45,122 bases of DNA from a virus, in IMG/VR virus record IMGVR_UViG_3300009085_001558, positions 1-45,122 of that record. One strand, given 5' to 3'. Positions 1 through 45,122 of the stretch are shown piece by piece. The position numbers and the translations under genes are program-made. The notes beneath the pieces were generated by a model, which had not been told where the DNA came from, did no database searches, and worked only from the letters and a program-made list of their open reading frames with translations. How positions within the stretch are numbered: the first letter of the stretch is position 1; every line of letters starts with the position of its first letter.

Positions 1-1224
1 CGTAAGGGTTGTGAGTTCGATATTCAGGCTCACATTGGAAAATGTGATAATCCACAGGACTTCAATCGTGGATGGAACAAGATTGTCGTATTACCAAATG
101 CCCGTGTGACATCTTACAGCGGAGAGAACTTCGGTGCGCTGTCGGAAGATGAAAAGAACGCCACTCGCGACACAGGGGATATGTCAGCCAAAGAAATGTA
201 CGAAATCGTTCGACTTACCTTCTCGGAAATCCTCGGGGCTTCGGCTGTCCGTGAAATCACGGCGGCTGTTGTCTGTGACAATGTTTCTTGCGGTGACTGC
301 GGCGAAGAGTCTGACGGATGCCAAAAAGTCTTCTTTGGTATGAAAGGCGCATCGGCAACTCCTGGTACTCCTCCGGCTGTCATCTACTCCAGTGATAAAG
401 GTGCTTCGGCGGGTACGTCTTCTGTGACGACCCTATTCTCGAACGAGTCTATCGAAGACCTTGCCTGTGTGGGTGGGTATCTGCTTCTGGCCTCGCAGTT
501 GGGTGGCGTTCACTATGCGGATATCTCCGATCTTCTGGCAGGTGTTGGCGTATGGACGGAAGTCTCTACAGGTATCGTAATCGGAAAACTCCCGAATGCG
601 ATTGCGACCGTGGATGTGTCCCATACCTGGCTTGCTGCGGAAGATGGGTACATTTACTTCTCGGATGATGTGATCTCAGGCTGGACCGTACAGGATGCCG
701 GTGTTGCTACCGTCCAAGACCTAAATGCAATCTCCGCGTTTGACTCTCAGAACGTCGTTGCAGTAGGTGAATCGAATGCCGTTGTCTACACGACCAATGG
801 CGGTTCTTCGTGGCAATCCGTAACCGGTCCCGATGTCGGTATCTCTCTGACTGCTGTGTACATGGCAACCAAGACCAAATGGCTCGTGGCAACGGCCACA
901 AAACTGTATCGGACGCAGAACTCAGGTGCAAGCTGGACTGTTGTTTCGCTTCCGGTTACTCCGACTGATATCAGTTCGATCAAGTTCTCCAATGATACGG
1001 TAGGGTTCATGGCTGTCACCGTTGCCGGTCCTGCGGGCAAGATTCTGCGGACCATCGACGGTGGACATTCGTGGTACGTGCTTCCGGAATCTGGTGCTGG
1101 TTCTATTCCGACCAACGAAGCGATCAACGTTGTGGCTCCGTGCAAGGAAAACGTCAACCTCGTGTTTGGCGGCGGACTTGAAGCCACTACAGTCGGTGTC
1201 ATCGTGAAGGCAGAGGGATCCTAA
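1..1224 (+). CDS. Major tail (tube) protein with fused BNR-type beta-propeller, 5' partial
   Basis: The frame is open from the first base, so the true start lies outside the window; at least 407 residues are present. The N-terminal part is followed by a Cys-rich patch and then an Asp-box/BNR-like propeller. Its repeats end in TTNGGSSW, TQNSGASW and TIDGGHSW, as in Ycf48 or sialidase-type propellers. The position directly before the tail assembly chaperone and tape measure is where siphophages encode the tail tube protein. The inference is a tube subunit whose propeller decorates the tail surface, possibly for weak glycan binding. The propeller is read with confidence; the tube assignment rests mainly on gene order. 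Confidence 0.7.
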   Translation, partial: RKGCEFDIQAHIGKCDNPQDFNRGWNKIVVLPNARVTSYSGENFGALSEDEKNATRDTGDMSAKEMYEIVRLTFSEILGASAVREITAAVVCDNVSCGDCGEESDGCQKVFFGMKGASATPGTPPAVIYSSDKGASAGTSSVTTLFSNESIEDLACVGGYLLLASQLGGVHYADISDLLAGVGVWTEVSTGIVIGKLPNAIATVDVSHTWLAAEDGYIYFSDDVISGWTVQDAGVATVQDLNAISAFDSQNVVAVGESNAVVYTTNGGSSWQSVTGPDVGISLTAVYMATKTKWLVATATKLYRTQNSGASWTVVSLPVTPTDISSIKFSNDTVGFMAVTVAGPAGKILRTIDGGHSWYVLPESGAGSIPTNEAINVVAPCKENVNLVFGGGLEATTVGVIVKAEGS

Positions 1225-1728
1225 ATGTCAAGACGCAAATCGGGAATCAAGCGTGAGATTCAGGGCGATAATCTAACTCTTTCGACCGGCGTTGTGCTAA
1301 AGGTGCAGACCGTTCCGGCTTGGAAATTCAGCGAGTTGTCAGACAAGCTGGAGCGGCCTGCAATCCCGGACATTGATGTAGACGGTCGGAAAGTTGCCAA
1401 CCCGGATGATCCTGATTATTTGAAGGCCGTAAAATCTTTTGAAGAAAAGATGGCCGAGCAATTCAATAATCTGACTATCGTGTTTGGGACGGAAATCGTA
1501 GCCATTCCTGACGGCTTTCCAAAACCTGATGATGAAAAGTGGAGAGAAAAGGTGGAGTGGAGCGGTACAGAAATCGGGACTGGTCCTGTCAATGCTTATC
1601 TGGCGTGGGTTAAGTACGTTGCGGCTCCGCGCATAGATGACATCAGGTCAATTCTCAGCGAGGTTGGGCGGAGGTCGAGCGTTCCCGAAGCGGACGTAAA
1701 GACTTCTGCCGATAACTTTCGGCGTTAG
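1225..1728 (+). CDS. Tail assembly chaperone, short (unshifted) form
   Basis: This 167-residue acidic protein begins directly after the stop of the tail tube gene. It lies between the tube and tape-measure genes, the invariant place of the gpG-type chaperone that coats the tape measure during tail assembly. It ends at TAG, but an overlapping frame with no usable ATG continues to the tape measure. A longer fusion made by frameshifting, as in lambda gpG/gpGT, is therefore expected. No sequence motif identifies the family by itself; the call rests on synteny plus the overlapping frame. Confidence 0.75.
   Translation: MSRRKSGIKREIQGDNLTLSTGVVLKVQTVPAWKFSELSDKLERPAIPDIDVDGRKVANPDDPDYLKAVKSFEEKMAEQFNNLTIVFGTEIVAIPDGFPKPDDEKWREKVEWSGTEIGTGPVNAYLAWVKYVAAPRIDDIRSILSEVGRRSSVPEADVKTSADNFRR
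1717..1728 (+). promoter_or_regulatory. Candidate +1 ribosomal frameshift site in the chaperone gene
   Basis: The zero frame reads AAC TTT CGG CGT TAG. The downstream frame, open only from 1700, must be entered before the TAG. A +1 slip on TTT to TTC restores perfect pairing for a GAA-anticodon tRNA-Phe, with the CGG codon or the nearby stop as possible pause. A -2 slip would reach the same frame. The site is an inference from frame geometry; no slippage has been measured. Confidence 0.5.
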
Positions 1729-1999
1729 AGTAGACGGAAGACCGATTGCTGAGTATCGACCATCGACAGGCGTATCTACGGGGATCACGTATACCGTTCA
1801 TTTTCCTGGTAGCGTTCCGCTTTACGAGGAACACGATGCCAGAATACAGGCGGGCTACACGATCCCCGAATGGTATGACTTGAATCCACAAGCAAGGGCT
1901 TTAGAAGTGGCGCATTATCGGCTTCGTCATGCCGTGGAATTGGCAGGCAATGACGCGGTAGAGATACACGCCAAACGGAAGCAAAAACGTGGCCTATGA
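1721..1999 (+). CDS. Frameshift-encoded C-terminal extension of the tail assembly chaperone
   Basis: This is a +1-frame continuation of about 92 codons with normal coding character (it includes PGSVPLYEEHDARIQAGYTI). It ends at TGA inside the start of the tape-measure gene. The open frame has no ATG; upstream it is closed by TAA at 1697. Independent initiation is therefore unlikely, and a fused product of about 257 residues is expected. In known gpGT proteins the extension binds the tail tube subunit while the N-terminal part coats the tape measure. Without recoding, this 0.28 kb would be an unexplained gap in a tightly packed operon. Confidence 0.7.
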   Translation, partial: GVRVDGRPIAEYRPSTGVSTGITYTVHFPGSVPLYEEHDARIQAGYTIPEWYDLNPQARALEVAHYRLRHAVELAGNDAVEIHAKRKQKRGL

Positions 2000-3956
2000 A
2001 ACCCTAGGAATTCAGCTTGAAGTTAAAGGTCTGTCCCAATTCAAAACTGAAATGGGGCAGGTCAAAACGTCTATAAATGGGACAACTACCGAAACAAAGA
2101 AGGCTGCTCCAAGTTTTCTTGAAATGGCCGGCGCTGTTACGGCCGGAATTCTTGCGTCAGAAGCATTTATAAAAATAGCTGAAAAATTAGTCGGTGTTTT
2201 ACAGGATTCCGTCGCTGCGGCTTCTAAAAACGAAACATCCATGATGCACTTGACAGCGACCTTACGATCTACTGGTCGCGAAAGCGAAATAACGGCAACG
2301 CAGATAGCAAAATTTGCAGAATCCATGATGCTTGCAACGTCATTCGACGATGAAGCCATCATTGATGCCTATAACGCAATGGCTAAGTTTGAAAATATTA
2401 ATACTGGGGATTTGGAAAAAGTACTCCGGGTTGCAATGGATATGACCGCCGCTCTTGGTGGAGATTTAGCGACTAACGCAGAAGGGATTGCCCGTGTTCT
2501 GGAAACAGGTCTCATCCCTCGGTCTTGGGGATTTACGGCGGCTCTGAAGGAACAGGTTCGTGAACTGGTAAATGCCGGTAAATCGAGCGAAGCATTAACG
2601 TTGATTCTCGACCAATTGAATAAACGCTATGGCGGACAAGCGCAAGCCGAGATGGATACTTATGCCGGAAAAGTTAAACATTTAGAGGTTTCGTTTGGAG
2701 AACTAAAAGAAAAAATTGGCAAAGAATTGCTTCCAACGCTGACAAAAGTTGTCACAGAGTTGGATAAACTCTTGTTTGGCGTTCAGGATCAGACAACGGC
2801 AGAAGGCATCTTGACTGACAAAATAAAAGAAACCACAAAAAGCTATCGAGAATATGTCGAAGCATCCATACGAGCGAAGTTGGCAAGCCGGGGATTCACA
2901 GACACAGAAATAGAGAAGTTTGTTGAATTAGACATGAGGAGTAAGACTCTCATTGCTACTGCTAAATTATATGATCTCCTTACTGAATCAGAATATAACC
3001 TTAGCGAAGTGAAGATAGATAGTTCTGATCTTGCGCTAATGTTTGACGTGGTAGAAAACGGAACACCTTCTGTAAAAGAGTTAGGAAAAGCTATTGAAAC
3101 TACTAAAACAAACTGGAAAGATATGCTGAATGCTGGAATGTCTGCGGCTATGGAATATAGGCAATATGCAAAGAGCATGTCGGATGCCAACGAGAAACTT
3201 GCTGAGGACATGAAAAAGTTATCCCAATTAGACCCTTTGGATACGCAAGGAATCAAGGATACCACTGCGGCAATTGAGGAAGATAGAGTGGCTATTGCAC
3301 GTCTCAAAGAAGAACATCGAATAGCCATGTTAGAAATGATTGCAGGCTGGTATGAAACAAGCCTTGCTGCGGATGGGGTATTTGATGAAAACGATATGGC
3401 TAGAATATTAAATTATCGTTTGCAAATGGGTTTGCTCTCAAAAGACGAATATAACGCTGGTCTTGAAGCGATCAACCTGGCAAGGGCTATAAATGGACTG
3501 CCTCCTCTCACTTCGTTAGCGGTTGTCACATATTATTCCGATGTATACACAGGTGGAGCAGCTACTTCGGCTGCAACTTTATATGCTGCAATAAAAGAGG
3601 GAGGTGCTGCGGCAGTCAATAAAGCTAAGGAGGCAGAAGCAAAAGCTGTTGCTGCAAAGGCAGCGACAGCACTTAAAGCAAGCAGTCAATATAGAACTAA
3701 CGGATATGCTACGGGAGGTGCGTTTACTGTTCCTCCAGGATTTAATAACGATGACTATATGGCTAGATTTACGTCTGGAGAACTGGTTATGGCATTCACG
3801 AAAGCGCAACAGAGGGCAATGGCCGCTCCTCTGCGGGCTATGAACCAGAGTAACTATACCCGTAACGTAAATTATAATTACAATCCGTCGTATGGATCGG
3901 CTCCAAACAATCCATCATTCGACTTTGCGATTATGCAAGCGCGGGGTGAAGCATGA
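1989..3956 (+). CDS. Tail tape measure protein
   Basis: This 655-residue helical protein begins at GTG, overlapping the end of the frameshifted chaperone by 11 bases, which suggests translational coupling. An early hydrophobic, Ala-rich segment (about residues 45-85) is followed by long amphipathic helices and an Ala/Lys-rich coiled coil. The tail is Tyr/Asn-rich and contains YATGGAFTVPPGFNNDDY, a Gly-rich region typical of tape measures. By the usual rule of about 0.15 nm per residue the tail would be near 100 nm (inference). The role is to set tail length, fill the tube and be ejected at infection. Order and composition support the call. Confidence 0.85.
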   Translation: MAYETLGIQLEVKGLSQFKTEMGQVKTSINGTTTETKKAAPSFLEMAGAVTAGILASEAFIKIAEKLVGVLQDSVAAASKNETSMMHLTATLRSTGRESEITATQIAKFAESMMLATSFDDEAIIDAYNAMAKFENINTGDLEKVLRVAMDMTAALGGDLATNAEGIARVLETGLIPRSWGFTAALKEQVRELVNAGKSSEALTLILDQLNKRYGGQAQAEMDTYAGKVKHLEVSFGELKEKIGKELLPTLTKVVTELDKLLFGVQDQTTAEGILTDKIKETTKSYREYVEASIRAKLASRGFTDTEIEKFVELDMRSKTLIATAKLYDLLTESEYNLSEVKIDSSDLALMFDVVENGTPSVKELGKAIETTKTNWKDMLNAGMSAAMEYRQYAKSMSDANEKLAEDMKKLSQLDPLDTQGIKDTTAAIEEDRVAIARLKEEHRIAMLEMIAGWYETSLAADGVFDENDMARILNYRLQMGLLSKDEYNAGLEAINLARAINGLPPLTSLAVVTYYSDVYTGGAATSAATLYAAIKEGGAAAVNKAKEAEAKAVAAKAATALKASSQYRTNGYATGGAFTVPPGFNNDDYMARFTSGELVMAFTKAQQRAMAAPLRAMNQSNYTRNVNYNYNPSYGSAPNNPSFDFAIMQARGEA

Positions 3957-6433
3957 GAGAATTTCCGGAAGTTGTAAACGGGTACGAACTGACCGAAGCC
4001 GAGTTTGGGATCATCGTGCCTACCCGCGAGGATACGACGAACCTTGTCGAGAACCCGTCTCTGGAAACGAATGTCGATGGGTACAACGCTATGGCAGGAG
4101 CCGTGGCGCGGGTCGCGGAACATTCGGCATTCGGGACTTACGCGCTGAAGTGTACTCCCGGTGCTGGCCTGAATGACGGTTGCTATTACGAATACGTCTC
4201 TCTGGAAAACGAGAAGCAGTATTTCTTTTCCGTCTATTTCTACGGTGGAGACATCGGGCAGAAATATCGGATTTACTTTGCTGATAATATAGGGGGACGC
4301 AAGGGTGCGTACAAGGAATTCAAAGCCACGGGTCAGATGCAACGGATATTCGTGTCTTGGGCGTGCGAATATACCAGCGATTTGTTCCGGGTCTACGTCG
4401 TAAAGTCCAATCATGCGGGAATCTTGCCGTTTTATTGCGACGGCTTTCAGGTCGAGAAGGCGTTCTATACTACGTATATAGATGGGGACCGACACGGGTT
4501 CCTGGCGGATCGGGCGGATTACTACTGGAACGGGATTGCGCACGAGTCAACTTCCGTCCGGATCGCACAATCTCGACATGGAGGCAGGGAAATGAAACTG
4601 CGCGATTTGGGCTTTTCACTTCTGGCAATGGTTGGACTTGGCTTGGGCGGGTTCCAGAGCCGGTATCCTACGCTGGCAACCGGAGGAGAATTCTACGACG
4701 GGACGTATAAGGTCGGACGGAACTTCGCGCTCGTGGGTGCTGTAACGGGCTCTGGATACAACGTCCTGCGCGGCCGGTTGGGAGAGTTGTACGAATTGTT
4801 CTCCCCGGATTATGTCTCTCCTACTCAGCCAGTCAATCTAACTTTCCGGGATAAACGGTGTGGGGAAAATAGTCTGTTCTTTACCATCCCCTGTGTGTTC
4901 GAGGGTGGCTTGGACGACGAACTGAATAACTACCATCAGCAGAGAATATCTCTAAACTTCCATGCGTATCTTCCGCATCTGACAGAGGGAGAGACAGAGG
5001 TTGGGTATCAACTTGCGTTTACAAAATATCATCCCAATGCAGATCCGGCAGCTCTTGTTGATACGATTGTTTTTAGACAATCAGACGGAAGATTTACAAC
5101 CGTCGCGTCTGTAGTATCATCCGCTAGTATCGCGTATTACCGTGGAGAATTCTATTACTGCGATAACTTAAACTTAGAAATAAAAAAAATCAATCCAATC
5201 ACAGGAATTGTCACTACTGTAGCCACATTTGATTCTCAGGTAAATATTCTAATTGCTAGAGGAGAATATTTATATATTGGAGGAACATTTAGTACCATAG
5301 ATGGAAATCCGTTTGAGCTTGTTGCGAGATACGACGGATCAACATGGACGCCATTAGGTACTGGAATTACTTATGCTGGTGCTGTTATCGACATGAAATT
5401 TTCTAATGATGGAACGTTATATATTGCTGGATTGTTTACTTTTCCAGTAGGTAATAAAGGCGTTTGCTATTACCGAGACGGAACTTATTATCCCATGAAT
5501 GGAGGCGTGGAGTTTACTCCTCCGGCATCGCTTGGCCCAGTGGCTATTGCTATCGGTAATGATGGAAAAATATGGGTTGGGGGTGACTTTGAGGCACTTA
5601 ATGATGGATCATCCACTCCGGTTGGACACATTACATATTGGGAAGATGGATCATTACACGATATAACTGGAGTTAATGATACTGTTTATGGCATATTAGT
5701 TGATGACGAAGGAACAGTATACGCTGGAGGTGAATTTACATCTACTGAAGGTGGACCTGCTAATGCGGTAGAACATATTGCGTCTTGGGATGGAAATACT
5801 TGGCACGAACTAGATTCTGGAATACCAGAGACTGATGTCGTATTTTCTATGAAGGAAATTCCAGAAGGGATAGCCATTAGTTTTCAGTATGATCCATTAG
5901 TCGTTGGGGATGATTACCAATTCCCCTCGGGATCGGCAATTTGGAATGGATCGGCACTCGTTCCGTATGATATTTCTACCGATAGCGATGAAGACGTATA
6001 CAGAAATCAAGTATCCTTTCCATATAACTATATGTTGGCTGGATTATGTAGTACATCCAATCAACATAACATCTCCACAGCCGAGGTCACAGAGATAACG
6101 AATCCGGGGAACGTAAATTCCTATCCCGTAATTACTTTCAAGGGTCCGGGCGTCCTGCGGTCCATAAAGAATCTTTCGACGGGTAAATTTATCTGGTTCT
6201 ATCTTGTACTTCAGGACGGCGAGATTGTCGAACTATCAACCGACCCAAGCAATATCTACATGGATTCAAACCTGCGGGGGAATGTTTTGGAGACGGTCCT
6301 TGCAGGGTCCAACCTTACGGAATTCTATTTGAAGCCGGGGAAGAATAATATCTCTCTATTCATCAGCAAATACACAGGCGCGAATACTGGCGCATCCCTG
6401 CGGTTCACGCTTAAGAACGGGTCTCTCCCATGA
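3953..6433 (+). CDS. Distal tail (Dit-like) protein with N-terminal CBM-like domain and inserted propeller
   Basis: This 826-residue protein overlaps the tape measure gene by ATGA. Residues ~20-190 resemble a carbohydrate-binding jelly roll (opening NLVENPSLETN). Residues ~205-340 and ~700-826 look like the two halves of a siphovirus distal tail protein. Between them lie propeller repeats such as LYIGGTFSTIDGNPF and RYDGSTWTPLG, in the style of Kelch/delta-60 repeats. The insert is visibly richer in A/T than its flanks, suggesting it came in as a separate module. The likely role is joining the tube to the baseplate while displaying two glycan-binding domains. The Dit assignment is inferred from position and end domains. 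Confidence 0.7.
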   Translation: MREFPEVVNGYELTEAEFGIIVPTREDTTNLVENPSLETNVDGYNAMAGAVARVAEHSAFGTYALKCTPGAGLNDGCYYEYVSLENEKQYFFSVYFYGGDIGQKYRIYFADNIGGRKGAYKEFKATGQMQRIFVSWACEYTSDLFRVYVVKSNHAGILPFYCDGFQVEKAFYTTYIDGDRHGFLADRADYYWNGIAHESTSVRIAQSRHGGREMKLRDLGFSLLAMVGLGLGGFQSRYPTLATGGEFYDGTYKVGRNFALVGAVTGSGYNVLRGRLGELYELFSPDYVSPTQPVNLTFRDKRCGENSLFFTIPCVFEGGLDDELNNYHQQRISLNFHAYLPHLTEGETEVGYQLAFTKYHPNADPAALVDTIVFRQSDGRFTTVASVVSSASIAYYRGEFYYCDNLNLEIKKINPITGIVTTVATFDSQVNILIARGEYLYIGGTFSTIDGNPFELVARYDGSTWTPLGTGITYAGAVIDMKFSNDGTLYIAGLFTFPVGNKGVCYYRDGTYYPMNGGVEFTPPASLGPVAIAIGNDGKIWVGGDFEALNDGSSTPVGHITYWEDGSLHDITGVNDTVYGILVDDEGTVYAGGEFTSTEGGPANAVEHIASWDGNTWHELDSGIPETDVVFSMKEIPEGIAISFQYDPLVVGDDYQFPSGSAIWNGSALVPYDISTDSDEDVYRNQVSFPYNYMLAGLCSTSNQHNISTAEVTEITNPGNVNSYPVITFKGPGVLRSIKNLSTGKFIWFYLVLQDGEIVELSTDPSNIYMDSNLRGNVLETVLAGSNLTEFYLKPGKNNISLFISKYTGANTGASLRFTLKNGSLP

Positions 6434-7620
6434 CGGATGTTTACGCGGTTCATATCCATGATGACGTAGGGAACAGGCTTGCCATTCCGAAGATAGAAAA
6501 TCTCCGTTATTACCGGACGGTCAATGGTCTTGGATCATGTACGATAAACATGCCAGCGGACGCGGTTCCGGATTATTGCCTTAGAAGAAATAACATCATT
6601 GCAATCTGGAGACTGCCGGAAGTAGGTTCCCCGCAACTTGCCACGCAGACGCTATGGTTCCTCCGCAAGACAACCGAAAAAGACTCCGGCGAGAAACGAT
6701 CCCTGTCCATCACGGCATACGACCTGAATTATCTTCTTGCGTCTCCGATGGGGAACGTCGGACGTATTACGGCTTACTACGCCGGTTCCGCACAGGCCGC
6801 CAAGACGGATAATGCGGACGACATGATAAAAGCAATCGCCCGTCAGAATTTCGGACAGGCTGCGGTTGATTACAACGCCAACACGCGCAAGACGCCGTTC
6901 CTGGATATCGATGCAGATTATGCCCTTGCTCCTTCGATTAAAAAGTCCTTCGCTTGGAGAAATATTGCTCAAACGTTTTCGGAAATATGCAAAACGTCGT
7001 ATGAGAACGGAACGTTCCTCGCGTATGATTTCGTCGTGGCTATTCCTCCAACGGGTGTCATTCCAGAACCTACTTCTGCGGACTGGTGGCCTGCGTCTAC
7101 ATCTCAATTCAGGATTGTATTCAAGACGTTTACAGGACAACGGGGAAACGACCACACGAGGGACGGCGGAGATCCCGTCCTATTCGGTATCAAATACGGA
7201 AACTTGGATAACGTTGTTCTGACCAAGGATTACTCCGAGGAAGTCAACGATGTGTACGTTGGCGGAAACGATGTATGCGCGGCGCGAGAGATTGTCAGGG
7301 TTTCGCAATCCGGGACAATTGTTGACGGATGGATTTGGAACAAGCGCGAGAAATTCGTCAACGCGGTAGGGATTGATACGGTTCCGTCCCTTACCAACGA
7401 AGGCGAATCGGCAATCAAAAAACCTTTCATCTCATTTGAAGGTGATATAAAATCCACTCCCAATTGTCAGTATGGAAGACATTGGGGATGGGGCGATAAA
7501 GTATCTGTTGAATTCCGGGATTATTCCTTCGATGCCTGGATTAATAAACTTACCGTCTACTGGTCCTTGGAAGAAGGCGAAACGATTTCTTCTTCTATCG
7601 CTGCGGAAGGTGAATTATGA
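6430..7620 (+). CDS. Siphovirus Gp37-like tail-associated (baseplate hub) protein
   Basis: This 396-residue protein is coupled by ATGA to the distal tail gene. The start (TDVYAVHIHDDVGNRLAIP), the central ITAYDLNYLLA segment and the late VYVGG and VSVEFRDYSFDAWI segments fit the ReqiPepy6 Gp37-like family. That family replaces the gp27/Tal hub in many actinobacterial and Chloroflexota phages. It would form the ring at the tail tip through which the tape measure and DNA leave. No lytic domain is visible, so peptidoglycan entry activity must lie elsewhere. Confidence 0.75.
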   Translation: MTDVYAVHIHDDVGNRLAIPKIENLRYYRTVNGLGSCTINMPADAVPDYCLRRNNIIAIWRLPEVGSPQLATQTLWFLRKTTEKDSGEKRSLSITAYDLNYLLASPMGNVGRITAYYAGSAQAAKTDNADDMIKAIARQNFGQAAVDYNANTRKTPFLDIDADYALAPSIKKSFAWRNIAQTFSEICKTSYENGTFLAYDFVVAIPPTGVIPEPTSADWWPASTSQFRIVFKTFTGQRGNDHTRDGGDPVLFGIKYGNLDNVVLTKDYSEEVNDVYVGGNDVCAAREIVRVSQSGTIVDGWIWNKREKFVNAVGIDTVPSLTNEGESAIKKPFISFEGDIKSTPNCQYGRHWGWGDKVSVEFRDYSFDAWINKLTVYWSLEEGETISSSIAAEGEL

Positions 7621-8879
7621 GCGATGTATTGGATGCCATAAAAGACCTTGCCAAATCGGACGGTGATATTTGCAGACGCTTGGATCGATTGGAGACCCGC
7701 GAGACAGGTTGTAACTATGCGCCTAGTGACGCGACGTACGTCACCATCGATGACGAAAGCGCGGACCTGGCGAATTCGAGACAATTAACGGCCGGTGCTG
7801 GAATATCATTAACTGATGGCGGAGCCGGAAATCCAATAACCATAGCGGCGACGGGCGCAGGTGGAGGCGACAAGTATCCATGCGAAGCCAGACTGACTCT
7901 AGAGACTGGCGTACCTGTCAGCACCACGGATCAGACGGCGAAAACAACTATTGAATTATGTGCTTTTAATGGAGACCAGATTGCTCTATACGATGGTGTA
8001 AGTGCATGGACTACGGTGACTATTCCAAGTCCAGGTCCACATGTAGATATCACGGAAGCGCAGACTGGTACGACAACCAACGGCAACAAGATCATCAGCG
8101 GACTTACGGATACCTCTCAACTTGTTGTTGGCATGCTCATTACGGGAACCAACGTCGGGGCGGCATCAGTCATTGCCACTATTGACTCTGCCACGCAAGT
8201 TACAGGGACAGTAAATAGCACCGGAAGCGCAACGAATACTATTACGTTCAAGTGTCCTGCGTCTACCGTCTATGATATTTTTGCGTATAATGATTCGGGT
8301 GCGGCAAAACTAGAGTTGTGCGCGTGGACTAATGACACCACCAGAGCAACGGCACTGGCTTGGCAAAATGGTGTATATGTAAAAACCGGAGCCACTACAA
8401 GACGTTATATAGGTTCTGTACGAACAACTACAACGGCAGGACAGACGGCGGATGCTGTATTAACTCGTCTTGTTTACAGTTACTACAATCAAGTAAAAAA
8501 GAATTTCCATGTAGAACAAAACTCCTCCCATACCGCCAATACGTCTGGAGTATATAGATATTGGAATAATAATAGTGCTAACCAGTGTGAAATACTATTA
8601 GGCGTGGCAGGAGTTGTGGACGGTGCTATCTGGGGAGACGTAAAAGCCAACGTGAATTGTATATATGCTTTATTTACATTCAACGTAGACGTTACAAATG
8701 CCTTTAGCGCATATTTTGGGTTAGCCGGGGTTACTGTTGCGGGGATGGGGACATATTCCGGTTGCGCAGGACAAAAACTTTTAGCGCCCGGTTATCATTA
8801 TGTTGCCATGCTGGAAATGTCTTACAATGGTACGGCTACTTGGCTGGAGGCATATCTAAACGGTTCTATACAAGCATAG
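7617..8879 (+). CDS. Tail fibre / receptor-binding protein candidate
   Basis: This 420-residue protein is the last in the ATGA-coupled tail set. The N-terminus (~1-30) is a short helix suited to attachment or trimerisation. Next comes the fibre-type stretch LTAGAGISLTDGGAGNPITI, then a small beta domain with GMLITGTNVGAASVIATIDS, a module seen in many phage tail proteins. The C-terminal half is Thr/Asn/Tyr-rich beta sequence. By position (after the hub and before the lysis-type genes) it is the best candidate for host recognition. No enzyme motif was seen. Confidence 0.7.
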   Translation: MSDVLDAIKDLAKSDGDICRRLDRLETRETGCNYAPSDATYVTIDDESADLANSRQLTAGAGISLTDGGAGNPITIAATGAGGGDKYPCEARLTLETGVPVSTTDQTAKTTIELCAFNGDQIALYDGVSAWTTVTIPSPGPHVDITEAQTGTTTNGNKIISGLTDTSQLVVGMLITGTNVGAASVIATIDSATQVTGTVNSTGSATNTITFKCPASTVYDIFAYNDSGAAKLELCAWTNDTTRATALAWQNGVYVKTGATTRRYIGSVRTTTTAGQTADAVLTRLVYSYYNQVKKNFHVEQNSSHTANTSGVYRYWNNNSANQCEILLGVAGVVDGAIWGDVKANVNCIYALFTFNVDVTNAFSAYFGLAGVTVAGMGTYSGCAGQKLLAPGYHYVAMLEMSYNGTATWLEAYLNGSIQA

Positions 8880-8891
8880 GGAGGATATAGA

Positions 8892-8930
8892 ATGGCAATA
8901 TTGTATAATAAAAGAAAGCATGGAGGATGA
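8892..8930 (+). CDS. 12-residue leader peptide candidate before the membrane protein
   Basis: A strong GGGAGG lies 7 bases before an ATG that encodes MAILYNKRKHGG and stops at TGA. The stop overlaps the ribosome-binding site and the first possible ATG of the next gene. It may be a coupling leader or simply a chance reading frame; the good Shine-Dalgarno site is the only support. Confidence 0.3.
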   Translation: MAILYNKRKHGG

Positions 8931-8932
8931 CT

Positions 8933-9175
8933 ATGGCATCAGTTGCAATGACCAACGAACCGATAATCAGTAGCGACGAATGTATCCGGCATATGTATAA
9001 AGTGCTTGTGCTAGGAAATGGGACACCCTCCATGATGATTCGTATGGATCGTGTGGAAAGGATATTGACTATCATCGCCGCCATTGTCGTGCCCGTGATG
9101 ATAGCTTTGATATTGGCACTCCTTGGCTTCTTTTGGGGAGTGGCTTCGGGATCGATCACGATCACAACTGTCTAA
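8933..9175 (+). CDS. Small single-span membrane protein, holin-like
   Basis: An 80-residue protein with a polar N-terminal half and one strong transmembrane segment near the C-terminus (residues ~38-65, starting RILTIIAAIVVPVMIALILA). GGAGG ends 6 bases before this ATG, whereas the ATG two codons upstream directly abuts it, so the second ATG is chosen. The topology resembles XhlA-type lysis proteins, and a second holin-like gene follows. The function is inferred from topology and its place at the end of the tail operon. Confidence 0.55.
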   Translation: MASVAMTNEPIISSDECIRHMYKVLVLGNGTPSMMIRMDRVERILTIIAAIVVPVMIALILALLGFFWGVASGSITITTV

Positions 9176-9188
9176 AAAGGAGAACACA

Positions 9189-9440
9189 ATGAAAATCTTC
9201 AAATCGCGCAAGTTCTGGATCGTTGTTTCGGACGCCGTGGTTTCGATTATCACAATGGCCGCAACTCTGTATCTGGCGAATGACATCGAGACGCGGGGCT
9301 TTGTGCTGGGCATCATCACCGCGCTCCAGCCCGTTGTTATCGCTCTCATCAACGGGATCGCCACGGAAGATGCTGCGGAGAAGTCGAACCCGGCTTACTT
9401 TATGGACGACGGTCTTGACGAACCGGAGAAAGTGGTCTAG
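9189..9440 (+). CDS. Holin candidate, two transmembrane segments
   Basis: An 83-residue protein starting after AAAAGGAG with a 7-base spacer. A basic start (MKIFKSRKFW) precedes two hydrophobic spans: WIVVSDAVVSIITMAATLYL, and a second around residues 41-58. The acidic C-terminal tail is charged, as in many phage holins. An upstream in-frame ATG exists inside the previous gene but lacks a ribosome-binding site. The endolysins are not adjacent (an amidase near 24 kb, a GH24 enzyme near 27 kb), so the lysis cassette is split. The role would be timed permeabilisation of the inner membrane. Confidence 0.6.
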   Translation: MKIFKSRKFWIVVSDAVVSIITMAATLYLANDIETRGFVLGIITALQPVVIALINGIATEDAAEKSNPAYFMDDGLDEPEKVV

Positions 9441-9469
9441 ACTAATTACGCGCTTCTCTCCTATGTTTG

Positions 9470-9500
9470 GAACACGGTCATCCCTCCGGTGGCCGTGTTC
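9470..9500 (+). terminator. Terminator-like hairpin between converging operons
   Basis: An 11-bp stem (GAACACGGTCA with TGGCCGTGTTC, one G-T pair) encloses a 9-base loop. It sits between the end of the rightward tail operon and the end of the leftward operon. A short T-rich stretch follows on the plus strand. It probably stops transcription from both sides. Confidence 0.65.
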
Positions 9501-9504
9501 GTAT

Positions 9505-9795
9505 TTAAGTATAGCGTTCTTTAATTTTCAGCGGTGCGCCGTCCAACCAGGCGTCCACGAAATACTTACCGTGAATTCTACATTGTCTTTCGTAAAACCA
9601 TTGGCGGAATGCGGTCGTCTCACCGTATCTGCTATGAAAATTTTGACAACACCATGACATATTTATTGGGGCGTCGAAGTAATCGCGGTTCTTATGGACC
9701 CCCTGAAATTTTTTACGGTTTATTAATGTATGATTCCAAGCGTACCAACCGTTGCACTTGTGATCCTTTAGAAATTCATGCCCTATACAGTTCAT
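9505..9795 (-). CDS. Small HNH-like phage protein, last gene of the leftward operon
   Basis: A 96-residue protein coupled to the LuxR-like gene by ATGA. It has several His and Cys (HEFLKDHKCNGW, then NMSWCCQNFHSRYGET) in an arrangement reminiscent of the metal-binding half of small HNH proteins. A complete HNH triad is not clear. The C-terminus is basic. It could be a degenerate or minimal homing-type nuclease. Gene reality is supported by coupling and operon position; function is weakly supported. Confidence 0.5.
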   Translation of the reverse strand: MNCIGHEFLKDHKCNGWYAWNHTLINRKKFQGVHKNRDYFDAPINMSWCCQNFHSRYGETTAFRQWFYERQCRIHGKYFVDAWLDGAPLKIKERYT

Positions 9796-9998
9796 GCTTT
9801 ACTCGCCCGTGTCTCAGGGAATTCGCTACCCATCTTCTTTCGCAAATGCTGGACGTGTGTTTTGACAGTATCGTAAGTGACGAATAACTCCTTGGCTATC
9901 TCACGTCTGGACATCCTCAATACGAGGCAGATTAAAACCTTCTTCTCCTGGGGTGTCAATCCGAATGGGTTCTGATGACTCTTTTGCGTCTCTTTCAT
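9792..9998 (-). CDS. Minimal LuxR/GerE-type helix-turn-helix regulator
   Basis: These 68 residues make up little more than a LuxR-family DNA-binding domain: FGLTPQEKKVLICLVLRMS, then REIAKELFVTYDTVKTHVQHL, the typical tetrahelical HTH with the VKTHV recognition helix. No sensor domain is attached, so activity may depend on concentration or a partner. It starts inside the last third of the preceding regulator gene in another frame, so the two proteins share DNA. It probably regulates phage transcription from the end of the early operon. Confidence 0.75.
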   Translation of the reverse strand: MKETQKSHQNPFGLTPQEKKVLICLVLRMSRREIAKELFVTYDTVKTHVQHLRKKMGSEFPETRASKA

Positions 9999-10251
9999 TT
10001 TTCCACCTTTTGAGGATGTAGCGGCTGAGTAGTTTATATTTATATCGCCAATTAGTTTTCTTATGCAGATTAGGAGACAATTTCAAAAGACTTCTCCTAA
10101 CACGCTTATCTTTAGGCACATAATTGGTATTTATAAATTTCCACATAGCTCCTTTACTAGTTCCATGGTCTTCAGCCAATGAACTATATTTTGATCCGTC
10201 ATTCAACCGAACTTTTAGCTTTTCTCTAACTATTTCGAATCTGTTCATCAT
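9901..10251 (-). CDS. Putative helix-turn-helix DNA-binding protein
   Basis: A 116-residue basic protein. The central segment (SSLAEDHGTSKGAMWKFIN) reads like a helix-turn-helix, followed by many Lys and Arg. The gene starts with two Met codons inside the end of the HNH gene upstream. Its last 98 bases overlap the LuxR-like gene in a different frame. Which of the overlapping ends is fully used is unclear. It is probably a phage repressor or activator, inferred from composition. Confidence 0.5.
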   Translation of the reverse strand: MMNRFEIVREKLKVRLNDGSKYSSLAEDHGTSKGAMWKFINTNYVPKDKRVRRSLLKLSPNLHKKTNWRYKYKLLSRYILKRWKNERDAKESSEPIRIDTPGEEGFNLPRIEDVQT

Positions 10252-10837
10252 ATAAATCCACTAAAAATTGTATTTTGCCTTTTTTATCCGTGGATCTAAA
10301 ACGACGCAAATTCTCTCTTAATTTTCTATGCGCTTCTGGGATAATACCAGCCATTTCACACGTATTCAACCAATCGATCCATTGTTTTGTTTTTGATTTT
10401 TCTGTCCCGCGATCTATGTCATAACATTCTGCACATAAAAACAAAGACGGAGAATGCTCACGATAAGAAAACGGTAGCATACAGTCGGTACAAATTGCAC
10501 GCTGTAATTTATAATTTTTTCTTCTTCCTAGAATATATTGTCGTTTTGATTCTACATCATCAAATATTTTATTTGACGCTAATAAATTGCATAGCATACA
10601 TGTTGGAACTAAATTTTCTATATCATTATCATTGTCCCACGACCACGGAACAACGTGGTCAATAACTACTGCAATTTCGTCATGGCAATAAAAACAAGTG
10701 CGCCCATAAAGGTCAATTAGCATATCCCAATATTTGCGATATTTCCACGATTTTCGATATGTTCTCACCCTCACACCTTTTTGATGGCCCAATGCGTTGA
10801 TTTGGCGTTTCAAGTAGAAACAAACCCATTGTAGCAT
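10226..10837 (-). CDS. HNH endonuclease with additional zinc-binding Cys pairs
   Basis: A 203-residue protein. A first CxxC (TCFYCHDE) and the HNH core (VIDHVVPWSWDNDNDIENLVP, then CMLCN) form the beta-beta-alpha metal site. A second zinc pair follows (CTDCMLPF ... CAEC). The C-terminal half is basic and helical, suited to DNA binding. No good Shine-Dalgarno precedes the first ATG, so a start a few codons inside is possible. It may be a homing-type nuclease or a packaging/recombination helper. It sits among several HNH genes in this operon. Confidence 0.75.
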   Translation of the reverse strand: MLQWVCFYLKRQINALGHQKGVRVRTYRKSWKYRKYWDMLIDLYGRTCFYCHDEIAVVIDHVVPWSWDNDNDIENLVPTCMLCNLLASNKIFDDVESKRQYILGRRKNYKLQRAICTDCMLPFSYREHSPSLFLCAECYDIDRGTEKSKTKQWIDWLNTCEMAGIIPEAHRKLRENLRRFRSTDKKGKIQFLVDLYDEQIRNS

Positions 10838-10898
10838 AGGTTGGCCATGCGCTCAAGTCTTATAAGGCGTGTTTGGGGTTCCTACACGTAACATCCTG

Positions 10899-11264
10899 TT
10901 ATCCGACAGGTTTTATCCAATTATTAGCTTCGATAACGATCTCGCCCTTCTTGACAACCTGCGCTCTGGTGATGGTGATGCTTTCCAGAACCGAATCGTC
11001 AAATCCGAGCGCATCAAAGATACCATCTATCGCGGGCTTGCAAGCGGTCAAAACTCCATCGGCGTCAAAGTGTCGTTTGTCAGGCGGGAAGAAGGTTATG
11101 GTCAGGCTTGTCGGATATGTGCTGATGTTCAATTTGTTTTTCTGTTGAAGCGTGGCAATCTTCGCCTCATAGCGATAGTCTTGCACGATGTCATTCGTGT
11201 ACTTCTTCTGGACCCGCGAATTAGGGAATAACTTTCTATCCGGCCAAGGGAGTTTGATAATCAT
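10899..11264 (-). CDS. rusA: RusA-like Holliday junction resolvase
   Basis: At 121 residues it matches the RusA family in length. It opens with a basic patch (KLPWPDRKLFPNSRVQKKYTN) and carries the catalytic region RHFDADGVLTACKPAIDGIF with the Asp residues that bind magnesium. A second Asp pair follows in ALGFDDSVLES. It overlaps the upstream HNH gene by ATGA. The role is to cut four-way junctions during phage recombination or before packaging. A second, unrelated resolvase-type gene (endonuclease VII) is present near 27.6 kb. Confidence 0.85.
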   Translation of the reverse strand: MIIKLPWPDRKLFPNSRVQKKYTNDIVQDYRYEAKIATLQQKNKLNISTYPTSLTITFFPPDKRHFDADGVLTACKPAIDGIFDALGFDDSVLESITITRAQVVKKGEIVIEANNWIKPVG

Positions 11265-11632
11265 GGTTTTCTATACTCCAATAGCATATCCAGGTGTTCC
11301 ATAACCCACGGACGATCCGTAGGGTGTCCCATGAGATGCGCGTAGTATCCAGCAACATACGGGCGGAACCATTCACTGTGCTGGAACATCCACGGGCGTT
11401 CCATGACAACCTTTGCTTGAATATGCAAATGGCATCGTTGGCAGAGCGCAGGAATATTCCACCATTCGCAGTTACTTGGGTTGAGATCCAAATGATGAAC
11501 CGTCAGAACATATCCTGTTTTGGTATCATGCGCATGTCCGCAGCGAACACACTTCCATCCCGCTTCTTCTTTTGTGCGGTCTGCAATCTCTTTCCAATTG
11601 GCAGGATAATCGGAAGTGGACTTGCGAATCAC
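11261..11632 (-). CDS. HNH endonuclease
   Basis: A 123-residue protein with CxxC (CVRCGHAHD), the His-His motif (LTVHHLDLNPSNCEWWNI) and CxxC..H (LCQRCHLHIQAK), the standard HNH fold with a structural zinc. A GTG start is chosen: it overlaps the upstream stop as GTGA and has GGAGG 7 bases before it. An upstream ATG would force a long overlap. It is probably a phage-associated nuclease, mobile or helping packaging. Confidence 0.8.
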   Translation of the reverse strand: MIRKSTSDYPANWKEIADRTKEEAGWKCVRCGHAHDTKTGYVLTVHHLDLNPSNCEWWNIPALCQRCHLHIQAKVVMERPWMFQHSEWFRPYVAGYYAHLMGHPTDRPWVMEHLDMLLEYRKP

Positions 11633-11841
11633 TTCATCCCTCCGAAGTCCCGGAGTTCTGCAACAGGTTTGTTCTGTTGGCATAGGTCGCAGCGTCCCAT
11701 ATTCCAGGTTGTCCCTCCCCACGGTTCCTGCTTGCACTTATCGGATCCGCATTCGTGGCATACCCAATGGGGCTTTGGTTTGGGAATGACAACCTTCGTG
11801 CGCCGGTGTCCGTTGCGTTCGGGATAGACGAGTTTGCCCAT
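11629..11841 (-). CDS. Small zinc-ribbon protein
   Basis: A 70-residue basic protein with two Cys pairs (CHECGSDKC and CDLC) separated by about 20 residues, which is enough for one zinc ribbon. AGGAGG lies 4 bases before the ATG. It is coupled to the HNH gene downstream. No family name can be given; a nucleic-acid-binding accessory role is inferred from charge and zinc ligands. Confidence 0.6.
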   Translation of the reverse strand: MGKLVYPERNGHRRTKVVIPKPKPHWVCHECGSDKCKQEPWGGTTWNMGRCDLCQQNKPVAELRDFGGMK

Positions 11842-11850
11842 CGTGCCTCC

Positions 11851-12876
11851 TTATCGGATCAACCATTTGCTGTTGGCTTCGATGATGCGCATGTTCTCAA
11901 TCTCGAAGTCGTTACCGTTGACTTCCATTCCAGCAAAACCATAATTCCAATTGTTGATGCGTGCATACTCAGGCCAGAGACAGCACAGACAACCTACTGA
12001 CCAAGCCGTATCCAGTCGTCGGGAAAAACTGTTTTGCGCGTGCATGGATGTTCTGTGGTAATGACCTTCGAGGATACATTCTACGGCTTTGAGATATGCG
12101 CCTCTGGCTGGATTGACTTGCGAGCTTGCACCTTTCAATTCATGGCCGTGAATTAGATTCAATTTTCCAACAAACAATGGGACATCTGCTTCAACAAGAA
12201 TAACTCCGCGCTTGCTAAGTCCGAGATATTCATCCCAGATAAAATCCTTAAGATGGAAAAGTTCAGGAGCCTTTGCCTTCAGATACCGTTCAAGTCGGTC
12301 CTCGTGGTTTCCGTGTTTCCAGATTATTATTGCATTCGGATATTCCTTTTGTAGAACATCCAGGAATTTACTGAAGTCGTCTAATTCATTTCGGAAGTGT
12401 CTTTTGCGAGGATCCTTCTCGAATTTGGATAGCATGTAACAATCAATCATATCTCCGCCAAGGAATAAATAATCCGTGTATCCATTTTCTTTACCCCATT
12501 GGAGAGCCATTGTCACAGCCCGAACGTCGTGATATGGAATGTGCGCATCGAATAGTAGCATTCCCCTTCCCTTCTTTACCGGGAATCGCATAGGTTTCCA
12601 GTTGTCGTTATGGCTCTTGGGAAGTCCGAACGGATTGGATTCTTTCATTGCGCCATTCTCCTTTGGTCGAATATTGCTCTTGTCGGATAGTGTTCTTCTA
12701 TTTTTCTCTCCATGCGATCCTGCATGATACCGAAGGACATCTCTGGCTTCGTCAAAGGACATGAACACAGAAGGGTTGTTATAAAGCAGCATCCGTGCCA
12801 ATTGACGGTGAGGAGCGTCAGGATATTGCTGGAGTATTTCTACTGCCAGTTTACCCTTGATGGTTTGTTTCGGCAT
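11851..12876 (-). CDS. Calcineurin-like metallophosphoesterase
   Basis: A 341-residue protein with the full metallophosphoesterase signature in order: FDAH, FLGGDMID, KHGNHEDR, LIHGHE and EGHYHRT. These ligands hold a two-metal centre. An N-terminal ~70 residues (QQYPDAPHRQLARML...) look helical and may bind DNA. The substrate cannot be told: phosphodiesters, nucleotides or nucleic-acid ends are possible. An RNA ligase is encoded upstream in the same operon, so a role in nucleic-acid end processing is conceivable (inference). Confidence 0.8.
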   Translation of the reverse strand: MPKQTIKGKLAVEILQQYPDAPHRQLARMLLYNNPSVFMSFDEARDVLRYHAGSHGEKNRRTLSDKSNIRPKENGAMKESNPFGLPKSHNDNWKPMRFPVKKGRGMLLFDAHIPYHDVRAVTMALQWGKENGYTDYLFLGGDMIDCYMLSKFEKDPRKRHFRNELDDFSKFLDVLQKEYPNAIIIWKHGNHEDRLERYLKAKAPELFHLKDFIWDEYLGLSKRGVILVEADVPLFVGKLNLIHGHELKGASSQVNPARGAYLKAVECILEGHYHRTSMHAQNSFSRRLDTAWSVGCLCCLWPEYARINNWNYGFAGMEVNGNDFEIENMRIIEANSKWLIR

Positions 12877-13048
12877 TTGATTTCTTCTCTACGTCTGCCC
12901 TCAATTCACGAGCAAACTCCATAATACGATCCTGTATCCAATTTTCTCCACGCCATTCCGCGCGGTTACCGGCGCGTTGCAAGTCAGGGATTATGGAGTC
13001 ATCAAACCACGGAAGGAGGGTAGGATGGGTCCAGATATTAGTTACCAT
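12851..13048 (-). CDS. Hypothetical protein, 65 residues
   Basis: A short, Trp- and Arg-rich protein (WRGENWIQDRIMEFARELR) with a strong AGGAGG site before its ATG. It overlaps the metallophosphoesterase gene by 26 bases and the upstream gene by 11. No domain is recognised. The tight overlaps and ribosome-binding site make it likely to be translated. Confidence 0.5.
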   Translation of the reverse strand: MVTNIWTHPTLLPWFDDSIIPDLQRAGNRAEWRGENWIQDRIMEFARELRADVEKKSNAETNHQG

Positions 13049-13229
13049 TTACGGCCTCCTCCTGAACACGGATATGCGGAACGTCGGTGTGGATTACCAA
13101 CCTTATTGGTTTATCGACCAACTTATTTGGCGGACAGATGCACAACAGGTTTACCGGATAGTTCATCTCCTTCCAATGCTCGTGGAAGGTGTGACAGTTT
13201 TCGGGAGTCAATCTTTTTACACATGCCAT
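13038..13229 (-). CDS. Hypothetical protein, 63 residues, downstream of pentamer array A
   Basis: A short protein with several Cys and His (MACVKRLTPENCHTFHEHW ... LLCICPP) that could bind a metal. It has an AAAGGAT ribosome-binding site. Its 5' leader is the (GGYNN)n array, so it is the first gene behind that element in the leftward operon. The function is unknown. Confidence 0.45.
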   Translation of the reverse strand: MACVKRLTPENCHTFHEHWKEMNYPVNLLCICPPNKLVDKPIRLVIHTDVPHIRVQEEAVNGN

Positions 13230-13262
13230 TTTTTATCCTTTCTGTTAGTTGTATTGCTCCAA

Positions 13263-13322
13263 ACCAGACCTCGCCACGCCATGCCCCACCTTGCCTCACC
13301 TTACCTTGCCATGCCTGGCCTC
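13263..13322 (-). repeat. Pentanucleotide array A, (GGYNN)12 on the minus strand
   Basis: Read on the minus strand (the transcribed strand here), GGC or GGT occurs at exactly 5-base steps for 12 consecutive units with no exception, followed by a final GGA. The two bases between are variable. The array begins within the stop codon of the 186-residue gene and ends about 30 bases before the next start. It ends in GGTCTGGTTTGGA, matching the ends of arrays B2 and C. It lies inside an operon, so it would be transcribed. GG every 5 bases could form two-tier G-quadruplexes. Confidence 0.85.
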
Positions 13323-13881
13323 ATTTACTGGTTTTGCATTCATCCAAGGCTTCACGGGCGACTTTCAAATAATCCTTCTTATCAGGAGGAGCAATAGCCA
13401 TCAACTTATCCAATCTGGAAAACGTCTCCAATAGCAAACATGAAAATTCATCTCTTTCAACATCCTCAATCCCTCGGTCCTTTCGGATCTGTTCGTGGAT
13501 TTCTTCGCTTGTCCATCCCTGTCTAGTTTTCAAGAGAAGGTATTTGATCTTCTCATTATCCGGTAGGCTTCGCACAACGCCCATGTCGGAGATGTAGAGC
13601 GGATATTCACCCTTCACCGCAACCCGGATGGAGCGCGGGACACTCTTGGTAATGGACTTGTAATTTGATAGCGTTGCGGATTGTTGCTCCGGGAAGTAGA
13701 CCAGATACTGCGTCCAGTCTCCTTCAAAGACCTCTTCCAACTCATTGAGCAAGTCCCCGATTTCGATAGGAGACATGCGGTTCTTGTACGCCACTTCCTG
13801 CGTGAGAACCTTGGCCTCCGCATGATTGGGGGCGCGGTTGAAAGCCAATCCGAATTCGTCTGATGTGTACCAGGCTGTCAT
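13321..13881 (-). CDS. Hypothetical protein, possible ParB/KorB-type HTH
   Basis: A 186-residue protein. The middle (SATLSNYKSITKSVPRSIR, then ISDMGVVRSLPDNEKIKYLL and KTRQGWTSEEIHEQIRK) resembles the helical DNA-binding region of ParB-like and plasmid-partition proteins, but the match is by eye and weak. It is coupled to the RNA ligase gene by a 4-base overlap. Its stop codon is the first part of pentamer array A. It may bind DNA or the replication machinery; function is unproven. Confidence 0.45.
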   Translation of the reverse strand: MTAWYTSDEFGLAFNRAPNHAEAKVLTQEVAYKNRMSPIEIGDLLNELEEVFEGDWTQYLVYFPEQQSATLSNYKSITKSVPRSIRVAVKGEYPLYISDMGVVRSLPDNEKIKYLLLKTRQGWTSEEIHEQIRKDRGIEDVERDEFSCLLLETFSRLDKLMAIAPPDKKDYLKVAREALDECKTSK

Positions 13882-14780
13882 AAATCCTCCTTCGTTTCAA
13901 ATGCTGATTGCGCGAGTTGATCCTTGTACCATTGTGGAATTCCAGCGATGACACCGCGCTTAATCATCGGCCAGAAGTGCGAGAATAGACGCTGTTTGAT
14001 TTCGTCTTCGCATTCCTTCAGGATGTCATCCGGGATTTCGCGGATGATAATGGCGATGTCGCGCAGGTTTCCTTCCAGTCTGCCGTTCTCCCGGAGATGC
14101 TGAAGGGCTTTAGTCCACCGCGCTTCGCTCCGATACTGCATGATGAGCGTTTGCACTACATCGGATTGGGTCGGGTTTCGTTTGCGCCAGTCAACACCGT
14201 TTTCTTCCTTGAATTTCTCGCTGACGTATTTTCCAGCCGCGAATTTCTTTTCCGCAGTCATCAGCGTGTAGTTCTTTACCACGACCCCTTCGATCTTCGT
14301 ACCGCCAAGGATGCTTTCGCGGTCCAAGAAGGACTGGAACATCTCGTAGTTTTCGACAGTTCCACGGTAGAGCATAGGAACGACTTCCAACCCGATCCGT
14401 GCGGCTTCCGCGGCCTTATCCTCGTAGGTCATGTAATCTTCAAGGCCGGTGCAAACATCGAATAGGATTAGATGCTGATTGGGAACCCGCGCATAAGACA
14501 GGGTATTGTGCTTCGGCTTCTGGAGATATTCACAGCGATAAATCCAGCCGGGATGCAGGTCAAGACTTCGCGCAATCGCCACGGCTTGTTTGAACATTTC
14601 CTCCGGTGCATCCAAGAGCAATTGCTTTTCCTTGGATCGGCATTGCAATTCGCCGTCCAGAATTCCCATTGAGAATTGCGAACCGTCGATCTTTTCTTCG
14701 ACCGTCACTTCTCCGGTGAAGATTGCTCCGATGGTTTTGTGCCCTAGCGCATAGACGGAAGGATAACTGTATATGCCCAT
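13878..14780 (-). CDS. RNA ligase (Rnl2-like nucleotidyltransferase)
   Basis: A 300-residue enzyme. VEEKIDGSQFS carries the nucleophile Lys30 (motif I KxDG). Other motifs follow: WIYRCEYLQKPKHNTLSY (motif III region), KIEGVVVKNY (motif IV) and KYVSEKFKE (motif V lysines). It seals RNA or nicked ends through an enzyme-AMP intermediate. The second ATG is chosen because AGGAG stands 6 bases before it. Phage RNA ligases can repair host-cleaved tRNAs; no polynucleotide kinase is seen beside it. It sits in the replication operon next to SSB. Confidence 0.8.
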   Translation of the reverse strand: MGIYSYPSVYALGHKTIGAIFTGEVTVEEKIDGSQFSMGILDGELQCRSKEKQLLLDAPEEMFKQAVAIARSLDLHPGWIYRCEYLQKPKHNTLSYARVPNQHLILFDVCTGLEDYMTYEDKAAEAARIGLEVVPMLYRGTVENYEMFQSFLDRESILGGTKIEGVVVKNYTLMTAEKKFAAGKYVSEKFKEENGVDWRKRNPTQSDVVQTLIMQYRSEARWTKALQHLRENGRLEGNLRDIAIIIREIPDDILKECEDEIKQRLFSHFWPMIKRGVIAGIPQWYKDQLAQSAFETKEDL

Positions 14781-14789
14781 TGTCATCTC

Positions 14790-15182
14790 CTAGAACGGAA
14801 TAGATTCTTCTTCTGCGGATGGGGTTGCGTCGGGTTTATTGCCACCCAGGAATTTGACGGTATCTGCGCGGACCTCAAACGATGCGCCCGAGGATCCATC
14901 GCCACGGGTGAAGATACGCGGACCGCCGGTTTCCTTGTCCGCGACAAGCTGGCCTTCGACAAACACCTGCATTCCCTTCGTGACGTACTGCTTGCATATC
15001 TCAGCCAACTTTCCCCAAGTGGCGACCTTGTACCAGATTGTTTCTTCCACCTTCTCGCCGGCTGAATTCTTCCATGAACGATTGACGGCGACGGAGAATC
15101 CCGTTACGGCCTGTCCTTTGTCGGTGTAGCGCATTTCTGGGTCGCGCCCAACGTGTCCAATAAACTCAATTCGATCAAACAT
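14790..15182 (-). CDS. ssb: Single-stranded DNA-binding protein
   Basis: A 130-residue protein with the OB-fold pattern of bacterial SSB: FIGHVGRDPEMRYTDKGQAV, FSVAVNRSWKN, IWYKVATWGKLAEICKQYV and GMQVFVEGQL. It ends in an acidic tail, EEESIPF, the tip that binds replication and repair partners. It covers single strands at the phage fork and lies just downstream of DnaB. Confidence 0.93.
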   Translation of the reverse strand: MFDRIEFIGHVGRDPEMRYTDKGQAVTGFSVAVNRSWKNSAGEKVEETIWYKVATWGKLAEICKQYVTKGMQVFVEGQLVADKETGGPRIFTRGDGSSGASFEVRADTVKFLGGNKPDATPSAEEESIPF

Positions 15183-15192
15183 TTATTCCTCC

Positions 15193-16575
15193 TTAGAATG
15201 GGATTTGCTGTTCTTCCGGTTCGCGTGGTTCGGATAGTGCTGCGCGTGATTTCGGTTGCGGACGGGAAGCAATGGGGCGCACGCAATCCCCAAAGCCCGG
15301 CCGGTCCAGCTTGCGCACAAGGTTGATTTTCTTCTTGCCCTCTTCGCGGGACTTGGCGAATAGAGCAGTAATCAATTGTGGATTAGGAAGATCACCTTTC
15401 TTATCCGGTATGTGTTCGACAAGGAAGATTAGATTATCTGCGTTGTTGACGTTCTGAATAGGACCACTAAGATGCGCCGTACCGGGGACTTTTTCTTTAA
15501 CACCTTCTTTTGGCATAGTGTGGATTGCCAAAACGTGAATGCCTAACTTACGCGCCCACCGTTTGAGTTCTGTTGTCTGGCGCATTTCTCTTTCGTTTCT
15601 ATCCGTTTCGACATCAACAATCTGACCGATATAGTCAATGATAGCAACGTCTAATTGATTTCTGCGTCTTCGCGCCAGCATGTCATATCCCAACTGTTGC
15701 ATGGACATGGAGGCGTCATCCAAAATAGATATCGGCAATTGGGAAAAGTATTTAGCGGACGGAATAAACTCTGTTGCGAATTGCTCGTTTGTAATCCGTC
15801 CGCTTTTCATCGCGTGGGCGCGAAGTCCGGACTCAAGGTTGATCCACCGGCGCAGTATTTGTTTCGCTGGCATCTCCCACGAGTAGACCGCTACATGAAA
15901 ACCACACTTGGCGATATTTAAGGCGGCTTGGTCACAGAGGGTTGATTTGCCGATACCAGGCTCGCCAGATACAACTGTTAGTTCTCCCGGCTGTAATCCT
16001 CCTAAGAATGTATCGATGTCGATAAGGCCGGTTGGAAAGCCCCACACATCGCGCGGGTCCGCCATGCGCGTTTCGACTTCTTCCCACAGGTCGGAGATTT
16101 GGTCGCTGATTTTGGCTTCCTGAATTCTGGAAGGGGCGATAATGTCAAACGATGACGTTGCTTGTTGTACGGCATCCAAAACCGGGATGGTTGGGTCATG
16201 CGCCAGCTGCGCGATACCGGAAGCGACAATCAGCATCCGCCGGCGGATAGCCTCTTCCTCCACGATATGCCCGTATGCTTCGGCGTGCATGGAAGTTGGA
16301 ACGTTGTTCATTAGCGCAGCCAGATACGCACCACCACCAGCTTCGGCCAACCGTCCCTGTTTATCCAATTCCTCCGATATGGTCAGCGCGTCGATGGGCG
16401 TACCATTTTTGGAACACGTCTCCATCGCTTCCCATATCCACCCATTGCGGTGAATGTAGAAGTCACCCGTATGCAGGAAGGCGGCGATGTCAATATAGAC
16501 GGCGGGGTTAATAAAGACCGCGCCAAGAAGTGACTCCTCGGCTTCTCGGTTCTGTGGATCAGATATAGGGGTCAC
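15193..16575 (-). CDS. dnaB: Replicative DNA helicase, DnaB family, with SSB-like C-terminal tip
   Basis: A 460-residue protein. The N-terminal domain (EAEESLLGAVFINPAVY, ~8-100) and the RecA-like motor are both present. Walker A is GEPGIGKST near residue 205, Walker B is VAIIDYIGQI, and AIHTMPKEG and AKSREEGKKK are also seen. A C-terminal tail of ~40 residues ends EEQQIPF, strikingly like the SSB tip EEESIPF encoded next door. It would form the hexamer that opens the fork. The initiator upstream overlaps it by 4 bases. Confidence 0.92.
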   Translation of the reverse strand: MTPISDPQNREAEESLLGAVFINPAVYIDIAAFLHTGDFYIHRNGWIWEAMETCSKNGTPIDALTISEELDKQGRLAEAGGGAYLAALMNNVPTSMHAEAYGHIVEEEAIRRRMLIVASGIAQLAHDPTIPVLDAVQQATSSFDIIAPSRIQEAKISDQISDLWEEVETRMADPRDVWGFPTGLIDIDTFLGGLQPGELTVVSGEPGIGKSTLCDQAALNIAKCGFHVAVYSWEMPAKQILRRWINLESGLRAHAMKSGRITNEQFATEFIPSAKYFSQLPISILDDASMSMQQLGYDMLARRRRNQLDVAIIDYIGQIVDVETDRNEREMRQTTELKRWARKLGIHVLAIHTMPKEGVKEKVPGTAHLSGPIQNVNNADNLIFLVEHIPDKKGDLPNPQLITALFAKSREEGKKKINLVRKLDRPGFGDCVRPIASRPQPKSRAALSEPREPEEQQIPF

Positions 16576-17417
16576 AGCTTATATCCTTGTGCAAGCAGGT
16601 CTGCATTCGTGGCGTGATCGGGTGCGGCTTCTGGCGGCTTGACGGCTCCCGATAACCTCGGCCAATGCTTCGGAATGTCCATTGGATGCAAAACTCTCGA
16701 AGGCCATTCTGCGAAGAATTTACCATTCTTGGCAAATATTGGGCGCAGGTCAGACGGGCTGCGCGGAGGAAACTCACCGTGCATAAGCGTCTTAGCGGCG
16801 CGGAACAATTCCCCATCGGCTCCATTCCCAAGTGGCATACAGCACAGTATAGAGATTTCCTTCGCCCAAGGGAAGAGTTTTGGGTCTACAGATTTCTTGC
16901 ATTTTGCCTTCTTGCGGACAAGCTTGTTTTCTTCGTCTGGATCGTAATTACCAACAACCTTTCGGATATCATCCTGGGGAGTTCCCGGAATAGGTGCTTT
17001 TTCTATTCCGGGTGTATTTGTAGTCTCTGAAGTAGTCTCTGTTAAGTTCCTATTAACAGGTGTCAAATTCGGACCCGTCGATGAGTCAAAGATTGGCGCA
17101 TCGTAATTTATTCGATAATGTTTGGTTTGGTCGTATTTATCCTTGGAAAAACGGCCCGAAACAATCAATCCGTCTTTTTCTAATTTGCAGAATAGATTGC
17201 GGATTGTATGTAAGGACCAAAACGGGAAGTTGTCCTGTTTCCATTGAGGATAAGCAGCATAAATATATTTCTTTCCATCTATTACCTTACCTTCGCATTT
17301 CTTGTTTTCCAACCAATAATGTAATTGCTGAATCACTATCGCCTCATTCAACCCGATTGCCACCGCCAGAGATGGAAGTAACTGGATTGGCGGTTCTTGA
17401 ATTAGAAGTTTGCTCAT
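16572..17417 (-). CDS. Winged-helix replication initiator / organiser protein
   Basis: A 281-residue protein. The N-terminal ~110 residues (VAIGLNEAIVIQQLHYWLEN ... FWSLHTIRNLFCKLEKDGLI) match the winged-helix domain common in phage replisome organisers. A Thr/Pro linker leads to a C-terminal helical part with Cys and Pro. The ATG with GGAGG 8 bases upstream is chosen over one five codons earlier. It probably binds the phage origin and loads the DnaB helicase encoded directly downstream. Confidence 0.7.
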   Translation of the reverse strand: MSKLLIQEPPIQLLPSLAVAIGLNEAIVIQQLHYWLENKKCEGKVIDGKKYIYAAYPQWKQDNFPFWSLHTIRNLFCKLEKDGLIVSGRFSKDKYDQTKHYRINYDAPIFDSSTGPNLTPVNRNLTETTSETTNTPGIEKAPIPGTPQDDIRKVVGNYDPDEENKLVRKKAKCKKSVDPKLFPWAKEISILCCMPLGNGADGELFRAAKTLMHGEFPPRSPSDLRPIFAKNGKFFAEWPSRVLHPMDIPKHWPRLSGAVKPPEAAPDHATNADLLAQGYKL

Positions 17418-17629
17418 TCTGATTTCCTCCAATAGGTCTCTTTGATAATTCCAAACACGGTATTCATCCCGTTTTCGTCGTCGCGTTCGATGATTTGATT
17501 CGGGGTTTGATTATCCCATTTGTGGATAGGCGTATCCATAAACTGCAAGGCTTCCCGTTTGGATGCGCCCAGGTGGAAGACGTACTCGCGGCATAATGAC
17601 TTTTGGAGTTGGGATCGTTCTTCAGCCAT
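17414..17629 (-). CDS. Small ParS/MbcA (DUF2384)-like protein, first gene of the leftward operon
   Basis: A 71-residue protein whose second half (FMDTPIHKWDNQTPNQIIER, then GMNTVFGII) resembles the toxin-binding domain of Xre/MbcA/ParS antitoxins. The usual N-terminal HTH is absent and no RES or MbcT toxin gene is near, so it is an orphan. A GGGAGG ribosome-binding site is partly enclosed in a hairpin of a structured leader. It may regulate the early operon or neutralise a host toxin; both are inference. Confidence 0.55.
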   Translation of the reverse strand: MAEERSQLQKSLCREYVFHLGASKREALQFMDTPIHKWDNQTPNQIIERDDENGMNTVFGIIKETYWRKSE

Positions 17630-17637
17630 ACAGCCTC

Positions 17638-17731
17638 CCGAATAAAAAATCCGGCTCTTGTCACCGACCCTCTAGCCCTTTTGGCTGTCCCCTTTCGGGG
17701 TGGGAAGGATGGCCACAAGGGCCGGTGACAA
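17638..17731 (-). ncRNA. Structured 5' leader RNA of the leftward replication operon
   Basis: On the minus strand a 13-bp closing stem (TTGTCACCGGCCC with GGGTCGGTGACAA) holds two hairpins: CCCC-GAAA-GGGG with a GNRA tetraloop, and AGCC-AAAAG-GGCT. The closing stem is continuous (one G-U) only on the minus strand; the plus strand has an A-C mismatch there. A further hairpin (CCGGAT-TTTTT-ATTCGG) takes in the first two bases of the GGGAGG ribosome-binding site. This layout suggests a cis-regulatory RNA or riboswitch. It matches no class known to me. Confidence 0.65.
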
Positions 17732-17829
17732 AAGTCGGATTGGCCTTCCCATTTGAAACCGCAGCCATACGGTTTGGAACATAATAACCCATCCGGCGGC
17801 AGGATGTCAACCTGCAAAATATAGAACGT

Positions 17830-17861
17830 TTGTTTAACATCCGTGTTATTGTATACAATAA
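17830..17861 (+). promoter_or_regulatory. Rightward promoter with overlapping 16-bp palindromic operator
   Basis: TTGTTT and TATACA are 16 bases apart, pointing toward the gene at 17938. The -10 lies inside TTATTGTATACAATAA, a perfect 16-bp palindrome, a good dimeric-repressor site. A 14/16 copy occurs before the gene at 28130. The leftward operon diverges from the same 0.3 kb gap. Confidence 0.55.
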
Positions 17862-17937
17862 ATCGCAACCTAATTGCAAGAATAGAATCGGCTTCAAACC
17901 CGCCAGGTTGATATAAAATAGTACCGGAGGCGCAAAT

Positions 17938-18306
17938 ATGGACAACCCCATTCCGAATATCATCGTTTTGAGAACACAGATCAAGCCTATGGCAGCCAGC
18001 TTGTACGTCGCGTATGAACTGGATTGCGGCCAGCACTTCCCCGAAGCCGCTCGGATACCGTATCGCGGATCCGTGTATGCCCGGATCATTGATAGGAATT
18101 ACCAGCACTCAAAATACAACGACCGTGGCGCGGATGCCTTTACCGCTTGCGTTGCGGCGTATCCGTGGTTGGAGGAAGACGAAGACCAAAACGTGAAGTG
18201 GGTTGATCCGAACATCGTGAAGTCGAACGGCTGTTATATCTCCGTCGATGCAGGAATGACTTCGCGTGAATACGATGCGCCGTGCGAGATCGTGGAGGTT
18301 GAATGA
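17938..18306 (+). CDS. Hypothetical protein, first gene of the rightward accessory operon
   Basis: A 122-residue protein with GGAGG 7 bases before the ATG. It is acidic with aromatic patches (YVAYELDCGQHFPEAA; DRGADAFTACVAAYPWLEED). No domain is recognised. It lies directly behind the palindromic operator promoter and is coupled by ATGA to the next gene, so its expression is probably early and repressor-controlled (inference). Confidence 0.55.
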   Translation: MDNPIPNIIVLRTQIKPMAASLYVAYELDCGQHFPEAARIPYRGSVYARIIDRNYQHSKYNDRGADAFTACVAAYPWLEEDEDQNVKWVDPNIVKSNGCYISVDAGMTSREYDAPCEIVEVE

Positions 18307-18701
18307 ATAAGAAACTGCTTTTTATATTACCGGCAATGTTTTTGATTGCTTCTACGTCAAAGGGGTGTAAGGGTGAAGGGGCCAAGGCTCGTGATGACGC
18401 AGGAAATCAAATTACAAGAATATATGAAATACAAACACTAGACGGAGAACAGATTGAAATAGAGGCTGACCGTTGCTACGTAGATCAAAATGATGGAATA
18501 GACCAAGACGCAGTTCTTGGAAGCAATTCTGCCGTTATGATTGATCCAAGCGGTGGAGTTGAATATTTTTTGGTCATTTGCAAGAGTTATCTAGATCATA
18601 GCGGTTATTTTCTTCATGAAGAGGTTGTATATGCCAGACGAGTGAAAAGCCTGTTTTTAAAAGAGATAAAAACCGTTCCAGTAGGATCGGAGGTCGAATG
18701 A
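18303..18701 (+). CDS. Exported protein with signal peptide, possible lipoprotein
   Basis: A 132-residue protein. The N-terminus (MNKKLLFILPAMFLIASTSK, followed by Gly-Cys) is a clear signal peptide. Cys follows a sub-optimal lipobox (Ser-Lys-Gly-Cys), so lipidation is possible but not certain. The mature part is acidic and beta-rich (YEIQTLDGEQIEIEADRCYV). Phage-encoded exported proteins often change the host surface or block superinfection; that role is inference. Confidence 0.55.
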   Translation: MNKKLLFILPAMFLIASTSKGCKGEGAKARDDAGNQITRIYEIQTLDGEQIEIEADRCYVDQNDGIDQDAVLGSNSAVMIDPSGGVEYFLVICKSYLDHSGYFLHEEVVYARRVKSLFLKEIKTVPVGSEVE

Positions 18702-18925
18702 TCCGCCCTCCTGAAATTGGAGTAGCTATCGCCGTCCGGGATGTCCCTGCGTGGGCGTTGGCAAACCGGAAGTCCGTGCGCGAAGCCACACCCGAGGTTA
18801 TCAGACTGACGCAGGGATTTTTTATCCATCATGCGTTTTGGACGGCGGAGCAGATCGAAGAATGCGTGCGAACAATCGTGGCGTGGGATGATACCTATGC
18901 CGTCGAATTCAAAATGGAAGGATAA
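18698..18925 (+). CDS. Hypothetical protein, 75 residues
   Basis: Coupled by ATGA to the exported protein gene. It is an alpha-rich, mixed-charge sequence (PAWALANRKSVREATPEVIR ... WTAEQIEECVRTIVAWDD) without a known motif. It is followed closely by the large zinc-ribbon gene. Probably a real small phage protein of unknown role. Confidence 0.5.
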   Translation: MIRPPEIGVAIAVRDVPAWALANRKSVREATPEVIRLTQGFFIHHAFWTAEQIEECVRTIVAWDDTYAVEFKMEG

Positions 18926-18934
18926 GGAGAGATC

Positions 18935-20149
18935 ATGAGCGGACAGGAACTAACTATATTGCCAAGTCAGTCTGTAATGCCTGCGATGACAATTGCGCAG
19001 GCACAGGAACGCCAACGGATGCTTCACGATTTTATTGCAGACCAAATGGTTGACGGGATGGATTACGGAAGCATTCCGGGAATGGAAGAGCGCACGGATG
19101 CCAAGACGGGGGAAAAACTACCGCCCAAGAAAGTCCTACTGAAACCCGGTGCGGAAAAGTTTTCGACCCTCTTTGCTCTGCGTCCTCGTTTTGAGGATGT
19201 CCAGACCGTGGAGGATTGGACGGGCGGAGATCACAACGGCGAACAGTTTTTCTACTATCGCGTCAAATGCAGTTTGTGGCGGGATCAAGAATTAGTTTGT
19301 GATGCAGACGGTTCCTGTAATTCGATGGAAAAGAAATACCGCTATCGCCTAGCTGCGAAGAAATGTCCAACCTGCGGCAAAGAGACAATTATCAAGGGCA
19401 AGAAAGAATATGGCAGCGGTTGGATTTGCTGGAAGCAAAAAGGCGGATGCGGGATGAAGTTTGCAGACGGCGAAGCGTCTATCGAAAATCAGGTTTCGGG
19501 GCAAATTCCGAATCCCGATATTGCCGACCTGACGAATACCATTCTCAAAATGGCACAGAAGCGGGCATTGATTGCGGCAATCCTTATTGCGGCGAATGCC
19601 AGCGATTACTTCACCCAGGATATCGAGGAAGAGGGTACGGATGAGAAAGTGAAGCCGGTGGTTGTCGGAGCGACAACGGAAAACACACGGCCGCCAGAAC
19701 CAGAGGTAACACCCGCTCAGGTACGCCCCGCTCCGGTGGTTGCTTCTTCCAAGCCAGATCCGAAACCCGAAGCCAAGCCCGCCCGGCCGTATGCACCCGA
19801 AGTCTTGAAAGCGGCAATTGCGACACACGCGGAGAAGTTTGCCAACTCCGGTCAGAAGGCAAACGAGAAATTCCGTGGCCTGATTTGCGGTGTCATGGAG
19901 AAGGCGTGGGAAGATCAACCTTCCAGCGATCGTGAACGCAACCGGCATTCGGTGTTGGCATACCTTACGGGGAAGGATAGCATCAAGAAAATTCCGGACT
20001 GGACCGTCCACTCCATTGCGGAATGGCTGAAGTGGGAGACGGATAGTGGCGGATTGATTACGCTCCCGCAGGTGGTAATACAGGAATTGAATCTCATCCT
20101 CATGCAGACGCTGGCCGAGGCCGGTCAGCAAACACTTCCTGAGGCTTAG
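18935..20149 (+). CDS. Conserved phage zinc-ribbon protein, possible ssDNA annealing/recombination factor
   Basis: A 404-residue protein. An N-terminal part with LLKPGAEKFSTLFALRPRFE is followed by a zinc ribbon (CPTCGKETIIKGKKEYGSGW, then CWKQKGGCGMKF). Next comes the helix NTILKMAQKRALIAAILIAA with SDYFTQDIEEE. A Pro/Ala/Thr-rich linker leads to a helical C-terminal domain. The N-terminal layout is one I have seen in many phage and mobile-element proteins usually left unnamed. A role with single-stranded DNA or recombination is suggested by such contexts but is not shown here. AAGGAG lies before the ATG. Confidence 0.6.
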   Translation: MSGQELTILPSQSVMPAMTIAQAQERQRMLHDFIADQMVDGMDYGSIPGMEERTDAKTGEKLPPKKVLLKPGAEKFSTLFALRPRFEDVQTVEDWTGGDHNGEQFFYYRVKCSLWRDQELVCDADGSCNSMEKKYRYRLAAKKCPTCGKETIIKGKKEYGSGWICWKQKGGCGMKFADGEASIENQVSGQIPNPDIADLTNTILKMAQKRALIAAILIAANASDYFTQDIEEEGTDEKVKPVVVGATTENTRPPEPEVTPAQVRPAPVVASSKPDPKPEAKPARPYAPEVLKAAIATHAEKFANSGQKANEKFRGLICGVMEKAWEDQPSSDRERNRHSVLAYLTGKDSIKKIPDWTVHSIAEWLKWETDSGGLITLPQVVIQELNLILMQTLAEAGQQTLPEA

Positions 20150-20218
20150 GGGATCCAAACGTAACGATCCGCAAAGTCTAGCAGCCCATCGCGGCTATAT
20201 GCGATAGAAGGAAAAACG

Positions 20219-20596
20219 ATGAAACGATGGTTGTTCGTGGCAGTAGTAATTTTCACGTTGGCGGGTTGCGCCCCTCAGTCAGATGTGGCCTCCCGAAATC
20301 TATCAGTGGCCGCAGACAATTTCGAGATCACGCGGCGCATCGTGTTTTACAACGGGATCAACGGAGATTACATCCTGACCATCGAAGGTCTTTGCTCCCT
20401 TGGAAATAATGATGACCCAGGAGAGTTATCAGTTACCTGCAAGGTAGGCCCGACTGCCTACAAAAAGCATTTCTTGGGCCTCTCTGATAACGTGACCTAT
20501 TTCGCAGAACAGATTGAGTATGCAGAAGCCGATGTGTACCACTACCGGGTTATCTTCCGCCCGTCGGTGATTATCCCAGATATTGAAATACAGTAA
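20219..20596 (+). CDS. Phage beta-sandwich lipoprotein
   Basis: A 125-residue protein with a classic lipoprotein signal: basic start, hydrophobic core and lipobox LAGC (Cys at ~17). The mature sequence contains RRIVFYNGINGDYILTIEG, VTCKVG, KKHFLGLSDNVTYFAEQIE and YHYRVIFRPSVIIPDIE. This pattern is highly conserved in a family of small beta-sandwich lipoproteins carried by many phages. It would sit on the outer face of the cell membrane, perhaps for superinfection exclusion (inference). The upstream 69 bases hold a small ATCGC/GCGAT hairpin. Confidence 0.75.
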   Translation: MKRWLFVAVVIFTLAGCAPQSDVASRNLSVAADNFEITRRIVFYNGINGDYILTIEGLCSLGNNDDPGELSVTCKVGPTAYKKHFLGLSDNVTYFAEQIEYAEADVYHYRVIFRPSVIIPDIEIQ

Positions 20597-20638
20597 GTAT
20601 CCTAGCACCGGAAAGGAGTAGGCAGTTGCGGTGATGTT

Positions 20639-20743
20639 CCCCCTGTCATCAGAGGCGGTGGCAGGGGATACGCAGAGGAGTGGTTCGTCAGCGGGCAAAA
20701 CAGTACGGTCTGCTGATGCGAGGTTCGATCCCTCGCCTCTGCT
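20639..20743 (+). ncRNA. Hairpin plus tRNA-like fold lacking a D-arm
   Basis: The 72 bases 20672-20743 have a perfect 7-bp acceptor stem (GCAGAGG/CCTCTGC), a T-stem CGAGG/CCTCG with the loop TTCGATC, and a one-base discriminator. These are strict tRNA features, but no D-arm forms. Between them an 11-bp helix (CGTCAGCGGGC/GTCTGCTGATG, with G-U pairs) carries an 11-base loop instead of a 5-bp anticodon arm. No CCA is encoded. A 6-bp hairpin (CCCCTG/CAGGGG) stands just upstream. It is a tRNA mimic, a decayed tRNA or an att-like remnant rather than a normal tRNA. Confidence 0.55.
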
Positions 20744-20783
20744 CTTATAAGACAGGCAATTATTGGCGGCGCTTATTCCACAA

Positions 20784-20827
20784 ACAAGAAGGCCCATGAG
20801 CGTGACGAACGTTGTCCGGCCTTCCCG
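20784..20827 (+). other. Hairpin GAAGGCC/GGCCTTC downstream of the tRNA-like RNA
   Basis: A 7-bp perfect stem encloses about 30 bases that include the palindrome AACGTT. It lies between the tRNA-like element and the small membrane-protein gene. There is no T-run, so it is not a classic terminator; it may be a processing or stabilising stem. Confidence 0.35.
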
Positions 20828-20859
20828 CCAACTCGTAGAATCATTATTTGGAGGGATAA

Positions 20860-20967
20860 ATGACATACAGAGACTTTGTTGATGGTTTGGCGATGCTTGG
20901 ATTTGCATTCGGAGTGAGTGCATGTGTAGGTGTAATTCTTTTATCTGTTGTGTTACTTCCAAAATAA
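20860..20967 (+). CDS. 35-residue single-span membrane peptide
   Basis: The ATG follows GGAGGGATAA, a very good ribosome-binding site repeated before many genes of this region. After MTYRDFVDG the peptide is one hydrophobic helix with Gly and Cys (LAMLGFAFGVSACVGVILL). The role is unknown; it could act on the membrane or in superinfection control. Confidence 0.55.
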   Translation: MTYRDFVDGLAMLGFAFGVSACVGVILLSVVLLPK

Positions 20968-20983
20968 TTTCGGAGGGATAAAT

Positions 20984-21028
20984 ATGAAAGACGTATTGTG
21001 GTTTATTTCAGAGATGTCAGAAAGATAG
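20984..21028 (+). CDS. 14-residue micropeptide candidate
   Basis: Another CGGAGGGATAAAT ribosome-binding site precedes an ATG coding for MKDVLWFISEMSER and a TAG. The site is as strong as that of the neighbours. The product is too short to judge; it could be a remnant of a longer gene. Confidence 0.3.
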   Translation: MKDVLWFISEMSER

Positions 21029-21070
21029 TAGAACCATGGTTCCATCAGAATAACTATTCAGGAGGAAAAG

Positions 21071-21307
21071 ATGACTCCCAAAAAGAAAATCTATATTGCA
21101 TGCTGCCAAGACAGACACACCGATGCTGATATTCAAGTGTTTTGGAGCGAAGAGAATGCAGTTCAGTATGCAAAGGATTTCGTCAAAGACGATGCACGTT
21201 TCCCAGATGCAATCAAGGAAATAGAGACAGAAGGTTGGTTGTATCATGCCCAATACAGTGAAGAAGGAGACTATGTTTACGTCTTTGAAAGTGAGATGAA
21301 CCCATGA
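21071..21307 (+). CDS. Hypothetical protein, 78 residues
   Basis: CAGGAGG lies 6 bases before the ATG. It is an acidic soluble protein (IYIACCQDRHTDADIQVFWS ... GDYVYVFESE) with alternating strand-like and helical stretches, and is coupled to the DUF551-like gene. The family is not recognised. Confidence 0.5.
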   Translation: MTPKKKIYIACCQDRHTDADIQVFWSEENAVQYAKDFVKDDARFPDAIKEIETEGWLYHAQYSEEGDYVYVFESEMNP

Positions 21308-21636
21308 CCGACCTACTGGCTGACCTCGAACAACTGCGAAGGGAACATGGTTATGTCGCTGTTGCGGATGGTTATTTTATGACTTGCTGTGGCGATCCAT
21401 GTGGTTGCGGCGCATCCGAAGCCAACGCGAAGCTGGATAGGATCATAGAGCAGGATCGGTGGCGCAAGTGGCCGGAGGAACAGCCGCCAGAGACGGAGAC
21501 TTTTTACCTGATTATCAACGAGGGAAAAATAATGCTATGGCGATGGACAGGCGTTCAATGGGGAAGATTCGGCGGACCTAGAGGGTGTACTCATTGGCGT
21601 CCTCTCCCCACCCCGCCTGATACGAAGGAGGAATAA
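21304..21636 (+). CDS. DUF551-like protein with Cys-rich N-terminal half
   Basis: A 110-residue protein. The C-terminal half has the DUF551 pattern WRKWPEEQPPETETFYLI...W.....GCTHWRPLPTPP. The N-terminal half (CCGDPCGCGASEANAKLDRI) is like the short Cys/Ala motif in many small phage proteins. DUF551 proteins are common in phage accessory regions with no known function. A second DUF551-like gene is present near 33 kb. Confidence 0.65.
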   Translation: MTDLLADLEQLRREHGYVAVADGYFMTCCGDPCGCGASEANAKLDRIIEQDRWRKWPEEQPPETETFYLIINEGKIMLWRWTGVQWGRFGGPRGCTHWRPLPTPPDTKEE

Positions 21637-21637
21637 C

Positions 21638-21871
21638 ATGGACCTGCGAGAAGTTACTCCCGATGCCCTTTACGACCGCTTCATCCTGACCACCGACGCA
21701 CTGGTAACTGGTTTGCCCGTCGTCCGGGAACGGCGTGAGTTGGGAGCCGAAATCCTGCGCCGCCTGAAACGCGAGAAGGCGATGACGGACATTTGCAGTC
21801 AGGCATGGCTTGGAGGACTTATCGGTACAGATGATGTTCTCCGTGCCGCCCAAGAATCGGAGGCCACATGA
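21638..21871 (+). CDS. Hypothetical helical protein, 77 residues
   Basis: A mostly helical protein (LYDRFILTTDALVTGLPVVR, RRELGAEILRRLKREKAMTD) with a good AAGGAGG site. It is coupled by ATGA to the following zinc protein. No domain recognised. Confidence 0.5.
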   Translation: MDLREVTPDALYDRFILTTDALVTGLPVVRERRELGAEILRRLKREKAMTDICSQAWLGGLIGTDDVLRAAQESEAT

Positions 21872-22074
21872 CACGCTACGATTGGCAACTATCTGGAACT
21901 TCTCATTCCATGAATTACGTTCCCAAAGGAGCAACGGTAATGGCTGTTGGGGAAAGACCTGTAATCTGTCGTTGCGAGGGGTGCGAAAAATGGATTTATG
22001 AAGAAGAACAATATGTCGTTACTGCCGATGATGTTTATTTGCATAGAAAGTGTGCTATGGAGGAGGCCACATGA
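21868..22074 (+). CDS. Small zinc-binding protein, 68 residues
   Basis: Cys residues in CRCEGCEKWI and HRKC near the C-terminus form a plausible zinc site. The protein is coupled by ATGA at both ends. The N-terminus is polar with SMNYVPKGATVMAVGE. The function is unknown; the fold may be a minimal treble clef (inference). Confidence 0.5.
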   Translation: MTRYDWQLSGTSHSMNYVPKGATVMAVGERPVICRCEGCEKWIYEEEQYVVTADDVYLHRKCAMEEAT

Positions 22075-22328
22075 ACCTATCAGACCTGCGAAGGGAACAC
22101 TCGGAATACTGTATGGGTGCAAGACGATGGGGAAAAGGAGCTGATGGAACAGAGGATACATACTGTTATTGCGGAGCCGATGCCCACAACCTCCGCGTGG
22201 ATCAGCATGAGCGGGAGGTGGCGGAGCTGGTGGAGGCGGCGCGGAACGGGCAGGAGACGCAATATAGTCTGGCGCATCAGGCCAACATCGAAGCCGCCCT
22301 CGCCAAGTTCCCGCAGGAGTCGAAATGA
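22071..22328 (+). CDS. Hypothetical Cys/His protein, 85 residues
   Basis: Starts at the ATG overlapping the previous stop, preceded by GGAGG. The N-terminal half has Cys/His (HSEYCMGARRWG ... YCYCGADAHN) like the DUF551 neighbour. The C-terminal half is one helix (EREVAELVEAARNGQETQYS). An upstream in-frame ATG was rejected because it lies inside the previous gene. Confidence 0.5.
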   Translation: MNLSDLRREHSEYCMGARRWGKGADGTEDTYCYCGADAHNLRVDQHEREVAELVEAARNGQETQYSLAHQANIEAALAKFPQESK

Positions 22329-22504
22329 CCGCCAATAAGCCATGCAATCATCCGCGCACTGAACTTAGTTTTAGTCCACCGCTTGGTTTTGGGTGGTCAA
22401 CTAATCTGGTGTGTTACAAATGCAAGTCAAGATGGGGTGTAATAGACTTATTCCGCTTTATCTTGCTAGCCTACGAGAAGGCCAAGAAGGAGAAAAAGAA
22501 ATGA
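22325..22504 (+). CDS. Small zinc-ribbon protein, 59 residues
   Basis: Coupled by ATGA at both ends. PCNHPRTELS and LVCYKCKSRWGV supply four Cys/His ligands of a typical small zinc ribbon. A hydrophobic stretch and a Lys-rich tail (EKAKKEKKK) follow. The gene is short and easy to miss, but the two exact overlaps make it convincing. Confidence 0.6.
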   Translation: MTANKPCNHPRTELSFSPPLGFGWSTNLVCYKCKSRWGVIDLFRFILLAYEKAKKEKKK

Positions 22505-22761
22505 CTGATAAACGAGTAGAGGACATGACGGGGGATGTGCTAATGATCCACTTGCATCTTTGGGTGGACGATACTAATGGTCCGTTCTTCGATGAAGTCC
22601 TCGCTCGTCTTGCGGAGCGGGATGCGATGTTGGCAAAAATAGTAGTGCATGATTACGACTGGCTTGAAGTTCCGGCTTCGTGGATAGACGGATACAACGC
22701 CTGTGGACGAGATATTCTAGCCGCCGCATCCGCCGCCCGTAAGGAGGCACAGCATGGATGA
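22501..22761 (+). CDS. Hypothetical protein, 86 residues
   Basis: The start is the ATG overlapping the zinc-ribbon stop. It is an acidic helical protein (VEDMTGDVLMIHLHLWVDDT; EVLARLAERDAMLAKIV) with WIDGYNACGRDILAAAS near the end. It overlaps the next gene by 8 bases. No family assigned. Confidence 0.5.
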   Translation: MTDKRVEDMTGDVLMIHLHLWVDDTNGPFFDEVLARLAERDAMLAKIVVHDYDWLEVPASWIDGYNACGRDILAAASAARKEAQHG

Positions 22762-22930
22762 GCCGCAGGAGATACCTTCGCAAAACTATAGCCAACACGA
22801 AGTATATATCCTAGAAGTGTGGGATGACTTCTTTGAATGCTGGATTCCAGATAGACGCGTATATTATCCATCCGCATCCTTGGACCCTAAATACCGTATC
22901 CGCCGCTACATCCCAAAGGAGGAAAAATGA
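22754..22930 (+). CDS. Hypothetical protein, 58 residues
   Basis: Begins inside the end of the previous gene after AAGGAGG and ends at an ATGA overlap with the Lar-like gene. It is aromatic-rich (HEVYILEVWDDFFECWIPDR). Below the usual size cutoff, but supported by ribosome-binding site and coupling. Confidence 0.5.
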   Translation: MDEPQEIPSQNYSQHEVYILEVWDDFFECWIPDRRVYYPSASLDPKYRIRRYIPKEEK

Positions 22931-23376
22931 TAGGAAGCGCAAGTAAAGAACAGGAACTACGTGCATTACGAGACGAGGCAACCAAATTATGTAAACGCAT
23001 CGACGCTGCGCTGGAACGGAAGCCAAAGTATGTTAGGAACATAAACGGTTCTGTGGATGTTATCGCCGGAAAGTGGTACAGGCTAAAAGAAGATAGTGGA
23101 AAAGTGTGGTTTATGGACGAGGGGTGTTGTCCACGTTGGCCTCCCGATTCTTCACCTGCGTGGGAATTTAGCTACGACGACACCCCGCCAGCGGAGGAAC
23201 TTCTGCCATGTCCGGAGTGCAATGAAAGAATTAGCATAGTATTGTCAGGCGGAGGAGTATATATCTGTTATTGTGGAAAATGTGGCCTACGTGGTCCATC
23301 TCGCCCCACCCGCGAAGCCGCTATCCGCTTACACAACTGGATGGCTAGTCAACTGCATGGTATGAAGGAGCATTAG
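22927..23376 (+). CDS. Lar-like restriction alleviation protein with N-terminal extension
   Basis: A 149-residue protein. The C-terminal ~60 residues match the Lar zinc-ribbon family: LLPCPECNERISI ... CYCGKCGLRGPSRPTREAAI followed by RLHNW. Lar proteins reduce type I restriction, a plausible anti-defence role. The N-terminal ~85 residues contain a helix (KEQELRALRDEATKLCKRID) and a strand-rich part with WYRLKEDSGKVWFMDEG. The extension is unusual, since Lar is normally near 60 residues. Confidence 0.65.
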   Translation: MIGSASKEQELRALRDEATKLCKRIDAALERKPKYVRNINGSVDVIAGKWYRLKEDSGKVWFMDEGCCPRWPPDSSPAWEFSYDDTPPAEELLPCPECNERISIVLSGGGVYICYCGKCGLRGPSRPTREAAIRLHNWMASQLHGMKEH

Positions 23377-23401
23377 AAAGGACAACAAACCTGTAATCGA
23401 A

Positions 23402-23536
23402 ATGACCACCGACGAATTGTACGAGTTCTTCGTGCTGGTCGCCAAAGGGAATGCGGATAGACTGTCAGAAGTAGCCGCAGAGGTGCGAAGGCGTCTGGAG
23501 ATATACGAATGGGAATGCAAGGAGGAAACTGTATGA
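23402..23536 (+). CDS. Hypothetical helical protein, 44 residues
   Basis: Ends at an ATGA overlap with the amidase gene, so it probably couples amidase translation. It is a fully helical sequence (TTDELYEFFVLVAKGNADRL, EVAAEVRRRLEIYEWE). The ribosome-binding site upstream is weak (AAAGGA, 18 bases away). Confidence 0.45.
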   Translation: MTTDELYEFFVLVAKGNADRLSEVAAEVRRRLEIYEWECKEETV

Positions 23537-24501
23537 CAACCGTAAAGGCTTTCAACGAGGATGGCTCGGAGGAAGGGCGGGGAACACTCATCAAGGAAGT
23601 CGAGCAGCACATGGTCCTTATCAAGCCGCGCAACGGCGATCCGTTCTGGTGGCCGAAGGGTCTAACCCAGGAGTTCACAACGCCCAAGTATTCGGTGGAG
23701 AATGGGTTCCTGTTCATCAACGGGGAGCAAGTTCCATATTACCCGACACCTAATTATTCTCCATGCTATCCATCCAAGGCTCCGGAGTTTCTCATCTGGC
23801 ATTACAGCGCAGGGAACACGTTGGAATCCTGCATTGCGCGGTTTATGATTGCATCGGAGAGAGCGTCATCCCATTTAGCGTTTGGGCTGGACGGTAAGGT
23901 TGTCCAGTTTGCGCCGTTCAACCGACCTACCTGGCACGCTGGTTACAGCATTTGGGGAGGGATGAGCGACATCAATCAGCATTCCATCGGATTTGAGATC
24001 GTCAACTATGGCTGGCTGGAAAAGAAGAACGGTCTGTGGATCCGAAATGGGGTGGTGTACAAGGAGAGTGATATTCTCATTCTTCCGCATCGACTTTCAG
24101 GTCAGGTATTGGGCTGGCCTATCTTCCCGCAATTTGAACTTGATATCGTTCTGGAGGTGTCCAAATTCGTGTACGACTTCTATGGATTGATTGACGCGGT
24201 AGGGCATGAGGATGTTTCTACCGAGGGCAAGCCGGACCCCGGACCTGCGTTCCCGATGGAATACTTCCGTGAACAGGTTTGCGGACAGACCGATGATTAC
24301 CTTATCGGATGGGGTGGCGGGAAGGGACTGAAACCGTGGTACAACGCTCCTTCGCTGATAGGATGGTCATGGACGCGCTCAGGCGTGCATGTGGAAATCC
24401 TTGAAACGAAGCGGCGTGAGTCTCGCGTTCGTATCCTGGAAGGAAACACTAAGGGCAAGGAAGGTTATATCGAGACACGATACCTGCGGAGGATAGGATG
24501 A
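23533..24501 (+). CDS. Endolysin: N-acetylmuramoyl-L-alanine amidase with SH3-like wall-binding domain
   Basis: A 322-residue protein starting at the ATG after AAGGAGG that overlaps the previous stop. An N-terminal ~65-residue extension precedes an Amidase_2 domain. Zinc ligands are FLIWHYSAG, a central THAGYS-like WHAGYS, GFEIVNYG with the catalytic Glu, and GHEDVSTEGKPDPGP with the final His and Asp. The C-terminal ~70 residues look like a bacterial SH3 repeat (SGVHVEILETKRRESRVRIL). It cuts the bond between MurNAc and the peptide stem. It is distant from the holin-like genes. Confidence 0.85.
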   Translation: MTTVKAFNEDGSEEGRGTLIKEVEQHMVLIKPRNGDPFWWPKGLTQEFTTPKYSVENGFLFINGEQVPYYPTPNYSPCYPSKAPEFLIWHYSAGNTLESCIARFMIASERASSHLAFGLDGKVVQFAPFNRPTWHAGYSIWGGMSDINQHSIGFEIVNYGWLEKKNGLWIRNGVVYKESDILILPHRLSGQVLGWPIFPQFELDIVLEVSKFVYDFYGLIDAVGHEDVSTEGKPDPGPAFPMEYFREQVCGQTDDYLIGWGGGKGLKPWYNAPSLIGWSWTRSGVHVEILETKRRESRVRILEGNTKGKEGYIETRYLRRIG

Positions 24502-24740
24502 AAGGCTTACTGGTTATCCAGTTTGACTATTATGGCGACAATGCCAAGCTACAGGAGATAGTGAATAAGGCGAAGGTTGATCTATTGAAAGAGTATGCAC
24601 GCAGACTGCAAGAGGGAATCATCAGGACGCCAGCCAATAATATATCGTTTGAGTTGCAAGTTATGAATTTGGATGGAAGGCTGGACCTTATGATTGATGA
24701 CTCTGTACGCGATATAAACATCACCGAGTTAGGAGGATAG
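24498..24740 (+). CDS. Hypothetical protein, 80 residues
   Basis: Coupled by ATGA to the endolysin. A strand-helix-strand layout (GLLVIQFDYYGD; LQEIVNKAKVDLLKEYARRL; ISFELQVMNLDGRLDLMID) suggests a small alpha/beta fold. No name can be given. Coupling could mean a lysis-linked role but that is only inference. Confidence 0.5.
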   Translation: MKGLLVIQFDYYGDNAKLQEIVNKAKVDLLKEYARRLQEGIIRTPANNISFELQVMNLDGRLDLMIDDSVRDINITELGG

Positions 24741-24741
24741 C

Positions 24742-24852
24742 ATGAACAACGACCAGCAAGCAGGTTGCTGTGGCTGCATCATCTATGCCGTTGCATTCGC
24801 GCTCATTTGGATATGTGCGGTTCTGATAGGAGTCATATACCATGCCTCGTGA
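24742..24852 (+). CDS. 36-residue single-span membrane peptide with CCGC motif
   Basis: Good AGGAGG site. The N-terminus is polar and then GCCGCIIYAVAFALIWICAV spans the membrane. Its end overlaps the next gene by 11 bases. Located just after the endolysin, so a spanin- or holin-like role is conceivable but not supported further. Confidence 0.5.
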   Translation: MNNDQQAGCCGCIIYAVAFALIWICAVLIGVIYHAS

Positions 24853-25471
24853 ACCCAGAATGGAAATCCTCGCGCCAGAGGACCAACCGATAACCCATAG
24901 GGACATGATTACTATCCTCCAGCAGATCCAACCTCCTCCACAACCGCAGACACAATCGTTGCTGTGGATCATCCCATTCACGCTGATTGCAATTGTTCTC
25001 ATCGGCGGGATGCTGGTAGGGTTCGCCATGCTCCAGCCCAAGCCTGATCCAACGGCAACTCCGGCTCCAACGTGGACGCCAACCTTCACCCCTACGTTTA
25101 CGGCCACCGTAACGCACACGCCAACGGCCACTCCGATCCCGAAGTACAAGGTGGTGCGCGACTACTACGATGCCTTGCGGGTAGGGGATTACGTCACCGC
25201 GTGGAAGTGCCTATCCAAGCAGTTCCGGAACCGGGTCGGACAGCCGGACGACCTGATGCACAAGGCCATTGAGACAGGCCCCATAACGGCGGCGCGGATC
25301 ATCCCGGAGGAGGAGGATAGTCTAAACTCGCAGGTATTGGTCCAACTCTACTTCGCGGATGAACAGCGGTACAGGTGGTATCGGTTCATCCTGGTATATG
25401 ATAGTTACGTCAAACGCTGGCAGATTGCTGGCATACAAAACTATTCTGCGTGGGCGACTCCGGAGGGATAA
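24842..25471 (+). CDS. Membrane-anchored protein with Thr-Pro linker and NTF2-like domain
   Basis: A 209-residue protein. Cytoplasmic ~40 residues, then one transmembrane helix (LLWIIPFTLIAIVLIGGMLV). A Thr-Pro linker follows (TATPAPTWTPTFTPTF...), then a C-terminal ~105-residue domain starting YKVVRDYYDALRVGDYVTAW, which reads like an NTF2/SnoaL-type cone fold. TPT linkers of this kind are typical of Chloroflexota surface proteins, so the gene may come from such a host. The domain would face outside. The role is unknown. Confidence 0.6.
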   Translation: MPREPRMEILAPEDQPITHRDMITILQQIQPPPQPQTQSLLWIIPFTLIAIVLIGGMLVGFAMLQPKPDPTATPAPTWTPTFTPTFTATVTHTPTATPIPKYKVVRDYYDALRVGDYVTAWKCLSKQFRNRVGQPDDLMHKAIETGPITAARIIPEEEDSLNSQVLVQLYFADEQRYRWYRFILVYDSYVKRWQIAGIQNYSAWATPEG

Positions 25472-25472
25472 G

Positions 25473-25643
25473 ATGAAAAGACTTGGGGTTCTGGCATGTC
25501 TAATTTTATTTGTTATTTGTTTTGGTTGGGCCGCTATTAGACTTCTCGCAGGGGATTATTTTACATATCTGCTCGTGTCAATAGCTGCTATATCAACTTT
25601 CAACGCAGGATATCTCGCAGGTTTGCTGGATAGGGAGGGATAA
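25473..25643 (+). CDS. 56-residue two-span membrane protein
   Basis: Preceded by CGGAGGGATAAG. Two hydrophobic segments (LGVLACLILFVICFGWAAI and YLLVSIAAISTFNAGYLAG) are separated by a short loop. The holin-like topology is noted, but the gene lies among other small membrane genes. No homolog recognised. Confidence 0.5.
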   Translation: MKRLGVLACLILFVICFGWAAIRLLAGDYFTYLLVSIAAISTFNAGYLAGLLDREG

Positions 25644-25644
25644 G

Positions 25645-25959
25645 ATGAAAAAGCGACAATTTGCTGTTCTGTTTGGGATATTGTTAGGATTGTTTCTATA
25701 TGGAATAGCGAGTAAAAATGAGGATTACTATCACACTTGGGATCACTCTATCTGTTGGGGTGTAAACGCAGATTCCCAATTGGGAAATGGAATCTGCATT
25801 GCTACCATATATTATTATCACGATCAACCCGATTACTTCAATGAATATTATGATATTCAAATCGAGTTTATTACTGGCGGGGGGTGGAGTACTGACGCAA
25901 CAAATCTATATGTAATTCGCCCATTCTCTATTCAAAGATACAAAAATTATCTTAGATAA
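25645..25959 (+). CDS. Exported or membrane-anchored protein, 104 residues
   Basis: A basic start and hydrophobic stretch (MKKRQFAVLFGILLGLFLYG) form a signal anchor without a clear cleavage or lipobox. The mature part is Tyr/Asp-rich with two Cys (HSICWGVNADSQLGNGICIA). Same GGAGGGATAAG ribosome-binding site as its neighbours. AT-rich compared with the virion genes, suggesting separate origin. Confidence 0.5.
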   Translation: MKKRQFAVLFGILLGLFLYGIASKNEDYYHTWDHSICWGVNADSQLGNGICIATIYYYHDQPDYFNEYYDIQIEFITGGGWSTDATNLYVIRPFSIQRYKNYLR

Positions 25960-25970
25960 GGAGGGATAAG

Positions 25971-26117
25971 ATGAGAACCGCAATATTTTTTGGCGCATAT
26001 ATGATTGGACAAGCAATTCGACCAGACTTTGATAATGGATGGGGATGGATGATTTCGATATTTGCACTGTCAATGGTTTATATGGATATCCAAGAATTCC
26101 GGGAAAGGAGAAAATGA
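25971..26117 (+). CDS. 48-residue membrane peptide
   Basis: Another GGAGGGATAAG-ATG start. Two weakly hydrophobic stretches (TAIFFGAYMIGQAI; WGWMISIFALSMVYMD) and a charged tail EFRERRK. Below common size cutoffs; accepted because of the strong ribosome-binding site and the one-base gap to the next gene. Confidence 0.45.
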   Translation: MRTAIFFGAYMIGQAIRPDFDNGWGWMISIFALSMVYMDIQEFRERRK

Positions 26118-26118
26118 G

Positions 26119-26307
26119 ATGGATACAATAACATCAATTTCGATTGGAACAATCATTCTTCTTATTGGACTCCGCGCTGGAATTTTTCTTGCAGAGCATG
26201 GCGACCCTTGCTCCTGCGCCCACTGCAAAGCCCATCGTGAGGAAGAGAAGGCCACCCGTTGCGGAAGCTGCGGGGGAAAGTTGACAGATAAGGAGAGTGG
26301 AAAATGA
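26119..26307 (+). CDS. 62-residue membrane protein with C-terminal zinc ribbon
   Basis: One transmembrane segment (TSISIGTIILLIGLRAGIFL) is followed by Cys residues in CSCAHCKAHRE and CGSCGG, a probable zinc ribbon on the cytoplasmic side. The chosen ATG has GGAG within reach; a start farther upstream overlaps the previous gene too much. Coupled by ATGA to the next gene. Confidence 0.5.
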   Translation: MDTITSISIGTIILLIGLRAGIFLAEHGDPCSCAHCKAHREEEKATRCGSCGGKLTDKESGK

Positions 26308-26531
26308 CTTGGGATACCGCATTGGCGTTTCTTCTTGGAGTGCTTACCGTGCTTGCGCCATTTGTTTATGGGAAATGGTATGGCGCGAATCAGGAACGAA
26401 AGAAGAATATCAGACTAGTATGTGAAGGATGGATTTTCTGCAAACCTCCAAACAGTCCGAAGGATATGGCGTACTGGCTACAGCCCAAGGATTATCTCCG
26501 CATCGTAATGACGGATCACGGAGATGATTGA
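26304..26531 (+). CDS. 75-residue membrane-anchored protein
   Basis: The N-terminal helix (TALAFLLGVLTVLAPFVYGK) is a signal anchor; the rest is soluble with VCEGWIFCKPP and many aromatic residues. It is coupled to the previous gene by ATGA and overlaps the acetyltransferase gene by 8 bases. No family recognised. Confidence 0.5.
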   Translation: MTWDTALAFLLGVLTVLAPFVYGKWYGANQERKKNIRLVCEGWIFCKPPNSPKDMAYWLQPKDYLRIVMTDHGDD

Positions 26532-27000
26532 TTATCTGCAACTTCTGAAACAGGAGCGGATGATCCTGGGTGAGTACGACGCATCCAAGGTATCTGGATT
26601 ATCTCCGCAATGGTTCTATGATCGGTGGATAGACCTGATCGACTTTCGTGGAGACTTGCAGATCCGATCCCAGGTTGTCACGCTTGGAAGGAAAGTAACG
26701 ATCATCACGGCTTCGCATATCATCAGCACGGGGACGGTGGGAGATTGGTCACCGAAGATGGTATGGATTGAGCGGGATACCTACATTGGCTCCCGTGCGA
26801 TATTGTACAACTGCCACATTGAGCATAATGCGGTGGTGGCGTGCGGAGCGGTGGTAAGGGACATGGTTGTCCCGCCGTACACCTACGTCGAAGGGAATCC
26901 GGCAAAGGTTGTCGGAGAATTCAAGAATGGGGTTTGGAGAAGGGTTACTGATATTCCCCAAATTCCCACAGCCGAGCCTCATCCTCCCGACGCGCTTTGA
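26524..27000 (+). CDS. Hexapeptide-repeat O-acetyltransferase (left-handed beta-helix)
   Basis: A 158-residue protein. Repeating [LIV]Gxxxx hexapeptides (IERDTYIGSRAILYNCHIEH, NAVVACGAVVRDMVVPPYTY) and the ending VEGNPAKVVG are the hallmark of the maltose/colanic-acid acetyltransferase family. The active-site His is probably in the ITASHIIS stretch. It transfers acetyl from acetyl-CoA to a sugar or glycan. In a phage this can modify host surface glycans and block competitors. The last 56 bases overlap the convergent GH24 gene. Confidence 0.8.
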   Translation: MIDYLQLLKQERMILGEYDASKVSGLSPQWFYDRWIDLIDFRGDLQIRSQVVTLGRKVTIITASHIISTGTVGDWSPKMVWIERDTYIGSRAILYNCHIEHNAVVACGAVVRDMVVPPYTYVEGNPAKVVGEFKNGVWRRVTDIPQIPTAEPHPPDAL

Positions 27001-27577
27001 GACCATCAACACAGCAGGAAGCCTTGCGTATGGCTGCGGGAACCATTTCCATTTGACCGGAATCAATCATGCGGGGAATGCCAGTTCTCTCTAACGCAGA
27101 CCAACCCATATTAAATGCCATACTAGAAAGCGCGTCGAATTTGTTTTGCGGTAGATATGTATCTATGTTTCTCCAAATTTCAAATTCGAAAACTTGAATA
27201 TCTTTCTTGAATAGTTCCCAACCTTGATCTTTGGATACAAACGAAGGCCAGGATTTAGAAGTACATGCCCCCAAGTGAATCAGGTGGCCATACCCGACGG
27301 TACAGTGACCCGCACTGTCCGAATACATCTCATTTCGGAATCCCTCATGCGCCACGATAAACAATAGTCCCGCTCCCGATACGCGCTTAGCGAATGCCGG
27401 TGTTTGGATGACGGGTTCTGCGGTTATCGTTTGAGTTGGATTGGCTATTGTTTGTGAAGGGGTAGAAATGGCAATGGGGCAATCCGGACACTCTTCCACC
27501 GGACAGGGTTTGGATTTGATGATTACGATCCCCGTAAGGATAAACCCGCACATGATAACCGCGATTAGATACTTCAA
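26945..27577 (-). CDS. GH24 muramidase (T4-type lysozyme) with N-terminal signal anchor
   Basis: A 210-residue protein. Residues 1-20 form a signal or SAR-like anchor (MKYLIAVIMCGFILTGIVII), followed by a Cys/Pro segment and a Thr/Pro linker. The lysozyme domain has the catalytic triad spacing Glu78-x8-Asp87-x5-Thr93 in HEGFRNEMYSDSAGHCTVGY, then FDALSSMAFNMGW and RMIDSG. It hydrolyses the glycan backbone of peptidoglycan. It is encoded on the opposite strand from the amidase, giving the phage two different lysins. SAR-type secretion would not need the holin pore (inference). Confidence 0.85.
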   Translation of the reverse strand: MKYLIAVIMCGFILTGIVIIKSKPCPVEECPDCPIAISTPSQTIANPTQTITAEPVIQTPAFAKRVSGAGLLFIVAHEGFRNEMYSDSAGHCTVGYGHLIHLGACTSKSWPSFVSKDQGWELFKKDIQVFEFEIWRNIDTYLPQNKFDALSSMAFNMGWSALERTGIPRMIDSGQMEMVPAAIRKASCCVDGLKARREDEARLWEFGEYQ

Positions 27578-27586
27578 TATAACCTC

Positions 27587-28006
27587 CTATGTCTTGTTAT
27601 GCTTTTTTAGATATTCTTCTAAATTTTTAAGAACGGGTTGATTATTCTCGATATAACCAATTACCATATTACATTTTCGACATAATAGATCTCTAACTTT
27701 TCCTGTATCATGGTTATGATCGACGCATAAAACAGGATACTCTTTTCCGCAAATTGCGCATTTTCCACTTTGTGATTTATATAATTCCTCATAGTACTCT
27801 AGTGTTATATGATATTTTCGTCTAAAATGAAAACGTCTTTGCTTATAATAATCGGCGTTTTGTATAGGTATTCTGTTTTTTGAAGTAGGCTTATTTTTGA
27901 TTGGATGAGGTGGTGTACGATTCTTTAAAAATGTATCTATACGATCACGAAATCCCTCCTCACTCTCACAAGGCAAATGCCAAAAACCCGTATAATCCAT
28001 ATGCAA
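27587..28006 (-). CDS. Recombination endonuclease VII-like HNH nuclease
   Basis: A 139-residue protein. The C-terminal ~75 residues match endonuclease VII: LYKSQSGKCAICGKEYPVLC, VDHNHDTGKVRDLLCRKCNM, VIGYIENN. The four Cys bind zinc and the DHNHDTG motif is catalytic. The N-terminal part is basic. It resolves branched DNA before packaging. The phage also has RusA, so two resolvases coexist. A minus-strand TATAAT (28037-28042) may be its promoter. Confidence 0.85.
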   Translation of the reverse strand: MHMDYTGFWHLPCESEEGFRDRIDTFLKNRTPPHPIKNKPTSKNRIPIQNADYYKQRRFHFRRKYHITLEYYEELYKSQSGKCAICGKEYPVLCVDHNHDTGKVRDLLCRKCNMVIGYIENNQPVLKNLEEYLKKHNKT

Positions 28007-28015
28007 TTACTCCAA

Positions 28016-28044
28016 TTGACAGGATATGTCAGCAACATTATACC
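28016..28044 (+). promoter_or_regulatory. Rightward sigma70-like promoter with inverted repeat
   Basis: TTGACA and TATACC are 17 bases apart, giving a start near 28051 and a leader of about 80 bases. TGACA-ggata-TGTCA makes an inverted repeat over the -35. A minus-strand TATAAT overlaps the same bases (28037-28042), so divergent promoters share the site. Confidence 0.6.
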
Positions 28045-28092
28045 CCATCTCGCAACCTTGACGCAAGACGAGCGCAAGAATCAAAATGGGAA

Positions 28093-28108
28093 TTATCGTA
28101 TACAATAT
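28093..28108 (+). promoter_or_regulatory. Second copy of the 16-bp palindromic operator
   Basis: TTATCGTATACAATAT matches the perfect palindrome at 17846-17861 in 14 of 16 positions. It lies in the leader between the promoter and the next start, so bound protein could block elongation or initiation. Shared sites suggest one regulator for both accessory blocks. Confidence 0.5.
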
Positions 28109-28129
28109 ATACATCTTACGGAGGATAAC

Positions 28130-28279
28130 ATGCATAACTTTCGAAATGATAATAACTGGAAGATCACCCTGAAGGTTAGCTGCCTGAAGGCACGGGACGC
28201 CATGCGCGGTATCTATTGGGAAGCGGTAATCCTGGGCGTCGCGCTGGTGGTTCTGTTCGCGTTGATGTCGATCCGATAA
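28130..28279 (+). CDS. 49-residue single-span membrane protein
   Basis: GGAGGATAAC precedes the ATG. Basic N-terminal half (MHNFRNDNNWKITLKVSCLK) then a C-terminal transmembrane helix (EAVILGVALVVLFALMSIR). It is the first gene behind the promoter and palindrome. Role unknown. Confidence 0.5.
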   Translation: MHNFRNDNNWKITLKVSCLKARDAMRGIYWEAVILGVALVVLFALMSIR

Positions 28280-28292
28280 CATCCTAGGAGGA

Positions 28293-28529
28293 ATGATGAA
28301 ATCTGTGGAATGCGGATGCAAAGTAACAGAGTTTTGCTGGGCAGAGGGTGGCGGTCTTAACGCCATAATCAAGCCTTGCACATTGCACGCCGCTGCTCCT
28401 GATCTACTGGAAGCCTGTAAAATAGCGTTGGCAGAATCAGAACGAGCCGATAAGCATTTCAAGTGTGTTTCGCCAGCTACCGTTGCGCTCCGTGCCGCTA
28501 TCGCCAAGGCTACAGGTAAGGAGGAATGA
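28293..28529 (+). CDS. Small conserved phage protein, 78 residues
   Basis: The pattern CTLHAAAPDLLEACKIALAE ... RAAIAKATGKEE is common at the C-termini of short phage proteins of unknown function. The N-terminal half has Cys pairs (ECGCKVTEFC) that could bind zinc. AGGAGG lies directly before two adjacent ATGs, and the second may be used. Confidence 0.6.
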   Translation: MMKSVECGCKVTEFCWAEGGGLNAIIKPCTLHAAAPDLLEACKIALAESERADKHFKCVSPATVALRAAIAKATGKEE

Positions 28530-28533
28530 CAGC

Positions 28534-28740
28534 ATGGTAACTCATTTAGCAGTTGATTTGAAATTGCGAGATATTCATGTAGTCCATACATTATGCGGCC
28601 GCGATAACAAAAATACATCCGATGGATTGTATAACTCGACTGACAATAAACGGGAGGTTGATTGCAAACTGTGTATAAAAATACTTGGAAATCCGAGACA
28701 CTGGAGATATCGAAAATACCTTTCCCGCAAGGAGGAATGA
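28534..28740 (+). CDS. Hypothetical Cys/His protein, 68 residues
   Basis: Starts at the ATG after GAGGAATGACAGC. Contains HTLCGRDNKNTSD and CKLCIKILGNPRHW, giving a possible zinc site, and a basic C-terminus. An upstream in-frame start within the preceding gene was rejected. Coupled to the next gene. Confidence 0.5.
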   Translation: MVTHLAVDLKLRDIHVVHTLCGRDNKNTSDGLYNSTDNKREVDCKLCIKILGNPRHWRYRKYLSRKEE

Positions 28741-29003
28741 TGAAAAGAATCTGGAAGTATGAGCTAGAAATAACCGATAAGCAAATCATATCCATACCGT
28801 CGGTTTTGAAAATTCTGTCCCTTCAAACGCAACGTGGTGTTCCTTGTTTGTGGGTGGAAATTGACGACGAATTCATAAAACGCGACGTTACAATTGTTAT
28901 GTTTGGAACTGGTCATCAAATGGACACAATAGAACGATGCTTCGTCGGGACGTTTCAAACCATGAACGGATCGCTTGTTTTTCATGTCTATTGGGAGAAT
29001 TGA
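28737..29003 (+). CDS. Conserved small phage protein (DUF7352-like), 88 residues
   Basis: The beginning KRIWKYELEITDKQIISIPS followed by LSLQTQRGVPCLWVEID and IVMFGTGHQMD fits a small all-beta family frequent in phages. Two adjacent ATGs are available; the first overlaps the previous stop. Function unknown. Confidence 0.6.
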   Translation: MMKRIWKYELEITDKQIISIPSVLKILSLQTQRGVPCLWVEIDDEFIKRDVTIVMFGTGHQMDTIERCFVGTFQTMNGSLVFHVYWEN

Positions 29004-29074
29004 TGACCCGCCTATCCGTTATCCTTGGAATACTGCTGGCTGGATTGTTTATGCTGCTTGGAGGTATGCAATGA
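29003..29074 (+). CDS. 23-residue transmembrane micropeptide
   Basis: ATG one base inside the previous stop and TGA overlapping the next ATG. The peptide is a single hydrophobic helix (SVILGILLAGLFMLLGG). Exact coupling at both ends argues for translation. It resembles small toxins or membrane regulators only in topology. Confidence 0.45.
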   Translation: MTRLSVILGILLAGLFMLLGGMQ

Positions 29075-29316
29075 TACCGCCCAACGTGGACGAAATTAAT
29101 CCGTTCCCGGAATGGTACATGAGCGGCATGGAATGTCTATGGAATATGGTTGCGGCCCCATGCCCAAAACGCGGACAGACTTGGCATATTGGACCCTATG
29201 AGGTTGTTATCCTACGTGCTAACTGGCTGACCGTTACGATGACGTGGCCCGGAGATACTACCAAAACCATGCTGACGGCTGACTTCAAAATTGGATACCG
29301 CCTATCAAACACCTAA
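29071..29316 (+). CDS. Hypothetical protein, 81 residues
   Basis: Starts at the ATG overlapping the micropeptide stop. A soluble protein rich in Trp and Pro (PEWYMSGMECLWNMVAAPCP; ILRANWLTVTMTWPGDTTKT). Strand-rich; unknown function. A 15-codon frame overlaps its stop as TAATG but is probably not a gene. Confidence 0.5.
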   Translation: MIPPNVDEINPFPEWYMSGMECLWNMVAAPCPKRGQTWHIGPYEVVILRANWLTVTMTWPGDTTKTMLTADFKIGYRLSNT

Positions 29317-29331
29317 TGAGTGGCGATTATC

Positions 29332-29378
29332 TGGACCCATTGGAGCGATCTATTCGAGAGTGATTGTTCCAGGGTCCA
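29332..29378 (+). other. Hairpin before the 29397 gene
   Basis: TGGACCC pairs with GGGTCCA (7 bp) and, after a 2-base bulge, TGGA with TCCA (4 bp), leaving a loop of 23 bases. It sits just before CAAAGGAGATGAG, the ribosome-binding site of the next gene. No T-run follows, so it is more likely a regulatory or processing stem than a terminator. Confidence 0.45.
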
Positions 29379-29396
29379 CACAAAGGAGATGAGAAA

Positions 29397-29657
29397 ATGA
29401 CGCATCAATGTCCGTTTGTAAACGAAGCGCAACCTAACCCAACATTCAATAGCCCTATGCAGTTTGAATGCCAAAGCGGGTTTGTTTATACTTATTATCA
29501 GCATAGCGACGGATTTGGAGATGTATACAATTGCCAATTCTGTACGCTAATTGGACGTAAGCGCGATGTATTTGAATGCTTGAACGAAAAAGAATGGAAA
29601 GAATGCCCACACTATAAGGCACAAAAAGATAATTCCACCAATCCGGTAGAATATTGA
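29397..29657 (+). CDS. Cys-rich hypothetical protein, 86 residues
   Basis: AAGGAG lies 7 bases before the ATG. Cys/His are spread over the chain (HQCPFVNE, FECQSGFVY, NCQFCTLIG, ECLNEKEWKECPHY), suggesting zinc binding. A frequent type in phage accessory regions; function unknown. Confidence 0.55.
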   Translation: MTHQCPFVNEAQPNPTFNSPMQFECQSGFVYTYYQHSDGFGDVYNCQFCTLIGRKRDVFECLNEKEWKECPHYKAQKDNSTNPVEY

Positions 29658-29685
29658 GTTTTCTACCATAATAGGAGAATAGAAC

Positions 29686-29877
29686 ATGAGACAAGCAGCG
29701 ACGGACGGAGATACCATTATCTTCCTTGACAACGGGGAAAAGATAAGAATATTCCCGAAAATAGATACGTCGTCTTGGTTCTATAAGAACTGCAAACGAC
29801 AACGCAAAGCCAAAGCGAAGATATGTCAGATTTGCCCATTCCGAGAAGGAATTGAAGAACAGGAGAATAGACTATGA
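29686..29877 (+). CDS. Basic Cys-containing protein, 63 residues
   Basis: TAGGAG precedes the ATG. Two strand-like stretches (DTIIFLDNGEKIRIFPKI) lead to a Lys/Arg-rich stretch with three Cys (KNCKRQRKAKAKICQICPFR). Could bind nucleic acid. Coupled by ATGA to the interrupted gene downstream. Confidence 0.5.
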   Translation: MRQAATDGDTIIFLDNGEKIRIFPKIDTSSWFYKNCKRQRKAKAKICQICPFREGIEEQENRL

Positions 29878-30176
29878 ACTGCAAAACGTGTAAGTATTGG
29901 GATGCTGAAGGAAAGTTGTGTAAAAGGTATCCGCCGTAATTTCTCAATTTTATGCCTTCTGATAGGTGGAGCGCATTTGGATATTTTCCAGTCGTTCCAG
30001 AAACGTATTGGTGCGGTGAATATGCTCCCCAAGATGCACCGGAAGCTGTCAAATGCGTATGCGGACACCCGCCAGAAACACACATTGAGAATGGCAGATG
30101 GTGCATGATGAATCTTTGCAAATGTTCCACATATCGCCCTGCCGTATCCGTAGAAGAAGAACTGGATAGGAGATAG
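29874..30176 (+). pseudogene. Small zinc-type phage protein interrupted by an in-frame TAA
   Basis: One frame codes for MNCKTCKYWDAEGKLCKRYPP, then TAA (29937-29939). The same frame resumes and reads FGYFPVVPETYWCGEYAPQD ... KCVCGHPPETHIENG ... CKCSTYRP. The halves together match a common phage pattern, CxxCxYW...CxRYPP...FPxV...WCGEY, so the stop splits one protein. Either a nonsense mutation, readthrough or two separate peptides. An internal ATG at 29952 lacks a good ribosome-binding site. Confidence 0.6.
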
Positions 30177-30178
30177 CC

Positions 30179-30442
30179 ATGATAGACTGGCCGAAATTGC
30201 TGATAATGGCAAGTCTCGCGGCGGATGTTGGGGTTAGCGAACGATACGAACGCCTAAGAGACTGGATCGCCAACCGCATCAACAAGAGATTAGCAGGGTA
30301 TGAGGCGATGAAAAAAAGTGCAAGATACATAGAATGCGGAAAATGGATTACGGTTGGAGATATAGAGCTATTACGAATGGCCGGAGACAGTTTGTTAGAT
30401 GTTGCCCAGAAAGCCGAGGCTGACTATGAAGAAAATCATTGA
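30179..30442 (+). CDS. Hypothetical helical protein, 87 residues
   Basis: GGAGATAGCC before the ATG. Helical with several basic patches (ERYERLRDWIANRINKRLAG) and an acidic end. No domain recognised. Its last 17 bases overlap the small RHH-like gene. Confidence 0.5.
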   Translation: MIDWPKLLIMASLAADVGVSERYERLRDWIANRINKRLAGYEAMKKSARYIECGKWITVGDIELLRMAGDSLLDVAQKAEADYEENH

Positions 30443-30584
30443 TAACATCCGCAAGCGTGGCCGTCCAAAGAAGAAGGAGCAGATGGTATCCATTTCCGTG
30501 CGGATATACCATTACCAGAAGGTAAAACTGGAGAAGATGGGCGATAAGGGCGCGGTCATCAGACAATTGATTACGGATGCCTGA
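30426..30584 (+). CDS. Small DNA-binding protein: AT-hook-like N-terminus plus ribbon-helix-helix
   Basis: 52 residues. KRGRPKKKEQ is an AT-hook-like motif, then VSISVRIYHYQKVKLEKM and KGAVIRQLITDA fit the strand and two helices of an Arc/MetJ-type fold. It lies directly upstream of a strong promoter and structured leader, so it may autoregulate or control the HNH gene. It is also a candidate binder of the palindromes (speculative). Confidence 0.6.
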   Translation: MKKIIDNIRKRGRPKKKEQMVSISVRIYHYQKVKLEKMGDKGAVIRQLITDA

Positions 30585-30596
30585 ATGTGGTATAAT
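30567..30596 (+). promoter_or_regulatory. Extended -10 promoter before the structured HNH leader
   Basis: A perfect TATAAT with an upstream TGG (extended -10) and a TTGATT 18 bases before it. Transcription would begin near 30603, exactly at the first stem of the inverted-repeat leader. Confidence 0.65.
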
Positions 30597-30706
30597 GATT
30601 GCGTTGGGATCGAGGGAATTTTTGTTTCCTGGACATACAGCCGCTCATCTGCAAATTCCCGTTGATCCCAACAATCATCAGGAAACGCAGGTTGGCGGCT
30701 GTATGT
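30597..30706 (+). ncRNA. Highly structured leader RNA of the HNH gene with crossing inverted repeats
   Basis: Four inverted repeats occupy 110 bases: GTTGGGATC/GATCCCAAC (outer, extended by GATTG/CAATC), GGGAATTT/AAATTCCC (inner), GTTTCCTG/CAGGAAAC, and ACATACAGCCGC/GCGGCTGTATGT (12 bp, ending 5 bases before the GAGAGG region). The last two cross the first two and each other, so they imply pseudoknots or alternative folds. The last partner lies next to the HNH ribosome-binding site. This looks like a switch on HNH translation or part of a mobile intron-like element. Confidence 0.65.
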
Positions 30707-30721
30707 GTTATGAGAGGTGAT

Positions 30722-31144
30722 ATGGATCCAGATGTTCGCAAGGCACGAATAGAACTGGACGGATGGGAATGCCAACTGAGCAAACTATTTGGCATAACTG
30801 AACTATCTGGTAAACCATGCACCGAGGCATTGGAGGTTCATCATAAGACCTATGTACGGTTTGGACATGAACATTTATCCGACGTAATAACTGTTTGCCG
30901 GAGATGCCATGATATTCTGACGGACGCCATACGGCGAGAGCGGTTCTCTACCCGCAATCCGATTTTGGAGAACGTCAAGAATCCTATGGAAGTACCGGCC
31001 AAGGAGAATAGCAATGTTCACGAAGTTGAAAGTAACGATCACCGGGGACACACCGTTTATCCCCCACAACGCGCAACTTGCCGATCCTCTGAATCCCTTT
31101 ACGAAGGCAATCAAGGAAGTGTCGGGAAAGCGCAAGAAGGTTGA
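30722..31144 (+). CDS. HNH endonuclease (homing-type candidate)
   Basis: 140 residues. KPCTEALEVHHKTYVRFGHE, then LSDVITVCRRCHDILT, gives the two-His site and zinc Cys; the CELS-type N-terminal Cys is in WECQLS. The ATG with AGAGGTG just before it is chosen. The last 131 bases overlap the next gene, and the C-terminal part past residue ~97 may be dispensable. Directly behind a structured leader with its own promoter. Confidence 0.7.
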   Translation: MDPDVRKARIELDGWECQLSKLFGITELSGKPCTEALEVHHKTYVRFGHEHLSDVITVCRRCHDILTDAIRRERFSTRNPILENVKNPMEVPAKENSNVHEVESNDHRGHTVYPPQRATCRSSESLYEGNQGSVGKAQEG

Positions 31145-31589
31145 TGCGGACTTGGAGGAAATGGCAAAGTTGGAGTTCTTGGGAAGTTTGTATCTCTCGG
31201 ATGGTAAGCCGTGTATCCCCGCCGAAATGCTGGAAGCGGTAATCAACGGCGGAGCGCGAAAGAGTAAGATGGGTAAACAGGCATCGGCGGCTGTGTTTAT
31301 TCGGAAGCCTGCTATGCTGGAATACGATGGACCGTCCGATCCAAAAAAGTTGTGGGAAGACAAAGAATTTGTTCTTCGCGTTCCCGTCAAGGTCCAACAA
31401 GCGATGGTAATGCGCACTCGACCCATTTTCAAGAAATGGTCAGCCTCTTTTGAGGTTGATGTGAATACCGACATCGTGGATACAAAAGACGTTCTGCAAT
31501 GGATCACGACTGCCGGGGTCGAGTTGGGAATTGGGGATTGGAGGCCGCAGAAGCGGGGGCACTACGGTCTCTTTGTCCTAGCGGAGTAG
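31014..31589 (+). CDS. Conserved phage protein of unknown function, 191 residues
   Basis: Starts at ATG with AAGGAG 6 bases before it, inside the HNH gene. Conserved-looking blocks: PHNAQLADPLNPFTKAIKEV, LGSLYLSDGKPCIPAEMLEA, VMRTRPIFKKWSASFEVDV and GVELGIGDWRPQKRGHYG. I recognise the pattern from many phage genomes but not under a functional name. The Gly-rich end suggests a nucleic-acid or nucleotide contact (inference). Array B begins 11 bases after its stop. Confidence 0.6.
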   Translation: MFTKLKVTITGDTPFIPHNAQLADPLNPFTKAIKEVSGKRKKVDADLEEMAKLEFLGSLYLSDGKPCIPAEMLEAVINGGARKSKMGKQASAAVFIRKPAMLEYDGPSDPKKLWEDKEFVLRVPVKVQQAMVMRTRPIFKKWSASFEVDVNTDIVDTKDVLQWITTAGVELGIGDWRPQKRGHYGLFVLAE

Positions 31590-31601
31590 AGCCGTTTTTA
31601 T

Positions 31602-31669
31602 GGTGCGGCTTGGTCCGGCAAGGTAAGGCTGGGTGGGGTTTGGCTTGGCATGTCAGGGTTAGGCTTGGG
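31602..31669 (+). repeat. Pentanucleotide array B1, (GGYNN)14
   Basis: GG-pyrimidine recurs every 5 bases in 12 of 14 slots (exceptions GTC and a final GGG). It contains the words GGTCCGGC and GGCAAGGT shared with other arrays. It begins 12 bases after the stop of the upstream gene. The phase continues across the 22-base spacer into B2 (distance a multiple of 5). Confidence 0.85.
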
Positions 31670-31691
31670 TTTTCCGCTATCATAAAACCAC

Positions 31692-31754
31692 GGCATGGTC
31701 GGGCCTGGTCCGGCGCGGTTAGGTATGGCGGGGTATGGTCCGGTTTGGTTTGGA
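31692..31754 (+). repeat. Pentanucleotide array B2, (GGYNN)13
   Basis: 12 of 13 slots are GGY at exact 5-base steps and the last is GGA. It ends GGTTTGGTTTGGA, the same terminus as arrays A and C. The spacers after B1 and B2 are alike (TTCCGCTATCATAA and TTCCGACATTATAA). Confidence 0.85.
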
Positions 31755-31775
31755 TATTCCGACATTATAACTTTT

Positions 31776-31857
31776 GGTGAGGCAAGGCGGGGCGCGGTGT
31801 GGCATGTTCGGGTTGGACTGGCATGGTGAGGCGAGGTACGGTTAGGTTTGGCATGGA
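31776..31857 (+). repeat. Pentanucleotide array B3, about 17 units with one 4-base slip
   Basis: 14 of 17 slots are GGY; the phase slips by one base at 31813-31815 and then stays fixed. The last unit is GGA. The first six units (GGTGAGGCAAGGCGGGGC and on) closely match part of array A on the other strand 18 kb away. It ends about 27 bases before the ATG used for GmhA. Confidence 0.85.
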
Positions 31858-31878
31858 GTTACAAATTGGGTGTATGAT
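31848..31878 (+). promoter_or_regulatory. Possible promoter for gmhA giving a leaderless transcript
   Basis: TATGAT ends 6 bases before the ATG at 31885, placing the start of transcription on the start codon. A TTGGCA lies 19 bases before it, inside the end of array B3. No Shine-Dalgarno precedes the ATG. Confidence 0.4.
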
Positions 31879-31884
31879 AAAACT

Positions 31885-32448
31885 ATGACAAAAATTGACG
31901 AATACTTTATGTCTCTCAGCGATACGGCCATTCTCACTTGCCGTCCCTGTATCGAAGCGGCTACAGACATTCTCTATAAAGCATGGCGCAGAGGAAGCAT
32001 GATCTATACCGCCGGAAACGGAGGATCCTGCACCACAGCGCAGCACCTGGCATTGGACTTGTCGAAAGGATGCCGGGTAATCGGAAAGGCTCCGGTACGA
32101 TCCATGTGTCTGTCCGATTCTGCGGAACTCATGGCATGGTCGAACGACGTGAATTACGAGGATGCGATTGCCTTTATGATTCGCGGACGGTGGGTTCCCG
32201 GTGACGTGTTCATTGCCATATCCTGTTCCGGGAAGTCACCGAACATTATCAAAGCCCTGCTTGCGGTCGAAACGCTGGCGGGAAAGGCGATCCTTCTGAC
32301 GGGGAACAACACGGATATCCGGGATGACTTGGCGGACGTGGTTATTCCTGTCCAAGACAACGAGATACGGCGGCAGGAAGATATCCATCTGGCTGTGGCG
32401 CATTGTCTGACTTGGCTATTGAAGCAGAAGATCGAAGCAACACCATGA
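31885..32448 (+). CDS. gmhA: Sedoheptulose-7-phosphate isomerase, GmhA-like (SIS domain)
   Basis: 187 residues from this ATG; a GTG five codons earlier is the alternative. The SIS fold is clear: IYTAGNGGSCTTAQHLALDL (phosphate loop with GNGGS and His54), MAWSNDVNYEDAIAFM, AISCSGKSPNIIKALL and QEDIHLAVAH with the Glu and His of the active site. It converts sedoheptulose 7-phosphate to D-glycero-manno-heptose 7-phosphate. The HAD gene follows, and an HddA-like kinase lies 11 kb downstream. Array B lies before it. Confidence 0.85.
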   Translation: MTKIDEYFMSLSDTAILTCRPCIEAATDILYKAWRRGSMIYTAGNGGSCTTAQHLALDLSKGCRVIGKAPVRSMCLSDSAELMAWSNDVNYEDAIAFMIRGRWVPGDVFIAISCSGKSPNIIKALLAVETLAGKAILLTGNNTDIRDDLADVVIPVQDNEIRRQEDIHLAVAHCLTWLLKQKIEATP

Positions 32449-32455
32449 TGTGCGG

Positions 32456-32535
32456 GGTGTGGTAGGGCGTGGTCCGGCTCGGTAGGGTTCGGCAAGGTAT
32501 GGCTAGGTAGGGTCGGGCTTGGTATGGTTTGGAGG
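32456..32535 (+). repeat. Pentanucleotide array C, (GGYNN)16
   Basis: 15 of 16 slots are GGY at exact 5-base steps with no slip, and the last is GGA. It fills the gap between gmhA and the HAD gene. It ends GGTATGGTTTGGA, the final GGAGG serving as the ribosome-binding site of the HAD gene. Shared words: GGTCCGGC, GGCAAGGT. Confidence 0.88.
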
Positions 32536-32538
32536 AAT

Positions 32539-32964
32539 ATGAAAAAATTGTACGTTTGCGACTTGGACGGCACTTTGACCCCACACCGCGAATCCTCAGC
32601 GGATCCGTTCGTATTGGAATTACTGTCCAACGTCGAGAAGATGATTACTGCACTCCAGGCAAATGGCAAGAAGATAGCCATTGCCACAAACCAACGACTG
32701 AGGGACGAAAGCGATGAGGAATTATCGGCCTTCTGCTTTTGGGTGACGAAGACACTACATATAACGGAGCCCGTCATGGTGGCTACTGAGGTTTCGCCGT
32801 GGATGCTGAAACCGTCGCCGTGCATGATCCTGATGCTGATGCAAAGGTATCGACTATCTGCGGAGGAAGTGGTAATGATTGGCAACTCAAAAGACGACTA
32901 TCTCTCCGCGATGAATGCAGGAGTGGACTTCATGTGGGCGGATGAATTCTTTGGGAGGAAATGA
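32539..32964 (+). CDS. HAD-family phosphatase, GmhB/HisB-N-like
   Basis: 141 residues. CDLDGTLTPH (catalytic Asp8 and Asp10), IAIATNQRLRD, KPSPCMIL (motif III Lys) and VVMIGNSKDDYLSAMNAGVD (motif IV Asp pair) define a HAD-IIIA enzyme. Next to GmhA it probably removes a phosphate from heptose 1,7-bisphosphate. The zinc-loop Cys typical of GmhB are missing, so another sugar or nucleic-acid 3'-phosphate is possible. The ATG uses GGAGG from array C with only a 3-base gap. Confidence 0.7.
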   Translation: MKKLYVCDLDGTLTPHRESSADPFVLELLSNVEKMITALQANGKKIAIATNQRLRDESDEELSAFCFWVTKTLHITEPVMVATEVSPWMLKPSPCMILMLMQRYRLSAEEVVMIGNSKDDYLSAMNAGVDFMWADEFFGRK

Positions 32965-33209
32965 TGGATATTGAATGGTTCTTGCTGTCCGAAAAGAAGC
33001 CGCCGAAAGAGATAGGTGTTCTTATTACGGATGGAGAACTTGTAACAGTTGGAGAATATCTGAGTGCGACACGCACTAACGGTATACTGAGTGAGTGGTT
33101 TACTGGTCATGGATGGGAAGGGTACGAATGGGAATGGGTGTTTGATAGGGAGAAAATAACCCATTGGGCATATCCTCCTAATCCGCCAAAGATTGACAAA
33201 TCGGAGTAA
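32961..33209 (+). CDS. DUF551-like protein, 82 residues
   Basis: ATGA coupling to the HAD gene. FLLSEKKPPKEIGVLITDGE, the aromatic-rich middle and ITHWAYPPNPP match the DUF551 pattern W...P.....V...DG...THW..LP.PP. Function unknown. It is the second such gene in the window. Confidence 0.65.
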   Translation: MMDIEWFLLSEKKPPKEIGVLITDGELVTVGEYLSATRTNGILSEWFTGHGWEGYEWEWVFDREKITHWAYPPNPPKIDKSE

Positions 33210-33227
33210 TGGCGTCAGAATACCGAT

Positions 33228-33707
33228 ATGGCAAAGAAAAAGTCTGCTAACACGGAAAAAATAAGAAAGAAGACAATTCCTAAATCTGCATGGAAACCTG
33301 GTCAGAGTGGAAATCCTGGAGGACGACCAAAGGATGGAGAATCTTGGGCGGCTTCTCTCAAATGGGCGTTCAATCTTACGGGCGAACAAGCTGCACAATT
33401 GGTTCCTCCGGAATACGCCAAAACATTCCGTTTGATTGGTAAAATGCAACTACGTCATGCGCTTGTTTTGTGCATGATTGGAAAACAACTATTTGATCCT
33501 TCGGGATCTTTATTCAATGCTATGGCTGATAGGGAAGAAGGTAAGATCACTCAACCTATTCTCCACGAATGGCGCGAGGAAGCGAGGAAACTAGGTGTCG
33601 ATCCCGATCAACTCGTCGAACAGTTCTTTGCCTCGGTGGATAGTAGAGTCAGCGTTGGCGGAAGCCCTGAAGCGGAAGAAGGAACAGGCGGACCGTCCGA
33701 AGCCTAG
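33228..33707 (+). CDS. Terminase small subunit candidate (DUF5681-type)
   Basis: 159 residues. Basic N-terminal region then SAWKPGQSGNPGGRPKDGES, the DUF5681 signature found next to many large terminase genes. The rest is helical. The large-subunit gene begins inside its last 113 bases in another frame. The likely role is binding pac or cos DNA and recruiting the motor. No HTH was clearly seen. Confidence 0.6.
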   Translation: MAKKKSANTEKIRKKTIPKSAWKPGQSGNPGGRPKDGESWAASLKWAFNLTGEQAAQLVPPEYAKTFRLIGKMQLRHALVLCMIGKQLFDPSGSLFNAMADREEGKITQPILHEWREEARKLGVDPDQLVEQFFASVDSRVSVGGSPEAEEGTGGPSEA

Positions 33708-35052
33708 TCATTGGCCGAAGCTAACAGAGTATAGAAACTCCGATACCGGTAGGTTCTACAAACCTCACAGCAAGGAAGAATTAGAATTCATAACCAACAA
33801 CACGGCGATGGCTCTACTAGCCCGTGGAGGCGAGGGAGCCGGAAAATCCGTAGCAGGAATTATCAAGTCTTTAGAGTACGCCAAGAACGGATGCCACGGG
33901 TTGTGCGTATCGCCGGATCTTCCACACTTCCGGCGTTCCCTATGGCCTGAGTTCCGCAGGTGGTGCCCTTGGGAGTTCGTGGTGGATCGCCACCAGTATA
34001 TGCAGCCGTTTGATTGGTCACCGAACGGTAACTTTACGCTTGCCTTTACGACGGGCGCGGTCCTATACATGGGTGGTGCGGATGAGCAAGACCCCAAAGC
34101 GCAAGAAGGGGCAAACGTCACCTTTGCGCATTACGATGAGGCACGCAGACATAAGACCGCAACGATATTCAAGACGCTGGAAGGCCGCGTAAGAATTCCA
34201 TGCGGAGGACGGAAGCCGCAACTGTTTATTACCACGACCCCTGCAAAGCATTGGCTGTTCGATTACTTCGGACCGTTACTACCGGACGACAAACTGGCGT
34301 CGTTCAAGGCACGGTCATTGGATGTCATACTCAAGACGGCGGACAACCTGGAGAACCTTGATCCTGGCTTTATTGAGGACCGTCGTTCGGTACTGACAGA
34401 GTCAGAGGCTAGGGTTCTCCTCGAAGCAGAATGGGAAGACATCGAGGATGCGGACCGGTTCTTGCCGTCCATGACGCTGTGGGACATACTGAGGGTCAAC
34501 CTGCCCGCGCTGACCAAGAAGGAACCTATGGTTGTGGCTCTGGACGCCGGTATCAGTTCGGACCAATTCGGTATGATTGGTACGACTAGACATCCGGAAA
34601 GGCATGATGAGTGTGCAATCAGGTTCGTTATGAAGTGGGAGGCAAAAAACGGCAGGGATATCGACTTCGACGGGACGGAGGATGATCCCGGACCACTCAG
34701 GGTCTTGAAAACGCTCAGAGAGTCGTATAATATAATAATGGTTACATACGACCCGTACGAGATGAGGTATGCAGCCAGCCGGATTGCAAAGGAAGCACCT
34801 CTGTGGCTCAAAGAGTTCAGTCAGCAGGGCAAGCGCGAGGAAGCGGACAAGCACCTATACGATCTCATCGTTCAGAAGCGGATTTGGCATGACGGGGATG
34901 CGGACTTGCGGGAACATATCTCGAATGCGGATCGGAAGCTGGTAGCCGAGGAAAAGAAGATGCGTATCGTAAAGCGGATTGCATCGCAGAAGATTGACCT
35001 TGCAGTCGCTTTGAGTATGAGCGCATATCAAACAATGCGCTTGAACATTTAA
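33595..35052 (+). CDS. terL: Terminase large subunit
   Basis: 485 residues. Walker A ARGGEGAGKSVAG (~77-89), Walker B VTFAHYDEARRH, coupling motif ITTTPAKHW, and the nuclease residues in VVALDAGISSDQFG, MVTYDPYEMR and KIDLAVALSMSAY. It cuts and pumps DNA into proheads. The GTG start with GAGG 8 bases before it is accepted; a start after the small-subunit stop would remove the N-terminal ~37 residues. Confidence 0.92.
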   Translation: MSIPINSSNSSLPRWIVESALAEALKRKKEQADRPKPSHWPKLTEYRNSDTGRFYKPHSKEELEFITNNTAMALLARGGEGAGKSVAGIIKSLEYAKNGCHGLCVSPDLPHFRRSLWPEFRRWCPWEFVVDRHQYMQPFDWSPNGNFTLAFTTGAVLYMGGADEQDPKAQEGANVTFAHYDEARRHKTATIFKTLEGRVRIPCGGRKPQLFITTTPAKHWLFDYFGPLLPDDKLASFKARSLDVILKTADNLENLDPGFIEDRRSVLTESEARVLLEAEWEDIEDADRFLPSMTLWDILRVNLPALTKKEPMVVALDAGISSDQFGMIGTTRHPERHDECAIRFVMKWEAKNGRDIDFDGTEDDPGPLRVLKTLRESYNIIMVTYDPYEMRYAASRIAKEAPLWLKEFSQQGKREEADKHLYDLIVQKRIWHDGDADLREHISNADRKLVAEEKKMRIVKRIASQKIDLAVALSMSAYQTMRLNI

Positions 35053-35068
35053 TCGGGAGACGTTCGAA

Positions 35069-35401
35069 ATGTCTGACCAACCTATTCCGCAAGAAGACAT
35101 CGACGCAGCAATAGCTAACATCCGTAAATGGGCTGTCCCTTCTTACAAAGATGGTTGGCTCATTCCTATGCACCCTAAAATATGGGAGGCTATGCAAACC
35201 GTGACTATTCAACCGTTGGTACTGGACATCGGTAAACATACATTTGGTATTACGCTGTTCTCGATTACATTCGGAGCAGGAGTACCCGGATCGCTTTTGG
35301 AGATTTCATTTAGTCCACTTGGTAATGACTTCGATTTCCTGTGGATTAGATTGTTCAAGGGTCTTATTGAGGAATGGCGCGATAATCGGGAGGAAGAATG
35401 A
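35069..35401 (+). CDS. Hypothetical protein, 110 residues
   Basis: CGGGAGACG before the ATG. The chain has an N-terminal helix (QEDIDAAIANIRKWAVPS), a small beta part and a C-terminal helix (WIRLFKGLIEEWRDN). Located between terminase and portal, where variable accessory genes occur. No family recognised. Confidence 0.5.
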   Translation: MSDQPIPQEDIDAAIANIRKWAVPSYKDGWLIPMHPKIWEAMQTVTIQPLVLDIGKHTFGITLFSITFGAGVPGSLLEISFSPLGNDFDFLWIRLFKGLIEEWRDNREEE

Positions 35402-35829
35402 GCAGCGTTGTAAAGTTTGGGAGTAAGAAGGGGTTTGTAAGTAGAGAAAAGGCTATATCACTTCTTCGAGAGATGTGGCTATTCTCGCGTATTACTAACG
35501 ATTATCCTGATTTTTACGAATTAGTAGAAGTCATTACAGACTACGCCGTAGAGAAGATGCAGCACGAGCATAGCGCGATGCATTTAGAGAGTGAGCCGCC
35601 CAAGGCAACAAGGAATTTTAGCTATACTGCTCCCGACATCAAAGAGAATGACCTTGAAACGATAGGATGGATAGACGGAAAACCAGTTAAGTGCAATAAA
35701 AAATATAATCCATCTTTAATAAGATTATGCCCTGTTCATGGAACGAGCATTGATACAGTTGAAAGCAGTTTACGTAGTGTCGTGGTGTGGACATGCGGAT
35801 GCGCCTTTCAGCTAAAGGATCAATCATGA
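35398..35829 (+). CDS. Hypothetical protein, 143 residues
   Basis: ATGA coupling on both sides. Helical N-terminal half (REKAISLLREMWLFSRI) and a C-terminal part with Cys/His (RLCPVHGTSID ... VWTCGCAFQ) that may bind zinc. Function unknown; it sits in the packaging module. Confidence 0.5.
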   Translation: MSSVVKFGSKKGFVSREKAISLLREMWLFSRITNDYPDFYELVEVITDYAVEKMQHEHSAMHLESEPPKATRNFSYTAPDIKENDLETIGWIDGKPVKCNKKYNPSLIRLCPVHGTSIDTVESSLRSVVVWTCGCAFQLKDQS

Positions 35830-36254
35830 GTCGTGAACGAAGACGAAGACCTGTAGTAATCGAGGGGACCGGCAAAGACGGCCAGAAGGTGAAGGCTATC
35901 GGATGCCCGTTCTGCAAGCCTCCGCATCCACTGGACCCAAACGGAACGCCTTCCACCCCATGCGGGACGTACCTATCCGTCCAAGCGGTGCAAAACATAT
36001 ACTTCGAGCAGGGGTTGAAGTGCATCGTATGTGGGAACACGGGAGGCACGCTCATCAAGGTTGGGGAGAATTACAGGCACATCCACGACTGCGTACCGGG
36101 CAAGAAGATGTATACCCAAGCACCCAGAATGACCAAGAGGGCAGCCGTGGCATGGCGTCTTCCGAGGTTCATGCAGAAGGCATTTGGCATCGTTCCGGTG
36201 GAGATACAGGACGACAAGGGTAAGGTATTGGGCTATTCGTTTGACAAGCCGTAA
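35826..36254 (+). CDS. Zinc-finger protein between terminase and portal, 142 residues
   Basis: The start is the ATG overlapping the previous stop. Basic N-terminus (SRERRRRPVVIEG), Cys pairs CPFCKPPHP and CIVCGNTGG, and a basic C-terminal half (RMTKRAAVAWRLPRFMQKAF). It probably binds nucleic acid; given the position it could assist packaging or bind the structured RNA that follows (speculation). Confidence 0.55.
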   Translation: MSRERRRRPVVIEGTGKDGQKVKAIGCPFCKPPHPLDPNGTPSTPCGTYLSVQAVQNIYFEQGLKCIVCGNTGGTLIKVGENYRHIHDCVPGKKMYTQAPRMTKRAAVAWRLPRFMQKAFGIVPVEIQDDKGKVLGYSFDKP

Positions 36255-36262
36255 TTCGGGCG

Positions 36263-36354
36263 GCGTGAATGGCACGCGATAAAACAGTAGCCTAAAGAGG
36301 CCAGGCGCAAGCCAAACAATACCGACAGTATCGTCGCAAGACGACTCGGCTACT
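36263..36354 (+). ncRNA. Structured RNA between packaging and head genes
   Basis: The 230-base gap holds a hairpin GCGTG-aatgg-CACGC. A closing stem AGTAGCC/GGCTACT follows. Inside it are GGC-GCAA-GCC with a GNRA tetraloop, and GTCG-caaga-CGAC. A terminator hairpin follows. The arrangement is that of a small multi-branched RNA. Its place between terminase and portal invites comparison with the packaging RNA of phi29-like phages, but no homology is claimed. Confidence 0.55.
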
Positions 36355-36392
36355 CGAAGGCGCACAACATTCCCCGAAATTATTACCCAGCT

Positions 36393-36428
36393 TATCCCCG
36401 TACATGATCTGGCGGGGATATTGCTTTT
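36393..36428 (+). terminator. Rho-independent-type terminator
   Basis: An 8-bp stem TATCCCCG/CGGGGATA with a 12-base loop is followed by TTGCTTTTTA. It ends the structured RNA and separates the terminase block from the virion structural genes. Confidence 0.7.
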
Positions 36429-36485
36429 TATATTTGCGTCCTTATTATTTTCCAGTTATGCTTATGAAAAAGAATGAGGTGCAAT

Positions 36486-37412
36486 ATGGCAGATAGAGGT
36501 GTGATAGGCGGAGCGGCAGAACCCGTCCACATTACAGGAATTTCCGCAGGTGTGTCTATTCCCGTTAGCGGCGACGTAGCTAATATTGGAAAGACATACG
36601 ATACGTTAACAGGAACCTATAAAGGACTTCAGTTCAACGCTGAGGCTCCGCAGGTTTGCTCCCAGGATTATCTTCAGGCTCTGGCAGAGGGAGATATTGC
36701 TGGACACTCTCACTTTGAGAAGTTTGGCAGGGTAACGGGAGTTCAAACTGCTCTGACGGACGTTTGGGATTATGGCGGGACGACGGCATTGTATGTCTTT
36801 CCTGCGGCTGCGGCAAAGATGCGCGTCGTTTCCAGCAGCGTTCAAGATGATACGGGTGGGTCCGGAGCAACAAAGATCAAGATCAATGGTCTTATTGCAG
36901 GATACGTAGATACAACAGAGGAAGTCACTCTTGATGGAACGACTCCTGTCCAGACATCCAACTCATTCCTAAGAATAAATAAGGTTTGGGTTTCTGCTGG
37001 AGCGGCGGCGGCTGGAAACATATCCATATACCATCTGACGAATGCAACTCCGATCTACGCATACATAACGTTGGGATTTACACAATCTAGGCAGATTATT
37101 TTTACAACGCCAACAGGAAAGAGTCTGTACATTACCGGAATGAGAATATCCGCAGGAGTAGGCAATACAACGGCCAGCGGAAAGATCAATTATGTTATCT
37201 TTACGCTTAAGGCTACTGTTGATCCTGGGACGGGGGCGGCATCGACATTGTTTTACCCGCTCATGGAAATGGGAGTTGTAAATGGTTCGTTTTATGTACC
37301 GTTTGAAATGCCTATCAAGATACCCGCAACAGGAGATTTACGATTGCAAGTGCAAGGTGACACGGCTCAGGCCGTAGGTTGTACTGCCGCTATGAGAGGA
37401 TGGATTGAATAA
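36486..37412 (+). CDS. Virion structural protein, decoration or fibre type
   Basis: 308 residues; GAGGTG lies 6 bases before the ATG. All-beta, Gly/Thr/Ala-rich sequence (YDTLTGTYKGLQFNAEAPQV; GKSLYITGMRISAGVGNTTA; DLRLQVQGDTAQAVG) without Cys clusters. Similar beta-sandwich proteins are head fibres or decoration proteins. Placed just before the portal gene, whose ATG overlaps its stop. Function is inferred. Confidence 0.55.
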   Translation: MADRGVIGGAAEPVHITGISAGVSIPVSGDVANIGKTYDTLTGTYKGLQFNAEAPQVCSQDYLQALAEGDIAGHSHFEKFGRVTGVQTALTDVWDYGGTTALYVFPAAAAKMRVVSSSVQDDTGGSGATKIKINGLIAGYVDTTEEVTLDGTTPVQTSNSFLRINKVWVSAGAAAAGNISIYHLTNATPIYAYITLGFTQSRQIIFTTPTGKSLYITGMRISAGVGNTTASGKINYVIFTLKATVDPGTGAASTLFYPLMEMGVVNGSFYVPFEMPIKIPATGDLRLQVQGDTAQAVGCTAAMRGWIE

Positions 37413-38884
37413 TGGCTGAACCCAAGTTAGACATCAGCGATGTAAACCGTCGTTCCGTTGTAAGCACACCCAAAGCCTCAGAGAATATGTCCCCGTATGC
37501 GGGATACTACACATTCCGGCTGTCTTCGATCACGGATAATATTGAGCCGTGGGGCAGGGACTGGCGCAAGCGGGATAGGCAACTCAGGGAATTCTTCCCA
37601 ACTGAATCGTTTGTGGCGGGAGCGATCTACTCAATGGCTGCGGCAAACGCCAACTTCCGATGGGAACTGGATGGACCGCCTCGGACTGTAGAGCAGGTGC
37701 GTATTCTGTGCAATACAGCCAACCGTGGTCAGGGATGGGTAAGTTTCGCACAGAAGGTATCGCTGGACCTGTTCTCCCAGGATAACGGTGCGTTCATCGA
37801 ATTTATCCGGCAGGGGAACAGCGAATCGTCACCCTGTATCGGGATTGCGCATCTGGACTCCGCTCAATGCGTAAGGACGGGAGATCCAAAAGAACCCGTC
37901 ATCTACTACGACCGATTGGGTAAGGCAAGACTGTTGAAGTGGTATCAGGTCTGCGCATTGTCTGAATTCCCGTCCGGCATTGAATCGATGCACGAGATTC
38001 AATATTCCGGCCTTACCAGAGTACTGCGCATGTCTCAAATCATCAGGGACATCATGCTGTATAAGGCAGAGAAGGTTTCGGGCCGCTTCGAGAAAGAGTT
38101 GCACGTCATCGGCGGACCGTCCAAGCAGGAAGTGGCAGACGCAATGGCGCGTGGAAATGAACGGGCTGACAACGACGGCCTGACACGGTTCATGCAGGGG
38201 ATCATCCTGACCTCGATGGATCCTGAGAAGCCGGTCAGCTACGAGAAGATCGACCTTGCCAGTCTTCCGGACGGGTTTAACTACGACGACGAATTGAAGT
38301 GGTATCTGGCGGCAATGGCATTGGGGTTCGGTCGGGACTATCAGGACTTTGCTCCTCTGCCTGGTGGTGGGTTGGGAACATCCACTCAATCCGAAATCCT
38401 ACACATGAAGTCGAAGGCCAAGGGACCGGCTCTGTTCATGCGCATCATGGAATACGTGCTGAACTTCTACGGTGTCATGCCGTCCTCGACAACCTTCAAC
38501 TTTGAGGAAATCGATCCGGATGAGGAAGCGCAGACTGCTGACACGCGAAAGGTACGCGCTGAGACACGGGCTATCCAGATTGCGTCGGGTGAGATTACCC
38601 CGCAGGTTGCCCGTCAGATGGCTTCGGATGAAGGAGACTTGGACGAAGAATACCTGAACATGATGGGCGATGAAGACGCCACCACGGATGTAACGGTGGA
38701 AGATAACGAGCCGGTAGACGAAGGGGACGAATCGGAAGTTATAGAGACTCCCGATGAGGAAGTCGAAGAACCGTTGGAAGACGCTCCCGAGATGCAGCCG
38801 AAGTATTGGGGGCGTGTGTTTGCAGCCGGAACGTTGAAGAACCTTGTAAAGAGGATGGTACATGGACGCCCAAGCGATAGTTAA
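37412..38884 (+). CDS. Portal protein
   Basis: 490 residues. EPWGRDWRKRDRQLREFFPT ... SFVAGAIYSMAAANANFRWE, then IAHLDSAQCVRTGDPKEPVI, a helix-rich stem region (RVLRMSQIIRDIMLYKAEKV) and LGTSTQSEILHMKSKAKGP. This is the usual portal order (clip, stem, wing), and the acidic C-terminus is typical. It forms the dodecameric ring at one capsid vertex that docks terminase and then the tail. The next gene starts 23 bases before its end. Confidence 0.85.
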   Translation: MAEPKLDISDVNRRSVVSTPKASENMSPYAGYYTFRLSSITDNIEPWGRDWRKRDRQLREFFPTESFVAGAIYSMAAANANFRWELDGPPRTVEQVRILCNTANRGQGWVSFAQKVSLDLFSQDNGAFIEFIRQGNSESSPCIGIAHLDSAQCVRTGDPKEPVIYYDRLGKARLLKWYQVCALSEFPSGIESMHEIQYSGLTRVLRMSQIIRDIMLYKAEKVSGRFEKELHVIGGPSKQEVADAMARGNERADNDGLTRFMQGIILTSMDPEKPVSYEKIDLASLPDGFNYDDELKWYLAAMALGFGRDYQDFAPLPGGGLGTSTQSEILHMKSKAKGPALFMRIMEYVLNFYGVMPSSTTFNFEEIDPDEEAQTADTRKVRAETRAIQIASGEITPQVARQMASDEGDLDEEYLNMMGDEDATTDVTVEDNEPVDEGDESEVIETPDEEVEEPLEDAPEMQPKYWGRVFAAGTLKNLVKRMVHGRPSDS

Positions 38885-39560
38885 TGCTCTGGACGAATTG
38901 AACAAGGCAGACATTGACAGCCTGAAACGCAAAACTGAAGCCTATCAAGCATCCCTCCAAGCGGCTGTGCAACGAGCCTTGAAGAAAATATCCCGTCTGC
39001 CAAATGGAGATCATTGGGAGATTGAGAGGATTGTCTTAGCTTTACAGGATGAGTTGATTGCCATTGGCGAGAGCTTCATACCCCAGGCTGTGCGTTTGGG
39101 ATACGGCTCGCGTCCGATAGACGACAAATTCAGGATAAAGGTAGATTCACTTATACAACAGAATAATCAGTACGTCAGGTCCAACTTCATCCCAGGATTC
39201 CGAAAGAAGGTATTGGTAGACATCGATTGGGATGAGGAAGAAATCAGTATCGAAGAATCGGTAGAGGATGAGACGCCCGGCCTGCTGGCGTGGATTGCTT
39301 TATACGGAGGCGCATTCTGGACTGCCATTTGGGTGGGGCTTGGATTGTCGGTAGAGGCTATTCAAGGTCAAGGTGTAGGCAAGCTGCGGATCGAACGCGT
39401 CTTGGATCCCGACGCACAGCATTGTGATACCTGTCCCGGTAAGGCTGGTGTTTATGAATCGTGGGATGAGATGCTTACTGTGTGTGGAGGACTTCCCGGC
39501 GATTTTTCAGACACTTGCGGATCAAATTGTAGGTGTGAAATCTACGTGGATATTGAATGA
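38862..39560 (+). CDS. Phage minor head protein (gpF/SPP1 gp7-like)
   Basis: 232 residues with a helical N-terminal part. A hydrophobic Gly/Trp segment lies in the middle (GLLAWIALYGGAFWTAIWVG). The C-terminal signature is RIERVLDPDAQHCDTCPGKA ... YESWDEM ... CGGLPGDFSDTCGSNCRCEI, with the Cys pattern of minor head proteins. It follows the portal as in most such phages and may travel with the DNA or stabilise the portal. Confidence 0.8.
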   Translation: MDAQAIVNALDELNKADIDSLKRKTEAYQASLQAAVQRALKKISRLPNGDHWEIERIVLALQDELIAIGESFIPQAVRLGYGSRPIDDKFRIKVDSLIQQNNQYVRSNFIPGFRKKVLVDIDWDEEEISIEESVEDETPGLLAWIALYGGAFWTAIWVGLGLSVEAIQGQGVGKLRIERVLDPDAQHCDTCPGKAGVYESWDEMLTVCGGLPGDFSDTCGSNCRCEIYVDIE

Positions 39561-40036
39561 CACTAATAAGCATGGACATTTACATGTCGGCGGGTCTGCG
39601 GAACTTCGATCCGACACATTACGCTGCGGACGCTGAGAAACTATTGGACGAAGTGGCTCAGGCTATTCAAAAGGATTACGAAAAGACGACAGGCACTTGG
39701 ACAAATAAGCCTAAATTCAAGATTCATAAAAAGACAGCACTTCGGTTCATCGGAACGTCTGACAAGATATATCGCTTTGTGGACGAAGGGACGCGCGGAC
39801 ATTTTATACCATTGCGTAGAGCAAAAAGCCTTGTATTTCATTCTGGATACAAGGCCAAGTCTGTGCGTAGGTTTATTGGTTCTGAACACGGTGGTTCATT
39901 CGGTCCTTTATGGGGATCAAAAGGTCACTATGTAAAAGGCATTGAGTCCCGCGAATTCACGGAAGCCATTGCCGAAAGCAAGGTGGACGAATTTATGCAG
40001 AAGGTGTCAATCGTAATAAAGCCATTCAAGAAATAA
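39557..40036 (+). CDS. HK97 gp10-like virion morphogenesis protein
   Basis: 159 residues, ATGA-coupled. RFVDEGTRGHFIPLRRAKSL followed by a basic, Gly-rich segment and a final helix matches the gp10 / tail-completion family (V[DE]xGT..H.I.P). Often it joins head and tail. It stands before the capsid protease here rather than after the capsid, a less usual order. The N-terminal ~14 residues may be spurious; internal Mets are available. Confidence 0.65.
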   Translation: MTLISMDIYMSAGLRNFDPTHYAADAEKLLDEVAQAIQKDYEKTTGTWTNKPKFKIHKKTALRFIGTSDKIYRFVDEGTRGHFIPLRRAKSLVFHSGYKAKSVRRFIGSEHGGSFGPLWGSKGHYVKGIESREFTEAIAESKVDEFMQKVSIVIKPFKK

Positions 40037-40046
40037 GAAACGTAAT

Positions 40047-40076
40047 TTGACGCATGATTATATAGACCCATATAAT
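40047..40076 (+). promoter_or_regulatory. Strong promoter before the protease/capsid genes
   Basis: TTGACG and a perfect TATAAT are 18 bases apart in the 57-base gap, giving a leader of about 10 bases before the GGAGG site. This would boost capsid protein production. Confidence 0.7.
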
Positions 40077-40093
40077 CGGAATTGGAGGCATAA

Positions 40094-41440
40094 ATGCCTT
40101 GGAAGATATTCATGGACGGAAGTGAGCATTGCGTCTACAAACTGAATGCAGACGGCAGCAAGGGAGAGAAGATACCGGGCGGGTGTCATGCATCCGAGGA
40201 AGACGCCAAGAAACATCTGGCGGCTCTCTACGCCAATGAACCGAAGGAGTTGAGCATGTCCAAGAAGCACAAAAGGAAAGTCCTTGTCATTGAGCCGGAG
40301 ATTGAACCTACCCCTGCGCTTGAGCCCGTTCCCGCGCTTGAGCCTGAGCCTGAATTGCATCCCGTTCCCGAGGTCATTCCTGAACCTGTGGTAGAGGATG
40401 CGCAGGATGAGGTAATCACCGAGGAAGACATGCCGGAGGAAGGCAAATCCCTCTGGCGCAAGCTGTTGGACATTCTGTGTCCGAAGCCTGCCGAGAAGAA
40501 AGAGGAACCCGTGTCCCTGAATGTCAACTCCAGCCTTGTGCTGGTGAAGGACGTAAACGGGAACTACCACGCCCTTGGGATTGTCACGAACAAGTGGCGC
40601 GACCGGGATGCGGCAGCGAACCCGAGGAACGGCGGGGAGATTATCACCGAGGCTGCACACAAGGAATTCATGGAATACCTTGACGCGCATCCGGACGAAG
40701 CACCTGTCCTGCTGGCTTGGCACACGGACGGAACCGAAGTCAAGTCCCGCGCTCAATGGTGGGCGTACAAGGACGGGTTTGTGATGATGGACTGGCCGTT
40801 GACGGAAGCCGAGGCACAGGCTATCGAAAAGGCAGACAAGGAGTTTGGTCCGTTGGGGATGTCTCATGGCTTTATCACATTAGAGCCGAAGGATGTCCAG
40901 AATGGGTTGATCCACAAGTACCGCTCCCAGGAGGCAAGTCATTTGCCACTGAAGTGGGCGGCAAATATCTTTACAGATTTCGCCGTAGTGCGAATGGAGG
41001 CTAAAAACATGAGCAAATTCCCTGATGATCGACGGAAGTATCTTGCCGCAGTATTTGGCGAGGAAACGACTTCCAAGCTCGAATCTGAAACCGAGGAACG
41101 ATCCAAGGCACTCGAAGCGTCCGGCGTTCAGAGCAAGGACTATGATGCCGAAAGCCCGACGACCAAAGCTCTGGTATCCATCGCGGAAAGTCTTGGCAAG
41201 ATGCAGGACGAACGCGTTCAGGTTATCGATGCTGTCAAGGCACTTACGACACGCATCGAACAGCTTGAAAAGTCCGATGATGAAAAGATCGCCACCGCAA
41301 TCAAACCGAAGGTGTCTCCTGTTGCGCAGTCCGAGCCTGGCGCACAAGGGACTGTAATCAGCGAAGAAAAGGCCAAGGAACTCGCTCCCACGGGGTCCGA
41401 GAATTCCTGGTTCGCTAAAGCTCACGAAGGCTTGAAATAA
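40094..41440 (+). CDS. Prohead protease fused to scaffold
   Basis: 448 residues. An N-terminal ~55 residues (HCVYKLNADGSKGEKIPGGC, then HASEEDAKKHLAALYANE) as in other phage structural polyproteins; an acidic Pro/Glu repeat (EPTPALEPVPALEPEPEL). Next a protease-like domain (~135-300) with VTNKWRDRDA, LAWHTDGTEV and FGPLGMSHGFITLEP. A C-terminal coiled-coil scaffold (QDERVQVIDAVKALTTRIEQ) follows. The His/Ser pair would be catalytic (XkdF-like). It directs capsid assembly and then removes the scaffold. Confidence 0.7.
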   Translation: MPWKIFMDGSEHCVYKLNADGSKGEKIPGGCHASEEDAKKHLAALYANEPKELSMSKKHKRKVLVIEPEIEPTPALEPVPALEPEPELHPVPEVIPEPVVEDAQDEVITEEDMPEEGKSLWRKLLDILCPKPAEKKEEPVSLNVNSSLVLVKDVNGNYHALGIVTNKWRDRDAAANPRNGGEIITEAAHKEFMEYLDAHPDEAPVLLAWHTDGTEVKSRAQWWAYKDGFVMMDWPLTEAEAQAIEKADKEFGPLGMSHGFITLEPKDVQNGLIHKYRSQEASHLPLKWAANIFTDFAVVRMEAKNMSKFPDDRRKYLAAVFGEETTSKLESETEERSKALEASGVQSKDYDAESPTTKALVSIAESLGKMQDERVQVIDAVKALTTRIEQLEKSDDEKIATAIKPKVSPVAQSEPGAQGTVISEEKAKELAPTGSENSWFAKAHEGLK

Positions 41441-41442
41441 TC

Positions 41443-41455
41443 ACCCTATAAGGGT
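41443..41455 (+). other. Small hairpin before the capsid ribosome-binding site
   Basis: ACCCT-ata-AGGGT, a 5-bp stem with a 3-base loop, ends just before TAGGAGG. It may protect the 5' end or tune capsid translation. Confidence 0.35.
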
Positions 41456-41467
41456 AGGAGGTTTAAC

Positions 41468-42907
41468 ATGGCTATTAATGCACAAGATGTAGCCGCGATT
41501 TTGGCGGCACTGATGAACAAGAAAGAAGCCACCGGAACTCCCGTTGGTCCGTATGTTCATGGTCCTGCTGGCATGTTTGGCGTTGCCGGGTTGGATCGGG
41601 ATGTAATCTCGACCCGCGTTCAGCCGCAGGGGTTGGCGTCCCTACTCCCTGCGAAACCGAGCGTGTACACGAACCCGATGTTCGCGTACATTACAGGCTT
41701 CCTGCAAGGGACTGGATCTGAGCCAACGAATGTCTGCGATAATCCGCCTGCGGCAGGAAGTATGAAGAACTGCATCCAAACGGCGCAGTTTGGACGGTTC
41801 TCCCGCAAGACCCGAGAACTGGATATCGACCGCGTTGGTCAGCTTATCAATCGTGGCGAATTCACCGATCTTGCGCTGGTGAACGATCCTCTGGTGGACG
41901 TTCTGGGTGGAATCTTCCCGAACATGCCGGATCAGAGTCGTATTCTGGCCGGACGGGAAGTCCTCGAACGGATGCTGGAAGTCGGTATCGAAATCCAGAA
42001 CTGGCTTTGCACGACCCTCTGGGGCGGAAATCCGACCAACAACACCGCCGGTGGCGGGTACAAGGAATTCCCCGGTCTTGGGTTGCTCGTGGGTACGACC
42101 AAGGTCGATGCTCTTACGAACACCGACTGCCCGTCCCTCGACTCCGATGTCAAGGACTTCCTGTACAAGAACATTAACTCCGACGTAGCTCCGACCATCG
42201 ACCGATACATTGGCGAACTGATGCGCATCCTGCGCGGCAATGCCTCTAAGATGAACTTCGGTGCTACGGAATGGGTTATCGTCATGCGGGAAGATCTGTT
42301 CTACGAACTCACCGCATACTGGCCCTGCAAGTACCACACGGACCGCTGCTCGAATACTACGATCAACCGTGTCGTGCTGCTCTCCGAGGAAATCACCATG
42401 CGGGATGCGATGCGGAACGGTCGCTATCTCCTGGTGGATGGTATGCAGATCCCGGTCATCATCGACGACTGCATTCCGGAATACTCCTCGGGTGATACCG
42501 TCAAGATCCCGGTGGGTTGCTACGCCTCCGATATCTTCATCATCCCGCTGACTGTTCGTGGTGGAACGCCCGTTACCTTCTGGGAATACTACGACTACAG
42601 CGCGGCCAACGGAACGGTTCAGGCTGTCACGGATGCCCGTGCGACCAACCGCTTCTGGACCGATGGTGGACGGTATATGTGGACTTGGGCTGAGTACAAC
42701 TGGTGCTTGACCCACATTGCGAAGGTGGAACCGCGCATCATCCTGAAGACCCCGCACCTGGCGGGACGCCTGAACAATGTCGTGTACTGCCCGCTCCAGC
42801 ACTCGCGCAATAGCCAACCCGATGATCCGTACTTCGTGGATGGTGGCGTGACGACCGGACGTGCGGCTCCTTCCCTGTACTCTGAATGGGACGGAACGCA
42901 ACGGTAA
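41468..42907 (+). CDS. Major capsid protein
   Basis: 479 residues with a very good TAGGAGG site. Segments such as RFSRKTRELDIDRVGQLINR, VEVGIEIQNW-like EVGIEIQNWL, GATEWVIVMREDLFYELTAY and DGMQIPVIIDDCIPEY are like HK97-fold capsid proteins of large, Cys-containing type. High-GC, well-biased codons suggest strong expression. The last ~30 residues (DDPYFVDGGVTTGRAAPSLY) form an extended tail echoed in a small downstream protein. Protease/scaffold lies just before it. Confidence 0.85.
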   Translation: MAINAQDVAAILAALMNKKEATGTPVGPYVHGPAGMFGVAGLDRDVISTRVQPQGLASLLPAKPSVYTNPMFAYITGFLQGTGSEPTNVCDNPPAAGSMKNCIQTAQFGRFSRKTRELDIDRVGQLINRGEFTDLALVNDPLVDVLGGIFPNMPDQSRILAGREVLERMLEVGIEIQNWLCTTLWGGNPTNNTAGGGYKEFPGLGLLVGTTKVDALTNTDCPSLDSDVKDFLYKNINSDVAPTIDRYIGELMRILRGNASKMNFGATEWVIVMREDLFYELTAYWPCKYHTDRCSNTTINRVVLLSEEITMRDAMRNGRYLLVDGMQIPVIIDDCIPEYSSGDTVKIPVGCYASDIFIIPLTVRGGTPVTFWEYYDYSAANGTVQAVTDARATNRFWTDGGRYMWTWAEYNWCLTHIAKVEPRIILKTPHLAGRLNNVVYCPLQHSRNSQPDDPYFVDGGVTTGRAAPSLYSEWDGTQR

Positions 42908-42913
42908 AAACAA

Positions 42914-42995
42914 TGGGGGCGGATAGGTAAGCGGTGACAAGCCCAACCGCGAACCGAAAAGCGTATCCCGAGCGTTTCCGCTCCCTCCGTCGGGA
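42914..42995 (+). other. Structured 3' region after the capsid gene
   Basis: Within the 139 bases after the capsid stop are GCGGT..ACCGC and GAGCG-tttc-CGCTC, the latter enclosed by TCCCG/CGGGA. These could stabilise the abundant capsid mRNA or form a small RNA; no family is recognised. Confidence 0.4.
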
Positions 42996-43000
42996 ATACC

Positions 43001-43031
43001 AGACCCTGCTATTGACGCAGGGTCTTTTTTT
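43001..43031 (+). terminator. Rho-independent terminator after the capsid gene
   Basis: A perfect 9-bp stem AGACCCTGC/GCAGGGTCT with a 7-base loop (TATTGAC) is followed by a T-run. It ends the capsid operon. The loop holds the -35 of a new promoter. Confidence 0.9.
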
Positions 43032-43040
43032 AAGTATCCT
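43012..43040 (+). promoter_or_regulatory. Promoter overlapping the terminator
   Basis: TTGACG (in the loop) and TATCCT are 17 bases apart, with a start near 43047, the ATG of the next small gene, so the mRNA may be leaderless. Confidence 0.45.
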
Positions 43041-43046
43041 GTATTT

Positions 43047-43145
43047 ATGCGACAAAAAATTCTTGACATTATTCTGGTAATCGTGATTGTCTTCGTGGCA
43101 GTCGTTTTGGTTCTGGATGCGCTGATTCAATCGGGAGTGTGGTAA
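43047..43145 (+). CDS. 32-residue membrane peptide
   Basis: MRQKILDIILVIVIVFVAVV is a near-complete transmembrane helix, ended by a short acidic/polar tail. No Shine-Dalgarno; the start matches the predicted transcription start, and the next gene begins right after the stop. May be a membrane partner of the downstream zinc/TM protein. Confidence 0.45.
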   Translation: MRQKILDIILVIVIVFVAVVLVLDALIQSGVW

Positions 43146-43577
43146 ATGGAAATGCATAAGGAATGGTGTCGATATTGTCATCGCCGGACTTACGATGATA
43201 AACGCGGTGATTGTGATCGATACGGCGGTCCTCGTGAAAAAGACGCGGATTTGATAAACGAAGAAGAAATAGATCACCCATATTTCGTAAACGGTAATCC
43301 CGGCAGAACGGATCATCCTGCCTTGCAGGAAAACGAGTCCTATTATATTGATGGTGGTGTGACACTTGGACGATCTCCTATTGGTTATTTTAATGATGAT
43401 ATATGGAAAGGAATACAAGAACCAGCACTCTTTCCTACAGAAGAAATAAGTATAAACAAGAAAAAGACACGACTGAATTTAAACGCGTATGATGTGATTA
43501 GTTTTATTTTAGCGCTGGCAATTGCGTTATCCATTACTTTGTTCGTTGCGTTTGTGGTATTCGCCATATGGTCATAA
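43146..43577 (+). CDS. Zinc-finger membrane protein sharing a peptide with the capsid C-terminus
   Basis: 143 residues. N-terminal zinc motif (CRYCHRRTYDDKRGDCDRYG), a linker with DHPYFVNGNPGRTDHP and ESYYIDGGVTLGRSPIGY, and a C-terminal membrane helix (VISFILALAIALSITLFVAF). The linker repeats the capsid tail (PYFVDGGVTTGRAAPSLY), which is unexpected. The protein may tether or mimic the capsid tail at the membrane, but no function is known. The heptose kinase gene begins inside its end. Confidence 0.6.
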   Translation: MEMHKEWCRYCHRRTYDDKRGDCDRYGGPREKDADLINEEEIDHPYFVNGNPGRTDHPALQENESYYIDGGVTLGRSPIGYFNDDIWKGIQEPALFPTEEISINKKKTRLNLNAYDVISFILALAIALSITLFVAFVVFAIWS

Positions 43578-44533
43578 CCCGCACTCCCCTACGTATTTCT
43601 TTCATGGGCGGCGGAACAGACATTCCCGAATTCTGCCGTGATGAGAGAAGCATCGTTGTTTCTTCGGCCATAGATAAATATATAACTGTCGTTGTCAAAC
43701 ACAACTTCGAGAAGAAGAACCGTATCTGCTACAGCGTGGTTGAGAACACGGACTTGGTAGATGACATCCACCACGACTTGATCCGCGAGTGCATGAAATA
43801 CTTCAATATTGAGGGTTTGGAAATTGTCACCTTCGCAGATGTGCCTGGGACAGGGACAGGGTTGGGTTCTTCGTCTGCTCTGTGTGTTGGATTGGTCCAT
43901 GCTTTACTGACGTTGACGCGCAAGCAGGAATTCAACCCGATTATTTATGCCAACCTTGCATATCACATCGAACGGGATATGGCCGGTCATCCAGTAGGTA
44001 GACAGGATCACTTCGCTTCGGCTTGCGGTGGAATAAAGGAATATCACTTCCTTGGAAATCATTACCAAGAGATAAACCAGCTGATTGAGAAGGAGCGTTG
44101 TTATCTTTTAGAGGAACACATGCTCCTCTTATTCACAGGAACCACCAGAAATGCGAATAAGATACTCGAAGATCAGGCGCAGATGGTTCCGAATACTAGG
44201 GACATCCTGCGACAGATGCGGGATGATGCAGGGTTTGGTATTGGACTTATTCAGGACGGCTGGATGAACATGCTCGGCCAATACCTGACGAAGAACTGGA
44301 CGCTTAAGAAGCAACTATCCTCGCAGATAACGAACCCTGACATTGACCTATGGCTGGAGCAAGGAATGAATGCTGGTGCATACGGTGGTAAACTGTGCGG
44401 GGCTGGCGGAGGTGGTTTTATCCTATTCATCGCTCCTCCTGAAAAGCATAATGACATCTGCAAGGCAACGGGATTGAAGAAAACAACCGTAAAGATTTCT
44501 CACGAAGGGACAAAGACGATCTATGCTGACTGA
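43568..44533 (+). CDS. hddA: D-glycero-D-manno-heptose 7-phosphate kinase, HddA-like (GHMP family)
   Basis: 321 residues. TRTPLRISFMGGGTDIPEFC at the start, the ATP loop VPGTGTGLGSSSALCVG (92-108), GHPVGRQDHFASACGG, and the GHMP motif 3 AGAYGGKLCGAGGGGF. It phosphorylates the anomeric position of heptose 7-phosphate. Together with the GmhA and HAD genes this gives three steps of nucleotide-heptose synthesis; the nucleotidyltransferase is not in the window. It overlaps the upstream gene by 10 bases. Other GHMP sugars are possible. Confidence 0.8.
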   Translation: MVITRTPLRISFMGGGTDIPEFCRDERSIVVSSAIDKYITVVVKHNFEKKNRICYSVVENTDLVDDIHHDLIRECMKYFNIEGLEIVTFADVPGTGTGLGSSSALCVGLVHALLTLTRKQEFNPIIYANLAYHIERDMAGHPVGRQDHFASACGGIKEYHFLGNHYQEINQLIEKERCYLLEEHMLLLFTGTTRNANKILEDQAQMVPNTRDILRQMRDDAGFGIGLIQDGWMNMLGQYLTKNWTLKKQLSSQITNPDIDLWLEQGMNAGAYGGKLCGAGGGGFILFIAPPEKHNDICKATGLKKTTVKISHEGTKTIYAD

Positions 44534-45122
44534 ATTTACTCCTCCGATAATTGATAAACGAGATGCAGACTGGTGGATCCAAGGGTTAGGATCACAGGAT
44601 TTGGATAATGAGGTAGTTGGGTTAACTATCATGACTCTATTCCGGAAGCCCAAGACAATGGTTGATTTCGGATCTGGGACAGGGTGCATGGTCAACGTTT
44701 GGAGGGCGAATGGGATTGATGCTTACGGTGTGGACCGTCTACCGCGCCCAGACTGGCCTCATCTTTACCAGGCTGACCTAACCAAACCCGTCCGGTTCGA
44801 TAGGCAATTCGATGTCGTGACGTGCATTGAGGTTGCCGAGCACCTTCCGGAATCGTCTGCGGATACTCTCTGCGAGACGTTGTATGTACATGTAAAAGCC
44901 GGTGGGTTCCTTGTCTTTACTTCCGCACAACCTGGACAGCAGGGGGAAGGTCATGTGCATTTAAAGCCATCCGAATATTGGCGGAAGAAATTCGATGCGC
45001 TTGGATTGACGTTTACGGCCTTCTGGACATTCCGCCTAATGCTTGCGCTCCGCACGATGGATCATCCCCAACGACATATCGAAGCGAACCTACAGGTATT
45101 CCAGATGCGGGAGGCGGTCTGA
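44523..45122 (+). CDS. Class I SAM-dependent methyltransferase
   Basis: 199 residues, ending at the last base of the window. Motif I MVDFGSGTGCMVNVWRANGI binds SAM; VDRLPRP is the acidic loop, and FDVVTCIEVAEHLPES is motif II/post II as in small-molecule or glycan methyltransferases. It overlaps the kinase gene by 11 bases, so a heptose or other sugar could be its substrate. Nucleic acid or protein cannot be excluded. Confidence 0.75.
   Translation: MLTEFTPPIIDKRDADWWIQGLGSQDLDNEVVGLTIMTLFRKPKTMVDFGSGTGCMVNVWRANGIDAYGVDRLPRPDWPHLYQADLTKPVRFDRQFDVVTCIEVAEHLPESSADTLCETLYVHVKAGGFLVFTSAQPGQQGEGHVHLKPSEYWRKKFDALGLTFTAFWTFRLMLALRTMDHPQRHIEANLQVFQMREAV

Follow-up and report, generated by a model that had tools for sequence, protein, structure and literature searches.

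VIPR-type guide arrays in an uncultivated phage, an HNH nuclease gene overlapping vipr, and a guide that resembles the start of the adjacent HAD phosphatase gene

VIPR is a phage weapon related to CRISPR that was described in a bioRxiv preprint of April/June 2026 (PMC13142463). In the preprint's account it pairs Vipr, a small RAMP-family protein with an RRM core and a G-loop, with guide RNAs (vrRNAs) that each carry an invariable, structured 3' tail. A vrRNA is built of 9-16 YNNGG repeats; the GGY stays constant, the hypervariable NN specifies the DNA target with a one-nucleotide skip, and the Vipr-vrRNA complex binds double-stranded DNA by an NNxNNxNN code (PMC13142463). RNA expression, RNP formation, DNA binding and repression were demonstrated there for the SUSP1 and P. 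fulva VIPR, 667 VIPR loci were published, and some guides are described as 'staggered' and overlapping. VIPR types III and V encode nucleases, and the main text makes no mention of HNH (PMC13142463).

The DNA analysed here, referred to as the window, is the whole 45,122-nucleotide stretch of the virus record IMGVR_UViG_3300009085_001558. In this analysis we establish the structure of its GGY arrays, the identity and fold of its Vipr, the linkage of arrays and vipr in locus and strand, the pairing of vipr with an HNH gene, and the skip-1 match and decoding of one guide, vr4. Like the SUSP1 VIPR as described (PMC13142463; PDB 36pp), the window has GGY/NN arrays of 9-16 units that are intergenic and lie beside vipr; the two Vipr proteins are homologous over their full length, and the one-nucleotide skip code reported for SUSP1 fits vr4. 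It differs in having an HNH gene that overlaps vipr, whereas SUSP1-like phages carry vap1 after vipr, a gene without a homolog in the window. In the window no long structured tail is apparent, arrays run up to the Shine-Dalgarno sequence of the gene that follows, one guide matches an adjacent gene, and no exact targets were found. CRISPR type III effectors of the Csm3/Cas7 kind share with the window the RAMP fold and RNA guidance, but there is no repeat-spacer array, no other cas genes were found, and the guide is gapped every five bases.

An earlier note, made from the letters of this DNA, had stated that no described element has this design; that statement is superseded, since the arrays match the VIPR vrRNAs as published (PMC13142463). 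Its suggestion that each unit could be a contact for a modular binding protein came close to the published mechanism. VIPR is already known as a kind, and the HNH pairing and the guide-neighbour homology described below are additions that were not found in the main text of the preprint (PMC13142463). Starting from raw sequence, the guide arrays of a programmable CRISPR-related system that has only recently been described were here rediscovered independently. The window adds an example from an uncultivated phage in which an HNH nuclease gene overlaps vipr and the target gene of one guide can be read from its code.

Uninterrupted GGY runs at exact 5-base steps lie on the plus strand at 31602-31651 (10 units), 31692-31751 (12), 31776-31805 (6), 31820-31854 (7) and 32456-32530 (15), a total of 50 unbroken units over five runs. 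When single broken units are counted into the blocks, 53 of 56 units are GGY. The first block, vr1 (B1, 31602-31666), has 12 GGY units of 13, one unit being GTC, and carries the code GC TT CC AA AA TG GG TT TT AT AG TA TT; vr2 (B2, 31692-31751) has 12 of 12, with the code AT CG CT CC GC TA AT GG AT CC TT TT. The third, vr3 (B3, 31776-31854), has 14 of 16; it contains a broken unit and a single 4-base slip, and is possibly decayed or made of two overlapping guides. The fourth, vr4 (C, 32456-32530), is complete at 15 of 15. All four lie on the vipr strand within 0.9 kb of vipr. A sixth array, vr5 (13261-13320, minus strand), was overlooked in the earlier note; it has 12 perfect units and lies about 18 kb from vipr, between two minus-strand genes and on their coding strand. 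Across vr2, vr4 and vr5 every unit is perfect (39/39).

The earlier count of 53 GGY units was reproduced, its 60 slots reflecting a slightly wider frame than the 56 used here, and the description of the arrays as non-coding, strand-biased, phase-locked and neither microsatellite nor CRISPR is borne out. All arrays are intergenic with GG on the coding (mRNA) strand. Order-1 Markov shuffles of the window gave 0.06 runs with a score of at least 4 per shuffle, the best shuffle score being 4. Tandem Repeats Finder reported only fragments of the arrays, and Rfam and ARAGORN had no matches in the window. As to CRISPR-Cas, the window has no long-repeat array and no cas gene among its scanned proteins, and PADLOC found nothing for the Vipr and HNH proteins.

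The gene directly upstream of the first array (31014-31589, plus strand) encodes a 191-residue RAMP-family protein with a C-terminal glycine-rich loop, GIGDWRPQKRGHYGLF, whose G-loop residues are invariant in the window protein and its relatives. The product aligns with PDB 36pp_D, 'SUSP1 Vipr protein', over residues 5-189, near its full length (E 6.8e-31), and with the unannotated family phrog_4652 (E 6.9e-52). An AlphaFold model, for which the alignment left out rows from plasmid and phage records, has a pLDDT of 93, and in a Foldseek search with it the top-ranking solved structures were RAMP subunits of the CRISPR type III Csm3/Cas7 type (probability 1.00, E 2e-5 and up). By homology and predicted fold this ORF is Vipr. 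A search for close relatives with the Vipr protein alone returned none.

An HNH nuclease gene (30722-31144, plus strand; Pfam HNH with E 2.7e-4, a value at the curated threshold) overlaps the 5' end of vipr out of frame, and is a candidate vipr-accessory (vap) gene. Both ORFs are open and can be aligned to relatives. An HNH gene lies directly upstream of vipr in ten of 164 VIPR loci, one of the ten (L423) being weak; the associated loci include five viral ones (L003, L338, L117, L023 and L277) and Azospirillum plasmids (L140, L146 and L147). These share with the window the order of HNH upstream of a related vipr and mostly the out-of-frame overlap, which with the Vipr domain is 104-143 nt in seven loci, exactly 113 nt in four of these, and none in two loci. 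In a quick tree, HNH-bearing loci cluster around the window Vipr, with 4 label changes against 9.2 when shuffled (0 of 500 shuffles as low). They differ from the window in that the tails vary by locus and that some plasmid loci have few or no recognisable arrays; the large Azospirillum plasmids L140, L146 and L147 have vipr and the upstream HNH gene with few or no recognisable GGY arrays nearby. A Bradyrhizobium plasmid (L141) has a related vipr, and HNH was not detected there. The HNH-vipr-array unit in the window is preceded by a promoter-like site, TTGATT-18-TATAAT (30567-30596, plus strand), a candidate from its 10/12 consensus match with a TG.

The connection between arrays and vipr holds well beyond the window. 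Among viral contigs fetched by the repeat pattern alone, with no protein information and many of the stretches short, 150 of 200 encode Vipr on the stretch fetched (91 of 119 when the selection required 9 or more units, and 59 of another 81 selected at 14 or more). Measured over the first set plus eight annotated phage and plasmid loci and the window, arrays lie a median of 288 nt from vipr, and 90% are no more than 1 kb away. The earlier note had proposed a comparison of strands; in Vipr loci, 467 arrays of at least 8 units are on the vipr strand and 9 on the other, a bias that leaves its reading standing. For cellular genome contigs, a 13-unit scan found Vipr on the fetched stretch in only 5 of 119 (L353-L471), so that for such genomes, a good many of them high-GC, the GGY pattern by itself marks Vipr loci poorly. 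Many high-GC cellular genomes in this set, including those of actinomycetes, have 13-unit GGY runs and no Vipr on the stretch, and these runs are probably other repeats. Some arrays are continuous and very long, with about 140 units in L017 (6311-7010) and more than 50 in L277 (10130-10414, in vipr orientation); L113, L062 and L119 likewise have arrays far over 9-16 units. These are possibly the overlapping guides that the preprint calls 'staggered' (PMC13142463).

The fourth guide lies directly upstream of a HAD-family phosphatase gene (32539-32964, plus strand; HAD_2 E 6e-14, HAD-IIIA E 1.4e-15) that starts with MKKLYVCDLDGTLT, and its 3' end abuts the Shine-Dalgarno-like GGAGG of that gene. 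Read antisense with a one-base skip, vr4 gives (N/K)-M-(K/N)-R-L-Y-(M/I)-(F/L)-D-L-D-G-T-L-T, which is the start of a HAD phosphatase, or in short (K)MKRLY(I/M)FDLDGTLT. At skip 1 the vr4 code agrees with the phage's own HAD start in 23 of 30 bases; with skips of 0, 2 or 3, no position in the window exceeds 17-19. The differences between the code and the own gene (leucine CTN against TTG, F against C, and R against K) are, on comparison of the sequences, those of a different allele, and the window HAD gene appears to be a diverged homolog, belonging to the phage itself, of the gene that vr4 is predicted to target. When the eight central units were searched against 2.9 million viral contigs, 96 matched, about 20 being estimated by chance; 79 of the 96 give a HAD start in frame, the other 17 not. 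An exact vr4 target was not present among the 2.9 million contigs, the best having 26 of 30 bases. One matching contig (L163) has the vr4-code match at 4782-4804 and encodes its own Vipr at 6215-7228 (E 5.5e-33), which may point to a conflict of VIPR against VIPR. Among the guides of the window, vr4 is the one for which the one-nucleotide skip reading gives a predicted target.

Homology between a guide and its neighbour is found in a few other loci. For 406 arrays near a Vipr, the decoded peptide was compared with six-frame translations of the surroundings, the null being the same code against other loci. Within 1.2 kb, z is above 4 for 11 of the 406 arrays and above 5 for 9; window vr4 is the strongest case (z about 12). 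Shuffling the order of the units leaves 0-3 arrays above z 4. Between 1.2 and 5 kb, about twice the sequence, no array is above z 3.5. A simpler test at the nucleotide level agrees, more weakly, in that three of 406 arrays fall below p 1e-3 at skip 1, against none at skips 0, 2 or 3. Thus some guides, though only a small subset, code for a homolog of the gene next to them. Array codes compared at the nucleotide level with all other fetched loci give no excess at any skip. The other cases involve a putative ParB-like gene (L103), clamp-loader gene (L058), 5'-3' exonuclease gene (L066) and zinc-ribbon gene (L435), names that come from a reading of the ORFs and not from a family search. That guides encode homologs of adjacent and not of distant genes offers a testable idea on guide choice and self-avoidance in phages, and may help to predict targets where no rival genome is known.

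As an explanation of the whole, we consider it very probable that the arrays are the guides of a phage-borne VIPR system that repress, or with HNH may cut, rival genomes, and that vr4 is directed against the HAD start of another phage. The arrays would probably be transcribed with the neighbouring genes. Vipr would then coat each array, holding the GGY triplets and presenting the NN pairs, which would base-pair with double-stranded DNA as NNxNNxNN, one base being skipped at each step, normally the codon wobble position. The resulting RNP would repress rival genomes and, with an HNH partner, may cut them, and vr4 would aim at the start of another phage's HAD phosphatase gene while the phage's own diverged counterpart adjoins the guide. 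What the locus does in the window phage, what HNH contributes and why guide and homolog adjoin are points that we infer. Several observations count against this explanation: no guide has an exact target, no long conserved tail of the SUSP1 kind is apparent, vr5 is 18 kb from vipr, and vr1 and vr3 have broken units, because of which the locus may be partly decayed.

The linkage of guide and neighbour could also mean that vr4 and similar guides repress the phage's own adjacent gene and not the alleles of rivals. The position of vr4 directly upstream of the HAD gene, and its pairing with that start at 23 bases of 30, would fit self-repression, which is the main rival for this part of the data; the seven mismatches, however, make the own start a more canonical HAD start and include a synonymous leucine change, as expected of another allele, and 79 viral contigs match all eight central units. 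On balance we regard self-repression as unlikely. Homing-endonuclease marker exclusion in phages links a rival-directed element to a resistant allele of its target. Guidance against rivals could be organised in a similar way, some VIPR loci being guide-plus-allele cassettes. In these the guide would lie next to the phage's own diverged copy of the gene under attack; allele replacement would make the phage immune, a rival with the other allele would suffer repression or cleavage by the linked HNH, and spread of the cassette would be favoured, although we put this forward tentatively and would sooner expect it to fail than to hold. Such a cassette would be an RNA-guided form of marker exclusion. 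Both arrangements pair a rival-directed element with a resistant allele, and the window has an HNH gene, but specificity here would come from the RNA guide. The window is the clearest case found, with vr4 beside HAD and an overlapping HNH-vipr pair.

Readings that do not involve an active guide system fare worse. A dead or decaying VIPR locus, with real remnants that no longer work, would account for the broken units of vr1 and vr3 and for guides lacking exact targets, and yet vr2, vr4 and vr5 are without a fault and vipr and HNH are open frames that align with relatives, making this improbable. The earlier note had proposed that the repeats form G-quadruplexes, acting in RNA or DNA, and a GG every five bases is compatible with such folding. 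The idea finds no support in the arrays: their third base is strictly a pyrimidine, which a G-quadruplex does not need, the ordered NN content decodes to protein, and they travel in tight linkage with the gene for an RNA-binding protein, so we give it very little credence. TRAP binds (G/U)AG triplets every 5 nt, and a leader RNA bound by a TRAP-like ring protein that controls the next gene would share both the 5-nt periodicity and the intergenic leader position. The co-occurring protein is a RAMP, though, the arrays are built on GGY triplets and their target information resides in the NN positions; a TRAP-like leader is hardly credible.

The remaining guides are less informative than vr4. Matches for vr1, vr2 and vr5 are near chance level or ambiguous, with no convincing target, and a scan with vr3 matched mainly one unrelated conserved phage sequence and gave no target. 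A small basic ORF of 52 residues (30426-30584, plus strand), has an AT-hook-like motif and ends in DKGAVIRQLITDA. Under a favourable parsing of the slip, this C-terminus is similar to what vr3 encodes, at a z of 5.5 that depends on how the parsing is done; the comparison is suggestive only, and vr3 may encode a homolog of this ORF.

A gmhA-like SIS isomerase gene (31885-32448, plus strand; Pfam SIS_2 E 8e-15) matches the gmhA model at E 2.8e-23, far below the cut-off of that model. It was considered as a part of VIPR and rejected, having no relative in other VIPR loci, and it is probably cargo outside the system. Elsewhere the window carries genes of a tailed phage, namely an RNA ligase (13878-14786, minus strand), a DnaB-like helicase (15193-16575, minus strand) and a terminase (33595-35052, plus strand). 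Neither tblastn with the terminase nor blastn with the locus gave a match among 50,697 phage records.

The spacers or tails after vr1 (31667-31691, plus strand) and vr2 (31752-31775, plus strand) have a 14-nt motif in common, present as TTCCGMYATYATAA at 31672 and as TTCCGACATTATAA at 31757, and these are its only two occurrences in the window. A long conserved structured tail as in SUSP1 is not apparent; four regions fold no better than shuffles. In L002 (560-1300), L338, L117 and L023, a locus-specific conserved hairpin-like tail follows each array, and tails differ strongly even between close Vipr relatives. In Gordonia phage Trine (L142, 5560-5860), near-identical repeats between the guide arrays look like half a tRNA, namely its acceptor and T-arm part, and ARAGORN calls one odd tRNA there; the guides of this locus may be excised by tRNA-processing enzymes.
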